Positions 1-64,000 of a DNA stretch of 64,000 bases are shown piece by piece. The translations under genes and the position numbers were made by a program. Source of the DNA: Streptomyces sp. NBC_01294 (GTDB taxonomy: Bacteria; Actinomycetota; Actinomycetes; Streptomycetales; Streptomycetaceae). The notes beneath the pieces are model-generated. The model had not been told where the DNA came from. It saw nothing but the letters and a program-made list of their open reading frames with translations, and made no database searches. The stretch is from NCBI RefSeq assembly GCF_035917235.1, contig NZ_CP108423.1:1984001-2048000 (forward strand). The letters run 5' to 3'. The first letter of the stretch is position 1, and each line of letters begins with the position of its first letter.

Positions 1-480
1 GTGGTGCTGTACCGGCGCACCGGCGCGGGATGGCAGCCGGGAGCCACCTGGCCGGCCCACAACGGCCGCAAAGGCTGGACGGACGACCACCATGCCGGTG
101 ATCTCCGCTCGCCCATCGGTGTGTTCGCCCTGACCGACGCCGGCGGACTGCTCGCCGATCCCGGCACCAAGCTGCCCTACGACCAAGGGCGCGGATTCGT
201 CATCAACGGCACGGGCTTCGAAGGCGAGCCTCTCGCGGGCTCCTTCGACCATGTCGTGGCGATCAACTACAACCGCAAGCCCGGCACCTCGCCTCTCGAC
301 TGGACCCGCCCGCTCGGCGCCGGCAAGGGCGGGGGCATCTGGCTGCACGTCGACCACGGCGGGCCCACTCAGGCCTGCGTGAGCGTGGCGAATCAGCACA
401 TGCGGGAGCTGCTGCGCACCCTCGACCCCGCTCAGCACCCGGTGGTCGTCATGGGGGACGCCGCGTCTCTCGAACGCTGA
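1..480 (+). CDS. L,D-transpeptidase (YkuD-like) catalytic domain, probably 5'-truncated
   Basis: The reading frame is open from the first base, so the real N-terminus may lie outside the window. The 159 visible residues look like the catalytic half of an L,D-transpeptidase, which makes 3-3 peptidoglycan cross-links or anchors proteins outside the membrane. Near residues 114-128 there is an IWLHVDHGG stretch followed by QACVSV. This has the His-then-Cys order of the YkuD signature, with Cys126 as presumed nucleophile, but it lacks the canonical SHGC wording. An RSPIGVF segment near residue 36 matches the family's usual 'T-P-G-x-F' strand. The stop at 478-480 lies about 80 bp before the broken hydrolase gene on the same strand. 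No signal peptide can be judged. The family is likely; the exact subfamily is uncertain. Confidence 0.6.
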   Translation: MVLYRRTGAGWQPGATWPAHNGRKGWTDDHHAGDLRSPIGVFALTDAGGLLADPGTKLPYDQGRGFVINGTGFEGEPLAGSFDHVVAINYNRKPGTSPLDWTRPLGAGKGGGIWLHVDHGGPTQACVSVANQHMRELLRTLDPAQHPVVVMGDAASLER

Positions 481-560
481 TGCGAGCGGTGAGGGATGAC
501 GGAGAGAAGCGTCCCGGAAATGCCGTGGCGCTCGACCAAGTACCAAGCAGGAGTGGAGCT

Positions 561-3348
561 TTGATACGTACAAGACACATGCTGATTGCCGCCGCGGCGG
601 TACTCGCGACAGCGTTGGCACTGCCATGGCCGACCTCCGCCCAGGAGGCTGCCGATCCTCGGCTGTCCGCGTCGCAGGTCAGCCGGTCGCAGGTCGGCCG
701 GGACGGCCGGCTCCCGTCCGGCTGGCAGATCACCGGTGGGGACGCCGGGAAGCAGCAGTTGGTCTGGCACTCGGCCGAACCGGTGCCGTTGACCGACGCC
801 GGTGTCGCGTTCTACGCCGGGGGCGATTTCCTCGGCCGGCCGGTGGCGGCGAAGGACCGGCGCACGTTCCGGCTCGACCTCCCTGGTGCGGGGCTCGGAC
901 AGGCGGCGGACCTCCAGGCGCGGGCAGGGGGACGCCGTCTGGACGCAGCCGGCGTCGCCGCGGGTGCGCAGCGGCGACGCACCGCCCCGGCAGCCACGCA
1001 GCTGCCCGCGCTGCCGGCCAACCCCGTCGACCCCGGCAAGGCGGGCGGTTACGGGACGGCCACCGGCGAATACTCCTTGCCCTCGGTGCGGCTGCCCGGC
1101 CTTTCGGCCCCCGTGGAGATGCGGGCGGTCGTGGTGGCCCCGACCGGGGCCGTGGGCCGCCGGCCGCTTGCGCTCTTCCTGCACGGCCGCCACGACACCT
1201 GTTACACGGCCGACGGCGACCGCTCGGGCGCATGGCCCTGCCCGGCCGGCTCGACGCCGGTGCCGAGCTACCGAGGCTATCTGCGCGACCAGGAACTCCT
1301 GGCCTCCCAGGGGTACGTGACGGTGTCCGTCTCGGCCAACGGCATCAACGCGCAGGACGCACTGGAGGACGGCGGGGCCCAGGCCCGCTCCTCCCTGGTG
1401 CGGCTGCACCTCGCCCGCTGGGCGGACTGGGCGGCCGATCGGGCTCCGGCACCGGAGATCGTGCGCACCGCACCGACGGCGGACCTGTCCCGGGTACTGC
1501 TGGTCGGCCACTCACGCGGCGGGGAGGGCGTCAACCAGGCTGCCACGGACAGCATCACCCCGCCGCCCGCCGACCAGGACGGATACCGGGGGCCGGTGCG
1601 CTGGCACATCCGCGGCACCGCCCTGATCGGCCCCACTGCCTTCGGACAGAGCCCGGCCCCCGACGTGCCGTCGATGACCATCCTGCCGGGCTGCGACGGC
1701 GACGTCGCCGACCTGCAGGGCGAGACGTACGTGGACGGCACGCGCGGAGTCAGCCGAGGTGCCGCCCTGCACAGCGCGGTCTACATGGTCGGCGGCGAAC
1801 CATAACTTCTTCAACAGCGAGTGGACACCAGGGCAGGCGAAGGCTCCGGCCGAAGACGACTTTGCGGACGACGGCCGACCGGACCCGGTGTGCTCGCCGG
1901 GCAGAGAGACCCGACTGACGGCAGTTCAGCAACAGGCCGCGGGCGCGACGTACATCGCTGCGGCAGCCCGACTGTTCGTCGCGGGCGACGACCGCGTACG
2001 ACCGCTGCTGGACGGCTCGAACCTGCGAGCACCGTCCGCGGATCCTGCGCGGGTGCTCACCCACGCCGTCGGCGCGCACCGCACCGCCGCCTTCATACCG
2101 GACACTTCGCTCACCGTGAGCGGCGGACAGCTGTGTTCGGCGGTGGACGCCGACCCGGCGGTCGCCTGCCTGGACCCCGACGGGACCGGCACCTCGCCGC
2201 ACTTCGCGGAATGGGAGCCGGGCCCCGAACCGGGCCGCCACGCGGTGGCCCTGAGCTGGCCGACACCGGGTTCCGCGGGACGGGTGCGCTCTGCCAAGCC
2301 GGTTTCCCTCTCCGGCGCCGAGGCGCTGACCCTGCGAGTGATCGTGCCGCCGGGCACCACGGGAACCCAGCTGGACGTGTCGATCGCCGACGCTTCCGGC
2401 CGCCGGGTCACCCTCGGCGGGGTCTCTATCGACGGGTTGCCCGGGAGTGACCGTACCGCCTCGTACTGGGGGCAGGAGATCCGCGTACCGCTGACCACCG
2501 CGACCCGGGCCGGGCTGGATCTGACGAGGGTCGAAGGCCTGGAACTGACCCCGCGCAGCAGCTCCGGACGGGCCTGGCTGATGGACGCCTGGGGCTGGCG
2601 CCCCGGCACACCGGCCGTCCGGCCGGCCGCACTGCCCCGCGTCGACATCGGCCGACTGAAGGTCGAGGAAGGGAACTCCGGAACCCGGACCTACCAGGTC
2701 CCGGTGCGGGTCTCCGGCCAGGGCAGCGGCCAGGTCCGGCTGTTCGTCCTGGACCCCATCACCGGACGGGCCACGACCCGGCTGGTGACGGTGCGCCCCG
2801 GCAGCGACGTCGTCGACCTGCCGGTGGAGGTGGAGGGCAACACGCGCTACTCCTACAACGTTTCGCACGATGTCCTCGTGAAAGCGGTGCGGGGCGCGGT
2901 GGTCGGTTCCTACCACGGCGGCGTGACCGTGCAGAACGACGACCCGATGCCCGAGGTCACCGTGACACCGGTCGCGGACCGGGTCACCGAGGGGCAGGGC
3001 CTGACGTGGCGGGTGTCCCTGTCCGAAGCCGCTGACACCGAGATGCTCGTCCCCTTCAGCGTCCTTCCGCCGGGCGACGGCACGGAGCTGTCCAGTACGG
3101 ACGTGTACCCGCGGTGGCTGATGGAGAACTACGGCGAATCGCCGCTCCCGGAGCGCCCCCTGTCCAAGGTGGCAGGCATGTCCCTGCTGTCCAGCGTCCC
3201 CGCTGGTCAGCTGAGCACCGAGGTGGCCATACCCACGATCGCGGACGGGGTGACCGAACAGGAGGAAGCGGTGCGGATCCAGCTGTTCGGCTTCGAAGAG
3301 CCACCAGTCGGCCCGATCTTCGCAGGAAGGGTCGCCGACGGCTCCTGA
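561..3348 (+). pseudogene. Secreted alpha/beta hydrolase with Calx-beta-like C-terminal domains, broken by a 1-nt frameshift
   Basis: Two overlapping frames encode one protein. The first runs from a TTG at 561, preceded by AGGAG, through a signal peptide (hydrophobic core, likely cleavage after SAQ). It then reads through a hydrolase domain with nucleophile motif GHSRGG and an acid motif GCDGD, and stops at 1803. The second frame takes over just before this and reads ANHNFFN, hydrolase C-terminal sequence, then two beta-rich segments that begin like Calx-beta domains (VEEGNSG, VTEGQGL). Removing one G at 1794-1795 fuses the frames as MVGANHNFF and gives about 928 residues. The presumed catalytic His lies in NHN, just past the shift, so the truncated product should be inactive. 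A sequencing error would explain it equally well. Confidence 0.75.
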
Positions 3349-3362
3349 GCGACGCCGTACGT

Positions 3363-3397
3363 CATGGGCCGGGCCCCCGGGGACGGCCCGGCCCATG
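3363..3397. terminator. Hairpin terminator after the hydrolase pseudogene
   Basis: A perfect 13-bp inverted repeat (CATGGGCCGGGCC, 3363-3375, pairing with 3385-3397) with a 9-nt loop begins 14 bp after the hydrolase stop. There is no strong T-tract, which is usual for Streptomyces terminators. It lies between the hydrolase and the convergent MarR gene and could serve both. Confidence 0.6.
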
Positions 3398-3470
3398 GCG
3401 TGTCCGTCAGGTGACCCAGACCGTGGCCGAACCACACCGAGGAGGCCGGCCATGGCTTGGGGCGCCGCAG

Positions 3471-3932
3471 TCATTCACCGAGGGCATCGGTCATGGTGTC
3501 GAGGTCGGCAAGAAGCGCGGCGAGGCGCCGGGGAGGGATGGCTTTGATCATGCGTTCTTCGATGGCGTAGACGGCGCTGCGGGCCGCGTGCAGTCGCTGT
3601 CGGCCGGCGGGGGTGAGGTGGACGGGCAGGGCGCGGCCGTGATCGGCGCTGGTGGGCCGGGTGATGAGACCGGCGTCTTTGAGTCCGCGCAGGACCACGT
3701 TGGCCGACTGCCGGGTGACGAAGGTGCCGCGTGCCAGATCGGCGTTGGACAGGCCCGGCTGTTCGTCGAGGAGTTCCAAGCAGGAGTACTGCGGAACGGT
3801 GAGATCGTGCTCGCGCAGGACCTTGTCCATGGCGGTGCGCAGGGCGACTGAAGCGCGCTTGAGGCGGTACCCCACGTGCTCCGTGACGTCTTTGGCGGGG
3901 TGGGGCGAGGGCACAGGCACACGGTCTTCCAT
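3471..3932 (-). CDS. MarR-family transcriptional regulator
   Basis: A 153-residue winged-helix regulator of normal MarR length. The core reads YRLKRAS...LREHDLTVPQYSCLELL, then a helix-turn-helix (LSNADLARGTFVTRQSANVVLRGL) and the wing with ADHGRALPVHLT. Such proteins bind DNA as dimers and usually repress a neighbouring gene until a small ligand binds. The ATG at 3932 (MEDRVP) is chosen because the frame upstream of it has no family similarity. The gene is divergent from a VOC-domain gene 94 bp away. One of two identical palindromes in that gap overlaps this start codon, so autorepression and control of the VOC gene are likely. The ligand is not evident. Confidence 0.88.
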   Translation of the reverse strand: MEDRVPVPSPHPAKDVTEHVGYRLKRASVALRTAMDKVLREHDLTVPQYSCLELLDEQPGLSNADLARGTFVTRQSANVVLRGLKDAGLITRPTSADHGRALPVHLTPAGRQRLHAARSAVYAIEERMIKAIPPRRLAALLADLDTMTDALGE

Positions 3933-3948
3933 GTCAGCATTTTGACAT
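3931..3948. promoter_or_regulatory. Operator 1, ATGTCA-N6-TGACAT
   Basis: A perfect 6-bp inverted repeat with a 6-bp spacer, overlapping the MarR start codon. The same half-sites and spacing recur 46 bp away. This is the usual form of a MarR dimer site; assignment to this MarR is inferred from position. Confidence 0.7.
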
Positions 3949-3976
3949 ACGCGAGAAGCGGCACCTACAGTCACGC

Positions 3977-3994
3977 ATGTCAAAGTCCTGACAT
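3977..3994. promoter_or_regulatory. Operator 2, ATGTCA-N6-TGACAT
   Basis: The second exact copy of the half-sites seen at 3931-3948, lying 32 bp before the VOC gene start. The centre-to-centre distance of 46 bp is between four and five helical turns. It is well placed to block the VOC promoter. Confidence 0.7.
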
Positions 3995-4026
3995 CACGTC
4001 CTGGCATCTCAGTTCCCGGAGGAACC

Positions 4027-4398
4027 ATGCCCGCCACCGTCGAAGGTCCCGATTTCATCGCTCTGCAGGTGAAGGACGTGCCCGCCGCGGCCGCCTTCTT
4101 CGAGGAGCACCTCGGTATGCGCCGCGCACCCTCTTCGCCCCCCGGCGCGGTCGTGTTCACCACCAGCCCGATCCCGTTCGCCGTCCGCGAGCCGCTCCCG
4201 GGCGTCGACCTGGACGGCGATACCCCCCTCGGCCTGGGGGTGGCGCTGTGGCTGCGGACTGCGAACGCCGCACAGCTGCGCGAGCAGCTCGTGGCTGCCG
4301 GCGTTGCGGCCGTCACCCCCGTGCAGGACAGCCCGTTCGGCCCCACGTTCACCTTCACCGGCCCCGGCGGCTACCTGCTCACCGTGCACGGAGGCTGA
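4027..4398 (+). CDS. VOC (glyoxalase/bleomycin-resistance) family protein
   Basis: A 123-residue protein with one vicinal-oxygen-chelate module pattern: FIALQVKDVPAAAAFFEEHLGM at the start, a central strand-turn segment and a C-terminal GGYLLTVHGG. A GGAGGA ribosome site lies 3 bp before the ATG. Family members are metal-dependent lyases or dioxygenases, or bind toxic compounds. One module of this size would need to dimerise to form active sites. It is divergent from the MarR regulator and sits behind an operator identical to the one over the marR start, so it is the probable MarR target. The substrate is unknown. Its 3' end abuts a transposase remnant. Confidence 0.85.
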   Translation: MPATVEGPDFIALQVKDVPAAAAFFEEHLGMRRAPSSPPGAVVFTTSPIPFAVREPLPGVDLDGDTPLGLGVALWLRTANAAQLREQLVAAGVAAVTPVQDSPFGPTFTFTGPGGYLLTVHGG

Positions 4399-4653
4399 CC
4401 ACGGCCACCGTGTCCACGGTCGCCGCGCGACCGACGACGGGTGCCTCGGCGTCGATGACATCGGTCTTGCCGCGACGGCGTCGGGCTGCCTTGTCCGGTT
4501 GGTTGACCTCTGTCACCTCGATGCCCTCGGCACGAAGGTGTCGGGCCACGGCGGCTCCGTAGGAACCGGTGCATTCAACGCCGGCCCGTCGCAGCACGCC
4601 GAATGATCGTGCCCAGTCGAGGAGTTGTCGATAGCCGTCGGTGGTCGCCAGGG
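4379..4653 (-). pseudogene. IS110-family transposase fragment
   Basis: Read on the minus strand, this frame gives DGYRQLLDWARSF, then GVECTGSYG, VNQPDKAARRR and GKTDVIDAEA. These are recognisable parts of the N-terminal DEDD (RuvC-like) domain of IS110 transposases. There is no N-terminal start and no C-terminal serine domain. Similarity fades toward the VOC gene's 3' end at 4398. I see no IS termini; IS110 elements commonly lack inverted repeats. It is a relic and not functional. Confidence 0.8.
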
Positions 4654-4788
4654 GCGGTCAAGACTGTGACGGTGCCTGCCGCGAAGGCCCCTGTCGGGAC
4701 ACATCCCCCTGCCCGGCGGCAGCAAGTACCGCCCCAAGCAGCGGCCGACAGATCAAAGGCAAGGCACCAGGGCCAGTCGTAGCGCGAG

Positions 4789-5143
4789 TCAGACCACCGC
4801 CCGGAGCGGCACCCGAACATCCTCACAGTCGTAGCGGGTGGCGATGCCGCGCCATTGTTTGAGGCGGTGGAAGCAGCGTTCGACGACGTTGCGTCGCCGG
4901 TGGGCGACGTGGTCGAGCCGGCACAGGCTCTCACCGCGCCGTAGGCGATCCGTTGACCTGGCCTATCCGTTCGGGGATCGTGCAGGCGATGCCGCGCTTT
5001 CGGAGGTAGGCGCGGATCTTCCGGGCGGAGTAGACCTTGTCCGCGCCGACGCGGTCGGGCCGGGTCCGGATGAGCGAGGCCGCGTGGTGGGTGTTCGATC
5101 CGATGCGTGCGCACGCCGCACGCGACCGCGCTGCGGTCATCAC
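4789..5143 (-). pseudogene. IS5-family transposase fragment, frameshifted
   Basis: Two minus-strand frames together spell the C-terminal part of an IS5-type DDE transposase. The first (about 5095-4945) reads RPDRVGADKVYSARKIRAYL and IACTIPERIGQ. The second (about 4939-4789) reads LCRLDHVAHRRRNVVERCF, then LKQWRGIATRYD, and ends at a TGA. The DDE glutamate region (VVERCF) is in the second frame, so one frameshift separates it from upstream sequence. The N-terminal half is missing. With the adjacent IS110 relic, it marks an old insertion hot spot beside the ABC exporter operon. Confidence 0.8.
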
Positions 5144-5218
5144 CCCCTTTGTGTACTCGGGCCGGGTTTTCAGCCCCTCGCTGCCACAGCCGTGTCCCGG
5201 TCCGGTGGCCCGATCCAG

Positions 5219-5794
5219 TTACCGTCTCGGGCCCGCGACCGCGTAGGCCGCGGTGCCGGCGACCGCGAGGACCAGAGCCGTCCAGGTGCCCGCTGCCGTG
5301 CCGGGTGGCAGCAGCATCCAGGTCGCCACCTGCATCGGCGCACTCGTCGGGGCCGGGGCGAAGAGCGAGAACGACAGCCAGGCGATCGGCAGCGTCCACG
5401 CGTACTGTGCCCCGCCCACCGTCGCCCCGATGGCGACGAGCCCCATCAGCCCCGCGCTGTTCCGGACGACGAACGCGGTGGTGGCCAGGTCCTCGCCCAT
5501 CGCCTGCACCGCCAGCAGCACCGCGCCGACGACCGCGCCGATGAGCAGCACATGCGCCGCCCTGCGGAGCACCCAGCGGATCGCGGCCGTCCGGTCCAGT
5601 GCGACGTCCTGCCCGCCGAGCCCGGTCGAGGCCGCCGTCGCCCCCGCGACGATCACGAGCGCGGGCATCCGCGGATCGCCGGGCCCCCCGCTGCCGTCCC
5701 GGGCAAGTGCCCACACCACCACCGCACCGATCACCACCACGGCGAGTGACGCGGGCACCTGCCGCGAGCGCGCGTACAGCGTCAGCCACCTCAC
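5219..5794 (-). CDS. ABC-2-type exporter membrane subunit (small)
   Basis: A 191-residue hydrophobic protein with about five or six predicted membrane helices, for example SLAVVVIGAVVVWAL, VLLIGAVVGAVLLAV and a C-terminal TALVLAVAGTAAYAVAG. The GTG start at 5794 overlaps the stop of the preceding 465-residue permease (GTGA), so the two are translationally coupled. No catalytic motif is visible. As the last gene of an ATPase-permease-permease operon it probably forms part of the membrane channel. Its C-terminus lies about 75 bp from the IS5 relic, so shortening by insertion cannot be excluded. Confidence 0.65.
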   Translation of the reverse strand: MRWLTLYARSRQVPASLAVVVIGAVVVWALARDGSGGPGDPRMPALVIVAGATAASTGLGGQDVALDRTAAIRWVLRRAAHVLLIGAVVGAVLLAVQAMGEDLATTAFVVRNSAGLMGLVAIGATVGGAQYAWTLPIAWLSFSLFAPAPTSAPMQVATWMLLPPGTAAGTWTALVLAVAGTAAYAVAGPRR

Positions 5795-7188
5795 CGGGAC
5801 GCACCGCCCTTCAGCGCGTCGAACGCGTCACCCTTGCAGGAGAGCGCGGCAGCGCGCATCGCGTCGATCCTCGAGAGCTGCTCGGCCCGCGGCAGCGCCT
5901 TGAGTTCCGTCCACACCGGGCGGGCCTCGGCGTCGATCTTGCGGCGCAAACTTTCTGCTCCTGTGCCGGGCAGCGACCGAAGGTCCCCGAGAACCCAGCC
6001 CACCGCGACCGGCTGCGCGAACTCATCTCCCCCGAAGCTGCTCCAGCCGACGGGGGCGCACCCTGGCACCATGCCTTTGGCGAGCAGGGCCCAGGTCAGC
6101 TCCTCGCCCTTCGCGGCGGCGATGATGTCGTCGTCGAAGTCGAAGAGAACGGTCTTGCGGGACCACTGCGGCGTGGAGCCGTTCGGCAGTACGGCGGTGT
6201 TCTCCCGGACCGAGACCGGCGCCTGGCTGCCCAGGGCGCCGTGCAGCAGGTGGAGGGCCGCCTTACCGGGACCCGCGAGGTCGGCGAGTCGTGCCTGGTG
6301 CGTCTTCGTCACGCACACCGGGCCGTCGCACACCAGCTCCGCGGCGGCCTCATCGACGACATACATCCGGCGCGGGTCGGAGGGGAGGACGAGCAGGGCG
6401 AGCACCGCGCCCGCCAGGACGGGCGTCAGGGCGATCAGCCGGGCGCGGGGGGTCGCGGCGACCAGCAGCGCGAAGCCGGTCGCGGCCATGCCGAGCAGCC
6501 AGATCGTCTGCCCGACGTGCACGGAGGCGGAGAGCGTGACGAGCGCCTCGCGCACCTCTTCCACCGCCGGTGACAGCAAGGAGACCCGGTTCGGCTCCGT
6601 GCTCGGGAACCCCGTCGCCGTGATCGTCTCCGTCCGGCCCAACGACATGTGCATGAGGGTCGTGAACACGAGGGCGCCCATGGCCAGCGCGGGCGGGGTG
6701 AGCGCGGACGGCAGGGCCCGCCCGACCCCCATGCCCAGCACGGCCCCCGCGACGAGAGCGAGTGCCCCCACCAGCGAGATCGGCAGCCACCCGAGGTGCG
6801 TGTAGTCGGTGTTGGCGAGCACCGGGACCGCGCCCACGAGGACGAGGAGCGCGAAGGCCGAGGCCAGCGTGATCGCTGTCGTGCCCGCCCCCTTGGCCGC
6901 GCGGTGCCAGGCGGGACGCGGTGTGGTCGTCAGCAGCTCGGACATCTTCGAGCGGTGGTCACGCAGGCCCTGGAGCGCCCCGAACCCCACAGCGAGCGGC
7001 CACAGATAGAACAGCAGGGAGCGGGTCCACAGGGCCATGGACGTCCACTGGGCCGTCCACGCTGTGGTGCCCCTCCAGTGCTGTCCGGGAATCAGGTACA
7101 GGAACGCCAGCGCCGTCGTCAGGACCACGGCGCCGGCCCACGGGGCGATGGAGCGCTTCAGCTCGATGCGCAGGACGCGGATGTTCAC
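5791..7188 (-). CDS. ABC-2-type transporter permease with extracytoplasmic domain
   Basis: A 465-residue membrane protein with helices near residues 15-33, 55-75 and 100-125, and several more to about residue 280. A soluble C-terminal region of about 185 residues carries CDGPVC and SCKGD cysteines. The arrangement fits an ABC-2 permease subunit with an extracytoplasmic tail. The GTG start at 7188 (VNIRVLRIELKRS) overlaps the ATPase stop as GTGA. With the ATPase and the 191-residue membrane protein it should form an exporter. The substrate is unknown; such sets in Streptomyces often lie next to a sigma factor, as here. Confidence 0.75.
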   Translation of the reverse strand: MNIRVLRIELKRSIAPWAGAVVLTTALAFLYLIPGQHWRGTTAWTAQWTSMALWTRSLLFYLWPLAVGFGALQGLRDHRSKMSELLTTTPRPAWHRAAKGAGTTAITLASAFALLVLVGAVPVLANTDYTHLGWLPISLVGALALVAGAVLGMGVGRALPSALTPPALAMGALVFTTLMHMSLGRTETITATGFPSTEPNRVSLLSPAVEEVREALVTLSASVHVGQTIWLLGMAATGFALLVAATPRARLIALTPVLAGAVLALLVLPSDPRRMYVVDEAAAELVCDGPVCVTKTHQARLADLAGPGKAALHLLHGALGSQAPVSVRENTAVLPNGSTPQWSRKTVLFDFDDDIIAAAKGEELTWALLAKGMVPGCAPVGWSSFGGDEFAQPVAVGWVLGDLRSLPGTGAESLRRKIDAEARPVWTELKALPRAEQLSRIDAMRAAALSCKGDAFDALKGGASR

Positions 7189-8027
7189 CAGGCGCCCCTT
7201 GACTGCTCGGGGCCCTGCAGCAGCGCCGAGTAGCCGCGCTCCAGCGGGCTGTCGCCCACGTGTTCGGGGCCGCCTATCGAGGCCAGCTCGTCTGGAGGGC
7301 CCTGGAAGACCAGCTTGCCCTCGGCGAAGAGCACCACGTCGGTGCAGGCGGCGGCGACGTCCTCCACCAGGTGGGTCGAGACGAGCACGCAGGTGTCCTT
7401 GCCCAGCTCCTGCAGCAGCTCGCGGAAGCGCAGCCGCTGCGCCGGGTCCAGGCCGACCGTCGGCTCGTCCAGCAGCAGGATCGTCGGGTCGTTGACGATG
7501 GCCTGGGCGATGCCGACCCTGCGCACCATGCCGCCCGACAGGGCCTTCATCTTCTCGTCGGCGCGGTCCGCCAGACCCACCCGCTCCACGGCGCGCTGCA
7601 CCGCCCCGGGGATGTCCGCCTTGGGCACCTCCTTCAACCAGGCCATGTACTCGACGAACTCGCGCACCGTGAAGCGCTTGTAGTAGCCGAACTCCTGCGG
7701 CAGGTAACCGATCCGGCGGCGCAGCGCACGGTGCTCGCCCATGCCGCCCGTGGACTGGCCGAGCAGCTCCAGGGTGCCCTCGGTGGGGCACAGTACGGTG
7801 GCCAGTGTCCGGATGAGGGTGGTCTTGCCCGCCCCGTTGGGGCCGAGGAGTCCGTGTACGCCGGTGCCCAGCGACAGGTCGAGCCCGTCGACGGCCATCC
7901 GGTTCCTGCCGACTCTGACCTTCAGCCCGGTGGCCTGGATCTCCCAGGCGTAGGCCGTCGGCGCGACGTCCAGCCGACGGCCGTTCCTCCGGCCGCGGCC
8001 CCGGCGAACGCACCCGCCGCGCGCCAC
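7185..8027 (-). CDS. ABC transporter ATP-binding protein (start uncertain)
   Basis: Contains all ABC ATPase motifs: Walker A GPNGAGKTT, Q-loop YLPQEFG, signature LSGGMVRR, Walker B ILLLDEP and switch His in VSTHLVED. Family-like sequence begins at WEIQATGLKVRVGRN. No ordinary start lies just upstream. Candidates are GTG at 8027, reported here, or a CTG at 7973 preceded by GGAGGA 11 nt away. The frame upstream overlaps, in another register, the truncated ECF sigma gene at 7922-8209. This suggests that a deletion removed the sigma C-terminus together with the native ATPase start. The gene feeds the two downstream membrane subunits by GTGA coupling. Confidence 0.8.
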   Translation of the reverse strand: MARGGCVRRGRGRRNGRRLDVAPTAYAWEIQATGLKVRVGRNRMAVDGLDLSLGTGVHGLLGPNGAGKTTLIRTLATVLCPTEGTLELLGQSTGGMGEHRALRRRIGYLPQEFGYYKRFTVREFVEYMAWLKEVPKADIPGAVQRAVERVGLADRADEKMKALSGGMVRRVGIAQAIVNDPTILLLDEPTVGLDPAQRLRFRELLQELGKDTCVLVSTHLVEDVAAACTDVVLFAEGKLVFQGPPDELASIGGPEHVGDSPLERGYSALLQGPEQSRGAW

Positions 8028-8209
8028 ACCGCCAGATACGTCTCCTGCATGACCTCGGCGACGATCTGCTCGTCCGCGCAGCGGCGGCGCAGCCGCAGGG
8101 CCATCCACGGCGACGTACGCCGGTACAACTCCTCGAACGCGGCACGGTCGCCCTTGGCCACCAGCCGGACGAGACGCTCCTCGTCCAACTCGTGCAGTGC
8201 TGCTCTCAC
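7922..8209 (-). pseudogene. ECF RNA polymerase sigma factor, truncated after region 2
   Basis: Starting at GTG 8209 (AGGGGG lies upstream), the frame reads LDEERLVRLVAKGDRAAFEEL, then LYRRTSPWMALRL and IVAEVMQETYLAVW. These are sigma regions 2.1-2.4 of an ECF factor. Similarity ends near TAVGW (about 7985), where an intact protein would continue through region 2.4/3 to region 4. Here the frame runs out into TSRRRPTPG and stops at 7922 inside the ABC ATPase gene. Region 4, which reads the -35 element, is missing, so it cannot be a normal sigma factor. It looks like a deletion scar. Confidence 0.7.
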
Positions 8210-8532
8210 TGATCTCACACCCCCTAGACGCCCGAGCCGGGCCGCAGGTTTTCCCCCCGACGTGATCCCCGCCACATGCCACGTGGGGGAGAGACTTCTT
8301 GCCGCGTGGGCCGGGTCAAGCGGGGCCGGTGTGCTCTTACACCGGGTGATCCAGCCGGGGGTGAAGGCGCCCCAGCCCGGGTGGACGGCGGCCTTCCCCA
8401 GTCGTTGCGGGAGGTACTGATGGAGCAGCACGGCCGACCGGCCGCCCCCTCGTGACGGCGGTCACCACCACGGCTCGCGTCGACTCGCCCCGGCTCGCCC
8501 CAACCCATGCGGGGCAGGGGCGGTACGGCCGG
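8210..8532. other. Gene-free interval
   Basis: A 323-bp stretch between the MerR gene stop and the truncated sigma gene. Frames here lack any family pattern or good start. It presumably carries the promoter of the sigma/ABC unit; I could not define one. Confidence 0.5.
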
Positions 8533-9444
8533 TCAGGCTTGATCCGCCGCACGCAGGGCTCGCGCCAGCCACTCCAGCTCCTCGGACGCGTCGGGAGACG
8601 AATACTGTCCGCGCACGCGGGCGACGAGCCTGCGGTAGCGTTCCGCCCCCGCCTCGATCCCGGCCTCCAGGCACAACAGCACGGCGGCCCGATCGGCGTC
8701 GCCGAACAGCTCGGACAGCACTTCGGCCGCTGCCGGTCCCTCGGGGGCGATCCCGCGTTTTCTCACCTCCGCGACGGTCTGCACGACCTGCCTGGCCCAC
8801 CAGATGGACGCCCCGGGGGCACGATTCTGCCCGGGGACCGGGGTGGTCAGCTCCAGCATGGTGCGCATCCGGGCTCGGAAACCGGGGTCCCGCACCAGCT
8901 CGGCCAGTTCGATCCAGGCGTCGACCTGCTCAGGTGCGGGGTCGTCGGGCAGATCGATGCTGAAGGTGCGCATGCGGTCACGCAGGCGCGGGTCGATGTC
9001 GAGACCCCCGAACACCTCCTCCTTGAACTCGTCGATGATCTGCTTGCGTTCGGCGGCGGAAAGCCGTGCCAACCGATTCATCAGCGCTGTCTCCTCAGTG
9101 GTCGAACCACGTTTCGATACGGTGGACAGGACTGCCCGGCTCACCTTGAGGGAGCGGATCTGCGCGTCGAGCGCGGCCACGTGCGCGTCGGCGACCTCGA
9201 CGACCGTGGTGCGGCCGGTCAGGACGCGGCACACGTCGTCGAGCCCGAGGCCCAGCTCCCGCAGGGTGCGGACCAGCTCGACGCGGGCCACGGACTCTGC
9301 GTCGTACAGCCGGTAGCCTCTCGCGGAGCGGGCCACGGGCGGCACCGCTCCCTCGTCCGACCAGAAGCGCAGGGTGCGCACCGCAAGTCCGGTGCGGTGC
9401 GCGAGCTGGCCGATGGTGAGCACGTCGGGGTGTTCGTCTTCCAT
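8533..9444 (-). CDS. MerR-family transcriptional regulator
   Basis: A 303-residue protein. The N-terminal 70 residues form a MerR winged helix: LTIGQLAHRTGLAVRTLRFW, then the second half RGYRLYDAESVARV. A coiled dimerisation helix follows (LDDVCRVL to RSLKVSRAVLSTV). The remaining 170 residues are helical without a recognised ligand domain and contain no Cys pair of the metal-sensing kind. MerR proteins twist over-long spacers to activate promoters. The gene's own upstream region has such a promoter, with a 19-bp spacer and a palindrome, and the -10 box sits only 7 nt from the ATG. Autoregulation and a leaderless mRNA are therefore likely. The ligand is unknown. Confidence 0.85.
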   Translation of the reverse strand: MEDEHPDVLTIGQLAHRTGLAVRTLRFWSDEGAVPPVARSARGYRLYDAESVARVELVRTLRELGLGLDDVCRVLTGRTTVVEVADAHVAALDAQIRSLKVSRAVLSTVSKRGSTTEETALMNRLARLSAAERKQIIDEFKEEVFGGLDIDPRLRDRMRTFSIDLPDDPAPEQVDAWIELAELVRDPGFRARMRTMLELTTPVPGQNRAPGASIWWARQVVQTVAEVRKRGIAPEGPAAAEVLSELFGDADRAAVLLCLEAGIEAGAERYRRLVARVRGQYSSPDASEELEWLARALRAADQA

Positions 9445-9451
9445 GGGCGAG

Positions 9452-9482
9452 ATCCTGGACCTTCCAGCCGCTGGAGACTCAA
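9452..9482 (-). promoter_or_regulatory. MerR-type promoter with 19-bp spacer and operator palindrome
   Basis: On the minus strand: -35 TTGAGT (9482-9477), a 19-bp spacer, and -10 CAGGAT (9457-9452). The spacer contains CTCCAGCGGCTGGAAG, a near-perfect palindrome. The 19-bp spacing is the MerR-regulon hallmark. Only 7 nt separate the -10 from the merR ATG, so the transcript may begin at the start codon. Confidence 0.7.
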
Positions 9483-9967
9483 CCGCCCGGACGCGCGAGC
9501 CGGTGGATCTTGACGTCGAGGGGCTTTCCGCCGCTTGCCGTGGCGGTCATGCAGGTCCACCTGAGCCCGTGAGGACCCGGCACACGACGGGGCTCAGCGA
9601 AGGCACATCCGTACTGGCAACACCACCTGCCTGGATGCACACCCCCAAGAGAATCGCCTGCACGGCTGCGCAGCGCAGGGAAAACAGGAGGCACGCCGGA
9701 CCCTGCCGCTCCGCAGCTCGCAGCCGCTGAGCGCGGCCCATGATCGTATGGGCCGAGAGCCACGTGCAACGCCCGAACTCCCTCAACGGTTCACCGTTGC
9801 TGCCGGAATCCCTGAACTCCGCGCCGAGAATCTCAGGCCCTGCCGCCGCAATCAGCGGCGCTGAAACCCAGCTGATTTTCGTCACGCTCCCGCAAAGCCG
9901 GCACTCGGCAAGTGCGCCTCCCACCCAGCGTGACCTGCACGATCAGCCCAGGTGACGCCCCATCAGA

Positions 9968-10007
9968 ACGAGCGTCATTTGAGCGTCACGAGCGTCATTT
10001 CGGCGTC
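9968..10007. repeat. Two tandem 20-bp repeats
   Basis: ACGAGCGTCATTT followed by 7 bp ending GCGTC occurs at 9968-9987 and again at 9988-10007, with 18 of 20 bases identical. The core AGCGTCA(T/C) recurs every 10 bp, one helical turn, which would suit a regulator binding side by side. Function unknown. Confidence 0.6.
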
Positions 10008-10063
10008 AAGATATCGCCCGTAACGCCCACACCGCACATACTGCGCACCCACGAAACCGCAGG

Positions 10064-11401
10064 TCAGGCGTCCTTCTTCACCGGCTCAAGGATCGCGACG
10101 CACTCCACGTGGTGCGTCATCGGGAAGAGGTCGAAGACGCGCAGGGTGCGGACCTTGTAGCCGTTCTCCTTGAAGTAGCCCAGGTCGCGGGCCAGCGCCG
10201 CCGGGTCGCACGCCACGTACGCGATGCGGCGGGCCGAGAGGCCCGCGATGTGGCGGACCGTCTGCTTGCCGGCGCCCGCGCGGGGCGGGTCCAGGACGAC
10301 CAGGTCGCACTCCGTGATCCCGGTCTTCGGGAGGATCTGCTCGACCTTGCCCTGCTCGATGCGCACCCGCGGGAAGTCCGCCAGGTTGTGCCGGGCGTCC
10401 TCCACCGCGCGCTTCGTCGTCTCGATGCCGAGCACCGCGCCCGTGTCGCCGAGCCGCTCCGCCAGCGCGCCCGCGAAGATGCCGACGCCGCAGTAGAGGT
10501 CGAGGGCCATCTCGCCCTTGCGCGGCATCAGGCCCTGCATGACGGCCTTGATCAGGGTGTCGGCGGCCTGCGGGTGGACCTGCCAGAAGCCGCCCATGCC
10601 CACGCGGTACGTACGGCCGTCCGCGCGCTCGCGCACGAAGGGGCGGCCGTGGACGCGGTGGACTCCGCCGTCCTTCTCCTCGACCCGGAGGACCGAGACC
10701 GGCTTGTCCAGCTCGACGAGCGGGAGGCGGCCGCCGGGGCGGGGGGTGAGGACGACCTGGCGGTCGCCGGAGCCGGTGGCCGCGATGGCCTCCACCGTCT
10801 CCATCTGCGGCCAGTCCTGCTTCTCGATGCCCAGTTCCGAAACACCGGGAGCCGCGATCATGCAGTGGTCGATCGGCTCGATCTCGTGCGAGCGGTGCTT
10901 GCGCAGGCCGACGATGCCGTCCTCGTCGATGGCGAACTGCACGCGGGTGCGCCACTGCGGCACCTGCCCGGCCGGCAGCTTGTCGCCCTCGGCGGGCATC
11001 ACGGTGCCGTCCCAGCCGGCCTCCTCCGGGGTGAGCCCGGCGAGCCGCTTCAGCTGCTCGGCGACGACCTCGCCCTTGAGCCGGCGCTGGGCACCGGGCT
11101 TGGCGTGCTGCCAGTCGCAGCCGCCGCACTTGCCGGGGCCGGCGTACGGGCAGGGGGCCTCGACGCGGTCCTTGGAGGCGTCCAGCACGGTGATCGCGTC
11201 GGCGCGCAGGTAGCGGGAGTCCTCGTCGCCCTCCGTCACACGAGCCACGATCTTCTCGCCGGGCAGCGTGTGGCGGACGAACAGGACCCGCCCGTCGGAC
11301 GTACGGGCGATGCAGTGCCCGCCGTGCGCGACGGGGCCGACCTCGACCTCGTATTCCTCCCCGACCAGTGACTGCTTCTCGTTCTGCTCGGCGCTCGTCA
11401 T
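10064..11401 (-). CDS. TRAM-domain SAM-dependent RNA methyltransferase (RumA/TrmA type)
   Basis: A 445-residue protein of the m5U methyltransferase family that modifies rRNA or tRNA. The N-terminal 70 residues are a TRAM RNA-binding domain (GEEYEVEVGPVAHGGHCIAR). Cysteines in CPYAGPGKCGGCDW suit the RumA-type iron-sulfur site. The Rossmann domain has DLYCGVGIFAG for SAM, DPPRAG, and the catalytic-Cys motif YVACDPAALARD. The length is normal. A GGAG lies 10 nt before the ATG at 11401, immediately downstream of the permease terminator, so it likely has its own promoter or depends on read-through. The target nucleotide cannot be inferred. Confidence 0.92.
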   Translation of the reverse strand: MTSAEQNEKQSLVGEEYEVEVGPVAHGGHCIARTSDGRVLFVRHTLPGEKIVARVTEGDEDSRYLRADAITVLDASKDRVEAPCPYAGPGKCGGCDWQHAKPGAQRRLKGEVVAEQLKRLAGLTPEEAGWDGTVMPAEGDKLPAGQVPQWRTRVQFAIDEDGIVGLRKHRSHEIEPIDHCMIAAPGVSELGIEKQDWPQMETVEAIAATGSGDRQVVLTPRPGGRLPLVELDKPVSVLRVEEKDGGVHRVHGRPFVRERADGRTYRVGMGGFWQVHPQAADTLIKAVMQGLMPRKGEMALDLYCGVGIFAGALAERLGDTGAVLGIETTKRAVEDARHNLADFPRVRIEQGKVEQILPKTGITECDLVVLDPPRAGAGKQTVRHIAGLSARRIAYVACDPAALARDLGYFKENGYKVRTLRVFDLFPMTHHVECVAILEPVKKDA

Positions 11402-11432
11402 GGTGGGGAGACTCCAAAAAACTGAAAAGGAA

Positions 11433-11482
11433 AACGGCCGGACGACCGACCCACCAGTTTACGTGGATCTCGTCCGGCCGTT
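11433..11482 (-). terminator. Rho-independent-type terminator of the APC permease gene
   Basis: Arms AACGGCCGGACGA (11433-11445) and its complement (11470-11482) form a perfect 13-bp stem with a 24-nt loop. Read on the minus strand it is followed by TTTTCC and TTTTTT runs. It sits between the permease stop and the methyltransferase start. Confidence 0.8.
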
Positions 11483-11500
11483 CACCAACCTCTTCGGCTC

Positions 11501-13555
11501 TCAGCCCTTCGCGGAGGGTTCCTTCGGGGGCCGCGGCGTGTCCACCGGTCCGCGGCGCACCGCGCCCGGGGCGTTCCACTCGGCCCGCTTCTTCGCCCGC
11601 TTCTTGGCGAGTTCCGAGGACTCCAGCTGGTAGGGCACCGAGGTGACCATCACGCCGGGCGTGAAGAGCAGCCGGCCCTTGAGCCGCAGCGCGCTCTGGT
11701 TGTGCAGGAGGTGCTCGTACCAGCGGCCGACGACGTACTCCGGGATGTAGACGCTGACCGCGTCGCGCGGGTTCTCGCTGCGCAGGCCCTTGACGTACTC
11801 GACCACCGGGCGGGTGATCTCCCGGTACGGCGAGTCGAGGATCTTGAGCGGGACGTTGATCCCGCGGCGGTCCCACTCGTCTCGCAGCGCCTTGGTCTCG
11901 GCCGCGTCGACGCTGATGCTGAGCGCCTCCAGGGTGTCCGAGCGGGTCAGCTTGGCGAAGGCCAGGGCGCGCAGCGTGGGCTTGTGGACCTTGGAGACCA
12001 GGACGATCGAGTGGACCCGGGAGGGCCGCACGCTGTCGTCGCTGGGGCCCTCGGCGGCGGCGATCTCGGCGGAGACGCGGTCGTAGTGCTTCCGGATCGC
12101 GCTCATCGTGCCGTAGAAGATCAGCATGCCGAGCAGGGCCACCCAGGCGCCGTGGGTGAACTTGGTGGCGAGGACGACGACCAGCACCATGCCGGTGAAG
12201 AAGGCGCCGAAGGTGTTGATGGCCCGGGAGCGGTACATCCGCCGGCGGGCCGCGACGTCACGCTCCGTCTTCAGGTGGCGGTTCCAGTGCCGGACCATGC
12301 CGATCTGGCTCAGGGTGAAGGAGACGAACACGCCGACGATGTAGAGCTGGATCAGCTTGGTCGAGTCCGCGTCGTAGATCCAGACGAGCAGTATGGCGGC
12401 GCCCGCGAGCAGCACGATGCCGTTGGAGAAGGCGAGCCGGTCGCCGCGCGTGTGCAGCTGGCGCGGGAGGTAACGGTCCTGCGCGAGGATCGAGCCGAGC
12501 AGCGGGAAGCCGTTGTACGCGGTGTTCGCGGCCAGGAACAGCACCAGTGCGGTGGCCGCGGCCAGCAGGATGAAGAGGAAGCTGCCGGCGCCGAAGACGG
12601 CCTCGGCCACCTGCGAGATCACCGGGTCCTGGACGTACTCGGGGCCGACCGGGACGCCGTTCGACAGCAGGTCCTCGGCCGGGTTCTCGGCCATCCGCAC
12701 GTCGCTGGCCATGGCCAGGCCGATGATCCCGCAGAACATGGTGACCGCCAGGCCGCCCATGTAGGCGAGGGTGGTCGCGGCGTTCCTGCTCTTGGGCTTG
12801 CGGAAGGCGGGTACGCCGTTGCTGATCGCCTCGACGCCCGTCAGGGCCGCACAGCCGGAGGAGAAGGCGCGCAGCAGCAGGAAGACCATGGCGAAGCCGG
12901 CCAGGCCCTGCTGCTCGGGTTTGATCTCCAGGTCGGCGGTCGGCGCCGTCATCGTCTCGTCGAGGACGAGGCCCTTCCAGGCACCCCAGGCGATCATGAC
13001 GAAGACGGCGGCGACGAACACATACGTCGGGATCGCGAAGAGCTTGCCGGACTCCTTCACTCCGCGCAGGTTCATCAGCGTGAGAAGAAGGATCATGACG
13101 ATCGCCGAGAGCACCTTGTGCTCGATGACGAAATGCACGGCGGCGCCGAGGTTCTCGACTCCGGAGGAGATCGAGACGGCGACGGTCAGGACGTAGTCGA
13201 CGAGCAGGGCGCTCGCCACGGTCAGGCCGGCCCTGGGTCCGAGGTTGGTGTTGGCCACCTCGTAGTCGCCGCCACCGCTCGGGTAGGCGTGGACGTTCTG
13301 GCGGTAGGACGCGACGACGGTGAACATCAGCACGACGACCGCGAGGGCGATCCACGGGCTGTACTGGTACGCCGACACGCCCGCGATCGACAGGACCAGC
13401 AGAACCTCACCGGGGGCGTACGCCACGGAGGAGAGCGGATCGGACGCGAAGACGGGAAGCGCGATCCGCTTGGGAAGGAGGGTTTCACCGAGGCGGTCGC
13501 TGCGTAGCGCCCGGCCGATCAGGATCCGTTTGGGCACGTCGGTCAGTTTGGACAC
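11501..13555 (-). CDS. APC-superfamily permease, KimA-like potassium transporter
   Basis: A 684-residue protein with 12 predicted helices in the first 480 residues and a cytosolic domain of about 200 residues. Motifs include PVFASDPLSSVAYAPGE early and YPSGGGDYEVAN in the third helix region, both typical of the KimA/YdaO branch of APC carriers. KimA of Bacillus is a high-affinity K+/H+ importer. A potassium role here is supported by the divergent pair of TrkA proteins and the KdpDE genes nearby. The GTG start at 13555 has no Shine-Dalgarno sequence; a -10-like TACGAT lies 7 nt upstream, so translation may be leaderless. A strong terminator follows the gene. Confidence 0.82.
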   Translation of the reverse strand: MSKLTDVPKRILIGRALRSDRLGETLLPKRIALPVFASDPLSSVAYAPGEVLLVLSIAGVSAYQYSPWIALAVVVLMFTVVASYRQNVHAYPSGGGDYEVANTNLGPRAGLTVASALLVDYVLTVAVSISSGVENLGAAVHFVIEHKVLSAIVMILLLTLMNLRGVKESGKLFAIPTYVFVAAVFVMIAWGAWKGLVLDETMTAPTADLEIKPEQQGLAGFAMVFLLLRAFSSGCAALTGVEAISNGVPAFRKPKSRNAATTLAYMGGLAVTMFCGIIGLAMASDVRMAENPAEDLLSNGVPVGPEYVQDPVISQVAEAVFGAGSFLFILLAAATALVLFLAANTAYNGFPLLGSILAQDRYLPRQLHTRGDRLAFSNGIVLLAGAAILLVWIYDADSTKLIQLYIVGVFVSFTLSQIGMVRHWNRHLKTERDVAARRRMYRSRAINTFGAFFTGMVLVVVLATKFTHGAWVALLGMLIFYGTMSAIRKHYDRVSAEIAAAEGPSDDSVRPSRVHSIVLVSKVHKPTLRALAFAKLTRSDTLEALSISVDAAETKALRDEWDRRGINVPLKILDSPYREITRPVVEYVKGLRSENPRDAVSVYIPEYVVGRWYEHLLHNQSALRLKGRLLFTPGVMVTSVPYQLESSELAKKRAKKRAEWNAPGAVRRGPVDTPRPPKEPSAKG

Positions 13556-13562
13556 GCAGAGG

Positions 13563-13592
13563 ATCGTAAGCGTTCGAAATCAGACTGACGAA
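13563..13592 (-). promoter_or_regulatory. Candidate promoter for the KimA-like gene (leaderless)
   Basis: Minus strand: -35-like TTCGTC (13592-13587), 18-bp spacer, -10 TACGAT (13568-13563), then 7 nt to the GTG. The absence of a ribosome site and the short distance support a leaderless transcript. The -35 match is weak. Confidence 0.45.
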
Positions 13593-13774
13593 CCCCCACC
13601 CCCTCATACCGCAATCCCGCCGCAATTCCTCCCCGAGCGCACCACGACTGCGGCGCAACAGGCCCCAACGGTGACCGCCCGTGTGTAGCTTGGGCCATGG
13701 TCTGAGACCCTGTTAAACCAGAGCATGCAATGAGGCTGGGAACCAGCGAGTCGCTGACAGCCGGAAGGACGGCC

Positions 13775-14443
13775 GTGCACATCGTCATTATGGGCTGCGG
13801 AAGAGTGGGCTCCGCCCTCGCGCAAACCCTGGAACAGCAGGGGCATACGGTCGCCGTCGTCGACCAGGACCCCACCGCATTCCGCCGGCTCGGCGCCGGA
13901 TTCGGCGGCCGCCGCGTCACCGGGGTCGGCTTCGACCAGGACACCCTGCGGGAGGCGGGGATCGAGGACGCGGGCGCCTTCGCCGCCGTCAGCAGTGGTG
14001 ACAATTCCAACATCATCGCCGCTCGCGTGGCCCGGGAGATGTTCGGCGTCGAGAACGTCGCCGCCCGTATCTACGACCCCAAGCGCGCCGAGGTCTACCA
14101 GCGTCTCGGCATCCCCACCGTCGCGACCGTGCGGTGGACCGCCGACCAGATGCTGCGCCGGCTGCTGCCCTCGGGCGCCGAGCCCCTGTGGCGCGACCCG
14201 AGCGGCGCCGTGCAGCTCGCCGAGGTGCACGCCTCCGAGGCCTGGATCGGGCACAAGGTCAGCAAGCTCCAGGAGGAGACCGGCGTCCGCGTCGCCTTCC
14301 TGACCCGCCTGGGCGAGGCCGTCCTGCCCACGTCGGCGACGGTCCTGCAGGAGGGCGACCTCGTCCACGTGATGATGCGCACCGACGAGATCGACAAGGT
14401 CGAGGCGGCGTTCGCCGAAGGGCCTGAGGAGGCACACGCATGA
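13775..14443 (+). CDS. TrkA-type potassium uptake regulatory protein, first of a pair
   Basis: A 222-residue RCK protein. The N-terminal Rossmann domain (HIVIMGCGRVGSALAQ, then VVDQDP) binds NAD(H) or ATP; a TrkA-C domain follows (LAEVHASEAWIGHKVSKL to LVHVMMRTDEIDKV). Such subunits gate a membrane K+ transporter. The GTG at 13775 is chosen because AAGGAC precedes it and because the dinucleotide motif begins directly after. It overlaps the second TrkA gene by ATGA and diverges from the KimA-like permease. The membrane partner is not proven; no TrkH gene is in the window. Confidence 0.9.
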   Translation: MHIVIMGCGRVGSALAQTLEQQGHTVAVVDQDPTAFRRLGAGFGGRRVTGVGFDQDTLREAGIEDAGAFAAVSSGDNSNIIAARVAREMFGVENVAARIYDPKRAEVYQRLGIPTVATVRWTADQMLRRLLPSGAEPLWRDPSGAVQLAEVHASEAWIGHKVSKLQEETGVRVAFLTRLGEAVLPTSATVLQEGDLVHVMMRTDEIDKVEAAFAEGPEEAHA

Positions 14444-15102
14444 GGGTCGCGATCGCCGGGGCAGGCGCGGTGGGCCGCTCCATCGCGGGCGAGCTGCTGG
14501 AGAACGGCCACGAGGTTCTCCTGGTCGACAAGGCACCGACCGCCATCTCGGTGGAGCGGGTGCCGCAGGCCGAGTGGCTGCTGGCCGACGCCTGCGAGAT
14601 CACCTCGCTGGACGAGGCCGCGCTGCAGCGCTGCAACGTGGTCATCGCGGCGACCGGCGACGACAAGGTCAACCTCGTCGTCTCGCTGCTCGCCAAGACC
14701 GAGTACGGGGTACCGCGCGTGGTGGCCCGCGTCAACAACCCGAAGAACGAGTGGCTCTTCAACGAGTCCTGGGGCGTGGACGTCGCGGTCTCCACGCCGC
14801 GCCTGATGTCGGCCCTGGTCGAGGAGGCCGTCAGCGTCGGCGACCTGGTGCGGCTGCTGCGCTTCAGCCACGGCGACGCCAACCTCGTCGAGCTGACCCT
14901 GCCGGCCGACTCCTCGGTCGCGGGCACCCAGATCAGCGAGATCACCTGGCCCGAGGACACCTCGCTGGTCACGATCATCCGGGGCAACCGGGTCCTCACC
15001 CCGCACGGGGAGGAAACCCTGGAGCCCGGCGACGAACTGCTCTTCGTGGCCGCCCAGGCACGCGAGGAGCAGCTGGAGGACCTCCTCCAGGCCCGCCGCT
15101 AG
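14440..15102 (+). CDS. TrkA-type potassium uptake regulatory protein, second of a pair
   Basis: 220 residues: Rossmann domain (VAIAGAGAVGRSIAGELLE, then VLLVDK) and a TrkA-C domain ending LEPGDELLFVAAQ. It begins inside the stop of the first trkA-like gene (ATGA), so the two products are made together and may form a heteromer, as described for actinobacterial CeoB/CeoC pairs. Two strong hairpins follow. Its likely role is ligand-dependent gating of K+ uptake. Confidence 0.9.
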   Translation: MRVAIAGAGAVGRSIAGELLENGHEVLLVDKAPTAISVERVPQAEWLLADACEITSLDEAALQRCNVVIAATGDDKVNLVVSLLAKTEYGVPRVVARVNNPKNEWLFNESWGVDVAVSTPRLMSALVEEAVSVGDLVRLLRFSHGDANLVELTLPADSSVAGTQISEITWPEDTSLVTIIRGNRVLTPHGEETLEPGDELLFVAAQAREEQLEDLLQARR

Positions 15103-15127
15103 CCCTGCGGGCACGCTCGACGACGAG

Positions 15128-15155
15128 GGGGGCGCGCCCAGCGGGGCGCGCCCCC
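15128..15155. terminator. Hairpin terminator after the trkA pair
   Basis: GGGGGCGCGCCC (15128-15139) pairs perfectly with 15144-15155 around a 4-nt loop, 25 bp after the second trkA stop. Confidence 0.7.
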
Positions 15156-15300
15156 TTCGGGCTTCCCGCCCGGGCCGCCCCGGGTGGGTACCGCACGGGT
15201 ACGACCCGGCACCCCGGTATCCCGGCTACCCCGGCCCGCCGGCCCCCCGGACTCCCCCTGCGCCCGCAGGCGCGCTCCCGACAACGGGGTTGCGGCCGTG

Positions 15301-15345
15301 CGAAGGGGGCGGGACCGGCCGCCTCGGCCGGTCCCGCCCCCTTCG
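15301..15345. terminator. Long bidirectional hairpin, 20-bp perfect stem
   Basis: Arms at 15301-15320 and 15326-15345 are perfectly complementary (CGAAGGGGGCGGG... with ...CCCGCCCCCTTCG) around a 5-nt loop. It sits between the plus-strand trkA pair and the minus-strand DUF3159 gene, 14 bp from the latter's stop, so it probably ends transcription from both sides. Confidence 0.8.
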
Positions 15346-15359
15346 TCAGCTGTGCGCCG

Positions 15360-16088
15360 TCAGGCCTTCGGCCCCTTGGCGGCGGCTTCGGCGGCCTCCT
15401 TGGCCTCCCACTCCGCGATCACGTCGATCGGCGGCGGGGCCTTGGCCAGGAAGACCCAGGTGAAGTACACCGCGAGCACCATCGGCGGGAGCTTGAGCGC
15501 GATCAGCACCCAGCCCAGCTGCGTCGCGTCGCCCCACCAGTACAGCGGGAAGAGGATCGCGTACTTGGCGAGGAAGATCAGGCCCCAGGCCAGGCTCGCC
15601 TTGACGTACGCCTTCTTGCGCCCCGGGTTGCGGGTGCGCCAGGACAGGTTCTCCTTGAACACCGGGCCCAGGATCACGCCCAGCAGCGGGAAGCCCACCA
15701 GGGCCGAGACCGTGAAGGCCACGCCCAGGCCGACGCCGTAGATCATGCCCGGCAGGTAGAAGCCCTTGGCGCTGCCCGTGAACAGGGCGAAGGCCACGCC
15801 CACGCCCACGCCGAAGACCCCGCTGAAGGCGTGCTTCACCGTGTCCTTGCGCAGCAGCCGCACGATCACCAGCAGGACCGCGACCGCGCCCGCCGCGATG
15901 GCGGACAGCTTCACGTCCTTGTTGATCGTGTAGATCATGACGAAGAGCAGCCCCGGCAGCATCGTCTCCACGGTGCCCCGGATGCCTCCGAAGGCGTCGA
16001 AGAGCGCCGCCTGCGTCACGGCCTTCTGGTCGTCGCCGGAAGGCCCGCCGGCGGGGTCCGGGGTGGTCGGTTTGTCGAGTGACGTCAC
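15360..16088 (-). CDS. DUF3159 membrane protein
   Basis: 242 residues. After a 25-residue polar start comes ALFDAFGGIRGTVETMLPG, the family's conserved opening. About six hydrophobic helices follow, with a conserved charged loop (WRTRNPGRKKAYVKAS) and an acidic-Ala C-terminus. DUF3159 proteins are actinobacterial and of unknown function. The GTG start at 16088 lies 3 bp after the OB-fold gene's stop, so the pair is an operon. Genomic neighbours hint at an ion or envelope role, but nothing in the sequence shows a transport mechanism. Confidence 0.85.
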   Translation of the reverse strand: MTSLDKPTTPDPAGGPSGDDQKAVTQAALFDAFGGIRGTVETMLPGLLFVMIYTINKDVKLSAIAAGAVAVLLVIVRLLRKDTVKHAFSGVFGVGVGVAFALFTGSAKGFYLPGMIYGVGLGVAFTVSALVGFPLLGVILGPVFKENLSWRTRNPGRKKAYVKASLAWGLIFLAKYAILFPLYWWGDATQLGWVLIALKLPPMVLAVYFTWVFLAKAPPPIDVIAEWEAKEAAEAAAKGPKA

Positions 16089-16091
16089 CGG

Positions 16092-16511
16092 TCAGTGCTC
16101 CTGTCCGAGCGGTCGGAGTTCGTACTTCGGATTGAAGAGCGTGCGGCGGCCGCGGCTCATGGCGATGCGCCCGGAGGCGATCATGCGCCGACCGGGCTCG
16201 ATTCCCACGATCGAGCGACGCCCGAGCCAGACCACGTCCAGGGCGGCCGAGCCGTCGAACAGCTCGGCCTCCAGGGCGGGGACGCCCGCCCGCGGCCGCA
16301 GGGTGACGGTACGCAGGGTGCCCGTCACCTTGACTATCTGGCGGTCGTGGCAGTCGCAGATCCGCGTGCACCCCGCGGCTTCTGCATCCTCCTGCAGCTC
16401 CGCCGAATGCAGCTCCTCCTGCGAGGTGGAAAGCCGCTCGATCATCCGGCGGAACCGGCCCGCCGGCCGGGCCGGCTTCGCGAGCTTCTCGGGACGCGGT
16501 TCAGCACTCAT
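16092..16511 (-). CDS. OB-fold nucleic-acid-binding domain protein
   Basis: 139 residues. A basic N-terminus (RRMIERLSTSQEEL) precedes an OB-fold strand pattern: QIVKVTGTLRTVTLRP, LEAELFDGSAALDVVWLGRRSIVGIEPGRRMIASGRI. This resembles anticodon-binding-type OB proteins found beside DUF3159 in actinobacteria. CTRICDC holds three cysteines. No ribosome site is obvious before the ATG at 16511; a TACGCT box 7 nt upstream makes a leaderless start possible. The role is unknown. Confidence 0.8.
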   Translation of the reverse strand: MSAEPRPEKLAKPARPAGRFRRMIERLSTSQEELHSAELQEDAEAAGCTRICDCHDRQIVKVTGTLRTVTLRPRAGVPALEAELFDGSAALDVVWLGRRSIVGIEPGRRMIASGRIAMSRGRRTLFNPKYELRPLGQEH

Positions 16512-16536
16512 ACAGGGAAGCGTACCGGCGTGCGCA

Positions 16537-17223
16537 CTACCTCTCGAAGCGGTATCCCATGCCCGGTTCCGTGATGAAGTGCCGCGGATGCGAGGGGTCG
16601 GCCTCCAGCTTGCGCCGCAGCTGCGCCATGTAGACCCGCAGATAGTTGGTCTCGGTGCCGTACGAGGGCCCCCAGACCTCCTGGAGCAGCTGCTTCTGGC
16701 TGACCAGCTTGCCGCCGTTGCGGACCAGGACCTCCAGCAGGTGCCACTCGGTGGGCGTCAGCCGTACGTCGCGCCCTTCCCGTACGGCCTTCTTCGCGGC
16801 CAGGTCCACGGTGAAGCCCTCGGTCTCCACGACCACCTCGTCCTCGCCGGAGCCGGCGGCCGGTTCCGCCCGGCGGACGGCGGCGCGCAGCCGGGCCAGC
16901 AGCTCGTCCATGCCGAAGGGCTTGGTGACGTAGTCGTCGGCGCCCGCGTCCAGCGCCTCGACCTTCTCGTCGGAGGTGTGGCGGGCGGAGAGCACCAGGA
17001 TCGGCACCCGGGTCCAGCCGCGCAGCCCCTTGATCACCTCGATGCCGTCCATGTCGGGCAGGCCGAGGTCGAGGACGACCACGTCGGGGTGGCGGGCCGC
17101 CGCGAGCTCCAGCGCGCTCGCGCCGTCCGCGGCGGCGTCGACCTCGTACCTGCGCGCCTTCAGGTTGATCACAAGGGCTCGGACGATCTGCGGCTCGTCT
17201 TCCACCACGAGCACCCGGGTCAT
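16537..17223 (-). CDS. kdpE: KdpE-type response regulator
   Basis: 228 residues: receiver domain with acidic pocket VVEDE, phosphoacceptor Asp52 in VVVLDLGLPDMDG, and conserved Lys in YVTKPF. It is followed by an OmpR-type winged helix (LTPTEWHLLEVLVRNGGKLV to TNYLRVYMAQLRRKL). It overlaps the stop of the upstream KdpD gene (ATGA). With KdpD it senses potassium limitation or ionic stress. No kdpFABC operon is in the window, so the target genes are elsewhere or are local K+ genes. The symbol rests on pairing with an unmistakable KdpD. Confidence 0.9.
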   Translation of the reverse strand: MTRVLVVEDEPQIVRALVINLKARRYEVDAAADGASALELAAARHPDVVVLDLGLPDMDGIEVIKGLRGWTRVPILVLSARHTSDEKVEALDAGADDYVTKPFGMDELLARLRAAVRRAEPAAGSGEDEVVVETEGFTVDLAAKKAVREGRDVRLTPTEWHLLEVLVRNGGKLVSQKQLLQEVWGPSYGTETNYLRVYMAQLRRKLEADPSHPRHFITEPGMGYRFER

Positions 17224-19922
17224 TGAGGTCCTGCCTTCTGTCGCATCATCCGATCACGGTCGTGATCGCTTTCCCCTGGGTCCGCTCCGGCGCCGTCGCC
17301 GGTTTCCGCAGCCGCGCCGAGGTCTTCGCCGGTTTCCGCAGCCGCGCCCAGGCCATCGCCGTTGTCCGCAGCCGCGCCGAGGCCTTCGCCGTCCACCGTG
17401 ACACGTGCCGCGGCCCCCTCGCGGGGCACCGCGCGCAGGGTGAGCACCATGGTCAGCCCGCCGCCGGGGGTGTCCTCGGCCGCCAGGGTGCCGTCCATGG
17501 CCTCGGCGAACCCGCGGGCGACCGCGAGCCCGAGGCCCACGCCGGCCCCGCGCGGGGCGTCCCCGTGCCGCTGGAACGGGGCGAAGATCCGGTCCTTGGC
17601 CTCGTCGGGCACACCCGGCCCGCGGTCGACGACCCGTACCTCGACCCGGTCGTCGAGGAAGCTGGCCGCCACCAGCACCGGCTCCCGCGCCGGGCTGTAC
17701 TTGACGGCGTTCTCCACCACGTTGGCCACGGTCCGCTCCAGCAGCCCCGGGTCCACCGCCACCATGGGCAGCGTCTCGGACACGTCCAGCACCACACTGC
17801 CCTCGGGTACGCCGCCCAGGGCCATCGGGACCACCTCGTCGAGGTCGATCTCCCGGATCAGCGGGGTGACGGTGCCGGTCTGCAGCCGGGACATGTCGAG
17901 CAGGTTGCCCACCAGGTGGTCCAGGCGGTCGGCGCCGTCCTCGATGCCTTCGAGGAGCACGGCCCGGTCCTCCTCGGACCACTCGACGTCATCGGAGCGC
18001 AGGGAGGTCACGGACGCCTTGATGGAGGCGAGCGGCGTACGGAGATCATGGCTGACGGCGGCCAGCAGCGCGGTCCGGATCCGGTTGCCCTCGGCCATCC
18101 GGCGGGCCTCCTCGGCCTCGCCGACCAGCCGCTGGCGGTCCAGGACCACCGCCGCCTGGGCGGCGAAGGCGCCGAGCACCCGGCGGTCCTCGGCGGGCAG
18201 CACGCGCCCGGACAGGGCCAGCGCCATGTGGTCCCCGATGGGCATGTCCACATCGGCGTCCTCGGGCCGGGCGACGGGCCTCGGGCCGACGCTGCCGGCC
18301 GATTTCCAGGGCTCCACGTCGCTCGACCGCTCCAGCAGGGCGACGGACTCCATCGCGAAGGTCTCGCGCACCCGCTCCAGCAGCGCGTTCAGCGTGGTCT
18401 CGCCGCGCAGCACGCTGCCGGCCAGGAAGGAGAGGATCTCGGACTCGGCGCGCAGCCTGGCCGCCTGGTGAGTGCGCCGGGCGGCCAGGTCCACCACGGA
18501 GGCCACGGAGACGGCGACGCCGAAGAAGACGGCGATGGCGACGATGTTCCGGGGGTCGGAGACGGTGAACCGGTACAGCGGCGGAGCGAAGTAGTAGTTC
18601 AGCAGCAGCGAGCCGACGGCGGCCGAGGCCAGGGCCGGCCAGAGCCCGCCGAGCAGCGCCGCCGCCACCGTCAGCGCCAGGAAGAGCAGCATGTCGTTGG
18701 CGAGCCCGGGGTCCGCGGAGATGTGCGTGAGCAGCAGGCACAGCAGCAGCGGGAAGATCACCCCCACCACCCAGCCGGCGAGGATCCGGTTGCGCCCGAG
18801 CCGGGCGGCCGAGCGGACCACGGGCAGGCCGCGCCCCTTGGCGACCTCCTCGTGCGTGACGATGTGCACGTCGAGGTCGGGCCCCGAGTCGCGGGCCACG
18901 CTCGCGCCGACGCCGGGCCCGAACACGTACTGCCACGAGCGGCGGCGGCTGGAGCCGAGCACGATCTGGGTGGCGTTGACCCCGCGCGCGAAGGCGAGCA
19001 GCGCGTCGGGGACGTTGTCGCCGATCACATGGTGAAACGTTCCGCCCAGGTCTTCGACCAGGGTCCGCTGGACCGCCAGCTCCTTGGGCGAGGCCGCGGT
19101 CAGGCCGTCGCTGCGGGCGATGTAGACGGCCAGGATCTCGCTGCCCGAGCCCTTGGCCGCCACCCGTGAGGCACGCCGGATGAGCGTGCGCCCCTCGGGC
19201 CCGCCGGTGAGCCCGACGACGATCCGCTCCCGCGCCTGCCAGGTCGAGCGGATGTCGTGCTCGCCCCGGTACTGCTGGAGGTACTCGTCCGCCCGGTCGG
19301 CCACCCACAGCAGCGCGAGCTCGCGCAGGGCGGTGAGGTTGCCCGGCCGGAAGTAGTTGGACAGGGCCGCGTCGACCTTCTCGGGCTTGTATATGTTCCC
19401 GTGCGCCATCCGCCGGCGCAGCGCCTGCGGGGACATGTCGACCAGCTCGACCTGGTCGGCCCGGCGGACCACCTCGTCCGGCACGGTCTCCCGCTGCCGC
19501 ACCCCGGTGATCGACTCGACCACGTCGCCGAGCGACTCCAGGTGCTGGATGTTCACCGTGGACACGACGTCGATGCCGGCCCGCAGCAGCTCCTCCACGT
19601 CCTGCCAGCGCTTGGCGTTGCGCGAGCCGGGCACGTTGGTGTGCGCGAGCTCGTCCACGAGCGCGATCGCGGGCCGGCGGGCGAGGACCGCGTCCACGTC
19701 CATCTCGGTGAAGGAGGCCCCGCGGTACGTCAGCGCCGTGCGCTCCACCTGTTCGAGGCCGTGGAGCATGACCTCCGTACGCGGCCGCCCGTGGTGCTCG
19801 ACGAAGCCGACGACGCAGTCCGCGCCCCGCTCCACCCTGCGATGACCCTCGGAGAGCATCGCGTAGGTCTTGCCCACACCGGGTGCCGCGCCGAGATAGA
19901 TCCTGAGCTTGCCGCGTCCCAT
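17220..19922 (-). CDS. kdpD: KdpD-type sensor histidine kinase
   Basis: About 900 residues with the full KdpD layout. The N-terminal KdpD domain has Walker A GAAPGVGKT near residues 11-19. A universal-stress-like domain follows, then four membrane helices (DUF4118) around 400-490, a GAF-like region, the H-box AAVSHDLRTPLAS, and the ATPase boxes N (NVVENAVKYSP) and G (GVGLGLAVARG). The start MGRGKLRIYLG at 19922 matches the family; in-frame ATG at 19931 and 19949 are alternatives. The C-terminus carries a repeated decapeptide (LGAAAETG type) encoded by three 30-bp units at 17301-17390 and then a charged tail. That extension is unlike standard KdpD and is probably a flexible linker to nothing known. 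Confidence 0.92.
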   Translation of the reverse strand: MGRGKLRIYLGAAPGVGKTYAMLSEGHRRVERGADCVVGFVEHHGRPRTEVMLHGLEQVERTALTYRGASFTEMDVDAVLARRPAIALVDELAHTNVPGSRNAKRWQDVEELLRAGIDVVSTVNIQHLESLGDVVESITGVRQRETVPDEVVRRADQVELVDMSPQALRRRMAHGNIYKPEKVDAALSNYFRPGNLTALRELALLWVADRADEYLQQYRGEHDIRSTWQARERIVVGLTGGPEGRTLIRRASRVAAKGSGSEILAVYIARSDGLTAASPKELAVQRTLVEDLGGTFHHVIGDNVPDALLAFARGVNATQIVLGSSRRRSWQYVFGPGVGASVARDSGPDLDVHIVTHEEVAKGRGLPVVRSAARLGRNRILAGWVVGVIFPLLLCLLLTHISADPGLANDMLLFLALTVAAALLGGLWPALASAAVGSLLLNYYFAPPLYRFTVSDPRNIVAIAVFFGVAVSVASVVDLAARRTHQAARLRAESEILSFLAGSVLRGETTLNALLERVRETFAMESVALLERSSDVEPWKSAGSVGPRPVARPEDADVDMPIGDHMALALSGRVLPAEDRRVLGAFAAQAAVVLDRQRLVGEAEEARRMAEGNRIRTALLAAVSHDLRTPLASIKASVTSLRSDDVEWSEEDRAVLLEGIEDGADRLDHLVGNLLDMSRLQTGTVTPLIREIDLDEVVPMALGGVPEGSVVLDVSETLPMVAVDPGLLERTVANVVENAVKYSPAREPVLVAASFLDDRVEVRVVDRGPGVPDEAKDRIFAPFQRHGDAPRGAGVGLGLAVARGFAEAMDGTLAAEDTPGGGLTMVLTLRAVPREGAAARVTVDGEGLGAAADNGDGLGAAAETGEDLGAAAETGDGAGADPGESDHDRDRMMRQKAGPQ
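17301..17390. repeat. Three 30-bp tandem repeats in the kdpD 3' end
   Basis: Units 17301-17330, 17331-17360 and 17361-17390 share the pattern G(G/T)T-TCCGCAGCCGCGCC with few differences. They encode successive Gly-Leu-Gly-Ala-Ala-Ala decapeptides. Copy number may vary by slippage. Confidence 0.75.
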
Positions 19923-19979
19923 GTGCCCCATTCTCGGGGACGTCCACACCGCGCACGCACCGATCGGTGCCCCGCGGCC

Positions 19980-20001
19980 GATCCCTGACGGATCCCTGAC
20001 G
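19980..20001. repeat. Direct repeat GATCCCTGACG x2 upstream of kdpD
   Basis: Two adjacent 11-bp copies (19980-19990, 19991-20001), about 58 bp upstream of the kdpD start. An 11-bp period fits one turn of DNA. It could be a regulator site (KdpE autoregulation is only a guess). Confidence 0.45.
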
Positions 20002-20012
20002 CGGTGCGCGAA

Positions 20013-20054
20013 GGCCGGTGGGCCCTACCCCCGAAGGAGTAGGGCCCACCGGCC
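20013..20054. terminator. Hairpin terminator of the dut-DUF3710 unit
   Basis: A perfect 16-bp stem (20013-20028 with 20039-20054, core GGTGGGCCCTAC) and a 10-nt loop. It lies 41 bp past the DUF3710 stop and before kdpD, so it isolates kdpDE from upstream transcription. Confidence 0.8.
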
Positions 20055-20095
20055 GGAACATGACGCGGCCTCCTGTGCGCGAGGCCCGTCCGAGG

Positions 20096-20884
20096 TCAGC
20101 GGACCTCGGTGATCTCCGGGCCGCGCTCCAGCTGGCCCATGCCCCCGCCGAAGCGGGAGCCTTCCTGCTCCTCCGTCGTCTGCACGCCGTCCGGCACCAT
20201 CTGGGCGTCGTTCGGCAGCTTCAGGACGATCGGGTCGCGGGGCGCCATCGGGCCGTCGCCGCGGACGACGACGGTGTCCCGGAAGATCTGCTCCAGCACG
20301 CCCGCCGACTCGGGGCGCACCGCGCCCTGGCCGGAGATGACGCCGCGCAGGAACCAGCGCGGGCCGTCGACGCCGACGAAGCGGACCAGCTGGGCGCCGG
20401 TCTGCCCGTCCGGGAGCGGTACGGGCACCTGGGCTCGCAGCTCCCAGCCCAGGGAGCCCTGGGCCTCGTCGATGATGCCGCCCTGCTGGGTAATGCCCGA
20501 GGCGATCTCCTCGCGGACCTCGCCCCAGATGCCTTCCTTCCTGGGTGCCGCGAAGGCCTGCAGCTGCACGGCGCTGTCGCCCAGCACCACGGTCGCGGCG
20601 ACGATCGCGTCACCGGCGACCTCGACGCGCAGTTCCATGCCCTCGACACCGGGTACGAGGATGCCGCCCAGGTCGACCCGGCCGTCGGCCGGGTCCCCGA
20701 GCACCTCGGAGACGTCCCACGGGCCGTCGGGCCGCGGGGCCGGCGGCAGGTTCACCCTGCGCGGCGCGACGGCGTCGTCCTGCTCGCCCGCGTCGTCCTG
20801 CTCATCCGAGCCGACGCCGTCCACGACCTGCTCGGCCGCGCCGCCGTCCTTGGCGGAGTCGTTCTTCTTGCGACGTCCGAACAC
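20096..20884 (-). CDS. DUF3710 protein
   Basis: 262 residues. An acidic low-complexity N-terminus follows MFGRRKKND. Then comes the family core: GPWDVSE, VDLGGILVPGVEGMELRVE, LQAFAAPRKEGIWGEVREEIASG, VDGPRWFLRGVISG and a C-terminal IVLKLP. DUF3710 is an actinobacterial family next to dut with no established biochemical role. The GTG start at 20884 is 1 bp after the dut stop, so the two are co-transcribed and end at the 20013-20054 hairpin. There is no signal peptide or membrane helix. Confidence 0.88.
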   Translation of the reverse strand: MFGRRKKNDSAKDGGAAEQVVDGVGSDEQDDAGEQDDAVAPRRVNLPPAPRPDGPWDVSEVLGDPADGRVDLGGILVPGVEGMELRVEVAGDAIVAATVVLGDSAVQLQAFAAPRKEGIWGEVREEIASGITQQGGIIDEAQGSLGWELRAQVPVPLPDGQTGAQLVRFVGVDGPRWFLRGVISGQGAVRPESAGVLEQIFRDTVVVRGDGPMAPRDPIVLKLPNDAQMVPDGVQTTEEQEGSRFGGGMGQLERGPEITEVR

Positions 20885-20885
20885 G

Positions 20886-21431
20886 TCACTGTCCTTCCCG
20901 GTCGGTTACGACCGAAGCGTAGCCATTCCCACCCTGCTGACCAGCCCCGGATCCGGCCACGGCCGCATGACCGCCGGTGGAGCCGAAACCCCCCTCGGCC
21001 CGGGCCGAGCCGGGAAGTTCCGCCACCTCGTGGAAGCGCACCTTCTCGACCCGCTGGACAACCAGCTGGGCAATGCGGTCGAAACGCTCGAACCGGACGC
21101 TCTCGCGAGGGTCGAGATTGACCACGATCACCTTGATCTCCCCACGGTACCCGGCATCCACCGTCCCCGGGGCATTCACGAGGGCGAGCCCGCAGCGTGC
21201 GGCCAGGCCCGATCGCGGGTGCACGAAGGCCGCGTACCCGTCGGGCAGGGCGATCGACACCCCGGTGGGCAGCACGGTGCGCTCGCCGGGAGCCAGCTCG
21301 GCGGCCTGGGTGGTCACCAGGTCGCAGCCGGCGTCGCCGGGGTGCCCGTACGCCGGGATGGGGACCTCCGGGTCGACGCGGCGGATCAGCACGTCGACGT
21401 CGTGGCGGGGTCCGTGGTCGTTCAGGGACAT
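20886..21431 (-). CDS. dut: dUTP diphosphatase
   Basis: 181 residues of trimeric dUTPase, which hydrolyses dUTP to dUMP and pyrophosphate, keeping uracil out of DNA and supplying dTMP synthesis. All five motifs are present in order: PGDAGCDL, PRSGLA, GTVDAGYRGEI, RIAQLVV and the mobile C-terminal GGFGSTGG near residue 148. The extra Gly/Ala tail of about 30 residues is longer than usual. The ATG shares a base with the stop of the upstream thioesterase gene (TGATG). It is followed after 1 bp by DUF3710. Confidence 0.96.
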   Translation of the reverse strand: MSLNDHGPRHDVDVLIRRVDPEVPIPAYGHPGDAGCDLVTTQAAELAPGERTVLPTGVSIALPDGYAAFVHPRSGLAARCGLALVNAPGTVDAGYRGEIKVIVVNLDPRESVRFERFDRIAQLVVQRVEKVRFHEVAELPGSARAEGGFGSTGGHAAVAGSGAGQQGGNGYASVVTDREGQ

Positions 21432-22015
21432 CAGGGATTCACCTCGAAGGCGCGTGCGCGCCTGGCCTGGTCCGGGTCGGCCATCGCCGCCCGGATCTCC
21501 TCGGGCCGTCCGTTGTCGATGAAGTGGTCGACCTTCACCTCGATGAAGAGGGCGTCGGCACGTACGGCGACCGGGCCCTGCGGACCGCCTATCCGGCCGA
21601 CGGCGCTGCAGTAGATCTTCCGGCCGGCGACGGCGGTGACCTCGGCCTCCAGGGACAGCACCGTGCCCACCGGCACGGGCCGCACGAAGTCGGTCTCCAG
21701 CCGCCCCGTCACGGCGATGACGCGCAGCAGCCAGTTCAGGGAACCCAGCGTCTCGTCGAGCGCGGTGGCGAGCACCCCTCCGTGGGCGAGCCCGGGGGCA
21801 CCCTGGTGCGCCGCCTTGACGGTGAACTCGGCGGTGATGCTCACGCCCTCGCCCGCGCGGGCCTCCAGATGGAGTCCGTGCGGCTGCCCCCCGCCGCAGC
21901 CGAAGCAGTGCTCGTAGTGCGCTCCGAGCAGCTCACCGGGCGCCGGCGCGTCGGGGTGCCGGACCGGTGCCGTGGCATCGGCCGGGGGCGTCAACGCTGT
22001 GTTTCGTCCACTCAC
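21431..22015 (-). CDS. PaaI/hotdog-fold thioesterase
   Basis: 194 residues starting at GTG 22015 (SGRNTALTPP). CFGCGGGQPHGLHL opens a hotdog domain, followed by HQGAPGLAHGGVLATALDETLG (the HGG helix typical of acyl-CoA thioesterases) and TDFVRPVPVGTVL. The protein probably hydrolyses an acyl-CoA or acyl carrier thioester; the substrate cannot be inferred. The CFGCG cysteines are common in actinobacterial members. The stop shares one base with the dut start, so the order thioesterase-dut-DUF3710 is one operon. Confidence 0.85.
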   Translation of the reverse strand: MSGRNTALTPPADATAPVRHPDAPAPGELLGAHYEHCFGCGGGQPHGLHLEARAGEGVSITAEFTVKAAHQGAPGLAHGGVLATALDETLGSLNWLLRVIAVTGRLETDFVRPVPVGTVLSLEAEVTAVAGRKIYCSAVGRIGGPQGPVAVRADALFIEVKVDHFIDNGRPEEIRAAMADPDQARRARAFEVNP

Positions 22016-22073
22016 AGCCGCAGACCTTACCCGCGCGGCTACCCGCCGGTCGCCTCGTGGCAGGCTAGGGCCC

Positions 22074-22538
22074 ATGCAGCTCTCCACCGCGCACCACGAC
22101 GAACGCCTGACCGCCCCCCGCTCCTGGTGGGCCATCGCCGTACTGATCGGCCTCGCGTGCGCGTTGATGCTGCTGCCGCTGGGCACGCTGCCGCTGCTGG
22201 CCGGCCTGGTCGGCGGCACCGCGCTGTCCGGGCTGCTGGTGAGCTCGTACGGCTCCGCACGCGTGCGCGTGGTGAACGGGGCCCTGGCGGCCGGGGACGC
22301 ACGGATCCCGGTGACGGCCCTGGGCGAGCCCGAGATCCTGGACGCCGAGGAGTCGCGCGCCTGGCGCACGTACAAGGCGGACACCCGCGCGTTCATGCTG
22401 ATGCGCAGCTACGTGCCGACGGCGGTCCGCATCGAGATCACCGACCCCGCCGACCCGACCCCGTACGTCTACGTCTCCACCCGCGAGCCGCAGGCCCTGG
22501 TCGCGGCCCTGAGCGCCGCACGGACCCAGGCGGCCTGA
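22074..22538 (+). CDS. DUF3093 membrane protein
   Basis: 154 residues starting MQLSTAHHDERLTAPRSWW. Two adjacent hydrophobic helices (WAIAVLIGLACALMLLPLG and LLAGLVGGTALSGLLV) are followed by a small beta-rich cytosolic domain (VRVVNGALAAGDARIPV, RAFMLMRSYVPTAV, YVYVSTREPQALV). This matches the actinobacterial DUF3093 family, a PH-like membrane-associated domain of unknown function. It diverges from the thioesterase-dut operon and converges on the next gene. Confidence 0.85.
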   Translation: MQLSTAHHDERLTAPRSWWAIAVLIGLACALMLLPLGTLPLLAGLVGGTALSGLLVSSYGSARVRVVNGALAAGDARIPVTALGEPEILDAEESRAWRTYKADTRAFMLMRSYVPTAVRIEITDPADPTPYVYVSTREPQALVAALSAARTQAA

Positions 22539-22564
22539 CGGTCCGGTCCGATCCGGTCCCGGGC

Positions 22565-23485
22565 TTACGTCCGGGGACCCTCGAGTGCGACCCTGGTGGC
22601 CTCGGGAAGGGGCTGGACGGGCCGCTCCAGGGGCGGCAGCGTGCGCAGGGCGTCCCAGGCCACCGCTCGCCCGCGCAGGTCGCCACGGACCTTCTCGGCG
22701 AGTTTCCGGGTGTCGCGCCGGTTCATGACCGCGCCGATGGCGGCGCCCACCATGAAGGGCATGACGTTGGGCAGGCTGCGGATCATCCGCTTCATGATCT
22801 GCTGGCGCAGTTCGCGCTTCATCTGACCGCCGAGCGCCACGTTCAGCGTCGTCGGCTTGGTGAGGTCGACCCCGCGCTCCTCCGTCCACGCGGTCAGGTA
22901 GGCGAAGCTGCGCTCCCGGAGGGTGCCGGGCGGCCGCTGGCCGTAGACCTCGTGGAGCTCGGCGATGAGCTTCAGCTCGATCGCCGCGACGCTGGTGATC
23001 TCCGCCGCCAGTTCCGCCGGCATCGCGGGCGGGACGGGCAGCATGGCCGCGGCGCCGATGCCCGCGCCGACGGTCGACGTGGCGGTGGCGGCGCCCGAGA
23101 TCAGCTTGTCGGCAAGCTGATCGGGGCCGAGTCCCGGGAACTGCGCGCGCAGTGCCGCGAGGTCCCGGACGGGAACGCGCGGTGCGTTCTCGATGATCCT
23201 GTCGGTGACGTACTGGGCGGCGTCCCTGACACTTTCGCCGCCCTTGCGCACACCGTTCCTGACGGCTTGCATCCGACGAGCCCCGGACCGCTGCCGGGAT
23301 CCCTCGTCGGGCTCTGTGGCCGACGGCACCGCTGGGGCGGTACCGGAGGGCACGGCGATCCCCGCACTGGCGGAGCCGCCGGGAGCTTCCGGACCCGTTT
23401 CCGGGGCCGGGAGTGCCACCTGCGTCTCCGCCGGATCACCTGTTTTCCGGAAGCGGCGCTTCCGAAAGGGGGTGGAGCCAGCCAC
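22565..23485 (-). CDS. Conserved hypothetical protein, possibly EcsC-like
   Basis: 306 residues. A 75-residue polar N-terminus is followed by an alpha-helical core: AQYVTDRIIENAPRVPVRDLAALR, a Gly/Ala-rich hydrophobic stretch (SGAATATSTVGAGIGAAAMLPVPPAMPAEL), IAELHEVYGQRPPG and a second hydrophobic helix (NVMPFMVGAAIGAVMNRRDTRKL). The amphipathic Gly-rich pattern with an acidic 'AELHEVYG' recalls EcsC-family membrane-associated proteins, but I cannot confirm it. It starts 12 bp after the DUF4193 stop and is probably co-transcribed. Confidence 0.6.
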   Translation of the reverse strand: MAGSTPFRKRRFRKTGDPAETQVALPAPETGPEAPGGSASAGIAVPSGTAPAVPSATEPDEGSRQRSGARRMQAVRNGVRKGGESVRDAAQYVTDRIIENAPRVPVRDLAALRAQFPGLGPDQLADKLISGAATATSTVGAGIGAAAMLPVPPAMPAELAAEITSVAAIELKLIAELHEVYGQRPPGTLRERSFAYLTAWTEERGVDLTKPTTLNVALGGQMKRELRQQIMKRMIRSLPNVMPFMVGAAIGAVMNRRDTRKLAEKVRGDLRGRAVAWDALRTLPPLERPVQPLPEATRVALEGPRT

Positions 23486-23497
23486 GGCCGACGCCTC

Positions 23498-23794
23498 TCA
23501 GTCGCAGTCGCGACAGATCGGCTGACCGTTCTTCTCACGTGCCAGCTGGCTGCGGTGGTGCACCAGGAAGCAGCTCATGCAGGTGAACTCATCGGCCTGC
23601 TTGGGCAGGACCCGGACGGCCAGCTCCTCATTGGAGAGGTCCGCACCGGGAAGCTCCAGGCTCTCGGCCGAGTCGAATTCGTCCATGTCGACGGACGAGG
23701 ACGACTTCTCGTTGCGTCGAGCCTTGAGCTCCTCGATGCTGTCGTTGTCGACGTCGTCGTCGGTCTTGCGCGGGGTGTCGTAGTCCGTTGCCAT
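23498..23794 (-). CDS. DUF4193 small acidic zinc-ribbon-like protein
   Basis: 98 residues. The acidic N-terminal half (DDDVDNDSIEELKARRNEK) leads to a C-terminal ribbon, FTCMSCFLVHHRSQLA then PICRDCD, in which four cysteines can form a C2C2 metal site. This matches the highly conserved actinobacterial DUF4193 family, often near dut. The function is unknown; size and charge suggest a small regulatory or RNA-polymerase-associated protein, but that is only a guess. It has its own upstream region of 380 bp. Confidence 0.9.
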   Translation of the reverse strand: MATDYDTPRKTDDDVDNDSIEELKARRNEKSSSSVDMDEFDSAESLELPGADLSNEELAVRVLPKQADEFTCMSCFLVHHRSQLAREKNGQPICRDCD

Positions 23795-24176
23795 TGTTCG
23801 CTCTCCCCCTCTGGGTGTTAGCGGTGTCTCAGCGCACGTAACGCACGAGAGGCCGGACTTGTGCCCGACCTGAGGCGGAGATTTTGCCTCACATCAAGGT
23901 CTGTTACTCAATCGACACCCAGCCGCCCACCTGAAGGGGCGATTGGCTGGGATGACGACCGGGACCGTACACGGTCCGGGGGCCGTCTTGCACAAACGCC
24001 ACCCCGTGTATTTCCCGCCATTCGGGAGGCCGGAAACCCGGACTTCCCGGGCGTTCCGGCCGCCCCGGGGTCACAGAACGCACATGGCCCGACACTCGCC
24101 ACTGTGATCGATCACACAGGACCGATTGTTTTCACAAGACAAGGATTCAGCCAACAGCGAACACGGGGTGGGGGTC
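23795..24176. other. Gene-free interval between DUF4193 and cutS
   Basis: 382 bp with no supportable ORF. It must contain the promoter of the DUF4193 operon. Inverted repeats include GGACCGT/ACGGTCC at 23962-23977 (2-nt loop) and CCCAGCC/GGCTGGG around 23918-23950. One may terminate the cutRS transcript. Confidence 0.5.
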
Positions 24177-25424
24177 TCACATGGGAAGAGTGACACGCAT
24201 CACGAGGCCACCGCCTTCCCGGGGCATCGCCTGGATCCTGCCACCGTGTGCGCGCGCCACGGAGCGCGCGATGGACAGACCCAGCCCGACACCCTTGTCG
24301 CTGCCCGTGCGCTCCGTACGCAGCCGTCTGAAGGGCTCGAAGAGGTTGTCCACCTCGTACGCGGGAACCACGGGACCTGTGTTCGATACCAGCAGGACCG
24401 CCTGACCGTGCTGGGCCTCGGCGGTGACCTCCACCCAGCCGCCCTCCGGCACGTTGTACCGTACGGCGTTCTGCACCAGGTTGAGGGCGATCCGCTCCAG
24501 CAGGACCCCGTTGCCCTGGACGACGGCGAGCGCGCGCTCGCCGCGGATCTCGACGCCCTTCGCCTCCGCCTCGCCCCGCACCTGGTCGACGGCGCGCGAG
24601 GCGACCTCCGCCAGGTCGACGGGCTTGCGCTCGACGATCTGGTTCTCGCTGCGGGCGAGCAGCAGCAGGCCCTCGACCAGCTGCTCGCTGCGCTCGTTGG
24701 TGGCCAGCAGGGTCTTTCCGAGCTGCTGGAGCTCGACCGGGGCCCCGGGGTCGGAGAGGTGGACCTCCAGCAGGGTCCGGTTGATCGCGAGCGGCGTCCG
24801 CAGCTCGTGCGAGGCGTTCGCCACGAACCGCTGCTGGGCCGTGAAGGCCCGCTCCAGCCGGTCGAGCATCTCGTCGAAGGTGTCGGCGAGCTCCTTGAGC
24901 TCGTCGTCCGGCCCGTCCAGCTCGATCCGCCGGGTCAGGTCGGTGCCGACCACCCGGCGGGCGGTCCGGGTGATCTTGCCGAGCGGCGAGAGCACCCGGC
25001 CGGCCATCGCGTAGCCGAAGGCGAAGGCGATGATGCTCAGCCCCAGCAGGGCCATCAGGGAACGGCTCAGCAGGTCGTCCAGGGCGTGCCTGCGCTGTTC
25101 GAGGATGCACTGGCCGATCGCGGCGTTGAACTGATCGGGGGTCAGTTCGCCCACCACGCCCGGGCAGGAACTGCTGGTGACCTTCACCTGGCCGCCGACG
25201 ATGGTGAACGGGAGGGCGTTGCCCTGCCGCAGGGCCTGCGCCGCCAGCAGGTAGATGATCGACAGCAGCAGGATGCCCGCGATCAGGAACATCCCGCCGT
25301 AGAGCAGCGTGAGGCGTATCCGGATGGTCGGCCGCAGCCACGGGAAGGGACCCTCGGGCTCGCCGGGGTCCCACGTCGGTTTCGGTGGCACCGCCGGTGG
25401 CGCCGGACTGCTTGCCACGCGCAT
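24177..25424 (-). CDS. cutS: CutS sensor histidine kinase
   Basis: 415 residues: Pro-rich N-terminus, helix at about 38-62, an extracytoplasmic loop of about 55 residues, a second helix at 120-140, HAMP, H-box with His206 (ANASHELRTPLA), and N and G boxes (NLVQNAVRYN, GVGLGLSIARS). The loop contains exactly two cysteines, Cys87 and Cys106. CutS of Streptomyces is reported to use such a pair to sense the redox or disulfide state outside the membrane and to control secretion-stress responses. The ATG shares its A with the cutR stop (TGATG). Assignment as CutS rests on architecture, the Cys pair and the neighbouring dut/DUF4193 block. Confidence 0.85.
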   Translation of the reverse strand: MRVASSPAPPAVPPKPTWDPGEPEGPFPWLRPTIRIRLTLLYGGMFLIAGILLLSIIYLLAAQALRQGNALPFTIVGGQVKVTSSSCPGVVGELTPDQFNAAIGQCILEQRRHALDDLLSRSLMALLGLSIIAFAFGYAMAGRVLSPLGKITRTARRVVGTDLTRRIELDGPDDELKELADTFDEMLDRLERAFTAQQRFVANASHELRTPLAINRTLLEVHLSDPGAPVELQQLGKTLLATNERSEQLVEGLLLLARSENQIVERKPVDLAEVASRAVDQVRGEAEAKGVEIRGERALAVVQGNGVLLERIALNLVQNAVRYNVPEGGWVEVTAEAQHGQAVLLVSNTGPVVPAYEVDNLFEPFRRLRTERTGSDKGVGLGLSIARSVARAHGGRIQAMPREGGGLVMRVTLPM

Positions 25425-26077
25425 CAGATCCGGTATCCGGAACCGGGCACGGTCACGATGACGGGCGGCTCGCCGAGCTTGCGCCGCAGGGTCATGACGG
25501 TCACCCGCACGACGTTGGTGAAGGGGTCGGTGTTCTCGTCCCAGGCCTTCTCCAGCAGCTGCTCGGCCGAGACGACGGCCCCCTCGCTGCGCATCAGGAC
25601 CTCCAGCACCGCGAACTCCTTCGGTGCCAGCTGGACCTCCTTGCCCTCCCGGAACACCTCGCGCCGGTTCGGGTCGAGCTTGATCCCGGCCCGCTCCAGC
25701 ACGGGCGGCAGGGCGACGGTGGTGCGCCGCCCGAGGGCTCGAACGCGGGCGGTCAGCTCGGTGAAGGCGAAGGGCTTGGGCAGGTAGTCGTCCGCCCCGA
25801 GCTCCAGGCCCTCCACCCGGTCGCTGACGTCGCCGGATGCGGTCAGCATCAGCACGCGGGTGGGCATGCCGAGCTCGACGATCTTCCGGCACACGTCGTC
25901 ACCGTGCACGAGCGGGAGGTCCCGGTCGAGCACGACCACGTCGTAGTCGTTCACGCCGACCCGCTCCAGGGCGGCGGCGCCGTCGTACACGACGTCCACG
26001 GCCATGGCCTCCCGGCGCAGGCCGGTGGCCACCGCATCGGCGAGCAGCTGCTCGTCCTCGACGACGAGTACGCGCAC
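25424..26077 (-). CDS. cutR: CutR response regulator
   Basis: 217 residues: receiver domain with VVEDE, phosphoacceptor Asp51 (VVVLDRDLPL) and Lys in YLPKPF, then an OmpR-type DNA-binding domain (LAPKEFAVLEVLMRSEGAVVS, TVMTLRRKL). The GTG at 26077 follows GGAAGGAAACGAC. It is coupled to cutS by TGATG. The leader contains a CACACGTGTG palindrome at 26108-26117 and CAGCCG-N5-CGGCTG at 26141-26157; either might be an autoregulatory site. Confidence 0.88.
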   Translation of the reverse strand: MRVLVVEDEQLLADAVATGLRREAMAVDVVYDGAAALERVGVNDYDVVVLDRDLPLVHGDDVCRKIVELGMPTRVLMLTASGDVSDRVEGLELGADDYLPKPFAFTELTARVRALGRRTTVALPPVLERAGIKLDPNRREVFREGKEVQLAPKEFAVLEVLMRSEGAVVSAEQLLEKAWDENTDPFTNVVRVTVMTLRRKLGEPPVIVTVPGSGYRI

Positions 26078-26323
26078 GTCGTTTCCTTCCTCCGAGCCCA
26101 AAAGGGCACACGTGTGTTGCGTCATCCATCCTGCCCGTTTCAGCCGTAAACCGGCTGTAAGGCGCTGTACACGGGGGGCACCCGGGGCAGAAGTGAGGAT
26201 TACCTGGCCTTGCGAGGTTTCTGGGCCCAGGGTGCCGGGGAGGACGTGAGCACACCCCATCCACTCCCTGACGGCGGACTGCCGTGTGCCGCCGTCGACC
26301 CAAGCAGAGGGGGCGAACCCACC

Positions 26324-26503
26324 ATGGACGCATTCACCGCGGGTCTCCTGCAGCGCATCAGGGCCACGCAGTCGGACCTCAGGCAGGCCCGCGAGTCGGG
26401 CGACGACTTCCTCGCGGAAGTGGAACTGGCGGAGCTGGAAGATCTCCAGCGCCTGGCCGCCGAGCACGGTGTCCCGGTCTCGGCCACCGTGCCCGCCTGC
26501 TGA
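26324..26503 (+). CDS. Small conserved-looking helical protein, 59 aa
   Basis: Starts at ATG 26324 with AGAGGGGG about 10 nt upstream. The product MDAFTAGLLQRIRATQSDL ... LAEVELAELEDLQRLAAEHGV is predicted to be two amphipathic helices, with a charged acidic surface. It has no Cys until the final residue. A textbook terminator follows 26 bp after the stop, supporting a real transcription unit. It diverges from cutR. The function is unknown. Confidence 0.7.
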   Translation: MDAFTAGLLQRIRATQSDLRQARESGDDFLAEVELAELEDLQRLAAEHGVPVSATVPAC

Positions 26504-26529
26504 TCCACCGGCCTGCTGTTCCTGTACGG

Positions 26530-26569
26530 CGCGAACCCCGGCCGCCCGAGAGGGCGTCCGGGGTTCGCG
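26530..26569 (+). terminator. Terminator of the 59-aa gene
   Basis: CGCGAACCCCGG (26530-26541) pairs perfectly with 26558-26569 and is followed by TGTTTTCTC, a T-rich tract on the plus strand. Confidence 0.85.
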
Positions 26570-26599
26570 TGTTTTCTCGCGTACGGGGGTCCCGCCGGG

Positions 26600-27403
26600 T
26601 CAGTCGTGCCAGGCCCCGGCCTCGTCCAGCAGCGGCTGCAGCGAGGCGAACACGGCCGGCGTGGCCGCCAGCGCCAGCTCCCCTGAGGCCGGCTCACCCG
26701 GACGGCCGCCCGTCAGGGCCCCCGCCTCCCGGGCGATCAGGTCACCGGCCGCCAGGTCCCAGGGGTTCAGGCCCCGCTCGTAGTACCCGTCCAGCCGCCC
26801 CGCGGCCACGTCGCACAGGTCCAGCGCCGCCGACCCGCCCCGCCTGATGTCCCGCACCACGGGGATGATCCGCGCCACGACCCCGGCCTGATGGGCCCGC
26901 CGGGTCTGCACGTACGCGAAGCCGGTCCCGAGCAGCGCCTGGTCCAGCGGCGCCGCCGGCCGGCAGGCGAGGCGGGTCGTGCCCATCCAGGCACCGCCGC
27001 CCAGCACCGCGTGGTACGTCTCCCCGCGCATCGGCGCCGCCACGACGCCCACGACGCTCCGGCCCTCGTACTCGGCCGCGATGGACACGCCCCAGCTCGG
27101 GAGCCCGTAGAGGTAGTTCACGGTGCCGTCCAGCGGGTCGACGACCCAGCGCACGCCGCTCGTCCCCGGGGTGTCCGCGCCCTCTTCGCCCAGCAGCCCG
27201 TCCGTGGGACGCCGTTCGGCGAGGATGCCGGTGATCAGCTTCTCCGCCGCGATGTCCATCTCGGTCACCACGTCGATCGGGCTGGTCTTCGTCGCGGCCA
27301 CCGCCAGATCGGCCGGGCGGCCGTCGCGCAGCAGAGCCCCGGCCTGCCGGGCGGCCTCCAGGCCCACGTCCAGCAGTTCGGCCTTCAGCTCTTCGGAGAT
27401 CAC
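26600..27403 (-). CDS. Inositol monophosphatase-family protein
   Basis: 267 residues of the Mg-dependent, Li-sensitive IMPase fold. Metal ligands appear as [17 protein letters not shown] and [17 protein letters not shown]; the [13 protein letters not shown] segment is the family's early loop. It hydrolyses a phosphomonoester, most simply inositol-1-phosphate, although histidinol-phosphate, PAP and FBP activities occur in the family. The GTG start at 27403 overlaps the hemH stop as GTGA with AGAGGG before it, so it is translated after hemH. Confidence 0.92.
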
Positions 27404-28569
27404 TGTCCCTCTTCCCACGCGTACGGACTGTCCGCGCCCGCGGCCGCCGGCCGGGGCGCCCGCGCCGGGCAGCAGCCCACCGCGCACAGGTCATGGCTCT
27501 GGCCCAGCATGCCCACCCAGCACTCCCCGGCCGGCTCTCCGCGCTCCTTGGCGGCCCGCTCCAGCACGAGCTCCCGTACGGCCCCGGCGAAGGACGGATC
27601 GGCTCCGACGGTCGCGGAGCGCACGACGGGCAGGCCCAGTTCGGCCGCCTTGGCGGTGGCCTCGGTGTCGAGGTCGTACAGGACTTCCATGTGGTCGGAG
27701 ACGAAGCCGATGGGCACCATGACGACGGCGGGCGCGCCGTCGGCGTGCAGGGCCTCCAGGTGGTCGCAGATGTCCGGCTCCAGCCACGGGATGTGCGGGG
27801 CGCCGCTGCGGGACTGGTAGACGAGCTGCCAGGGGTGCATGACACCGGTCCGCACGGCCACCTCGTCCGCGATCACCCGGGCGACGTCGAGGTGCTGCTT
27901 GACGTACGCCCCGCCCTCGCCGCCCTCGGTGTGGTCCTCGACCGGGCCTGAGGTGTCCGCCGCCGCGGTCGGGATGGAGTGGGTGGTGAAGGCGAGGTGC
28001 GCGCCGGCGCGCACCTCCTCGGGCAGCGCCGCGAGCGCCGCCTCCACCCCCTCGATCATGGGGTCCACGAAGCCGGGGTGGTTGAAGTAGTGCCGCAGCT
28101 TGTCGACCCGCGGCAGCTCCAGACCCTCCTCGGCGAGGGTGGCCAGCGCGTCGGCGAGGTTCTCGCGGTACTGCCGGCAGCCCGAGTACGAGGCGTAGGC
28201 GCTGGTCGCGAGCACCGCGATCCGGCGCCGCCCGTCGGCGGCCATCTCCCGCATCACGTCGGTCAGGTACGGGGCCCAGTTCCGGTTGCCCCAGTAGACC
28301 GGCAGGTCCAGCCCGTGCCCGGCGAAGTCCTTGCGCAGCGCGTCCAGCAGCGCGCGGTTCTGCGCGTTGATCGGGCTGACCCCGCCGAAGCCGAAGTAGT
28401 GCTGCCCGACCTCCTTGAGCCGCTCGCGCGGGATGCCGCGCCCGCGCGTGACGTTCTCCAGGAACGGCACGACGTCGTCGGGTCCTTCGGGACCGCCGAA
28501 GGAGAGCAGCAGCAGGGCGTCGTACGGGGCGGCGGACCCGCCGGCGGGCGGGGAGAGCTGGTCTGACAT
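27400..28569 (-). CDS. hemH: Coproporphyrin/protoporphyrin ferrochelatase
   Basis: 389 residues. The family start [22 protein letters not shown] is present, as are the metal-site His in [24 protein letters not shown], and [17 protein letters not shown]. It inserts Fe2+ into a porphyrin; in actinobacteria the substrate is coproporphyrin III (CpfC), decarboxylated later. The C-terminus ECW...[10 protein letters not shown] holds clustered cysteines consistent with the [2Fe-2S] cluster of actinobacterial ferrochelatases. It is coupled to the IMPase gene downstream. An iron-box-like sequence lies 70 bp upstream. Confidence 0.95.
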
Positions 28570-28638
28570 GGATCGAATCCTGCCACCCGGCGTCCGCGAC
28601 CGGGCAACGGACCCGGCCCGTCCCACGCTTCGGACAAC

Positions 28639-28657
28639 AGGTAAGGTCACCCTAACT
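28639..28657. promoter_or_regulatory. Candidate DmdR/DtxR iron box
   Basis: AGGTAAGGTCACCCTAACT is a 19-bp imperfect palindrome resembling the actinobacterial iron box (TTAGGTTAGGCTNACCTAA). It sits between hemH and the divergent MFS gene and could repress either when iron is replete. Confidence 0.5.
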
Positions 28658-28743
28658 TCCTGTCGGTATTTTCCCCATGCGGGCGCCTTGTCGGCAGACG
28701 TAATCTGTCTGAGCCAACCACGTCCCTTACGGAGGGCACCACC

Positions 28744-30000
28744 TTGCCCAGTCCCTACCGCGCGATATTCGCGACCCCCGGCACCAAGGGGTTCACAGCC
28801 GCCGGCCTGCTGGGCCGGATGCCGCTGTCCATGGTGGGCATCGGTGTCCTCACGATGATCACCGAGCTGGGCGGCAGCTACGCCCTCGCCGGCGGCATCA
28901 CCGCCACCATCGCCCTGTCCGCCGCGGCCGTGGGCCCCCAGGTGTCCCGGATGGTCGACCAGTACGGACAGCGGCGGGTGCTGCGCCCGGCCACCCTGAT
29001 CGCGGCCGCCGCGGTGACCGGACTGCTGGTGGCGGCGGCCAATGACTGGCCGAGCTGGACCCTCTTCGCCTTCGCCGTCGTCGCCGGATGCGTGCCCAGC
29101 GTCGGGTCGATGGTCCGGGCACGCTGGACGGCCCTGTTCCGCGACACCCCGCAGCTGCACACGGCCTACTCGTTCGAGTCGATCGTCGACGAGCTCTGCT
29201 TCATCGTCGGCCCGCCGCTGGCCGCGACGCTGTCGGCCGGCTGGTTCCCCGAGGCCGGTCCGGTGGTCGCCCTCGTCTGCCTGCTGACGGGCGTGTGGTG
29301 GCTGACGGCGCTGACCGCCACCGAGCCCGAGCCGCATCCGCACCAGGAGCACACGGACCGGTCCTCGGCGCTGCGCTCCCCCGGCCTCCAGGTCCTGGTG
29401 GCGACCTTCGTCGCGACCGGCGCGATCTTCGGCTCCGTGGACGTGGCCACGCTGGCCTTCGCCGCGGAACACGGCAACAAGTCCCTCGGCGGGGTGTTCC
29501 TGGCGGTCTGGGCGTTCGGATCCTGCCTGGCCGGCATCGTCTTCGGCCTGCTGCACTTCAAAGGCAAGGCCGAACCTCGCTGGGTACTGGGCATCAGTGC
29601 GATGGCCGTGAGTATGATCCCCCTCCTACTGGCCGGGAACTTGCCGTTTCTGGCCGTGGCGCTCTTCGTCTCGGGCCTCGCCATCGCTCCCACGATGATC
29701 ACCACGATGGCCCTGATCGAGGCGCACGTGCCACACGCGAAGCTGACCGAGGGCATGACCTGGATCAGCACCGGCCTCGCGGTCGGAATCGCGCTCGGGT
29801 CCTCCGTGACCGGCTGGGTCGTCGACACAGCCGGTGCGCAGACCGGGTACGTCGTCTCCGTATCGGCGGGAGTGGCCGCGGCGGCGGTTGCGTTCGCGGG
29901 ATACCGCCGGCTGACGAGGCCGGCGCAAGGGGAGGAGCCAGCAACCGATGGGGACGGCGACAGCAGGGAAGAGCAGCGGGGCACGGACCGCGTGGCATAA
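28744..30000 (+). CDS. MFS transporter
   Basis: 418 residues, about 12 predicted helices. It starts at TTG 28744 ([16 protein letters not shown]) with ACGGAGGG upstream. The loop between helices 2 and 3 carries a degenerate motif A ([16 protein letters not shown]). A hydrophilic loop of about 25 residues with His residues ([13 protein letters not shown]) separates the halves. The acidic tail runs into the next gene, overlapping it by 53 bp. The substrate is unknown; location beside hemH and an iron box makes a metal- or tetrapyrrole-related efflux role possible but unproven. Confidence 0.85.
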
Positions 30001-31279
30001 CTGGGCGGGCAACGTCACCGCCACCCCCACCCGCGTGGTGACCCCGGCCACGGTCGGGGAGCTCCAGGAGGAGGTCCGCCGGGCCGCCGAGCAGGGGCTG
30101 CGGGTGAAGGCGGTCGGCACCGGCCACTCCTTCACCGCGGCCGCCGCGACCGACGGGGTGCTCGTACGACCGCAGGCCCTGGCCGGGATCCGGTCGATCG
30201 ACCGGGCCGCCGGCACCGTCACGGTGGCGGCGGGCACGGTTCTGAAGGACCTGAACCAGGCCCTGGCCGGGGAGGGTCTCTCGCTCACCAACATGGGCGA
30301 CATCATGGAGCAGACGGTGTCCGGCGCCATCGGCACCGGCACCCACGGCACCGGCCGCGACTCGGCCTCCATCGCCGCCCAGATCCGCGGCCTGGAACTG
30401 GTGACCGCCGACGGCCGGCTGCTGACGTGCTCCGAGAAGGAGAACCCCGAGGTCTTCGCGGCCGCCCGGATCGGCATCGGCGCGCTGGGCATCGTCACCG
30501 CGATCACCTTCGCCGTGGAGCCGCTCTTCCTCCTGACCGCCCGTGAGGAGCCGATGGGCTTCGACCGGGTGACGGCCGAGTTCGACGAGCACTTCGCGGA
30601 GAACGAGCACTTCGAGTTCTACTGGTTCCCGCACACCGGCAACTGCAACACCAAGCGGAACAACCGCAGCCAGGGTCCCGCCGCCCCGCCCGGGCCGGTG
30701 AGCGCCTGGATCGAGGACGAGCTCCTCTCCAACGGCCTCTTCCAGGCCGTCAACTCCCTGGGCCGCGCGGTCCCGGCCACCATTCCGGGCATCGCCCGCG
30801 TGGCCAGCCGCGCCCTGTCGGCGCGGACCTACACGGACATCCCGTACAGGGTGTTCACCAGTCCGCGCCGGGTGCGGTTCGTGGAGATGGAGTACGCCCT
30901 CCCGCGCGAGCAGGTGGTCGAGGCGCTGCGGGAGCTGCGGGCGATGGTCGACCGCTCCTCGCTGCGGATCAGCTTCCCGGTGGAGGTGCGGACGGCTCCG
31001 GCGGACGACATCACGCTGTCGACGGCCTCCGGGCGCGAGACGGCGTACATCGCGGTGCACATGTACAAGGGCACCCCCTACCAGGCCTACTTCACGGCGG
31101 CCGAGCGCATCTTCACCGCGCACGGCGGCCGGCCGCACTGGGGCAAGGTGCACACGCGGGACGCGGAGTACTTCGCCGAGGTCTACCCGCGGTTCGGCGA
31201 GTTCACCGCGCTCCGGGACGACCTCGACCCGGACCGGGTCTTCGGCAACGACTACCTGCGGCGCGTCCTCGGGGACTGA
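29948..31279 (+). CDS. FAD-linked sugar-lactone oxidase (ALO/GULO-type)
   Basis: 443 residues of the VAO/ALO family. The FAD-binding half shows VKAVGTGHSFTAAAATDG, LVRPQALAGI and IGTGTHGTG; the C-terminal ALO domain shows YWFPHTGNC, HWGKVHTRDAEYFAEVYPRF and the ending DPDRVFGNDYLRRVLG. Such enzymes oxidise L-gulono-, D-arabinono- or L-galactono-1,4-lactone with O2 or another acceptor. GGGGAGGA lies before ATG 29948, which is inside the MFS gene's 3' end, so the two are co-transcribed. Which lactone is used cannot be read from sequence. Confidence 0.9.
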   Translation: MGTATAGKSSGARTAWHNWAGNVTATPTRVVTPATVGELQEEVRRAAEQGLRVKAVGTGHSFTAAAATDGVLVRPQALAGIRSIDRAAGTVTVAAGTVLKDLNQALAGEGLSLTNMGDIMEQTVSGAIGTGTHGTGRDSASIAAQIRGLELVTADGRLLTCSEKENPEVFAAARIGIGALGIVTAITFAVEPLFLLTAREEPMGFDRVTAEFDEHFAENEHFEFYWFPHTGNCNTKRNNRSQGPAAPPGPVSAWIEDELLSNGLFQAVNSLGRAVPATIPGIARVASRALSARTYTDIPYRVFTSPRRVRFVEMEYALPREQVVEALRELRAMVDRSSLRISFPVEVRTAPADDITLSTASGRETAYIAVHMYKGTPYQAYFTAAERIFTAHGGRPHWGKVHTRDAEYFAEVYPRFGEFTALRDDLDPDRVFGNDYLRRVLGD

Positions 31280-31281
31280 GG

Positions 31282-32130
31282 TCAGGGGGCGTCACCGCGC
31301 CGCGCCGCCGGTGACGAGGCGTCCGGGCTCGGCGTCGGGGCCGGCGGCGTGGGTGTCGGCGCCGGGTCCGGCGGCGGGGCCGACTTCGACGGGGAGGGGC
31401 CGGGCTCCGGCTCCCCGGAGCGGGAGGGGTCCGGGCCGGGGCCCGGGCTCCGGCCGCCGGGCGGGTCCGAGGGGCTCGGGGAGGTCCCGGACCCCGGGCT
31501 CCTCCCGTCCTTCTCCCCGCCCTTGCCCCCGCCCTTCTCCCCGGCCGGCGGTTCGTCCCGGGGCGCGGGGGGCGTGGCGGGCCGGTCCTGGCCCGCCGTG
31601 CGGGTGCCGCCGGAGAAGAGCGTGCCGCCGCCGCTGCTGACGGAGGTGCCGGCCATCGCCTCGTAGGTGCCGAGGGCGCCGATGGCGATGGCGAAGGCCG
31701 CGCCGGAGGCCACCGCGGTGCGCTTCCAGCCCCGTACCCGGGTGCCGTGCACGGTGGCCGCGCCGAACTCCTCGCCGGCGTTTTCGCCGGACTCCTCGGC
31801 GGGCGACGCGGCCCGCAGCGCCGTCGCGCCGTCCGCGGCCGCCTTCCCCCCGTGGGGCGGCGGCGCCTGACGGGCCCTGGGCCGGGCGGTGTCCCGCAGC
31901 TGGTCGCCGGTGCGCCGGAAGAGGTGCTGGATGACGGGCCCACCGGCGGTGGCGACGACGCTGACCACTCCGGCCCCGAGGATGGTCCCGTAGACGCCCA
32001 TCTTCGAGGCGAGCAGGGCTGCCGCGACGGTGGCGAGGGAGGAGCCGGCGACCTGGGCCACGCTCAGGTCGAGCTTCTTCTCCTCCGGATCGGGCTCGAC
32101 GTCCTGCGTCGTCTTCTGACCCATCGCCAT
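31282..32130 (-). CDS. Membrane protein with long Pro/Ser/Gly-rich tail
   Basis: 282 residues. A charged start (QKTTQDVEPDPEEKKLDLSVAQ) leads into a double Gly-rich hydrophobic segment (SLATVAAALLASKMGVYGTILGAGVVSVVATAGGPVIQHLFRR), then a polar region and a further helix (TAVASGAAFAIAIGALGTYEAM). The last 110 residues are almost entirely Pro, Ser, Gly and charged residues and look disordered. Streptomyces genomes have such proteins near sepH, but no function is known to me. It converges on the oxidase gene with a 2-bp gap. In-frame ATG at 32124 is an alternative start. Confidence 0.65.
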   Translation of the reverse strand: MAMGQKTTQDVEPDPEEKKLDLSVAQVAGSSLATVAAALLASKMGVYGTILGAGVVSVVATAGGPVIQHLFRRTGDQLRDTARPRARQAPPPHGGKAAADGATALRAASPAEESGENAGEEFGAATVHGTRVRGWKRTAVASGAAFAIAIGALGTYEAMAGTSVSSGGGTLFSGGTRTAGQDRPATPPAPRDEPPAGEKGGGKGGEKDGRSPGSGTSPSPSDPPGGRSPGPGPDPSRSGEPEPGPSPSKSAPPPDPAPTPTPPAPTPSPDASSPAARRGDAP

Positions 32131-32407
32131 CCCGTGTGTGTCCCGCCTCTCGCGCTTCTCCTCTTCCAGGAGTTACTGACCACCGAGCGAAGCGGATAGT
32201 TCCGTTTCTGGTGATTCTGTGAAGCAAGACACCCCAAAACGGACCGCGCTTGCAGGTGGGCCCGACAGAGGGCAGCCCAACTGCCGCCGTCCGGGAGAAG
32301 TTCGGCGGCGCGGCGGGTCCACCCAGGTGGCCCGAATGGAGTACTGTGGCGAGCCCTGGGGCCGTCCTTCCTTTCGGATGTCCGGACTCGGGAGAGGGGG
32401 CCGACTG

Positions 32408-32473
32408 ATGGAGAACGGCACTCAAAGACCGGTGATGCCGCGGTATTGCACGGACTCCTGCTGCGCACAGTAA
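32408..32473 (+). CDS. Short upstream ORF with Cys-Cys near its end (possible leader peptide)
   Basis: A 21-codon ORF behind a GGGAGAGGGGG purine run. The peptide ends RYCTDSCCAQ, three cysteines in the last eight residues, and its final codons form one arm of a hairpin at 32464-32491. Cys-rich uORFs that attenuate downstream genes according to cysteine supply are described in mycobacteria. The downstream gene is sepH, 180 bp on. The rest of the 520-bp gap from 32131 to 32652 shows no other gene. Translation is unproven. Confidence 0.4.
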   Translation: MENGTQRPVMPRYCTDSCCAQ

Positions 32474-32491
32474 TCGTTCGGTCACTGTGCG
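32464..32491 (+). promoter_or_regulatory. Hairpin overlapping the end of the Cys-containing uORF
   Basis: CGCACAGT (32464-32471) pairs perfectly with ACTGTGCG (32484-32491), loop 12 nt. A ribosome paused at the Cys codons would affect its folding. It could equally be a palindromic protein-binding site. Confidence 0.45.
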
Positions 32492-32652
32492 TACCCAACA
32501 GGTAACCGTGCCATAACGGCGATCAAGGGCGCATGCCCGACACGCCGGTTTAACTCGGCAAGGTTGTGGCAGGCTGCACCCGGGCAGGCCACACTCGACT
32601 AGCGGAAGCAGCGACGCACGTGACGTCGGCAGGCACCACCCGGGAGGTCCCC

Positions 32653-33669
32653 ATGCCCGAACTGCGTGTCGTGGCCGTCTCAAATGACGGCACACGACTG
32701 GTGCTCAAGGCTGGGGACAGCACGGAGTACACGCTTCCGATCGACGAGCGGCTGCGGGCTGCCGTGCGCAACGATCGCGCGCGCCTGAACCAGATCGAGA
32801 TCGAGGTCGAGAGCCACCTCCGCCCCCGCGACATCCAGGCCCGCATACGAGCCGGTGCCTCCGCGGAGGAGGTCGCTCAACTCGCCGGCATCCCCGTCGA
32901 CCGCGTACGCCGCTTCGAGGGCCCCGTGCTCGCCGAGCGCGCGTTCATGGCCGAGCGGGCCCGCAAGACCCCCGTGCGCCGTCCCGGCGAGAACACCGGG
33001 CCGCAGCTCGGCGAGGCCGTGCAGGAGCGGCTGACCCTGCGCGGGGCCGAGAAGGAATCCGTCCAGTGGGACTCCTGGCGCCGCGACGACGGCACCTGGG
33101 AGGTCCTCCTCGTCTACCGGGTCGCGGGCGAGCCGCACTCGGCGAGCTGGACCTACGACCCGCCGCGCCGGCTGGTCGTGGCCGTGGACGACGAGGCCCG
33201 CTCCCTGATCGGCGAGTCGGAGGACCTGCCGGCCACGCCGGAGCCGAGCTTCCCCTTCGTGCCGAGGATCGCGCGGCTGCCGCGCGACCGGCCGCTGGAC
33301 CGCGCCCTGGACCGGCAGCTGGAGCGCCCCGTCACGCCCGCGCCGGAGCCGGAGGAGGAACGGGACACCCTGACGAGCCTGCTGGAAGCGGTACCGAGCT
33401 TCCGCGGCGACATGGTGGTCCCGGAGCGCACCGAGACCCCGGCGACGGAACCGGAGGCGGAAGAACCGCCGGCCCCGGCCGCCTCGGCGGGCGCGGGCTC
33501 CGCGTACGCCGACGTACTGATGCCGCGCACGGTGGCGGGCCACCGCGACCGCCTGACGGGCACCACCGACCGCCAGGCGGAGGCCGACGGCGTCCGTCCC
33601 GGGCGCCGCGCGGCGGTGCCGAGCTGGGACGAGATCGTCTTCGGCACGCGCCGCAAGAAGCAGGAGTAG
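32653..33669 (+). CDS. sepH: Septation protein SepH
   Basis: 338 residues starting MPELRVVAVSNDG, with GGGAGGT upstream. The N-terminal 190 residues are the DUF3071 domain, including a helix-turn-helix-like segment (AGASAEEVAQLAGIPVDRVRRFEGPVLAERAFM) and QWDSWRRDDGTWEVLL with SASWTYDPPRR. The remainder is acidic/Pro-rich with a conserved ending PSWDEIVFGTRRKK. SepH binds FtsZ and stimulates its assembly at cell division in Streptomyces and mycobacteria. The length and both conserved ends match, so the assignment is firm. Confidence 0.95.
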   Translation: MPELRVVAVSNDGTRLVLKAGDSTEYTLPIDERLRAAVRNDRARLNQIEIEVESHLRPRDIQARIRAGASAEEVAQLAGIPVDRVRRFEGPVLAERAFMAERARKTPVRRPGENTGPQLGEAVQERLTLRGAEKESVQWDSWRRDDGTWEVLLVYRVAGEPHSASWTYDPPRRLVVAVDDEARSLIGESEDLPATPEPSFPFVPRIARLPRDRPLDRALDRQLERPVTPAPEPEEERDTLTSLLEAVPSFRGDMVVPERTETPATEPEAEEPPAPAASAGAGSAYADVLMPRTVAGHRDRLTGTTDRQAEADGVRPGRRAAVPSWDEIVFGTRRKKQE

Positions 33670-33853
33670 CGCCGCCGCCGACGCCTGGAGCGGCGGGCCG
33701 AACGGTACGGCGGGACCGGTGAGCGAGCCGGTTGCGCCGGGGCCGGGCGCACGCCGGGGGGCTCCTCGGACGCCGAACGTGACGAGGGGCCGGGCGGAAG
33801 TGCGTTCGGCGCCCTGCGGGGAGCGCCCCGGCACACACCCGACCCCGGCGCGG

Positions 33854-34699
33854 TTACCGGGGGTCCGGGCCCGTGGCCACCGGGCGGTCCGGGTCCGAGG
33901 ACCACTCCGACCAGCTGCCCGCGTAGAGGTCGGACGCGATGCCGGCCACCTCCAGCGCCAGCACCTCGTGCGCCGCGGAGACCCCCGAGCCGCAGTACAC
34001 GCCCACCGGGGTCCCCTCGGCCGCGCCGAGCCCCTCGAACCGGGCACGCAGTGCGTCCGCCGGCAGGAACCGGCCGTCCGGCCCCACGTTCTCCGTCGTC
34101 GGAGCCGACAGCGCGCCCGGGATGTGGCCGCCGACCGGATCGATCGGCTCGACCTCTCCGCGGTACCGCTCCCCCGCGCGGGCGTCCAGGAGAACTCCCG
34201 TACGAGCCCGGGCGGCCGCCGCGTCGGCGTCCAGCAGCCCGACCGCCCCCGGAGTTGGCTTGAAATCGCCCTCCGCGGGAGTCACTCGTTCGGCCGTCAC
34301 GGCGCCCCCCGCCGCCGTCCAGGCGGTCAGGCCCCCGTCCAGCACTCGCACGTTCGGGTGACCCGTCCAGCGCAGCAGCCACCACGCCCGGGCGGCCGCC
34401 CAGCCCTGGCCGCCGTCGTACACAACGACGGGTACGTCCGCCGAGACCCCGGCCCGCCGCATCACCGCGCCGAAGGCCTCCGGGTCCGGCAGCGGGTGCC
34501 GGCCGCCCGCCCCGGCCGGACCTGCCAGTTCCCGGTCGAGGTCGACGTACACCGCGCCGGGAAGGTGTCCGGCCTCGTAGGCGGGCCGCTGGTCGGGGCC
34601 GCCCAGCTGCCAGCGGACGTCCAGCAGCACCGGCGGCCGGGAACCCGCCAGCTCGTTCCTCAGTTCGGCGGCGGGAAGGATCGCAGATTTCGCAGTCAT
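33854..34699 (-). CDS. Sulfurtransferase (tandem rhodanese domains)
   Basis: 281 residues with two rhodanese modules. The N-terminal, non-catalytic module has VLLDVRWQLGG, HLPGAVYVDLD and VVYDGGQGWAAARAWWLLRW. The C-terminal catalytic module has LLDARAGERYRG, PVGGHIPGALS and the active loop VYCGSGVSA with the persulfide-forming Cys. It transfers sulfane sulfur from thiosulfate or mercaptopyruvate to a thiol or cyanide. The ATG at 34699 (TAKSAILPAAEL) follows GGAAG and suits the family. The gene converges on sepH. Confidence 0.92.
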   Translation of the reverse strand: MTAKSAILPAAELRNELAGSRPPVLLDVRWQLGGPDQRPAYEAGHLPGAVYVDLDRELAGPAGAGGRHPLPDPEAFGAVMRRAGVSADVPVVVYDGGQGWAAARAWWLLRWTGHPNVRVLDGGLTAWTAAGGAVTAERVTPAEGDFKPTPGAVGLLDADAAAARARTGVLLDARAGERYRGEVEPIDPVGGHIPGALSAPTTENVGPDGRFLPADALRARFEGLGAAEGTPVGVYCGSGVSAAHEVLALEVAGIASDLYAGSWSEWSSDPDRPVATGPDPR

Positions 34700-34875
34700 G
34701 CCGGCCATCTTCCTCCCCGCCCGCAACCCTCGTAACAAGGCCGTCATCGGCGGGGCGCACCGATCCGGTCAACTCCGCCCCGGGCCCCCGCGATGCGGCC
34801 CGGTCGGGGCGCGCCGAGTCCCCGGGAGTGGAAGCATCAGCACCGGTAAGCGGCACGACGGAGGAGACGGCTGAC

Positions 34876-35661
34876 ATGACCGAGGCAGCGGAAGCAACCC
34901 GGCGCACGCCCGGCACCCCGTGCTGGGTGAGCCTCATGGTGCACGGCCTCGGGACCACCGAGGACTTCTACGCCGACCTGTTCGGCTGGGAGTACGTACC
35001 CGGCCCCGAGCAGCTCGGCCCGTACGTCCGCGCCGTGCTGGACGGCCACGAGGTGGCGGGCATCGGCGAGATGCCGCCGGACCGGCATCTTCCGGTGGCC
35101 TGGACGACGTACCTCGCCACCGACGACGCCGACGCGACCGCCGAGGCGGTCCGCAGCTGCGGCGGCACGGTCGCGGTGGGGCCGCTGGACGCCGGCATCG
35201 CGGGGCGGGTGGCGATCTGCTCCGACCCGCTGGGCGCCATCTTCGGGCTGTGGCAGGCGCAGACCCGCATGGGCACCCGGCTGCACACCGGGCCGGGCAC
35301 CCCCGTCTGGAACGAGCTGGTCACCCAGGACACCTCGACGGTCGGCAAGTTCTACGAGCACGTCTTCGGCCACGAGGCGAAGACGCACTCCACGGCCTCC
35401 GACGACTTCGACTACCTGACCCTCCAGTTGGAGGGCCGCCCGGTGGCCGCCGTGCACGGCGTCGGCCGCTCGCTGCCGCACGACCGCGGGCCGCACTGGA
35501 TGGCGTACTTCGAGGTGGAGGACACCGACGCGGCCGCGGCCCGGGTGGTCCGGCTCGGCGGCCGCGTCGTCGACCCGCCCCGCGAGGGCCTGCGCGGGCG
35601 GCAGGCCACGGTCGCGGACCCGGAGGGCGCGGTCTTCGCCCTCGTACGGTCACGGCCCTGA
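34876..35661 (+). CDS. Two-module VOC-family protein
   Basis: 261 residues with two tandem glyoxalase-like modules: the first from CWVSLMVHGLGTTEDFYADLFGWEY to DPLGAIFGLWQAQ, the second from VWNELVTQDTSTVGKFYEHVFGHEA to DPEGAVFALVRS. This is the size and layout of actinobacterial VOC proteins sometimes called hydroxylase-like. GGAGGAG lies before ATG 34876. The function could be metal-dependent catalysis or ligand binding; no substrate can be named. It converges on the MFS exporter gene. Confidence 0.88.
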   Translation: MTEAAEATRRTPGTPCWVSLMVHGLGTTEDFYADLFGWEYVPGPEQLGPYVRAVLDGHEVAGIGEMPPDRHLPVAWTTYLATDDADATAEAVRSCGGTVAVGPLDAGIAGRVAICSDPLGAIFGLWQAQTRMGTRLHTGPGTPVWNELVTQDTSTVGKFYEHVFGHEAKTHSTASDDFDYLTLQLEGRPVAAVHGVGRSLPHDRGPHWMAYFEVEDTDAAAARVVRLGGRVVDPPREGLRGRQATVADPEGAVFALVRSRP

Positions 35662-35705
35662 GCGCGGGAGGCGGGGCCGCCCGGTGACCGGCCGGGGCCG
35701 TCCGG

Positions 35706-36983
35706 TCAGTCCGTCCTCGGCTCCGGCGTCCGGCCGAAGTGGCGGGCGGTGGGCACCAGTGCGGCCGCGGCGGGGACGAGGAAGCAGGCCGCGGCGCACA
35801 CGGCGAGCACCGGGGTGACGCCGAAGGTGCCGATGGCCGGGGCGATCAGGGCCAGGCCGACCGGGGCGAGGCCGTAGGACACGAGGAAGTCCAGGGAGGA
35901 GACGCGGGCCAGCTTGTCCGGGGCCACCTCGCGCTGGGTGGCCGTGAACCAGGGCACGTTGAACAGCTCGATCCCGATCCCGGCGACGACGTAGGCGGCG
36001 ATCACCACGGCCGGGTGGACCGGCAGCATCAGGCTCAGCGGTGCGACGCCGTACACGGCCAGTCCGGCGAAGGCGGTCCAGCCCTGGGAGCGGGGCCGCC
36101 ACCGGGCCGTGACCAGGGCCCCGCCGAGCGCGCCCACGGTGTAGGCCGTCACGGCCGCGGCCAGGACCCACTCCGTGCCGTAGCGGTCGCGGCTGATCAG
36201 GGGCAGGGCGACGCTGGTGGCGGAGTAGCCGAGCGCGATCACGGCGGCCAGCGCGCCGAGTCCGGCGACGAACCAGGGGTGGCGGCGCGCCTCGCGTATC
36301 CCGTCGATGAACTCGGCCCGGAATGACGCGCGCGGCGTGCGCTCGGTGGAGGGCGCGGGGGCGGCAGAGGGCGCGGGGGCGGCGCCGCGGCCCGGCAGGA
36401 GGGCGGCGACCAGCCAGAGCAGGCCGATCCCCAGCAGCAGCGTCCCGACGTCGACGAAGGCCGCCAGCAGCGCGGTCAGGGCGGGTCCGGCCAGGGTGGA
36501 GGTCCGTACCGCGAGGGTCATGGCGGCATTGGCCTGCTGCCGGCGGCCGGCGTCGACGACCTCCGCGGTGAGTGCCTGGAAGGCGGGGCGGCAGGCTCCC
36601 TGGCCGGCTCCGGCGAGCGCGGCGGCCAGGGTCATCAGCACCAGTGACCGGCCGAGGCCGATGGCGAGGAGGGGCGCGGCGACCGCGGCCGCGAGGGCGG
36701 ACCAGAGCACGACGGCCCGGCGGGAGTGACGGTCGGCCAGTACCCCGCCGACGGCGACGGCGGCGAGGAAGCCCGCGGTGCGCGCCGCGAGGACCAGGCC
36801 CAGTCCGGCCGCGCCGAGTTCGCGGTGCAGGACCGCGAGGCCGAGGACGAAGGGGAGCGCCCAGGTCGCGAGGCCGGAGGCGGTGGTGCCCGCCCACAGG
36901 CGCAGGAAGGCGATGTCGCGCAGGACGGAACGCGCGGGCGGCGGGCCGGTCTTGGGTGATGCGGGCGCAGGTGTGGTCGCCAC
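35706..36983 (-). CDS. MFS exporter, EntS-like
   Basis: 425 residues, 12 predicted helices, starting at GTG 36983 behind GAGGAGC. The opening RSVLRDIAFLRLWAGTTASGLATWALPF and motif A GGVLADRHSRRAVVLW resemble the enterobactin-exporter branch of MFS. FNVPWFTATQREVAPDKLARVSSLD, seen after helix 10, is conserved there. It is divergent from a metal-receptor operon across a 196-bp gap containing a Zur-like box, so it could export the metallophore inferred for that operon. Substrate identity is an inference from context only. Confidence 0.8.
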   Translation of the reverse strand: MATTPAPASPKTGPPPARSVLRDIAFLRLWAGTTASGLATWALPFVLGLAVLHRELGAAGLGLVLAARTAGFLAAVAVGGVLADRHSRRAVVLWSALAAAVAAPLLAIGLGRSLVLMTLAAALAGAGQGACRPAFQALTAEVVDAGRRQQANAAMTLAVRTSTLAGPALTALLAAFVDVGTLLLGIGLLWLVAALLPGRGAAPAPSAAPAPSTERTPRASFRAEFIDGIREARRHPWFVAGLGALAAVIALGYSATSVALPLISRDRYGTEWVLAAAVTAYTVGALGGALVTARWRPRSQGWTAFAGLAVYGVAPLSLMLPVHPAVVIAAYVVAGIGIELFNVPWFTATQREVAPDKLARVSSLDFLVSYGLAPVGLALIAPAIGTFGVTPVLAVCAAACFLVPAAAALVPTARHFGRTPEPRTD

Positions 36984-37056
36984 GGTGTGGTGCTCCTCAT
37001 GGGTCGGCAGGTGGTGCCGGGGCGGGGCTCGTCGAACCACACCCCGGGGGTGTTAA

Positions 37057-37071
37057 TGAAAACGATAACCA
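37057..37071. promoter_or_regulatory. Zur-like box
   Basis: TGAAAACGATAACCA matches 10 of 15 positions of the actinobacterial Zur consensus TGAAAATCATTTTCA and is flanked by TAATG...CATTA arms (37054-37074). It overlaps a -10-like TACAGT (37073-37078) for the rightward operon and lies 74 bp upstream of the MFS start. Confidence 0.55.
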
Positions 37072-37179
37072 TTACAGTACTCTTCGAACGCGGCACTCCC
37101 GCCCGGTGCACGACCACACCCACGCCTCCCCACGCCTCCCCACGCCTCCCCGCCCCTCCCTTCCCAGACCGGAGAACCC

Positions 37180-38217
37180 ATGCGCCACCGCGCCCGACTC
37201 GGCATCGCCCTCACCCTCGTCCTCGCGACCGCGGCCTGCTCGACCGCCACCAACGCCCCCGCGACGACCGGCAAACCCGCCGCCGAAGCCGCCGGCGCGA
37301 AGGCCGCCCCCCTCGCCAGCTGCGGCCGGCAGCTCTCCTTCGACCGGTCCCCGGAGCGCGCCGTCGCCCTGGACCAGACCTCGACCGAGACCCTGCTGGA
37401 ACTGGGGCTCCAGGACCGGATGGCCGGGACCGCCAACCTGAAGACGAAGATCCCGGCCCAGTACCAGGACGCGTACGCCAAGGTCCCGGTCATCGCCCCC
37501 AAGATCGCCACCGGCGAGCAACTGCGCTCCGCCACACCCGACTTCGTGGTGGCCGGCTCCGCCGACCTCTACACCGCGGACCGGGCGGGCACCCGCGAGG
37601 AACTGGACGCCCTCAAGGTCCCCACCTTCGTCAGCGCCGTGGACTGCCCGGAGCAGAACGAGGCCGGAAAGAGCCCCTTCGAACTGCTCTTCTCCGACTA
37701 CGAGCAGCTGGGCAAGGTCTTCGGCAGCGAGGAGCGGGCCGCGAAGCTCGCCCGGGAACAGCGCGCCGCCGTGGCCAAGGCCGGTGAGAGCGCCGCCGCC
37801 CGGGCCGCCCAGGGCGGCAAGCAGCCCACCGTCGTCTACCTCTACTCCGTCTTCAACGGCATGCCGTACGTGGCGGGAGGGACCGGGCTGCCCAGCGAGA
37901 TGAGCCGGATCGTCGGCGCGAGGAACGCCTTCGACGACGTGAAGGAGGACTGGCCGGAGGTGTCCTGGGAGGAAGTGGCCAAGCGCAACCCGGACTTCAT
38001 CGTGATCGGCGACCTGTCCGAGCGCGGCCGGCCCGGCGACAGCGCCGGCGAGAAGCGGGCCACGATGGCCGGGGACCCGGTGGTCTCCAAGCTCGCGGCG
38101 GTGCGCGACAACAAGATCATCGAAGTGCCGGGCATCGAACTGGACCCCTCCGTGCGCTCCGTGCACGCGCTGGGCCTGCTGGCGGCCGGGATGAAGGACC
38201 TCGGGTATGTCCGCTGA
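37180..38217 (+). CDS. FecB/BtuF-type metal-chelate receptor lipoprotein
   Basis: 345 residues. The signal peptide ends at Cys20 (LATAAC), so it is probably lipid-anchored. The mature domain has the cluster-A9 helical-backbone pattern: RAVALDQTSTETLLELGLQDRMAGTAN, PDFVVAG, VVYLYSVFNGMPYVAGGTGLPSEMSRIVGARNAFDD, and a C-terminal NKIIEVPGIELDPSVRS. Such receptors bind chelated iron, zinc, cobalamin or haem. It is first in an overlapping operon, 109 bp after the Zur-like box. A leader repeat (CCTCCCCACG x3 near 37127-37160) lies between. Its 3' end overlaps the permease gene by 11 bp. Confidence 0.88.
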   Translation: MRHRARLGIALTLVLATAACSTATNAPATTGKPAAEAAGAKAAPLASCGRQLSFDRSPERAVALDQTSTETLLELGLQDRMAGTANLKTKIPAQYQDAYAKVPVIAPKIATGEQLRSATPDFVVAGSADLYTADRAGTREELDALKVPTFVSAVDCPEQNEAGKSPFELLFSDYEQLGKVFGSEERAAKLAREQRAAVAKAGESAAARAAQGGKQPTVVYLYSVFNGMPYVAGGTGLPSEMSRIVGARNAFDDVKEDWPEVSWEEVAKRNPDFIVIGDLSERGRPGDSAGEKRATMAGDPVVSKLAAVRDNKIIEVPGIELDPSVRSVHALGLLAAGMKDLGYVR

Positions 38218-39430
38218 CCCGGTGGGCCGACCGGGACCGGTGGACCTCGCGGTGGATCCGGCGGCGGGCCGGGTGACGGACCGTGCGCCGGCCCCGGCTG
38301 CAGACCGTGCGCCGGAGCGGCCGCCGGCCCCGCCGGTGGACCTGCTGCATCCGGCGGCCCGTGGGACGGCGGTGACGGAGCCGGTCAACGCGCCGTCCCC
38401 GCTGCCCCGGGCCGCCCGGTCCGGCACCGTCCGGGCGGGGGTGTTCCTCGCCGGGGCGCTCGTCCTGGCCGCATCGGTGGCGGCCGGCACGCGCATCGGA
38501 ACCGCCGACGTGGGATGGACCGACCTCGCCCGGGTGTTCGGGACCCGGCTGGGCCTCGGCGCCGAGCCGCTGCCGCCGCTGGTGGACTCGCTCGTCTGGG
38601 ACCTGCGCCTGCCGCGGGTCCTGATGGCGGCCCTGGTCGGTGCCTCGCTCGCGGTCTGCGGCACCGTGCTCCAGGCCGTCACCCGCAACGCGCTCGCCGA
38701 CCCGTACCTGCTCGGGGTGTCGTCGGGCGCCTCCACCGGAGCCGTCGCCGTGGTCGTCCTCGGCGTGGGCGCCGACACCCTCGGGGTCACCGGCGGCGCC
38801 CTCGTCGGCGCCCTGCTCTCCTTCGGCCTGCTGCTGGCGCTGCTGCGCCGGACGGGCCTGGACTCGGTCCGCATCGTCCTGACGGGCGTGGTCGTCGGGC
38901 AGCTCTTCACCGCCCTGACCTCACTCGTCCTGATGGCCTCGGCGGACGCCGACACCACCCGCGCCCTGACCCACTGGCTGCTGGGCTCGATGGCCCCGGC
39001 ACGCTGGGAGGCCGTCGTGGTCTGCGCGATCGTCATGCCGCTCGGGCTGGCGGCCGCCTGGCTGTGCGCGGGCGCCCTCGACGGCCTGGCGTTCGGCGCG
39101 GACACCGCCGCCTCCCTGGGGATCGGCGTACGGCGCACCCGGATGGTGCTGCTCGTGGTGACGGCGGTGCTGACCTCGGTGGCGGTGGCCACGGTCGGCG
39201 CCATCGGGTTCGTCGGACTGATCGTCCCGCACGGGGTGCGCTTCCTCGTCGGACCGCTGCACCGGGTGCTCCTGCCCTGCGCGGCGCTCGCGGGCGCGGT
39301 GTTCCTGGTGTGGACCGACGCCCTGGCGCGGGTCGCCTTCGCCCCGCGGGAGGTGCCGGTCGGCGTGATCACCGCGCTGCTCGGCGTACCGCTGTTCCTT
39401 CTCGTCCTGCGCAGGAGGGGTGAGCTGTGA
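38207..39430 (+). CDS. FecCD-family ABC permease
   Basis: 407 residues. A Pro/Ala-rich cytosolic N-terminus of about 70 residues is unusually long. The FecCD domain follows: LRLPRVLMAALVGASLAVCGTVLQAVTRNALADPYLLGVSSGASTG (the family's most conserved stretch), about ten helices, and the coupling loop GAIGFVGLIVPH. It forms the dimeric membrane channel for the receptor at 37180. A later in-frame start after the Pro-rich stretch is possible, but the ATG at 38207 gives the overlap typical of this operon. The GTGA junction with the ATPase follows. Confidence 0.88.
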   Translation: MSADPVGRPGPVDLAVDPAAGRVTDRAPAPAADRAPERPPAPPVDLLHPAARGTAVTEPVNAPSPLPRAARSGTVRAGVFLAGALVLAASVAAGTRIGTADVGWTDLARVFGTRLGLGAEPLPPLVDSLVWDLRLPRVLMAALVGASLAVCGTVLQAVTRNALADPYLLGVSSGASTGAVAVVVLGVGADTLGVTGGALVGALLSFGLLLALLRRTGLDSVRIVLTGVVVGQLFTALTSLVLMASADADTTRALTHWLLGSMAPARWEAVVVCAIVMPLGLAAAWLCAGALDGLAFGADTAASLGIGVRRTRMVLLVVTAVLTSVAVATVGAIGFVGLIVPHGVRFLVGPLHRVLLPCAALAGAVFLVWTDALARVAFAPREVPVGVITALLGVPLFLLVLRRRGEL

Positions 39431-40314
39431 GGATCGCCGCCGAAGGGCTGACCTGGTCGGCCTCCGGCACGCCCGTCGTCCGCGGGGTCGACCTGGACGT
39501 GGCGTCCGGCGAGACGGTCGGCCTGCTCGGCCCCAACGGCTCGGGCAAGTCCTCGCTGCTGCGCTGCCTGGCCGGGCTGCGCGTGCCCGACACGGGCACG
39601 GTGCACTACGACGGGGTGCCCGTACGGGACTTGAGCGCCCGCCGGATCGCCCGCCGGGTCGCCTTCGTCGAGCAGGACTCCGGGCTCGACGCCGACCTGC
39701 GCGTCGCCGACGTCGTCGGGCTGGGGCGGACCCCCTTCCGCGACCGCTGGCGCGGTCCGGACGCCACCGACCGGGCGGTCGTCGCCGCCGCGCTGGAGCG
39801 CGTCGGCCTCACCGGGCTCGCCGGGCGCTCGTGGAAGGGCCTGTCGGGCGGCGAGCGGCAGCGCGCCCACATCGCCCGCGCCCTCGCCCAGCAACCGTAC
39901 GGGCTGCTCCTGGACGAGCCCACCAACCACCTGGACGTCAAGCACCAGTTGGAGCTGATGGAGCTGCTCGCGGGCGCCGACCAGACGGTCCTGGTCGCCC
40001 TGCACGACCTCACGCTGGCCGCCCGCTACTGCGACCGGCTGCTGCTCATGCACCGCGGGCGCCTGGTGGCCTCCGGCACCCCGGCCGCCGTACTGACGCC
40101 CGCACACCTCGCCCGGATCTTCGAGGTGGACGCCGAACTGGCCACGGACGCCCTGGGCCGGCCCGCGGTCGCCTTCCACGGTCCCCTCCGCTCGCCCGTC
40201 CCCGACCCCCTCGGCCCACCCGACCCCCTCGGCCCACCCGCCCCGCTCGACCCACCTGACCCGCTCGACTCGCTCGTGCCCGCACCACCCGCTCTCCGAC
40301 AAGGATCCTCATGA
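39427..40314 (+). CDS. ABC transporter ATPase for metal-chelate uptake
   Basis: 295 residues. Walker A GPNGSGKSS, Q-loop VAFVEQDSG, signature LSGGERQRAHIARAL, Walker B LLLDEPTNHLD and switch His VALHDL are all intact. This is the FecE/BtuD-like partner of the FecCD permease. The last 45 residues are a Pro-rich repeat (PDPLGPP type) encoded by imperfect 21-bp units (40196-40260) and are not part of the normal fold. The GTG start overlaps the permease stop, and its own stop overlaps the next ATG. Confidence 0.92.
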   Translation: MRIAAEGLTWSASGTPVVRGVDLDVASGETVGLLGPNGSGKSSLLRCLAGLRVPDTGTVHYDGVPVRDLSARRIARRVAFVEQDSGLDADLRVADVVGLGRTPFRDRWRGPDATDRAVVAAALERVGLTGLAGRSWKGLSGGERQRAHIARALAQQPYGLLLDEPTNHLDVKHQLELMELLAGADQTVLVALHDLTLAARYCDRLLLMHRGRLVASGTPAAVLTPAHLARIFEVDAELATDALGRPAVAFHGPLRSPVPDPLGPPDPLGPPAPLDPPDPLDSLVPAPPALRQGSS

Positions 40315-41144
40315 CGACCCGGACCGCCACCCCGCCCGCACCGACCGTCGACGCCCTCGTCACGGCCGTCCTGGCCGGTGAACACGGCCCCCTGCCCTCC
40401 GCCCTCGTGGCGACCAGCGTGTTCTGGATCCACCACGGCACCCGGCTGGCCGGCGGCGACACCACCTACCTCAACCAGTACGTCCTGGTGCGCCTCGGCG
40501 ACTCCTTCGGCGGCTGCGCCTTCGAGGCCGGGGAGATCGACCCGGCGATCTGCCGCGACTCCTCGGGCACCCCGCTCGACGTCCTGCTGCGCGAGGCCCC
40601 GCGCCCGCTGCGGATCGCCGCCCTCGACGCGTACCTGGCCGGGCAGCGCCCGCACCGCGACGCCGGAGCGGAACCGGTCACCCTGCCCGCCGGCACCCCC
40701 GAAGTGCGCGCGAGGGCCCGCGACGCGGCGATCGCCGGATTGCTGGACATCGACCCCGGCGCCAAGGTCGGCCTGATCGGCGTGGTCAACCCGCTGGTCG
40801 CGGCGATCCGCGAGCGGGGCGGCGAACCGCTGCCCTGCGACTTCAACCTCAAGGCCACCCAGTGGGGCGATCCCGTCACCACCGACATGCACGAGGTGCT
40901 GGAGCGCGCCGACGCCGTCGTCGCCACCGGCATGACCCTCAGCAACGGCTCCTTCGACACCATCCTCGACCGCTGCCGCGGCCGGGGCATCCCGCTGGTC
41001 GTCTACGCGCAGACCGGCAGCGCGGTCGCCCGGGCCTTCCTCGGATCCGGGGTGACCGCCGTGTCCGCGGAGCCCTTCCCCTTCTCCCAGTTCAGCGCCG
41101 ACCCGACCACCCTGTACCGCTACCGGGCGGTGGGGCGGCCGTGA
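40311..41144 (+). CDS. DUF364-like (putative heavy-metal chelation) protein
   Basis: 277 residues with no signal peptide. The N-terminal region of about 110 residues (FWIHHGTRLAGGDTTYLNQY, FGGCAFEAGEIDPAICRD) precedes a Rossmann-like half: VGLIGVVNPLVAAIRERGG, ERADAVVATGMTLSNGSFDTIL and VVYAQTGSAVARAFLGSGVTAVS. The second half resembles DUF364, a structural-genomics family labelled as possible heavy-metal chelation; the first may be its usual DUF4213-like partner. I do not know its reaction. Its ATGA overlap with the ATPase and GTGA overlap with the kinase tie it to the metal operon. Confidence 0.6.
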   Translation: MTTRTATPPAPTVDALVTAVLAGEHGPLPSALVATSVFWIHHGTRLAGGDTTYLNQYVLVRLGDSFGGCAFEAGEIDPAICRDSSGTPLDVLLREAPRPLRIAALDAYLAGQRPHRDAGAEPVTLPAGTPEVRARARDAAIAGLLDIDPGAKVGLIGVVNPLVAAIRERGGEPLPCDFNLKATQWGDPVTTDMHEVLERADAVVATGMTLSNGSFDTILDRCRGRGIPLVVYAQTGSAVARAFLGSGVTAVSAEPFPFSQFSADPTTLYRYRAVGRP

Positions 41145-42301
41145 TCCCGGCCGCCCGCCGGGCCGTGCCCGGCGCCGACCGCCGCGGCGCCGCGCACCGC
41201 GGCGCCGGGCACGCCTCCTGCCACCACGGCGAGATCCTGCAGGGCGTCTTCCTCGACGCCGCCGGGCGCCGGTGCGCCGGCCTGGTCACCCTGCCGATGA
41301 CCGGGCCGGGCAGCCGGGCCGAGTTCACCCGCCGCCCCGGCACACCTCCGGAGCAGCTCACCGTCCGGCCGGGCGACCGTACGAAGGCCGCGCGCGCGGC
41401 GGTCCTGGCCGTCGAGGAGTGCGCGCGGCGGCGCCGGGAGGCGCCCTGCGGCGGGGAGTTGCGGATCAGCGGCGACATCCCGGTGGGCCTGGGCATGGGC
41501 AGCTCCACCAGCGACGTCATCGCCGTGGTGCGCGCGGTCGCGGACTCCTACGGGGTGCTGCTGTCGCCCGACGCCGTCGCCCGGCTGGCGGTGCGCGCCG
41601 AGCTCGCCTGCGACCCGCTGATGCTCGACGCGCGCCCGGTGCTCTTCGCCCAGCGCGAGGGGCGGGTGCTGGAGGTCCTCGGCCGCCGCCTGCCGCCCCT
41701 CGTCGTCGTGGGCTGCGCGCTCGGCGGGGGCGCTCCCGTGGACACCCTCGCCCTGCCGGCCCGGGTGCACGACGACACCGACGTACGCGCCTTCGAGCGG
41801 CTGCGCACCCTGCTGCGGCGGGCCGTGGCCACGGGGGACGCCGCCCTGCTCGGCGAGGTCGCGACGGCCAGCGCCCGGCGCGGGCAACAGGTCCTGCGCC
41901 ACCCGGAGTTCGACACCCTGGCCGACATCGCCCGGCGACTCGGGGCCGTGGGCGTGCAGATCGCGCACAGCGGGGCGGTGGCCGGCCTGCTCCTGGACCC
42001 GGCGGCCCCCGGCCTGCGCCGCCGGGTCCGGAGCTGCGTACGGGCCCTGGAGAGCAACGGCATCGCCGCGACCCGCACCTTCACGACCTTTCCCACCTCC
42101 CCCACCTCAGCCGCCTCCCCGTCCACCCCCATCTCACCCACCTCACCCACCTCACCCACCTCACCCACCTCACCCACCTCACCGTCCTCCCCCACCTTCC
42201 CGACGACCAAGGAGTTCCCGAGTGGACCAGCACATCGCGGAGGCCATCGGCCGACCGGACCTGATACGCCTCGACGACCGGCTCATCTGCCTGCGCTTTG
42301 A
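41141..42301 (+). CDS. GHMP-type amino-acid kinase, PduX (L-threonine kinase)-like, with repeat tail
   Basis: 386 residues from GTG 41141. The signature CHHGEILQGVF and the ATP-binding GHMP motif PVGLGMGSSTSDVIAV match PduX-type L-threonine kinases, which make O-phospho-L-threonine. The fold ends near residue 305; a low-complexity tail of about 78 residues follows (Thr-Ser-Pro units from a 9-bp repeat). That frame runs 80 bp into the next gene, so the ancestral stop was probably lost. Next to a PLP enzyme of the SbnA type, a role supplying a phospho-amino acid is likely. A cobalamin-linker role, PduX's classical job, is the alternative. Confidence 0.75.
   Translation: MIPAARRAVPGADRRGAAHRGAGHASCHHGEILQGVFLDAAGRRCAGLVTLPMTGPGSRAEFTRRPGTPPEQLTVRPGDRTKAARAAVLAVEECARRRREAPCGGELRISGDIPVGLGMGSSTSDVIAVVRAVADSYGVLLSPDAVARLAVRAELACDPLMLDARPVLFAQREGRVLEVLGRRLPPLVVVGCALGGGAPVDTLALPARVHDDTDVRAFERLRTLLRRAVATGDAALLGEVATASARRGQQVLRHPEFDTLADIARRLGAVGVQIAHSGAVAGLLLDPAAPGLRRRVRSCVRALESNGIAATRTFTTFPTSPTSAASPSTPISPTSPTSPTSPTSPTSPSSPTFPTTKEFPSGPAHRGGHRPTGPDTPRRPAHLPAL
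42133..42177. repeat. Five perfect copies of CTCACCCAC
   Basis: 9-bp units at 42133, 42142, 42151, 42160 and 42169, with degenerate copies on both sides. They encode Ser-Pro-Thr in the kinase tail and end 45 bp before the PLP-enzyme start. Slippage would change the tail by three residues per unit without shifting frame. Confidence 0.85.
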
Positions 42302-43238
42302 GACCATGAAGGTCGTCTCCGCCCTCGCCGCGGTGCGCCACCTGCTCGACACCGGGGTGGTGCGGCGCGGGGACACCCTGCTCGACAGCTCCAGCGGGAT
42401 CTACGCGTACGCCCTGGCCCTGGCCTGCCACCGCCACGGGATGCGCTGCCACATCGTCGGCTCGACGACGGTCGACCACGCCCTGCGCACCCAACTCGCC
42501 GTCCTCGGGGCGACGCTGGAACAGATGGAGCCGTGCAGCGACCTGAAGCTGGACCAGAAGCGGCGGGTCGAGCGCATCCATGAGATCCTCGCCGAGCACC
42601 CCGAGTACCACTGGATGCGCCAGTACCACGACGACATCCACTACCTGGGCTACCGGGCCGTGACCGACCTGATCCGTGACGCGACGGGCGGGGACGAACT
42701 CACCGTCGTCGGCGGCGTCGGATCGGGCGCCTCCACCGGAGCCCTCGCCCGCTACCTCCGGGAGGACTCACCCGGCGTCGAACTCGTCGGCGTCCAGCCC
42801 TTCGGCAGCGTCACCTTCGGTGCCGAGCACGTCGCCGACCCCGAGATCATCATCGCCGGGATCGGGAGCTCCATCCCCTTCGACAACGTCGGCCACGCGG
42901 CGTACGACACCCTCCACTGGATCTCCTTCGACGCCGCCCTCGCCGGCAGCGTCGACCTGCTGCGACGGCACGCGGTGTTCGCCGGCCTGTCCACCGGGGC
43001 CGGCTACCTCGCCGCCCGCTGGGAGCGGTCCCGGTCCCCGCACCGGACGGTCCTCTTCATCGCCGCCGACACCGGCCACCGCTACGTGGACACGGTGTAC
43101 GCCCGCCACCGCGAGGCGGTCGCCGTCGACGAGCTGGGCCCGCACACGGTGACCAGCCAGGCCGAACTCGCCCTCCCCTGGTCCCGGATGCAGTGGAACC
43201 GGTCCCCCGCGCACTCCACCGGCCCGGTCCGGCCCTGA
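42222..43238 (+). CDS. Fold-type II PLP enzyme, SbnA/cysteine-synthase-like
   Basis: 338 residues. PLP Lys30 sits in ETMKVVSAL; the substrate loop is DSSSGIYAYALA and the phosphate-binding Gly loop VGSGASTGA. The overall order is that of cysteine synthase and SbnA, which joins O-phosphoserine to glutamate on the way to 2,3-diaminopropionate in staphyloferrin B. No CBS regulatory domain is present. GTG 42222 follows AAGGAG and lies inside the kinase frame. With the adjacent kinase it could use an O-phospho-amino acid for beta-replacement. It ends the operon, 37 bp from the convergent kinase-MFS gene. Confidence 0.78.
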   Translation: MDQHIAEAIGRPDLIRLDDRLICLRFETMKVVSALAAVRHLLDTGVVRRGDTLLDSSSGIYAYALALACHRHGMRCHIVGSTTVDHALRTQLAVLGATLEQMEPCSDLKLDQKRRVERIHEILAEHPEYHWMRQYHDDIHYLGYRAVTDLIRDATGGDELTVVGGVGSGASTGALARYLREDSPGVELVGVQPFGSVTFGAEHVADPEIIIAGIGSSIPFDNVGHAAYDTLHWISFDAALAGSVDLLRRHAVFAGLSTGAGYLAARWERSRSPHRTVLFIAADTGHRYVDTVYARHREAVAVDELGPHTVTSQAELALPWSRMQWNRSPAHSTGPVRP

Positions 43239-43275
43239 CCCGCCGGGCAGCCCGCCGGGCAGGTCGGCGGTCAGC

Positions 43276-45834
43276 TCACCGGGCCGGCGTGGGCACCGCC
43301 GGTACGTCGCGCCGGGCCGCCCCGGCGGTGATCATCAGGCCGGCGGACAGGGCCGCGAGCAGCGTGGCGCCGACCGTCCACCAGAGGGTGTCGGTGTAGC
43401 CGCCCAGCAGGTCATCGGTGATCGACTCGGACGGCAGGTACCCCTCGCCGACGCGGGCCGCGATGACGGCACCGAGCAGCGCCCCGCCGACCGCTCCGCC
43501 CAGCTCCTGGCCGGCGGTGACGGTCGCCGAGGTCCCTCCGGAGAGCTGCGGGGCGGCGGCGGCGGTCGCGGTGGCGAAGAGCGGCGTGAAGGCCAGGCCG
43601 ATGCCGGAGCCGATGAGGAGCATGCCGGGCAGCACATGGGTCGTGTAGGCGCCGCCCACTTCGAGGAAGGACAGGAGCAGGTGCCCGAGAGCCGCGAGCA
43701 GCAGGCCCGGCACGATCAGGACGCGGGGCGGGACCAGGTGCAGCAGGCGGCCGGAGACCTGGGCGCAGACGACGGCGGCGGCGGCCATGGGCAGGAACGC
43801 CGCCCCGGCGGTGGCCGGGGAGAGGTCGAGCACGCTCTGCGCGTAGAAATCCACCGACGGGAGGGAGGTGACCGTGCCGACGCCGACCAGGAACAGGGCG
43901 AGGACGCAGCCGATGCGGTTGCGGTCCTTGACGAAGGACGGGGACAGGAACGAGCTCGACGCCCTGGTCTGCCCCCACAGGAAGGCCCCGAGCAGGAGGA
44001 CGCCCACGGTGATCAGGCCGAGGTCCCGGGGGGTCCACCCGTGCTGCCCGACCTCGCCGAGGCCGTAGGTGAGGGCGAGGGATCCGCCGGTGCCGAACAG
44101 CACCGCGGGCAGGTCGAGGCGGGCCCCGGTGCGGCCCGGCCGGTCGTGCAGCAGGGTGAGCGCGCCGATCAGGGCGATCACGGCGAGGGGGAGGCCCGCG
44201 TACATGCACCACCTCCAGGCCGCGCTCTCCAGCAGCCATCCGCCCGTGGCCATGCCGAGGGCCGGGCCGCCGGCCGCGATCGCCCCGTAGATCGCGAAGG
44301 CCTTGCCGCGTTCCCTCGGGTCGGGGAAGCCGGTGGCGACCAGGGCCAGCGCGGACGGCGTCAGCAGCGCGGCGAAGACGCCCTGCAGGACGCGGGCGCA
44401 GACCAGCATGGTGGGGTTGGCGGCCGAGCCGCCGATCGCCGAGGCCGCCGCGCATCCGACGAGACCGATGATCAATGCGGTCCTGCGCCCCAGCAGATCG
44501 GCGAGGTGCCCGCCGAGCAGCAACAGGCCGCCGAAGGTGAGCAGATAGGCGTTGAAGATCAGCGTCATGTCGCCGGCGGGAAGGCCCAGGTCCTGCTGGG
44601 CGAACGGGACGGCCAGGGTGAAGGCCGTCGCGTCGAGCAGCACCATCAGCTGCGCCAAGGCGATCACCGCGAGGCCCCACCAGCGTCGGGGGTGCGCGGG
44701 CTCCGCGTCCTGGAGGCCGGGGGCCGGGGGCCGGGCCGCGGACCAGGCGCCGGGGAGCGGGGCGGGCGGCGGTCCGAAGCCCTGCGCGGGGCCGAAGTGC
44801 GCGGCCGGGGCCGTCGGGGCGTACCCGGGCGGCGGGAGCAGCGGCCGGGGCCCGGCGGACGGAGAACGGGGGTCGGGCTGCGCGGCGGGTGTCCCGGTGG
44901 AGGCCTCGGTCTCGGTGGGGGTCTCGGTGGGGTTCTCGGGCGCGTAGTCCAGCAACCGGGCTGCATGGCGGCCCAGTTGGGCCAGGACCGCGCCCGGCAG
45001 CCATTCCGCCGCCTGGTCCTTCGCCGTGAACGCGGCCACCTGCCGGGGCGTGGGCCTCTTGGCCGGATCCTTGTCCAGGCAGGCGCGTACGAGATCGAGC
45101 AGGATCTCCGGCACTCCGGTCAGGTCCGGCTCCTCCTCGGCGACGCGGAAGAGGTGGGCGTTCAGGCCGGTGTCCCCGGCGCCGAAGAGCAGGCGCCCGG
45201 TGGCGGCGTAGACGAGGACGGCACCCAGGCAGAAGACGTCGCTGGCGGGGGTGAGTTCAAGGCCGCGGACCTGCTCCGGCGACATGAAGCCGGCCGAGCC
45301 GATGAGCATGCCGGTGCGGGTGTGCATGCTGTCCCCGGCGAGGCTGTCCATCGCCCGCGCGATGCCGAAGTCGATGACGCGCGGGCCGTCGACGGTGACG
45401 AGGACGTTGGACGGCTTGAGGTCGCGATGGATCAGCCCCGCCTCGTGCACGGCCTGCAGGGCGAGTGCGAGGCGGTTGGCGAGCGTGTGGACCGAGTGCT
45501 CGGGCAACGGCCCGAAGTCCTTGGCGACCACGGCGTGCAGGTCGGGCCCCGGTATGTACCGGGTCGCCACCCAGGGCACGGCGGCCTCGGGATCCGCATC
45601 GAGCACGGCCGCCGTCCAACTCCCGTCCACCCGCCGCGCAGCGGCCACTTCGCGGGCGAAGCGCTTGCGGAAATCGGGGTTCCCCGCGTACTCGGCCTGT
45701 ACGACCTTCACCGCGACGGTCCGCCCGCCCTCGGAACGGCCGAGGTAGACCAAACCCATCCCTCCGGCCCCCAGTCGGGCGATCAGACGGTACGGGCCTA
45801 TGCGGGGCGGGTCTTCGGCGATCAGCTGGTCCAC
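43276..45834 (-). CDS. Ser/Thr protein kinase fused to a 14-helix MFS transporter
   Basis: 852 residues in one uninterrupted frame. Residues 10-275 are a Hanks-type kinase: glycine loop LGAGGMGLVYLG, Lys43 in VAVKVV, HRDLKPSN (Asp138), DFG (155-157) and SPEQ. A Pro/Ala linker (about 290-390) leads to a DHA2-like MFS domain: WWGLAVIALAQLMVLLDAT, motif A GGHLADLLGRRTALI, the ARVLQGVFAALLTPSALALV helix and about 14 helices in all. There are no PASTA repeats. The GTG at 45834 (VDQLIAEDPPRIGPYRL) fits kinase starts; an upstream GTG at 45921 is possible. The fusion suggests phospho-control of efflux, or transport-linked signalling. The substrate is unknown. Confidence 0.88.
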   Translation of the reverse strand: MDQLIAEDPPRIGPYRLIARLGAGGMGLVYLGRSEGGRTVAVKVVQAEYAGNPDFRKRFAREVAAARRVDGSWTAAVLDADPEAAVPWVATRYIPGPDLHAVVAKDFGPLPEHSVHTLANRLALALQAVHEAGLIHRDLKPSNVLVTVDGPRVIDFGIARAMDSLAGDSMHTRTGMLIGSAGFMSPEQVRGLELTPASDVFCLGAVLVYAATGRLLFGAGDTGLNAHLFRVAEEEPDLTGVPEILLDLVRACLDKDPAKRPTPRQVAAFTAKDQAAEWLPGAVLAQLGRHAARLLDYAPENPTETPTETEASTGTPAAQPDPRSPSAGPRPLLPPPGYAPTAPAAHFGPAQGFGPPPAPLPGAWSAARPPAPGLQDAEPAHPRRWWGLAVIALAQLMVLLDATAFTLAVPFAQQDLGLPAGDMTLIFNAYLLTFGGLLLLGGHLADLLGRRTALIIGLVGCAAASAIGGSAANPTMLVCARVLQGVFAALLTPSALALVATGFPDPRERGKAFAIYGAIAAGGPALGMATGGWLLESAAWRWCMYAGLPLAVIALIGALTLLHDRPGRTGARLDLPAVLFGTGGSLALTYGLGEVGQHGWTPRDLGLITVGVLLLGAFLWGQTRASSSFLSPSFVKDRNRIGCVLALFLVGVGTVTSLPSVDFYAQSVLDLSPATAGAAFLPMAAAAVVCAQVSGRLLHLVPPRVLIVPGLLLAALGHLLLSFLEVGGAYTTHVLPGMLLIGSGIGLAFTPLFATATAAAAPQLSGGTSATVTAGQELGGAVGGALLGAVIAARVGEGYLPSESITDDLLGGYTDTLWWTVGATLLAALSAGLMITAGAARRDVPAVPTPAR

Positions 45835-46055
45835 GCGAGGAGGATATTTCAACTGTCCAACGGCAGTGGGCCCATCGGTCGAATCGGAAGCCCAAGGCCA
45901 CCGCCCCGGCGCCTTCCCCACCTCCTGCAGTCACGGCGGACCGCCTCCGGAGCAGTCGTGTCTTCCCCCGGGTGTGTCCGAACGGGCATGCCGCCAGGCC
46001 GGTTCGGCGGGGTAGGCAGGTGTACGTCCCGCCGTATCCCCCGAGAGGCACACCC

Positions 46056-48140
46056 ATGCGTATCCCCGCCCGCGACAAGGCAGCAGCCGATGCCTCCAAG
46101 GAGAGCTCCGCCCCGTCCCGGCAGTCGCGTCCCGGTGAGGAGCGGGCCCCCGCCGCTCCCGCGGCGGCGACGCTGCCGGCGCTCCAGCGGTCCGTCGGCA
46201 ACGCGGCGGTGACGCGCATGCTCGCGGCGGGCCACGGGGCCAGCCACGGGCACGAGGACGGACACGGGCACGGGCACGAGGACGCTCCGGTCCAGCGGGC
46301 GTCCGCGCACCAGGTGCTCCGCTCGCCCGGGCGGCCCCTCGACGCCCCCCTGCGCGAGGAGATGGAGAACCGGCTCGGCGCCGACTTCTCCGACGTACGG
46401 GTCCACTCCGATCCCCTCGCGCAGCGGTCCGCGACCGAGATCGGGGCCCGTGCGTACACCTCGGGCAGCCATGTGGTCGTCACGGACGGCGGGAAGGACA
46501 AGCACACCCTCGCCCACGAGCTCACCCATGTCATCCAGCAGCGGCAGGGGCCGGTCTCGGGCACGGACACGGGCCACGGGCTGCGGGTCAGCGACCCCGG
46601 CGACCGCTTCGAGCGGGAGGCCGAGGCCAACGCGAGCCGGGTCATGGCCGGCCCCGCGCCCGACGTGCAGCGTGCGGCCTGCGACGAGCACGGCACCCAC
46701 GCGCCGGTACCGGGCGGGCGGGCCGTCGTCCAGCGCAAGGGACCCGAGGATCTCGCCCCCTCGCTGCCGGCCGACCCGCCGCGTGGCGGCAACCTGTTCG
46801 GCCGGCTCATCGCGAAGACCCGTACGATGCCGGCGCCGGCGGACGACCTGGTGGCGCGGGTCCGGGCGGGCATCGCCGCGTACGACGGCGACACCAACCG
46901 CGACCCCATGCACTGCATGATGGCGCTGACGGACCTCACGCAGGAGTTCGCGCCGGCCGAGGAGGACGCGGCCGCGGCCGTCAAGCCCTGGCTGTCGGCG
47001 GCGCTCAAGGTCATCAAGGACGAACTGGTGCTGGTGAACGACCAGCTCGTCCGCGACAACGAGTTCCCCGACGGGGCGCGGCCGCCGTTCGACGCGATGA
47101 CGCAGAACGGCATGCTGTGGCAGCAGGAGCAGTGGGCCGACAGCGCCGCCGCGTTCCAGATGCACGGGGCGAGCTACTTCCGCGAGCTCTCGGAGCTCAA
47201 CCGGGCCGGGATGGCCAAGGAGATCTCCGGGGGCGGGGGTGACCGGAACTGGGTCGCCGACGTCCGGACCAAGCTGTCGACCGCGCTCGACCGGAGCGTG
47301 CTGTGCCACTACACCGGCAAGTCACGGGCCGAGACGATGCTCGCCCAGGGGCAGATGAAGTCCAAGACCGAGCTGATCAAGGCGAACCCCGACGCGGCGA
47401 ACAACTCGGAGGCGTACGACAAGCACGTTCTGGCCAACGAGGGCTTCGTCTTCTTCTTCCTGGAAGTGGAGGACAGCCCGTTCCGCGAGACGCGGTTCGG
47501 CGGCGACGAGCCCGCCCGGATCCAGATCCCCCTCGCCAGGTCCCCTCTGATGAGCCAGGGCTGGCTGATGCTCAGCGACTTCGCGCAGCGCGAGTACCCG
47601 ACCGTGCGGGCGAAGCCCGGGGATCCGGCGCAGACGCAGAGCCGGCTGGGTACCCGCGAGGAGACCTTCTCGCCCGGATTCGACCTGCCCGTGCGCAAGT
47701 TCGACATCGGGGCGGCGGCGGGAGCCGACGCGCTGGACATGGACAGGGTCATGGAGGCGATGGGCAACGAGACGGACCCGGACCGCCGGGGCCAGATCAT
47801 GTTCGCCACGACCCAGGCACTGTCGGACCCGCACAGCGCGATGACCTACGGCGCCGGTGAGCAGGAGCAGGTCCACTCGGAGCGGCTGCGGTCCAACACC
47901 CTGATGGGCCGGGACATCGTGCCGGGTCTGGTGGAGCGGGCGATCGTGGAGATCCAGCGTCTCGGGGAGGTGAACCCGCAGCTGGCGGACAGGCTCAAGG
48001 CGATGTCCGGCGCCGATCTGATGCGTTTCCTCCTCAAGGACCTGCTGCGGCCGCAGGCCATGCTGCCGAACACGGTCGACCTCAGTGGCGCCACGGTGGT
48101 CCTGGCCTCCGGCCAGCAGGTGGGGGCTGCCACGCACTGA
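46056..48140 (+). CDS. DUF4157 protein, candidate eCIS effector
   Basis: 694 residues, no signal peptide. Residues 40-56 carry the LQRSVGNAAVTRML motif typical of DUF4157 proteins, 60-76 are His-rich, and 94-165 form the DUF4157 domain with a zincin-like HELTH (154-158). Three V-Q-R tripeptides follow at 79-81, 204-206 and 225-227. The C-terminal 290 residues are unlike the front; LCHYTGKSRAETML (416-429) and the strand GFVFFFLEVED recall the first motifs of ADP-ribosyltransferase-like toxins, a weak resemblance. DUF4157 marks cargo of extracellular contractile injection systems, and this gene heads such a locus. GAGAGG precedes ATG 46056; a strong terminator follows. Confidence 0.8.
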   Translation: MRIPARDKAAADASKESSAPSRQSRPGEERAPAAPAAATLPALQRSVGNAAVTRMLAAGHGASHGHEDGHGHGHEDAPVQRASAHQVLRSPGRPLDAPLREEMENRLGADFSDVRVHSDPLAQRSATEIGARAYTSGSHVVVTDGGKDKHTLAHELTHVIQQRQGPVSGTDTGHGLRVSDPGDRFEREAEANASRVMAGPAPDVQRAACDEHGTHAPVPGGRAVVQRKGPEDLAPSLPADPPRGGNLFGRLIAKTRTMPAPADDLVARVRAGIAAYDGDTNRDPMHCMMALTDLTQEFAPAEEDAAAAVKPWLSAALKVIKDELVLVNDQLVRDNEFPDGARPPFDAMTQNGMLWQQEQWADSAAAFQMHGASYFRELSELNRAGMAKEISGGGGDRNWVADVRTKLSTALDRSVLCHYTGKSRAETMLAQGQMKSKTELIKANPDAANNSEAYDKHVLANEGFVFFFLEVEDSPFRETRFGGDEPARIQIPLARSPLMSQGWLMLSDFAQREYPTVRAKPGDPAQTQSRLGTREETFSPGFDLPVRKFDIGAAAGADALDMDRVMEAMGNETDPDRRGQIMFATTQALSDPHSAMTYGAGEQEQVHSERLRSNTLMGRDIVPGLVERAIVEIQRLGEVNPQLADRLKAMSGADLMRFLLKDLLRPQAMLPNTVDLSGATVVLASGQQVGAATH

Positions 48141-48203
48141 CCGGAGCCCGGAGCCCTCGACCTAGTCGAGAACCGGCCATCTTTCTGGCTCGGTCAACTC
48201 TTG

Positions 48204-48241
48204 CCCAGCGGCCCCGCGTTCACTGCTCCGGGGCCGCTGGG
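48204..48241 (+). terminator. Terminator between the effector and the Ig-like gene
   Basis: CCCAGCGGCCCCG (48204-48216) pairs perfectly with 48229-48241, loop 12 nt. It stands between convergent genes and can serve both strands. Confidence 0.75.
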
Positions 48242-48367
48242 ATAAGAACGTACGGTCGATGAACGGACATCCGAGCGGTCGCCGGAGTGCCGATTTCCGG
48301 ACGGAACGGAGAAGGCGCTCTTTGTCCTGGCGCCCGACCTGACCGAGGATGACCTTCCCCGCTCGGG

Positions 48368-49774
48368 TCACCTGAGGTCGTTCAGCACACCACTCACGTT
48401 GAGCACCTCGTGGCACTCCTGCGCCTGACGACCGGTGGCAGGGGTGCCCGGCTTCGCACAGGTCACCTGGACGGTCACAGTCTGGCTCTCGGTGATGCTG
48501 ATGGGGGTGACCCAGTGGTAGTCCTGGTTGCGGAACGTCTCCAGCGCGATCGTCGTGATCTTACGGTCGCCGAAGCTGATGGTCACCACCCCTTCGTCGC
48601 CCTGGAAGTTGGCGACGACGATGTCCGTGATCCCGAACGCCTTGCCCGCGGGCACCGTGTAGGAACCGGTCTTGGTCTGTCCGCTGCCGGTCTGCAGGTC
48701 GATGGTGGCCGAGCTCTGCTGTCCTGCGACGCCCCCGCCGGATCCGGCCCCGGCTCCCGCACCGGCTCCGGCTCCCGCACCGCCCCCGCCCGTCCCGGGC
48801 TGGGGGTTCTTGCCTCCGCCGCCCGGCTGGTTGGCGTTGCCGGCGGCCCCCGGGTTCTGCCCGTTCGCGTCCGCACCGGGCGTCGGCCTGTTCTGGACCG
48901 CCTGGTCGGCGGCCTCCTTGGCCGTGCTGCGCACGGCCGGGCGCACCAGCATGAACCAGGCGAGCAGCAGCGCGAGCAGTGCGGCCAGGACCGCGAGCAG
49001 CCACGTCGGGAAGATCGGGATCTGGACGAACTCCAGCTCCAGCGGGGCGCGTACGGGGTCCGGCTCAGGTCGCTCCGACCGCTCCGACCGCTCCGTGCCG
49101 CCCTCGCTGTCACCGTCAGCGTCGGTGTCGCCGTCGCCGTCGCCGGCGCCGACGTCGACCACCTCGACGGCGAACGGCCAGGTCACCGGGGTTCCGAACC
49201 ACACCGGCCGGCCGGTGCGGACCCGCAGCACCACCTCCGCCGACTCACCCGGCTCCAGCTTCAGCTCCGCGGGGCGGAAGTCGAACTTCAGCTCCTCACC
49301 CGGCTGAGCGGGCGTGAAACCGAGCCGTACGGGGGAGTTGCCCTCGTTGCGCACGGCCAGTCGATAGCGCCCTCGCAGCCAGCCGCGGCGGCGTTTGGGA
49401 GCGCTCTCTACGCGCAGTTCCCGGAACTCCTCGACGTGCACGGTGGTCTCGGGGACCCGCACGGACTCGGGGTGCTCGGTGGGCAGCACGCGCACGGCGA
49501 GCGGCGCGTCGCCCGCCCGCACCTGCGACGAACGCGGCGGGGCCAGGCGGATCGTCACCGTTTCCGAGGTGCCGGGGTAGAGGGAGACGCGCTCGGGTTC
49601 CACCGTGGTCCACGCAGCGCAGTCGCCGACGACCTCCAGGCGGTACGCCTCGACGATGTCGCTGTCGTTGCGGACGGTCAGGCTGGTGGATGCGGTACCA
49701 CCCGGCGTCACCGACACCGGCGGGATGTCGAGGGCGGGCGCGCCAGGGCTGGAAGAGGCTGCTGGGGATATCAC
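48368..49774 (-). CDS. Bitopic membrane protein with Ig-like repeats, eCIS-associated
   Basis: 468 residues. The N-terminal 210 residues form two Ig-like beta domains (PPVSVTPGGTASTSLTVRND; YRLAVRNEGNSPVRLGF). An acidic linker and one strong helix (PIFPTWLLAVLAALLALLLAWFMLV, about 264-288) come next, followed by a Gly/Pro/Asn linker and a C-terminal beta domain with two Cys (VTCAKPG, QECHEV). There is no N-terminal signal peptide, so the Ig part may be cytosolic. Streptomyces eCIS loci encode conserved membrane partners; a bitopic protein, CisA, is reported to link the particle to the membrane. Whether this is CisA or another locus protein I cannot decide. Confidence 0.6.
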   Translation of the reverse strand: MISPAASSSPGAPALDIPPVSVTPGGTASTSLTVRNDSDIVEAYRLEVVGDCAAWTTVEPERVSLYPGTSETVTIRLAPPRSSQVRAGDAPLAVRVLPTEHPESVRVPETTVHVEEFRELRVESAPKRRRGWLRGRYRLAVRNEGNSPVRLGFTPAQPGEELKFDFRPAELKLEPGESAEVVLRVRTGRPVWFGTPVTWPFAVEVVDVGAGDGDGDTDADGDSEGGTERSERSERPEPDPVRAPLELEFVQIPIFPTWLLAVLAALLALLLAWFMLVRPAVRSTAKEAADQAVQNRPTPGADANGQNPGAAGNANQPGGGGKNPQPGTGGGGAGAGAGAGAGAGSGGGVAGQQSSATIDLQTGSGQTKTGSYTVPAGKAFGITDIVVANFQGDEGVVTISFGDRKITTIALETFRNQDYHWVTPISITESQTVTVQVTCAKPGTPATGRQAQECHEVLNVSGVLNDLR

Positions 49775-49998
49775 ACCGCGACGCTAGGGCGACGCCGCGG
49801 CCACTTCCACGGGCGCGAGGGCAACGCCCCGGGCAGCCCCGATGCCCCCGCGGGCTGTCCTCAACTCCACGCAATGAACCATCTGTTGCTCATTCCGCCT
49901 CTCCTTCCACACACGCCACACACATCCGGCCCACGCATCCCGACCCACGCATCCCGACCTCTGCACCACGACCACGCATCACGGAACAGGTACCCCAC

Positions 49999-50670
49999 AT
50001 GCCCCAGCCTGACAGCAACGGACCCGCCCCTTCATTCGGCGCCGGCCAACGGGTCACCGTGGCCGTGTACGCGTCGGACCCGATCCTGCGCGTCGGGGTC
50101 GTCCACCAGCTGCGCCAGCGACCGGAGATCGTGCTCGTCGACCACGCCCGGGCCGACGACGCGCAGGTGTCGCTCGTGACCGTGGACAGCGTGGACGACG
50201 AGACGGCCGCCCTGCTGTACCGGCTGCGGCACAACTCCGACACGCGCACCGGGCTCGTGGTCGGCACGTTCGAATCCGGGGACGCGCTCCAGCGCGCCAT
50301 CGAATGCGGGGTCACCGCGGTGCTGCGGCGCACCGAGGCGGACCAGGACCGGCTCCTGCGGCTGGTCCTGGCGATAGCGAACGGCGAGGGCGTACTGCCC
50401 GGTGACCTGCTCGCGAAGCTCCTCGACCACGTCGGCAGCCTGCAGCGGTCGGCGCTCGACCCGCGCGCGGTGTCCCTGTCCACGCTGACCCCGCGCGAGG
50501 CGGACATGCTGCGCCTGGTGTCGGAAGGACTGGACACCGCGGAGATCGCGCGCAAGACCTCGTACTCCGAACGGACCGTCAAGAACGTGCTGCACGAGGT
50601 CATCACCCGGCTGCAACTGCGCAATCGCACGCACGCGGTCGGCTACGCCCTGCGCAACGGACTGATCTGA
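49999..50670 (+). CDS. LuxR-family response-regulator-like protein of the eCIS locus
   Basis: 223 residues. The receiver-like N-terminus (VTVAVYASDPILRVGVVHQLRQRPEIVLVDHARA) lacks the usual paired acidic residues and the phospho-Asp strand is altered, so it may be a pseudo-receiver. The C-terminus is a NarL/LuxR helix-turn-helix (LTPREADMLRLVSEGLDTAEIARKTSYSERTVKNVLHEVITRLQLRNRTHAVGYALRNGLI). A LuxR-type regulator is a standing member of Streptomyces eCIS loci. It likely controls the structural operon to its right and possibly the divergent Ig-like gene. No partner kinase is nearby. Confidence 0.85.
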   Translation: MPQPDSNGPAPSFGAGQRVTVAVYASDPILRVGVVHQLRQRPEIVLVDHARADDAQVSLVTVDSVDDETAALLYRLRHNSDTRTGLVVGTFESGDALQRAIECGVTAVLRRTEADQDRLLRLVLAIANGEGVLPGDLLAKLLDHVGSLQRSALDPRAVSLSTLTPREADMLRLVSEGLDTAEIARKTSYSERTVKNVLHEVITRLQLRNRTHAVGYALRNGLI

Positions 50671-50865
50671 CCGTGGAGTGCTCCCGGCGCCCACGCTCCG
50701 GCCCCGGCGCCCCGCGCGGGCGGGCCGCCGGGACCCGCCACTGCCCGAAAGCGCACCGGGTGCTTCCCCCGGGTCCGGCCCCGCGGCCCTCCCGGTCCGC
50801 ACGGGCGGGCCGCAGGGTGACGGGGTCATACGTAGATGCTGCACCGGACGGTGAGGTGGACCCTG

Positions 50866-53800
50866 ATGGGCACGGGTGGATCCGGCGGTCGGCGACCCCG
50901 ATGGGGGAGAGTCGGCGCGTCGCTGCTGCTGATGATCCCCCTGCTCGCGGTGACGGCGGCCAGCGGCCCCGGCGACGCCGGGGCGCGAACCGTCGCGGCC
51001 GACGCCGGTGACAGCCGCGTCGCGTACGCCGGTACGCGCCACCGCAGCCTGGGCCGGGTGGCGAGCGGCACGTCCAGCACTCCCCTGTTCGGCGAGGGCC
51101 CGGCCCACCAGGACCTCCAGCCCTCCGCACTGGGCGACCGGCTGGTCTTCGCCAGCCGCCGCGACGAGCGGAACCCGCAGGTCTACCTGCGGTCCGCGGA
51201 CGGCTCGGTACGCCGCCTGACCAGCGGCCTGGACGTGGCGCACCCCCGGCTGACCCCGGACGGCCGGGCGGTCGTCTTCGACTCGGCGCCGCCCGCCGGG
51301 TCCGGCGGAACGCAGCGCGACCTGTGGCTGGTGCGCACCGACGGCACCGGCCTCACCCGGCTGACCGACACTCCCGCGAACGAGGAGCACCCCACGGTCT
51401 CGCCGGACGGCGGACGTCTGGCGTACTCCAGCGACGAGGACCGGGCCGCCGGACGACAGGTCCACGTACGTCCCCTGCGGGGCGGCGCCGCCACCCGCGT
51501 CACCGACCCGGCGGGCGGCACGGCCACCGAGCCGGTGTGGAACCCGGTGGACGACGCGGCGAACCGGGACCTGATCGCCTACACCGCCACCGGACCCGCC
51601 GGGCCCCGCCTGCGGTGGACCGACGGGCGCCGCGGCGGGCAGCTGCTGGCGGGCGCCCAGGCCGGCTGGCGTACCCACGGGGCAGCCTGGCTGCCCGACG
51701 GGAACGGGCTGCTCTTCCTCAGCCCGGACCGCACCTGTGACTGCAAGGGCGACTGGGACCACGTCTTCCGGGTGCCCGCGCACTCGGCGGACACGCCCCA
51801 GCTGGTGCTCAGCGAGGACCGCGAGGTCGGCTCGCCCACCTGGCTCGGTCCGCTGAACGGCGGCGGCGCCGTGGTCGAGCGGACCTCCGCGGCCGGGCCG
51901 CACGTGGTGACCCTGCAGGACGCCCGGATGGACGGCTCCGACCCCCGCGACCTCGGCCTGACCATCCTCAAGGAGGACCCGGCGGCCGACACCAACACCG
52001 ACCCGGCCAAGGACCCGCTGTTCCAGCCCGCCCCCGGGTCCGACCCGTGGACCGAGCGGCAGAACTACACGCCCGACGGGCGCAGGATCGTGCTGACCCG
52101 CTTCGAGGACACACCCGACGGCCGGATCGAACGGATCTGGATCGCGGACGCCGACGGCTCCCGTGCGGAGCCCCTGCCGCTCGCGGGACGCGGCCCCAAG
52201 GACTGGGACACCGACCCGACGTTCTCCCCCGACGGCAGGTCCCTGGCCTTCACCCGGACCTCGCCCGGCGGCGTCGGCGCCGCCGCCGGCCCCGCGCGCA
52301 TCCTGATCGCGGACGCCGCCACCGGTGCGATCCGCGGTGAGATCACCCCGCCGGCGGGCCAGGCCCGGGGCGGCGACGCCCAGCCCACCTGGTCCTCCGA
52401 CGGCACGACCCTGGCCTTCACCCGCAACCTCGTGATCAACGGCCACGGCGGCAACAAGCACATCTGGACCGTGCCCGTGGACCGCCTGGACCGGCAGCGC
52501 GACCTGAGCGCCACCGTCTGTTTCGGTGCGTGCGAAGTCATCGACGACAGCCCGGCCTTCTCACCGGACGGCGCCACCATCGCCTTCAACCGCAAGAACG
52601 GCGGAGGCCGCGTCGACGAGCGCAGCGGCATCCTGCTCGCCTCCGCGGCGGGCGGCTCCGGCTCCTGCCGGGTCCTGCTGCCCGACGCCGCCCGCGACGT
52701 GCCGGGCGCCTGCGGCCGGGAGCTGCCCGAACCCACGGACAAGGGACCGTTCCAGCCCCGCGACGCCGCCTGGACCGCCGACGGCAAGAGCCTGGTGCTC
52801 AGCGCCCGCGGCTCCCGCGCCCCCAACAGCCCGGAGAAGCTGAAGCTGGTGGACGTGGCCTCCGGCGCCCACAACCTGCTCGTCACCGGCCTGCCGGGCC
52901 GTCAGAAGGAACCCAGCGTGCAGCAGTCCGTGGACCTCGCGGTCCAGGCACCGGACAAGGCCGCGCCGCTCACCGTCGGCGGCTCCGCCACCGTCCGGGT
53001 CGACGTCGTCAACCACGGCCCGGCGGCCTCGCCCGGTACCCGGCTGACCGTGGCGCCCCCGGCCGGCGTGCGCGTCACCGCGCTCACCGCGCCCGGCGCC
53101 ACCTGTGACGCGGCGGCGCTGACCTGCGCCCTGGGCGTGGTGCGCCCCGGCACCGCCGTGCCGGTGACCGTCACCCTCACCGGCGTCACCCCCGGCGACC
53201 AGCCCGTGGAGTGGTCGGTCACCGGCACCGTCCTCGACCCCCGCCCCAGCGACAACGCCGACCGGACCGTGGTGCCGGTGCGCGAGGCACCCGTGCCCCC
53301 GACGCCGAACCCGCCCACCCCGAACCCGCCGACGCCGAAGCCGCCGACGCCGACCGCGCCGGCCCCGACGCCCACGCCGCAGCCGCAGCCGGAGCCGCCC
53401 GCGCCGCCGGCCGGCCCCGGCGTGCGCGTCACCGCGCAGCCCAACCCCGGCTACGTGGGCGGCCGCGTCGTCGTCACGTACACCGTCCGCAACGGCCAAA
53501 ACGCCCTGGCCACCGGCCTGCGGCTGCGCATCGGCCTGCCCGCGGGCGTACCCCACGACGGGCCGCCGCCGGGCTGCGACCAGAGCTGGGTGTGCGCGCT
53601 GCCGGACCTGACGCCGGGCGCCCGGACCGTCCTCCAGGTCGTCCTCACCCCCGACAAGGCGCTCACCGGCCGGGTGACCGGCAACCTCACCACGACCGGC
53701 ACCGACGCCGACCCCGGCGACAACACCGCCGAGCAGCAGCTGCGCATCCTCCAGCCGCGCATCGTCGCCGTGCCGCCGATCGGCAAGCCCGGCTTCGTCA

Positions 53801-54054
53801 CCTCGGTGCGCGGCGAGGACTTCCCGCCCGGCGCGCCTGTGCGGTTCGTGTGGAAGCCGGGCATCACGGCAGCCGCGGCGCCGACCGTCCCGGGGCCCGA
53901 CGGCACGTTCATCGGCCAGCTGCTGATCCTCGCCAAGGACCAGACCGGCCCCCGTGTCATCACCGCGAGCGGCCCCGGATTCTCCCCGGTGCAGACCGAC
54001 TTCCTCGTGGTCAGCGGCACGGTGCAGCCGCCGGACGAGGTGACCCGCCGGTGA
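50866..54054 (+). CDS. Secreted TolB-like beta-propeller protein with DUF11 repeats
   Basis: About 1062 residues. A basic stretch and hydrophobic core (VGASLLLMIPLLAVTAASG) form a signal sequence. Residues 50-690 contain many PD40/TolB-like blades (LTPDGRAVVFDS, VSPDGGRLAYSS, FSPDGRSLAFTR, FSPDGATIAFNR). Two DUF11-type domains flank a Pro-rich hinge (PPTPNPPTP repeats) near 820-860, and a last Ig-like domain ends the protein. It is probably outside the membrane and could bind cell wall or the particle. ATG 50866 follows GAGG at 9 nt; ATG 50836 is an in-frame alternative. Its stop overlaps DUF4255 (GTGA), so it belongs to the eCIS operon. Confidence 0.75.
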   Translation: MGTGGSGGRRPRWGRVGASLLLMIPLLAVTAASGPGDAGARTVAADAGDSRVAYAGTRHRSLGRVASGTSSTPLFGEGPAHQDLQPSALGDRLVFASRRDERNPQVYLRSADGSVRRLTSGLDVAHPRLTPDGRAVVFDSAPPAGSGGTQRDLWLVRTDGTGLTRLTDTPANEEHPTVSPDGGRLAYSSDEDRAAGRQVHVRPLRGGAATRVTDPAGGTATEPVWNPVDDAANRDLIAYTATGPAGPRLRWTDGRRGGQLLAGAQAGWRTHGAAWLPDGNGLLFLSPDRTCDCKGDWDHVFRVPAHSADTPQLVLSEDREVGSPTWLGPLNGGGAVVERTSAAGPHVVTLQDARMDGSDPRDLGLTILKEDPAADTNTDPAKDPLFQPAPGSDPWTERQNYTPDGRRIVLTRFEDTPDGRIERIWIADADGSRAEPLPLAGRGPKDWDTDPTFSPDGRSLAFTRTSPGGVGAAAGPARILIADAATGAIRGEITPPAGQARGGDAQPTWSSDGTTLAFTRNLVINGHGGNKHIWTVPVDRLDRQRDLSATVCFGACEVIDDSPAFSPDGATIAFNRKNGGGRVDERSGILLASAAGGSGSCRVLLPDAARDVPGACGRELPEPTDKGPFQPRDAAWTADGKSLVLSARGSRAPNSPEKLKLVDVASGAHNLLVTGLPGRQKEPSVQQSVDLAVQAPDKAAPLTVGGSATVRVDVVNHGPAASPGTRLTVAPPAGVRVTALTAPGATCDAAALTCALGVVRPGTAVPVTVTLTGVTPGDQPVEWSVTGTVLDPRPSDNADRTVVPVREAPVPPTPNPPTPNPPTPKPPTPTAPAPTPTPQPQPEPPAPPAGPGVRVTAQPNPGYVGGRVVVTYTVRNGQNALATGLRLRIGLPAGVPHDGPPPGCDQSWVCALPDLTPGARTVLQVVLTPDKALTGRVTGNLTTTGTDADPGDNTAEQQLRILQPRIVAVPPIGKPGFVTSVRGEDFPPGAPVRFVWKPGITAAAAPTVPGPDGTFIGQLLILAKDQTGPRVITASGPGFSPVQTDFLVVSGTVQPPDEVTRR

Positions 54055-54764
54055 TCCACGAAGTCGACGAGGGGCTGCGCCGGCTGCTGGCGGAGTCCGG
54101 CCTGGAGGCGTCGGGCGTCGAGGTGGTCTTCGACGCGCCGACGCGTGACTGGGCGGCCCGCCGCAGCGCGCCCACGGTCTGCGTGTTCCTGTACGACATC
54201 CGCGAGGACCACACCCGGCGCGGCAGCGGCGCCGGCGAGGTGTACGACGCGGACGGGTTCGTCGTCGCGCGCCGCACCCCGCCCCGCTGGTTCGATCTGA
54301 CGTACCTGGTCACCGCGTGGGCGAGCCGGCCACAGGACGAACACCGGCTGCTCTCCCAGGTGCTGGCCTGCCTCGTGTCCACCGACACGCTGCCGCCGCG
54401 CCTGCTCGGCGGCACGCTCGCCGACCTGGGCCTGCTCGTGGACGTGGACGCGGGGGGCACCGGGATGGACGCACCGGCCGCCTCCGACGTGTGGTCGGCG
54501 CTGGGCGGCGAACTGAAGCCGTCCCTGGGGCTGCGCGTGAAGGCACCGCTGGCAGGCATCAGCAGGGTCGCCGCCGCGCCGGTCACCGAGGGGGTCGTCG
54601 TACGGTCCGTGCCGCAGGCCGAACCGTACGGGGCCGAGGACGCGCGCCGGCTGCGCTACGTCGAGCTGGACGAGCCCGGCGAGCCGGGACCGGAGGGCTT
54701 CGGCGGTTCCCGGGAGCGGCCGCGGGTTCCCGCGCGCCGCCGGCGGGGGGAACGGCAGCCGTGA
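54051..54764 (+). CDS. DUF4255 protein (Pvc16/Afp16-like tail terminator)
   Basis: 237 residues starting at GTG 54051. IHEVDEGLRRLLAESG, then VVFDAPTRDWAARRSAPTVCVFLYDIRED and the typical PPRWFDLTYLVTAWASRPQDEHRLLSQVLACL mark DUF4255, the family of proteins that cap the end of the sheath and tube in eCIS particles. The C-terminal 40 residues are charged and probably disordered. It overlaps both neighbours by GTGA junctions. Function as the length-terminating cap is inferred from family. Confidence 0.88.
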   Translation: MIHEVDEGLRRLLAESGLEASGVEVVFDAPTRDWAARRSAPTVCVFLYDIREDHTRRGSGAGEVYDADGFVVARRTPPRWFDLTYLVTAWASRPQDEHRLLSQVLACLVSTDTLPPRLLGGTLADLGLLVDVDAGGTGMDAPAASDVWSALGGELKPSLGLRVKAPLAGISRVAAAPVTEGVVVRSVPQAEPYGAEDARRLRYVELDEPGEPGPEGFGGSRERPRVPARRRRGERQP

Positions 54765-56926
54765 CGCACACCCTCGAGCCGGCGCCCACGGCACCGGTAC
54801 AAGCCAAGGTGCCGTCACCGTCACCGTCACCGTCACCGTCACCGTCACCGTCACCGGCCCCGGCCCCGGCCCCGGCCGACACGACCCCGTACCTGTGGCA
54901 ACGGCTCCGGATCGTCGAGGAGCGGGTGCGCCGGGCCGTGGCGCTCCGGCGTGCCGTCGACCCCGACCCGGACGACCCCTACCGGGGCCAGTACCTCACC
55001 CCCGACGCGGCCGCCCGCATCCTGGACGCACGGCACGACCCCGGCCCGCCCGAACGCGCACCGGCCGACCCGCCGCCCGGCTCGCCGCTCGACGTCCTCG
55101 CCACGCGCTTCGCGCTGGCGCCGCTCGACCTGGACCTGCTCCTGGTCGCCCTGGCCCCGGACCTGGACGCCCGCTTCGAGCAGCTCTACGGCTATCTCAA
55201 CGACGACCTGACCCGCCGTCGGCCCACCGTCGGCCTCGCCCTCGAACTGTGCGGCCGCACCGGCGCCGCGGCCGCGCGGTTCCGGCTCTCCCCCGCCGCG
55301 CCGCTCGTCGCGGGCGGTCTGCTGGAGGTGACCGAGCCCGAACGGCCGCCCCTGTCCCGGGTGCTGGTCGTCCCCGACCGGGTCACCGCCCACCTGCTCG
55401 GCGACACCTCGCCCGACCCGCGGCTGGCCGGCGTACTCGGCGAGGCCACCGACGACCCGGCCGTCGACCCGGCCGAGTCGCACCGGGCCGTCGCCGCGGC
55501 CGGCAGCGGAACCGGCCACGTCCACCTGCGGACCCGCGGCGGCGATCCCGTCGGCCTGGCCGCCGCCGCGCTGCGCGCGTGTGGGCTGAGCCCCCTGGCC
55601 CTGGACGCCTCGGCCCTGGCCCACCACGCCCGTACGGTGCCCGAACTCGCCCGCGCCGCCGCCCGCGAGGCCCGTCTGACGGGAGCCGGGGTCCTGCTCG
55701 GGCCGGTGGAGGAACTCCCCGACAAGCCCGATGAGCGGGCCCGCCTCCTGCGCACGCTGTGCACGGAGCTGCGCGGCATCCCCCTGTTCACGTACGGGGC
55801 GGGCGGCTGGGAACCCGCCTGGGCGGCCGACACCCCCGTCGCCCTGACCGTGGCGGCCCCCGACCCCGACCGGCAGGCCGTGCGCTGGCGGCACGCGCTG
55901 GAACGGGCCGCCGGGGAGCACGGCGCGACGGGGGAGGCCGACGCCCTCGCCCGGTCCGTGTCCGCGCACCGCCTCGACGCCGGGCAGCTGCGGCGCGCCG
56001 CCGGAGCCGCGGTGCGCACGGCCGCGCTCGACGGCCGCGCGGTCTCCCCCGAGGACCTGCGCACCGCCGTACGGGCCCAGAACGGCGCGGGGCTCGCCCG
56101 TCTCGCCCGCCGGGTGGAGCCCGCGGTGGGCTGGGACGACCTGGTGCTGCCCGCCCCCACCCTCCGCGGGCTGCGCGAGCTCGCGGTGCGCGCCCGCCAC
56201 CGTGACCAGGTGCTCGGACAGTGGGGCATGCGGCCCGGCGGCGGGCGCGGGCGCGGGGTGATCGCGCTGTTCGCGGGTTCCTCCGGTACCGGCAAGACGA
56301 TGTCCGCCGAGGTGGTGGCGGCCGACCTGGGCATGGACCTGTACGTCGTGGACCTGTCCACGGTCGTCGACAAGTACGTCGGCGAGACCGAGAAGAACCT
56401 GGAGCGGATCTTCACCGAGGCGTCGGCCGTCAACGCGGTGCTGCTGTTCGACGAGGCCGACGCGATCTTCGGCAAGCGCTCGGAGGTGAAGGACTCCCAC
56501 GACAAGCACGCCAACATGGAGTCGGCCTATCTGCTCCAGCGGATGGAGTCCTTCGACGGCATCGCCATCCTGACCACCAACCTGCGGGCCAACCTCGACG
56601 AGGCGTTCACCCGCCGCCTGGACGTGGTCGCGGACTTCCCGGTGCCCGACGCGGCCCAGCGGCTGGCCCTGTGGGAGCGGTGTCTGGGCGACCGGCTGCC
56701 CCGGGCCGGCGACCTCGATCTCGGCTTCTGCGCGGAGCGGTTCGAACTGGCCGGGGGCTCGATCCGGGCCTGCGCGGTGACCGCCGCCTACTTCGCGGCC
56801 GCGTCGGGCGAGCCGCTGACGATGCCCCAGGTGGTCACGGCGGTCGCCCAGGAGTACCGCAAGCTCGGCCGCCTGCTCCTGGAGGGCGAGTTCGGGCCGT
56901 ACGTGGGCCAGGTCACGCACGTGTGA
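54761..56926 (+). CDS. AAA+ ATPase of the eCIS (Pvc15/Afp15-like)
   Basis: 721 residues. A low-complexity Pro-Ser N-terminus (from a 6-bp repeat) is followed by a helical domain of about 400 residues and one AAA+ module: Walker A AGSSGTGKT near 503-511, Walker B AVLLFDEADAIFG near 560, sensor ILTTNLRANLDEAFTRRLD with arginine finger, and a C-terminal lid. In the Afp/PVC systems this ATPase is needed for assembly or loading. The GTG 54761 start overlaps the DUF4255 stop. It ends the first plus-strand operon arm; 171 bp separate it from the sheath gene. Confidence 0.9.
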   Translation: MTHTLEPAPTAPVQAKVPSPSPSPSPSPSPSPAPAPAPADTTPYLWQRLRIVEERVRRAVALRRAVDPDPDDPYRGQYLTPDAAARILDARHDPGPPERAPADPPPGSPLDVLATRFALAPLDLDLLLVALAPDLDARFEQLYGYLNDDLTRRRPTVGLALELCGRTGAAAARFRLSPAAPLVAGGLLEVTEPERPPLSRVLVVPDRVTAHLLGDTSPDPRLAGVLGEATDDPAVDPAESHRAVAAAGSGTGHVHLRTRGGDPVGLAAAALRACGLSPLALDASALAHHARTVPELARAAAREARLTGAGVLLGPVEELPDKPDERARLLRTLCTELRGIPLFTYGAGGWEPAWAADTPVALTVAAPDPDRQAVRWRHALERAAGEHGATGEADALARSVSAHRLDAGQLRRAAGAAVRTAALDGRAVSPEDLRTAVRAQNGAGLARLARRVEPAVGWDDLVLPAPTLRGLRELAVRARHRDQVLGQWGMRPGGGRGRGVIALFAGSSGTGKTMSAEVVAADLGMDLYVVDLSTVVDKYVGETEKNLERIFTEASAVNAVLLFDEADAIFGKRSEVKDSHDKHANMESAYLLQRMESFDGIAILTTNLRANLDEAFTRRLDVVADFPVPDAAQRLALWERCLGDRLPRAGDLDLGFCAERFELAGGSIRACAVTAAYFAAASGEPLTMPQVVTAVAQEYRKLGRLLLEGEFGPYVGQVTHV
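54815..54856. repeat. Seven copies of TCACCG
   Basis: A perfect hexanucleotide array (54815-54856) encoding Pro-Ser repeats at the ATPase N-terminus, continued by CCCGGC repeats encoding Ala-Pro. Length change would be in frame. Confidence 0.85.
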
Positions 56927-57097
56927 GCCGCGCGGCGCCGGACCGGTCGGGCGCGCTGCCTGGCAGGTCCGGCGGGGGCGACCAGGAGGGCAGCCCGCTT
57001 GCCCCCGGCCAGGTCCGAACGCCCCTGCCGTCCGGGACCCCGGCCGGAAAGGCTGTGAACAGACCTGAATGAAGATCAGTAACACGAAGGAGCGAGC

Positions 57098-58654
<1,557 letters not shown>

Positions 58655-58678
58655 CAGCCGCGGCAGCCCCAACCGCGT

Positions 58679-58740
58679 GAACGGCCGAACGGCCCGAACG
58701 GCCCGAACAGTCGGAACAGCCGTAACAGCCGGAACAGCAA
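58679..58740. repeat. Degenerate 9-bp tandem array between sheath and tube genes
   Basis: About seven units of the form GAACRGCCS (GAACGGCCC, GAACAGTCG, GAACAGCCG, TAACAGCCG and similar) fill the intercistronic gap up to the tube gene's ribosome site. A role in mRNA processing or differential expression is possible. Confidence 0.8.
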
Positions 58741-58759
58741 GGAAAGGTGAAGGACAGTC

Positions 58760-59200
58760 ATGGCAGAGGGCGATGCTCTTTCCACCCATATCTTCGGCGT
58801 GCAGCTCGGTGGTTACCTGGTCGAATCGATCCAGGAGATCAGCGGCCTGACCGTCGAGGAGGAGGTCGTCGAGGTCCGCCAGGTCAGCGCGGAGGGCAAG
58901 CAGATCATCCGCAAGCAGCCCGGCGCCCGCCAGGCGGGCGAGGTCACGATCACCCGGGGACTCGACAAGAGCAGCGAGTTCACCAAGTGGATCAAGGAGA
59001 CCCTGAACAACGGTGCCGTCGACACCGCTCGGCAGAACCTCACCATCGAGATCAAGGACTCCACGGGCGCGACCGTCCGCCGCATCCAGCTGATGCAGGG
59101 CTGGGCCTCCAAGTGGGAGGGCCCCTCCCTGAAGGCCGGCGAGTCCGCCGCGGCCACCGAGTCCGTGACCATCGTGTTCGAGGAGATCATCGTCGAATGA
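58760..59200 (+). CDS. Inner tube protein (Hcp/phage tail tube type), first
   Basis: 146 residues. DALSTHIFGVQLGGYLVESIQEISGLTVEEEVVEVRQV, GEVTITRGLDKSSEFTKWIKETL and the ending ATESVTIVFEEIIVE match the T4-gp19-like tube family (Afp1/Pvc1). It polymerises into the inner tube that is pushed into a target. GGAAAGG lies before ATG 58760. Its stop overlaps the next start (ATGA). Confidence 0.95.
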   Translation: MAEGDALSTHIFGVQLGGYLVESIQEISGLTVEEEVVEVRQVSAEGKQIIRKQPGARQAGEVTITRGLDKSSEFTKWIKETLNNGAVDTARQNLTIEIKDSTGATVRRIQLMQGWASKWEGPSLKAGESAAATESVTIVFEEIIVE

Positions 59201-59694
59201 GGCGTCGTACGGTGACGGCCGGCAACCTGGAGGAGATCCTCCAGGTCACGGCGCCTACCCAGACCCCGGAGCAGGCGGCGGTACCCCCGGCCGCCGCCGC
59301 TCCGGCCCCTCGCGAGGACCACGGGCTGCGCACCGAGTTCGAGTTCGAGCTGCCGCGCGGATACGTGGACGAAGCGGGCACCGTGCACCGGCACGGCTCG
59401 ATGCGCCTGGCCACGGCTCGTGACGAGCTGCGCCCGCAGATCGATCTGCGAGTCAAGGAGAACCCGGCATACCTGAGCGTGGTGCTGCTCAGCCAGGTGA
59501 TCACCCGGCTCGGCACCATCACCGACGTGCACGCCGGGATCGTGGAGCGGATGTACGCGACCGACGTCGCGTTCCTCCAGGACTTCTACCGGCGCGTCAA
59601 CAGCGAGGGACACACCCGCGCGGCGGTCACCTGCCCGCACTGCGAAGGCGGCTTCGAGGTCGACCTCTCCGGTGGGCGCCTGGGGGAATCGTGA
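59197..59694 (+). CDS. Tail-assembly-type protein
   Basis: 165 residues. A Pro/Ala-rich lead is followed by a conserved domain: LRTEFEFELPRGYVDEAGTVHRHGSMRLATARDEL, ENPAYLSVVLLSQVITRLGTITDVHAGIVERMYATDVAFLQDFYRRVNS, ending CPHCEGGFEVDLSG. The pattern resembles phage tail assembly proteins found directly after tube genes in contractile systems, including a single CxxC. Its role is presumably chaperone or baseplate hub-related. The ATG lies inside the tube stop and its own stop overlaps the next GTG, so this is a strictly coupled operon. Confidence 0.75.
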   Translation: MRRRTVTAGNLEEILQVTAPTQTPEQAAVPPAAAAPAPREDHGLRTEFEFELPRGYVDEAGTVHRHGSMRLATARDELRPQIDLRVKENPAYLSVVLLSQVITRLGTITDVHAGIVERMYATDVAFLQDFYRRVNSEGHTRAAVTCPHCEGGFEVDLSGGRLGES

Positions 59695-59849
59695 CGTACG
59701 CCCTCCCCCGGCTCAGGGAGGAGATCGCGTACATCGCCTACCACTTCCACTGGCAACGCGACGAGATCCTCGACCTGACCCACGGCGAGCGCCAGGAGTG
59801 GGTCGGCGAGATCGCTCGCATCAACACCCGTGTGAACGAAGGCGGTTGA
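59691..59849 (+). CDS. Small DUF6760-like eCIS protein, 52 aa
   Basis: Starts at GTG 59691 inside the previous stop and ends TGA 59849. The peptide TYALPRLREEIAYIAYHFH, WQRDEILDLTHGERQEWV, GEIARINTRVNEGG is a helical hairpin that matches the small proteins (DUF6760 type) found at this position in contractile tail loci. In tailed phages a similar short protein is often coupled to the assembly chaperone. It is too short for many gene finders, but codon usage and both overlaps support it. Confidence 0.8.
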   Translation: MTYALPRLREEIAYIAYHFHWQRDEILDLTHGERQEWVGEIARINTRVNEGG

Positions 59850-59853
59850 GAAC

Positions 59854-62800
59854 ATGGCATGGCGGGACAGGCTGCGTCGGCGCGCCGCCGTGCCACCGGA
59901 CGCCGCGACCGGCCGGGAGGCGGCAGCGCCCTCCGGCGACTCGGCGTCCTCCGGCGACTCGGCGTCGTCCGGTGGCGCGGCGTCGTCCGGTGGCGCGGCG
60001 TCGTCCGGTGGCGCGGCTGCTGCCATCCGGAACGTCGGCGTGCCCGGTGACTGGGACGGCGGCTGGCGCATGACGGCGCAGCCCGCACTGACGGTGTCCC
60101 GCGCGCCGATGGGCGTCAGCGACGGGCTGGCCTTCCGGTCCGGCCTGGCCGCGTGGCGCGATCCGTCGTTCGACACCGGGCTCGCCCACGCCCTGCTGCC
60201 GTCCGCCCCGGCCGGTCTCGTACGCGGGGTCGCCCGCCCCGCCACCGCACGCCCCGCGCCTGCCTCCAGCGGCGGCGGGCCGCTGCTGCTGCGTGCGCTG
60301 CGACACCCGTCCGAGGCGGACGCGGCGCCCGGGGCGGCGGCCCCGTTCGCACAGGCACGGACCACGGCTCCGAGTGCAGCTGGAACGCCGGGAGCACCGG
60401 GAGGACCGGGAACACCGCGCAGGCGCGACACCCCGCCGAGGCTCGACACCCCGCAGATCTCCCGCCGGGTGCGGTCAGACGCCTCCTCCTCCGGTTCCGC
60501 CCCGTCCGGCTCCCCGTCGTCCAGCGTGACGTCGTCTCGTACGAGTACCTCAGGTGCACGCGGGCCGGCAGCGGATCCGGCGATGTCCGGAACGGGCACG
60601 GCCGGGTCTGCTCCCGCGGCAGCGGCGGGCACGGGCCCGTCCGCGCCGAACCCCACGTCGCCGTCCCGCGGCGGCGGTGCGCCCGGCCCGGTCGTGGCCC
60701 GTGCCACCGCCCGTGGCGGCGCGCGCGAGGTCCGGTCGGGCACGGACGCGCCGGGCCGGACACCTACCGGCGCGACACCGGGTACTCGTGGCCTGACGTC
60801 CACGCACTCCGCGGCCCTGCTCGGCACTCCCGCTCCCGCCGTGCAGCGGGCCGAGGCGACCGGCAGCGGCACCGCCGTGTCCCCGGCAGCGCCCGGCCGT
60901 GCGCCGATGCCTCCGCCATTCCCGCTGATCCGCCGTATCGCGGTAGTCCCCGGGGCGTCCGTCGAAGGCTCCCCGGCGGCCCGAGCGACGTCCGCCGGGC
61001 GTGCCACGGCGCCTTCGGCCGGCCCGTCCGCCGCGTCCGCCCCACCCGTCCAGCGGGCCGCGGCGGGCACGTCCGGATCCACCGGAACCACCAGCTCCAC
61101 GAGATCGGGGCCCGTCCCGGAGGCCCCCGGCGCCCCCGCGCCCAGCGCGGAGAAGCCGGCGCACACGGTGGTCCGGCCGCGCGCCGTCGGCCGCGCGCTG
61201 ACCGTCGCCCGGGTCCCGGCCACGCCGAGGCGCCGCGTGTCCGTCGTACGTCCCTCGCCCGCGCAGGCGCCCCCCGTCACAACCACGACCACGACCGACG
61301 CGGACACCCCCGTGCAGCGTGTGGAAAGCCGCGCACCCCTCGGCGTACCGCTGCCCGAACTGCCCGCCACGGCCGTGCCGTCGGGCCCGTCCGCAGTGGC
61401 GCCCGACCAGGCATCCACCCCGGCCATGCCCATGGTGCAGCGCCAGGCGGAACCCCCGGCCGACCGCCCGGGCCCGGGTCCGGCACCGGCCACCACCAAG
61501 ACGACGACCGACCCGCAGACCCCCGTGCAACGCGCACAGACCCGCGCACCGCTCGGCGCACCGCTGCCCGAACTGCCCGCCACCGCCGTGCCGTCGGCCC
61601 GCTCCACAGCGGCGCCCGACCAGGCACCCACGCCGGCCATGCCCATGGTGCAGCGCCAACCGGAACCCCCGGCCGACCACCCGGGCCCGGTCACGACCAC
61701 GACCGAGCCGCAGACGCCCGTCCAACGCGCACAGACCCGCGCACCCCTCGGCGCACCGCTCACGGAACTCCCGCCCACGGCCACACCACCGGGCCGACCC
61801 GCAGCGACCGCCGACCCGGCACCCACCCCGGCGATGCCCATCGTGCAGCGCCAGGCGGAACCCCCGGCCGACCGTCCGGCCCCGGGGCGATCCACGCCGC
61901 GCGTGCGCACCGGGCTGGGGGCTCCGCTGCCCGCACTGCCGCCGAGCGCCGCCTCGCCCACGTACCCCTCGTACCCCTCGTACCCCTCGTACCGGTCCCG
62001 CGCCTCGCGGCCCGCCTCCCCCGCCGACGTCCAGCGCGCGCCCGCGCCCGCTGACGCCGCGCGGACCCAGGCACCGTCCGTCCACGCGCCTCTGCTGGGC
62101 GCGGGCAAGGCGCCGAACCCCACCCCCGCAACGGCCCCCGAGGCCCCCGCGCCCGGCGCTCCCCGGCTCGTCCAGCGGGCCGCCGCCACCTCGCCGGACC
62201 TCCCGACCCTGCAAGGCACCGCGCCGTCCGCGGCCGGGTCCGGCGCACCGGCCCCGTCCCGGCGCACCGACAAGCCGTCGCCGGCCCGTGGTACCGGCGG
62301 TCAGGTCCCGCTCGTCGTCGCCCGCGCCGTCGCGGCGGACCGGAGCGGAACCCCGCACCGCACGCCCGTCGCGGCAGCGCCTCCCGCGCCCCGCACCCTC
62401 CAGCTCCTGGCGGCACGTCCCCTGCCCCTCGGCACCCGTGACATGGGCAGCGCGGCCGCCCCCGCGCCCCGCCCGGCGAGCCGTCCCGTGGTCGCGGCAC
62501 GCTGGCCCGCCCCGTCCACCGCACCGCAGCACGTCCAGCGCGCCGCCGACGGGACACGAGGAACGACCCCGCCGACCACGCCGACGCCGGCACGTCCCTC
62601 CGCCTCCCCCGGCCACGGCCCGCGTCCCGTGCACGCCGTGCGCCCGGCGCCCACATCGGCCGCCCCGGCCCGCGTCGCGGCCACCGCGCTGCCCGTGACC
62701 GGCCCGCACGCTCCGCCGCTCGTGGTCCAGCCGTCCCTGGTGGCCGCGTCGTCGGCGCGGCCCGTACCCGTGGTGCGGCCCAGGACACCGGCCCCCGCCG

Positions 62801-63141
62801 TCACCCCGGGAGCGAACGGCCCCACGCCACCGGCGAGCACACCACCGGTACAGCGCGACACGGGCGGCAGTCGGGGCACCCCCGGTCCGGTCAGCGTCCA
62901 GACCGCCGCCCCCGCGCCCCGCGGCGACCGACGCCCGGCCCCGACCACAGGCACCGGGACAGGGACAGGGACCACGGCTTCCGGCCGGCACGAGCGTGCG
63001 CGCGAGGCGGCGCCGCAAGTCCCCGACGCCGACCTGGACGACCTGGCACGCCGTCTGCTCGATCCGGTCGCCCGCCTGCTGCGCACCGAGTTGCGGCGCG
63101 GCCGGGAACGCGCGGGCCGGCCCTTCGACGGCCGCCGCTGA
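59854..63141 (+). CDS. Large Pro/Ala-rich repeat protein of the eCIS operon with V-Q-R motifs
   Basis: 1095 residues, no signal peptide or membrane helix. A short ordered start (MAWRDRLRRRAAV; AIRNVGVPGDWDGGWRMTAQPALTVSRAPMG) and end (DADLDDLARRLLDPVARLLRTELRRGRERAG) bracket about 950 residues of Pro, Ala, Thr, Ser and Arg. I count 12 V-Q-R tripeptides. Three diverged repeats of about 65 residues lie at 61304-61890, an 18-bp array at 59932-60021 and a 9-bp array (Tyr-Pro-Ser) at 61963-61989. The ordered C-terminal helix resembles a docking segment. It could be a tail-length or cargo scaffold; V-Q-R also occurs in the DUF4157 protein. Function unknown. Confidence 0.75.
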   Translation: MAWRDRLRRRAAVPPDAATGREAAAPSGDSASSGDSASSGGAASSGGAASSGGAAAAIRNVGVPGDWDGGWRMTAQPALTVSRAPMGVSDGLAFRSGLAAWRDPSFDTGLAHALLPSAPAGLVRGVARPATARPAPASSGGGPLLLRALRHPSEADAAPGAAAPFAQARTTAPSAAGTPGAPGGPGTPRRRDTPPRLDTPQISRRVRSDASSSGSAPSGSPSSSVTSSRTSTSGARGPAADPAMSGTGTAGSAPAAAAGTGPSAPNPTSPSRGGGAPGPVVARATARGGAREVRSGTDAPGRTPTGATPGTRGLTSTHSAALLGTPAPAVQRAEATGSGTAVSPAAPGRAPMPPPFPLIRRIAVVPGASVEGSPAARATSAGRATAPSAGPSAASAPPVQRAAAGTSGSTGTTSSTRSGPVPEAPGAPAPSAEKPAHTVVRPRAVGRALTVARVPATPRRRVSVVRPSPAQAPPVTTTTTTDADTPVQRVESRAPLGVPLPELPATAVPSGPSAVAPDQASTPAMPMVQRQAEPPADRPGPGPAPATTKTTTDPQTPVQRAQTRAPLGAPLPELPATAVPSARSTAAPDQAPTPAMPMVQRQPEPPADHPGPVTTTTEPQTPVQRAQTRAPLGAPLTELPPTATPPGRPAATADPAPTPAMPIVQRQAEPPADRPAPGRSTPRVRTGLGAPLPALPPSAASPTYPSYPSYPSYRSRASRPASPADVQRAPAPADAARTQAPSVHAPLLGAGKAPNPTPATAPEAPAPGAPRLVQRAAATSPDLPTLQGTAPSAAGSGAPAPSRRTDKPSPARGTGGQVPLVVARAVAADRSGTPHRTPVAAAPPAPRTLQLLAARPLPLGTRDMGSAAAPAPRPASRPVVAARWPAPSTAPQHVQRAADGTRGTTPPTTPTPARPSASPGHGPRPVHAVRPAPTSAAPARVAATALPVTGPHAPPLVVQPSLVAASSARPVPVVRPRTPAPAVTPGANGPTPPASTPPVQRDTGGSRGTPGPVSVQTAAPAPRGDRRPAPTTGTGTGTGTTASGRHERAREAAPQVPDADLDDLARRLLDPVARLLRTELRRGRERAGRPFDGRR
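59932..60021. repeat. Five 18-bp tandem units (Ser-Gly-Asp/Gly-Ser/Ala)
   Basis: Units begin at 59932, 59950, 59968, 59986 and 60004 (TCCGGCGACTCGGCGTCC, then TCCGGTGGCGCGGCGTCG). Three are nearly identical. They encode a flexible linker in the 1095-residue protein. Confidence 0.8.
61304..61890. repeat. Three ~190-215-bp diverged repeats in the 1095-aa protein gene
   Basis: Each unit starts TPVQR and contains RAPLG(A/V)PL, ELP, PTPAMP(M/I)VQRQ and EPPAD. Starts are near 61304, 61519 and 61714. A fourth, partial unit (GLGAPLPALP) follows. Confidence 0.8.
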
Positions 63142-63184
63142 GCGCGCCGAGATCACGTACGAACGAGAAACGGACGACGTACCG

Positions 63185-63610
63185 ATGACGGACAACATCT
63201 TCGCGACCAGCGTGTTCTTCCGGCTGGCGATCGGCGGCAACGACCTGGGCGCCTTCCACACCTGCTCCGGCATGGGCGCCGAGGTCGAGATGGAGAGCTA
63301 CGCCGAGGGCGGCAACAACGGCTTCACCTGGCAGCTGCCGGGACGCGTGACCTGGTCGAACATCACGCTCACCCGGCCCGTCACCGCCGACACCGCGAAG
63401 ATCGGCCGCTGGCTGGACGAGACGCTGCGGCGGGTCGAGCCCAAGGACGGCGAGATCGTGGCCCTGAAGCCCGACCTGAGCCGGATCATCAGCTGGCAGG
63501 TGTTCGGGATCGTCCCGGTCCGCTGGCAGGGTCCGTCCTTCGACCCCGCCAACTCCGCCGCGGCGGTGGAGACGTTGGAGATCGCCCACGCGGGTCTGCT
63601 GCCCTCCTGA
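63185..63610 (+). CDS. Tube-type protein, second (Afp5/Pvc5-like)
   Basis: 141 residues. NIFATSVFFRLAIGGNDLGAFHTCSGMGAEVEMESYAEGGNNGFTWQLPGRVTWSNITLTRPVT and WQVFGIVPVRWQGPSFD match the tail-tube/gp19-like family branch used as the tube-to-hub adaptor (Afp5, Pvc5). It differs from the first tube protein, so one is the repeating tube and the other caps the baseplate end. ATG 63185 lies 43 bp after the 1095-residue gene. Confidence 0.88.
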   Translation: MTDNIFATSVFFRLAIGGNDLGAFHTCSGMGAEVEMESYAEGGNNGFTWQLPGRVTWSNITLTRPVTADTAKIGRWLDETLRRVEPKDGEIVALKPDLSRIISWQVFGIVPVRWQGPSFDPANSAAAVETLEIAHAGLLPS

Positions 63611-63696
63611 CCGCCGCCCGACCGCCGCCGCCCGCCCGACCGTCCACCCCCTGTACGTCGTCCTCGTCGTCCCCGCTCCGGAAGGGAGCCCACGCC

Positions 63697-64000
63697 ATGG
63701 CCTCATCGGCACGCGCCAGCCGCGCCAGGGCCCAGCTCACCCTCAAGGAGCCCCCGACCTCGGTCGGGGCCAAGCCCGGCGGGACGATCGCGAAGCTCGA
63801 CCTCCAGTTCAACCCCTCGACGCTGCAACTGGGCAAGACGACCGAGTGGCGGCGCTCCCCGTCCCGGATGGCGGGGCAGTCGGCGCTGCCCGAGTTCGTG
63901 GGCAGCGGTCCGCGCACCCTGAGCCTGGACGTGTTCCTGGACGCCACCGCCACGCACGACAACTCGGTGGAGCAGGCGGTGGAGAAGCTGATGAAGGCAT
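63697..64000 (+). CDS. LysM/CIS-tube protein (Afp7/Pvc7-like), 3'-truncated by the window
   Basis: Only the first 101 residues are visible. After a basic start the core reads LTLKEPPTSVGAKPGGTIAKLDLQFNPSTLQLGKTTEWRRSPSRMAGQSALPEFVGSGPRTLSLDVFLDATATHDNSVEQAVEKLMKA. That is the front of the 'CIS tube protein' family that ends in a LysM domain and sits at the hub (gp53-like). GGAAGGGAG precedes ATG 63697. It continues beyond the window, where spike and baseplate genes are expected. Confidence 0.85.
   Translation, partial: MASSARASRARAQLTLKEPPTSVGAKPGGTIAKLDLQFNPSTLQLGKTTEWRRSPSRMAGQSALPEFVGSGPRTLSLDVFLDATATHDNSVEQAVEKLMKA

Follow-up and report, generated by a model that had tools for sequence, protein, structure and literature searches.

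One of the closest described parallels to the locus analysed here is the zincophore [S,S]-EDDS of Amycolatopsis japonicum. Published accounts describe its aes genes as Zur-controlled and the compound as made without an NRPS or NIS synthetase (PMC4993170, PMC6103462, PMC9252823). EDDS is a chelator of the aminopolycarboxylate type, and a product of the same type would be expected from our locus, a likeness drawn from the pathway description rather than from gene sequence. Neither a GHMP kinase nor a DUF364 protein is known to us from the aes route. Aspergillomarasmine synthase, according to PMC12751119, condenses O-phosphoserine with L-Asp without releasing Dap, and its products chelate metals. 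This fungal aspergillomarasmine A/toxin A synthase is a cysteine-synthase-like PLP enzyme that forms uncleaved conjugates, as we propose here, and it is likened to our system by its described chemistry. To our knowledge, no kinase, DUF364 protein, FecBCD importer or Zur regulator is known from the aspergillomarasmine system.

The SbnA-SbnB-SbnI module of staphyloferrin B has in common with our locus an SbnA-like PLP enzyme and, if our proposal is right, a dedicated amino-acid kinase. SbnI is a kinase of another kind than the GHMP family, to which the locus kinase belongs. The locus further differs from that module in carrying a Zur-like box, in the lack of a NIS synthetase gene in the window, and in the lack of a recognised SbnB-like gene among the annotated locus genes. 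A fourth comparison is offered by clusters that combine kinase, PLP enzyme, ATP-grasp and lyase genes and that, by the roles of their enzymes, presumably resemble the 2,3-diaminobutyrate module of the friulimicin and pacidamycin/mureidomycin type. By Pfam, the genes of our locus include none of the ATP-grasp kind.

The window, which is the whole 64-kb stretch of DNA analysed (C1:1984001-2048000), contains six co-directional genes and a divergent seventh, with a palindrome between them:

37180..38217, + strand: ABC metal-chelate receptor of the periplasmic-binding-protein type (Pfam Peripla_BP_2, 108 bits)
38207..39430, + strand: FecCD-type ABC permease (Pfam FecCD, 288.2 bits; several start codons possible)
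39427..40314, + strand: ABC ATPase (Pfam ABC_tran, 118.7 bits)
40311..41144, + strand: DUF364 protein, candidate for chelator synthesis or metal release (Pfam DUF364)
41141..42301, + strand: GHMP small-molecule kinase, candidate L-threonine/L-serine kinase (Pfam GHMP_kinases_N, 50.4 bits, and GHMP_kinases_C, 25.6 bits)
42222..43238, + strand: PLP-dependent beta-replacement enzyme, SbnA-like (Pfam PALP; TIGR03945 best NCBIfam match)
35706..36983, - strand: candidate exporter of the MFS type, oriented away from the operon (Pfam MFS_1, 107.7 bits)
37054..37074, no strand assigned: Zur-like palindrome TAATGAAAACGATAACCATTA in the MFS-receptor intergenic region (genome-wide Zur-type pattern search)

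The initial annotation had described six tightly overlapping genes, and all six open reading frames lie where it placed them, with Pfam families that agree. From the coordinates, the receptor and permease genes overlap by 11 nt with 38207 taken as the ATG start of the permease gene, the next three overlaps are 4 nt each, and the kinase and PLP genes overlap by 80 nt, as they also do in the annotated S. melanogenes locus. The MFS gene starts with a GTG at 36983, with GAGGAG ahead of the start codon, and its product matches the EntS model weakly (29.4 bits; cut-off 324). The initial annotation included neither this divergent gene nor the Zur-like box. The candidate biosynthesis genes are accompanied at the locus by genes for an exporter-type MFS protein and a FecBCD importer. 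The reading of the locus as a compact metallophore locus without a synthetase also held: neither an IucA/IucC nor a Condensation profile match lies within the window, the nearest in the genome being at C1:2123044 and C1:1902662, respectively. The analogy with the Zur-controlled zincophore EDDS, suggested earlier, is likewise supported.

The two candidate biosynthetic enzymes are encoded side by side, as had been noted, and the kinase carries both GHMP domains and its neighbour a PALP domain. The kinase has only general GHMP matches, with no PduX model among its Pfam and NCBIfam matches, and any likeness to PduX would be one of motifs. In a phylogenetic tree it groups with the kinases of loci L204, L206 and L208 (SH-aLRT 98), to which it is 44-49% identical, and type II kinases fall apart from it. 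The PLP enzymes are homologous too, although that of our locus belongs to another clade of the PLP tree than the diaminobutyrate-type enzymes. It scores 132.3 bits against TIGR03945 (SbnA), below the cut-off of 349.95, and among PDB sequences the family profile matches SbnA (5d87/5d84) best; in a fold comparison, SbnA and cysteine-synthase structures tie. The PLP lysine, Lys30, and a VGxxGSG-type loop are conserved in the family. Across 41 aligned PLP sequences Lys30 and Tyr135 (equivalent to SbnA Tyr152) are invariant, but the position of SbnA Ser185 departs from SbnA in being Gly167. The DUF364 protein meets the Pfam gathering score for PF04016, its fold agrees, and it shares 14% identity with the DUF364 protein Dhaf4260 (3l5o).

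We assessed conservation in 70 relative loci picked for a close DUF364 gene, counting neighbours within 8 kb. A PLP gene is present in 68, the two exceptions being truncated at contig ends, and a kinase gene in 58, one of the 12 loci without it being cut by a contig end. These counts show that the grouping is not due to chance. An MFS gene of any of the queried kinds accompanies DUF364 in 69/70 loci, and the divergent MFS gene is probably part of the locus. A complete FecBCD set is found in 53/70. Kinase and PLP genes are also adjacent in other genomic contexts.

When the whole genome is searched with a Zur-type pattern, the palindrome between the divergent genes ranks in the top two, a rank that is partly circular because the pattern was composed after the window site and its relatives had been seen. 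The same search matches two adjacent sites at the start of znuA and the promoter of a CDF exporter. Both genes are known Zur targets in S. coelicolor, according to PMC5472717. Among 10 other matches in the genome, 8 were examined and 5 of these lie beside no obvious zinc gene. A scan limited to the window for a 15-bp Zur-type pattern, allowing up to 2 mismatches, gave 5 sites against 1.63 expected, a number reached in 3/100 shuffles and not significant. Across relatives, with a score threshold set after a first scan of the loci, the box is present in 66/72 loci with a close DUF364 gene (reversed-motif control 0/72) and in 6/7 with a distant one (reversed motif 0). It is found in 0/12 PLP loci without DUF364 and 0/26 lyase-type loci (0/38 together), with the reversed motif at 0 in each set. 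Among 19 loci found via the PLP gene alone, the box occurs in 6 of the 7 with DUF364 and in none of the 12 without. Because the loci are related, the box and synteny counts are not independent. The box and its conservation point to zinc as the likely metal of the locus, and the shared promoter would be under Zur control.

The gene content, the conserved synteny and the Zur-like box are features of the sequence itself, and from them we infer, with a probability of about two in three, a Zur-repressed zincophore locus that makes, exports and re-imports a zinc-chelating amino-acid conjugate. Zinc-loaded Zur would repress the shared promoter, and zinc starvation would switch the locus on. The GHMP kinase would phosphorylate L-threonine or L-serine, and the SbnA-like enzyme would then replace the phosphate by another amino acid, joined through its amine; L-Asp or L-Glu is the likeliest partner. 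Since no enzyme in the proposed route cleaves the adduct, the conjugate itself, with three carboxylates and two amines, would serve as the chelator or form its core, and the DUF364 protein might complete it. The MFS protein would export the conjugate, and the receptor, FecCD permease and ATPase would recover its zinc complex. Alternatively, the DUF364 protein may act in zinc release after uptake.

The initial annotation had proposed a diamino-acid chelator made by way of the kinase and PLP enzyme. The kinase/SbnA-like pair and the metallophore reading are supported, and what changes is the likely product. Free 2,3-diaminopropionate or 2,3-diaminobutyrate might be supplied to a synthetase encoded elsewhere, as NRPS and NIS genes do occur in this genome outside the window, and homologous kinase/PLP pairs are accompanied by ATP-grasp and argininosuccinate-lyase genes in other clusters, with all four genes in 26/26 loci of one set (L209-L234) and the latter two also in two of L204, L206 and L208. 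We consider this unlikely, because neither an argininosuccinate-lyase homologue at the locus nor an SbnB-like gene among its annotated genes was recognised: tblastn with the L208 lyase (E 1e-4) found no homologue in the window or the DUF364 loci searched, its only matches in the set being in L036-L038. An MFS gene, importer and Zur-like box of its own also fit a finished product rather than a supplied precursor, and an uncleaved conjugate is more likely. Piracy of a foreign zinc chelate, with the enzymes degrading or opening it after import and no synthesis, would suit the importer genes standing first in the operon, and DUF364 genes often adjoin ABC transporters (PMC2954201). The near-constant MFS gene, divergent from the same box in the window, tells against this reading, as do a kinase and beta-replacement enzyme that point to synthesis and two loci (L160 and L163) that keep PLP, DUF364 and MFS genes but show no FecBCD set in the 8 kb examined around them; we regard piracy as improbable.

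An iron siderophore or broad-metal system, suggested by the FecCD-type importer and by annotation of the S. melanogenes homologue as an iron transporter permease, is more doubtful still. No DmdR1-type iron box was found in the window, and across the 72 loci such boxes were no better than background (best 13/19 matches; reversed control up to 15), and a Zur-like box is present instead. Least probable, and very much so, is corrinoid salvage, in which cobalamin would receive its L-threonine phosphate from the kinase and corrinoids would enter through the importer. In its favour, FecBCD and BtuFCD belong to shared families, and the BtuF, BtuC and BtuD models do match, below their cut-offs. The PLP enzyme and MFS protein have no evident place in such a pathway. 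This alternative is weak because a Zur-like box is present, no Rfam family, and hence no cobalamin riboswitch, matches at the gathering threshold in the 64-kb window, and the iron box is missing there.

The combination of genes had been thought undescribed. This does not apply to the kinase/PLP pairing, since the pair also occurs in the diaminobutyrate-like clusters, but we found no report in the open-licence literature of that pair together with DUF364, MFS and FecBCD genes and a Zur box. Tentatively, at somewhat less than even odds, the conjugate-forming zincophore pathway may represent an undescribed class, in which the kinase and SbnA-like enzyme directly make a conjugate chelator and the DUF364 protein, which goes with the Zur-like box in the PLP-found loci, forms or opens the chelate. 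If so, the orphan DUF364 family would gain its first function, one open to testing, and a GHMP amino-acid kinase would gain a metal-linked role; the product could be a new biodegradable EDDS-like chelator. DUF364 genes of the close kind occur in 56/295 same-genus genomes searched (own genome included; E <=1e-100) and extend to further families of actinobacteria, so that mining genomes for synthetases may be missing a common means of scavenging zinc.

The six ORFs of the initial annotation proved to lie at the positions it gave, in a genome of 8.5 Mb (window C1:1984001-2048000), and they belong to the Pfam families Peripla_BP_2, FecCD, ABC_tran, DUF364, GHMP kinase and PALP. All five gene junctions overlap, the last by 80 nt (42222-42301), where kinase and PLP genes are read in different frames. 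The kinase tail encoded in this overlap is similar across several relatives, and the S. melanogenes annotation gives the overlap identically. The PLP enzyme shares 87% identity with a homologue on an S. melanogenes plasmid, and the best named matches are Streptomyces plasmids. Upstream lie two features, including an MFS gene that the earlier gene list lacked:

35706-36983 (-): MFS transporter gene (Pfam MFS_1, 107.7 bits), divergent from the six-gene operon
37054-37074: Zur-like box TAATGAAAACGATAACCATTA, within the 196-nt gap separating the MFS and receptor genes

The MFS gene is counted here as a member of the locus, and its transport direction is judged from gene context. Close to the locus, 34828-35661 (+) encodes a KbpA-like (AfsK-binding) protein (160 bits against a cut-off of 250). 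A single ORF at 43276-45921 (-) fuses an AfsK-like Ser/Thr kinase domain (289 bits, residues 30-351) to a DHA2-type MFS transporter (EmrB model, 419-823), both below cut-offs.

The Zur motif of S. coelicolor is given as tGaNNatSatNNtCa, with an actinobacterial 21-bp form taaTGaNAANNNTTNtCANta; its targets include znuA and zitB, the latter activated (PMC5472717). A search of the window alone with a 15-bp Zur-type pattern at 2 mismatches was not significant. We scanned the whole genome with pattern ATGRNAAYSRTTNYCATT (up to 2 mismatches), which returned 18 rows representing 11 distinct places, compared with 3 rows for the reversed pattern. On either strand the window site departs from the pattern at 1 position; because the pattern was composed after viewing this site and its relatives, the site's rank is partly circular. 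One further place also has 1 mismatch, on a single strand. Two of the ten places other than the window site are neighbours at the znuA start (Pfam ZnuA, 275.4 bits), and a third is found upstream of a CDF-family exporter gene (Cation_efflux, 138.4 bits); 5 of 8 inspected have no obvious zinc gene nearby. Putative Zur control of the locus, like its chemistry and metal binding, we infer from sequence.

Conservation was assessed in 70 loci, one region per genome around close DUF364 genes, excluding the window and a second DUF364 copy in genome G261. The co-occurrence count proposed in the initial annotation bears out the grouping: within 8 kb of DUF364, 68 loci have a PLP gene (L145 and L173, the exceptions, are truncated at contig ends), 69 an MFS gene, 58 a kinase, 53 a complete FecBCD trio and 28 a small methyltransferase-like gene. 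One of the 12 loci lacking a nearby kinase is at a contig end. With two named plasmids added, the box (score at least 20 of 26, a threshold fixed after the first scan) was called in 66 of 72 loci, 62 of them intergenic by simple ORF calling, and the reversed motif in 0/72; these counts are not independent, as loci are related and the plasmids may duplicate sampled genomes. The box was missing in L022 and L173, whose contigs end early, and in L160, L161, L164 and L172, each type III. DUF364 presence is uninformative in most loci because they were picked by it. Where DUF364 is more distant, 6 of 7 loci have the box, and of the PLP loci that have no DUF364, 0 of 12. Among 19 loci picked by PLP alone, it occurs in 6 of 7 that carry DUF364 and in 0 of 12 that do not. 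The pattern is also seen in bacterial families f17 and f4, and on plasmids of S. melanogenes, Streptomyces sp. SGAir0924 (not among the 72) and Tsukamurella tyrosinosolvens. The architectures are as follows:

Type I (window): MFS < box > receptor-permease-ATPase-DUF364-kinase-PLP
Type I sub-form: methyltransferase-like gene before DUF364 and a separate FecBCD set, with its own box in some; kinase lacking in L157, L158 and L194
Type II: kinase < box > PLP-DUF364-MFS-FecBCD; 10 loci, including contig-cut L173
Type III: methyltransferase-like-PLP-DUF364-MFS; 8 loci, no kinase found
Type IV: box > ATP-grasp-DUF364-PLP-enolase-MFS; 7 loci inspected

In the type III locus L160, a PhyH-type dioxygenase gene (6673-7452) separates PLP from DUF364. 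A second Zur-boxed cluster (L176-L180, L201, L202; box in 6/7 inspected) combines ATP-grasp, distant DUF364, PLP, enolase-superfamily and MFS genes; L176 and L180 additionally carry, by eye, methyltransferase-like and Dpp-like transporter genes. Closely related PLP genes in L027-L032 and L244 accompany an L-amino-acid-ligase-type ATP-grasp, often a methyltransferase and in some FecBCD; DUF364 and Zur-like or iron boxes were not found there.

Of 295 same-genus genomes, the window's own among them, 56 carry close DUF364 relatives (E <=1e-100), 122 some DUF364 relative at E 1e-20, and 96 PLP relatives (E 1e-60). A class-wide sample gave DUF364 relatives (E 1e-12) in 26/345 genomes and 7/126 genera. 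On the 8.23-Mb contig G000:C1, matches recur with equal scores at positions mirrored from both ends (for example 529352/7696890 and 542673/7683075), which suggests terminal inverted repeats roughly half a megabase long.

The open-licence literature, which leaves most subscription papers outside, yielded no paper linking DUF364 to metallophores and no description of this gene combination. Part of the family may already be flagged by software, since antiSMASH has a class for aminopolycarboxylic-acid metallophores. Such clusters are reported in Corynebacterium striatum (PMC10486106), and EDDS is an established Zur-controlled zincophore made without NRPS or NIS (PMC4993170, PMC6103462, PMC9252823).

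Kinase, PLP, ATP-grasp and argininosuccinate-lyase genes occur together in 26/26 loci L209-L234, and the box in none. This set we take to be the 2,3-diaminobutyrate makers of friulimicin- and pacidamycin-type pathways. In that route threonine is phosphorylated and joined to aspartate, and a lyase frees the diamino acid. Beta-replacement on threonine is mentioned for mureidomycin (PMC3179956). On Mesorhizobium japonicum plasmid pMLb (L204, 8920-12257), kinase and PLP genes are flanked by transketolase and threonine-synthase-annotated genes. For the zinc loci, kinship of the kinase leans towards threonine as substrate; loci without a nearby kinase could draw on O-phosphoserine from primary metabolism, which leans towards serine. 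The DUF364 step could belong either to chelator synthesis or to metal release. Aspergillomarasmine synthase condenses O-phosphoserine with L-Asp and the diamino acid is not freed; conjugates of this type are metal chelators (PMC12751119). Given this precedent, and because no argininosuccinate-lyase homologue was found in the zinc loci and no SbnB was seen on inspection of the window locus, the uncleaved amino-acid conjugate itself is predicted to form the core of the chelator.
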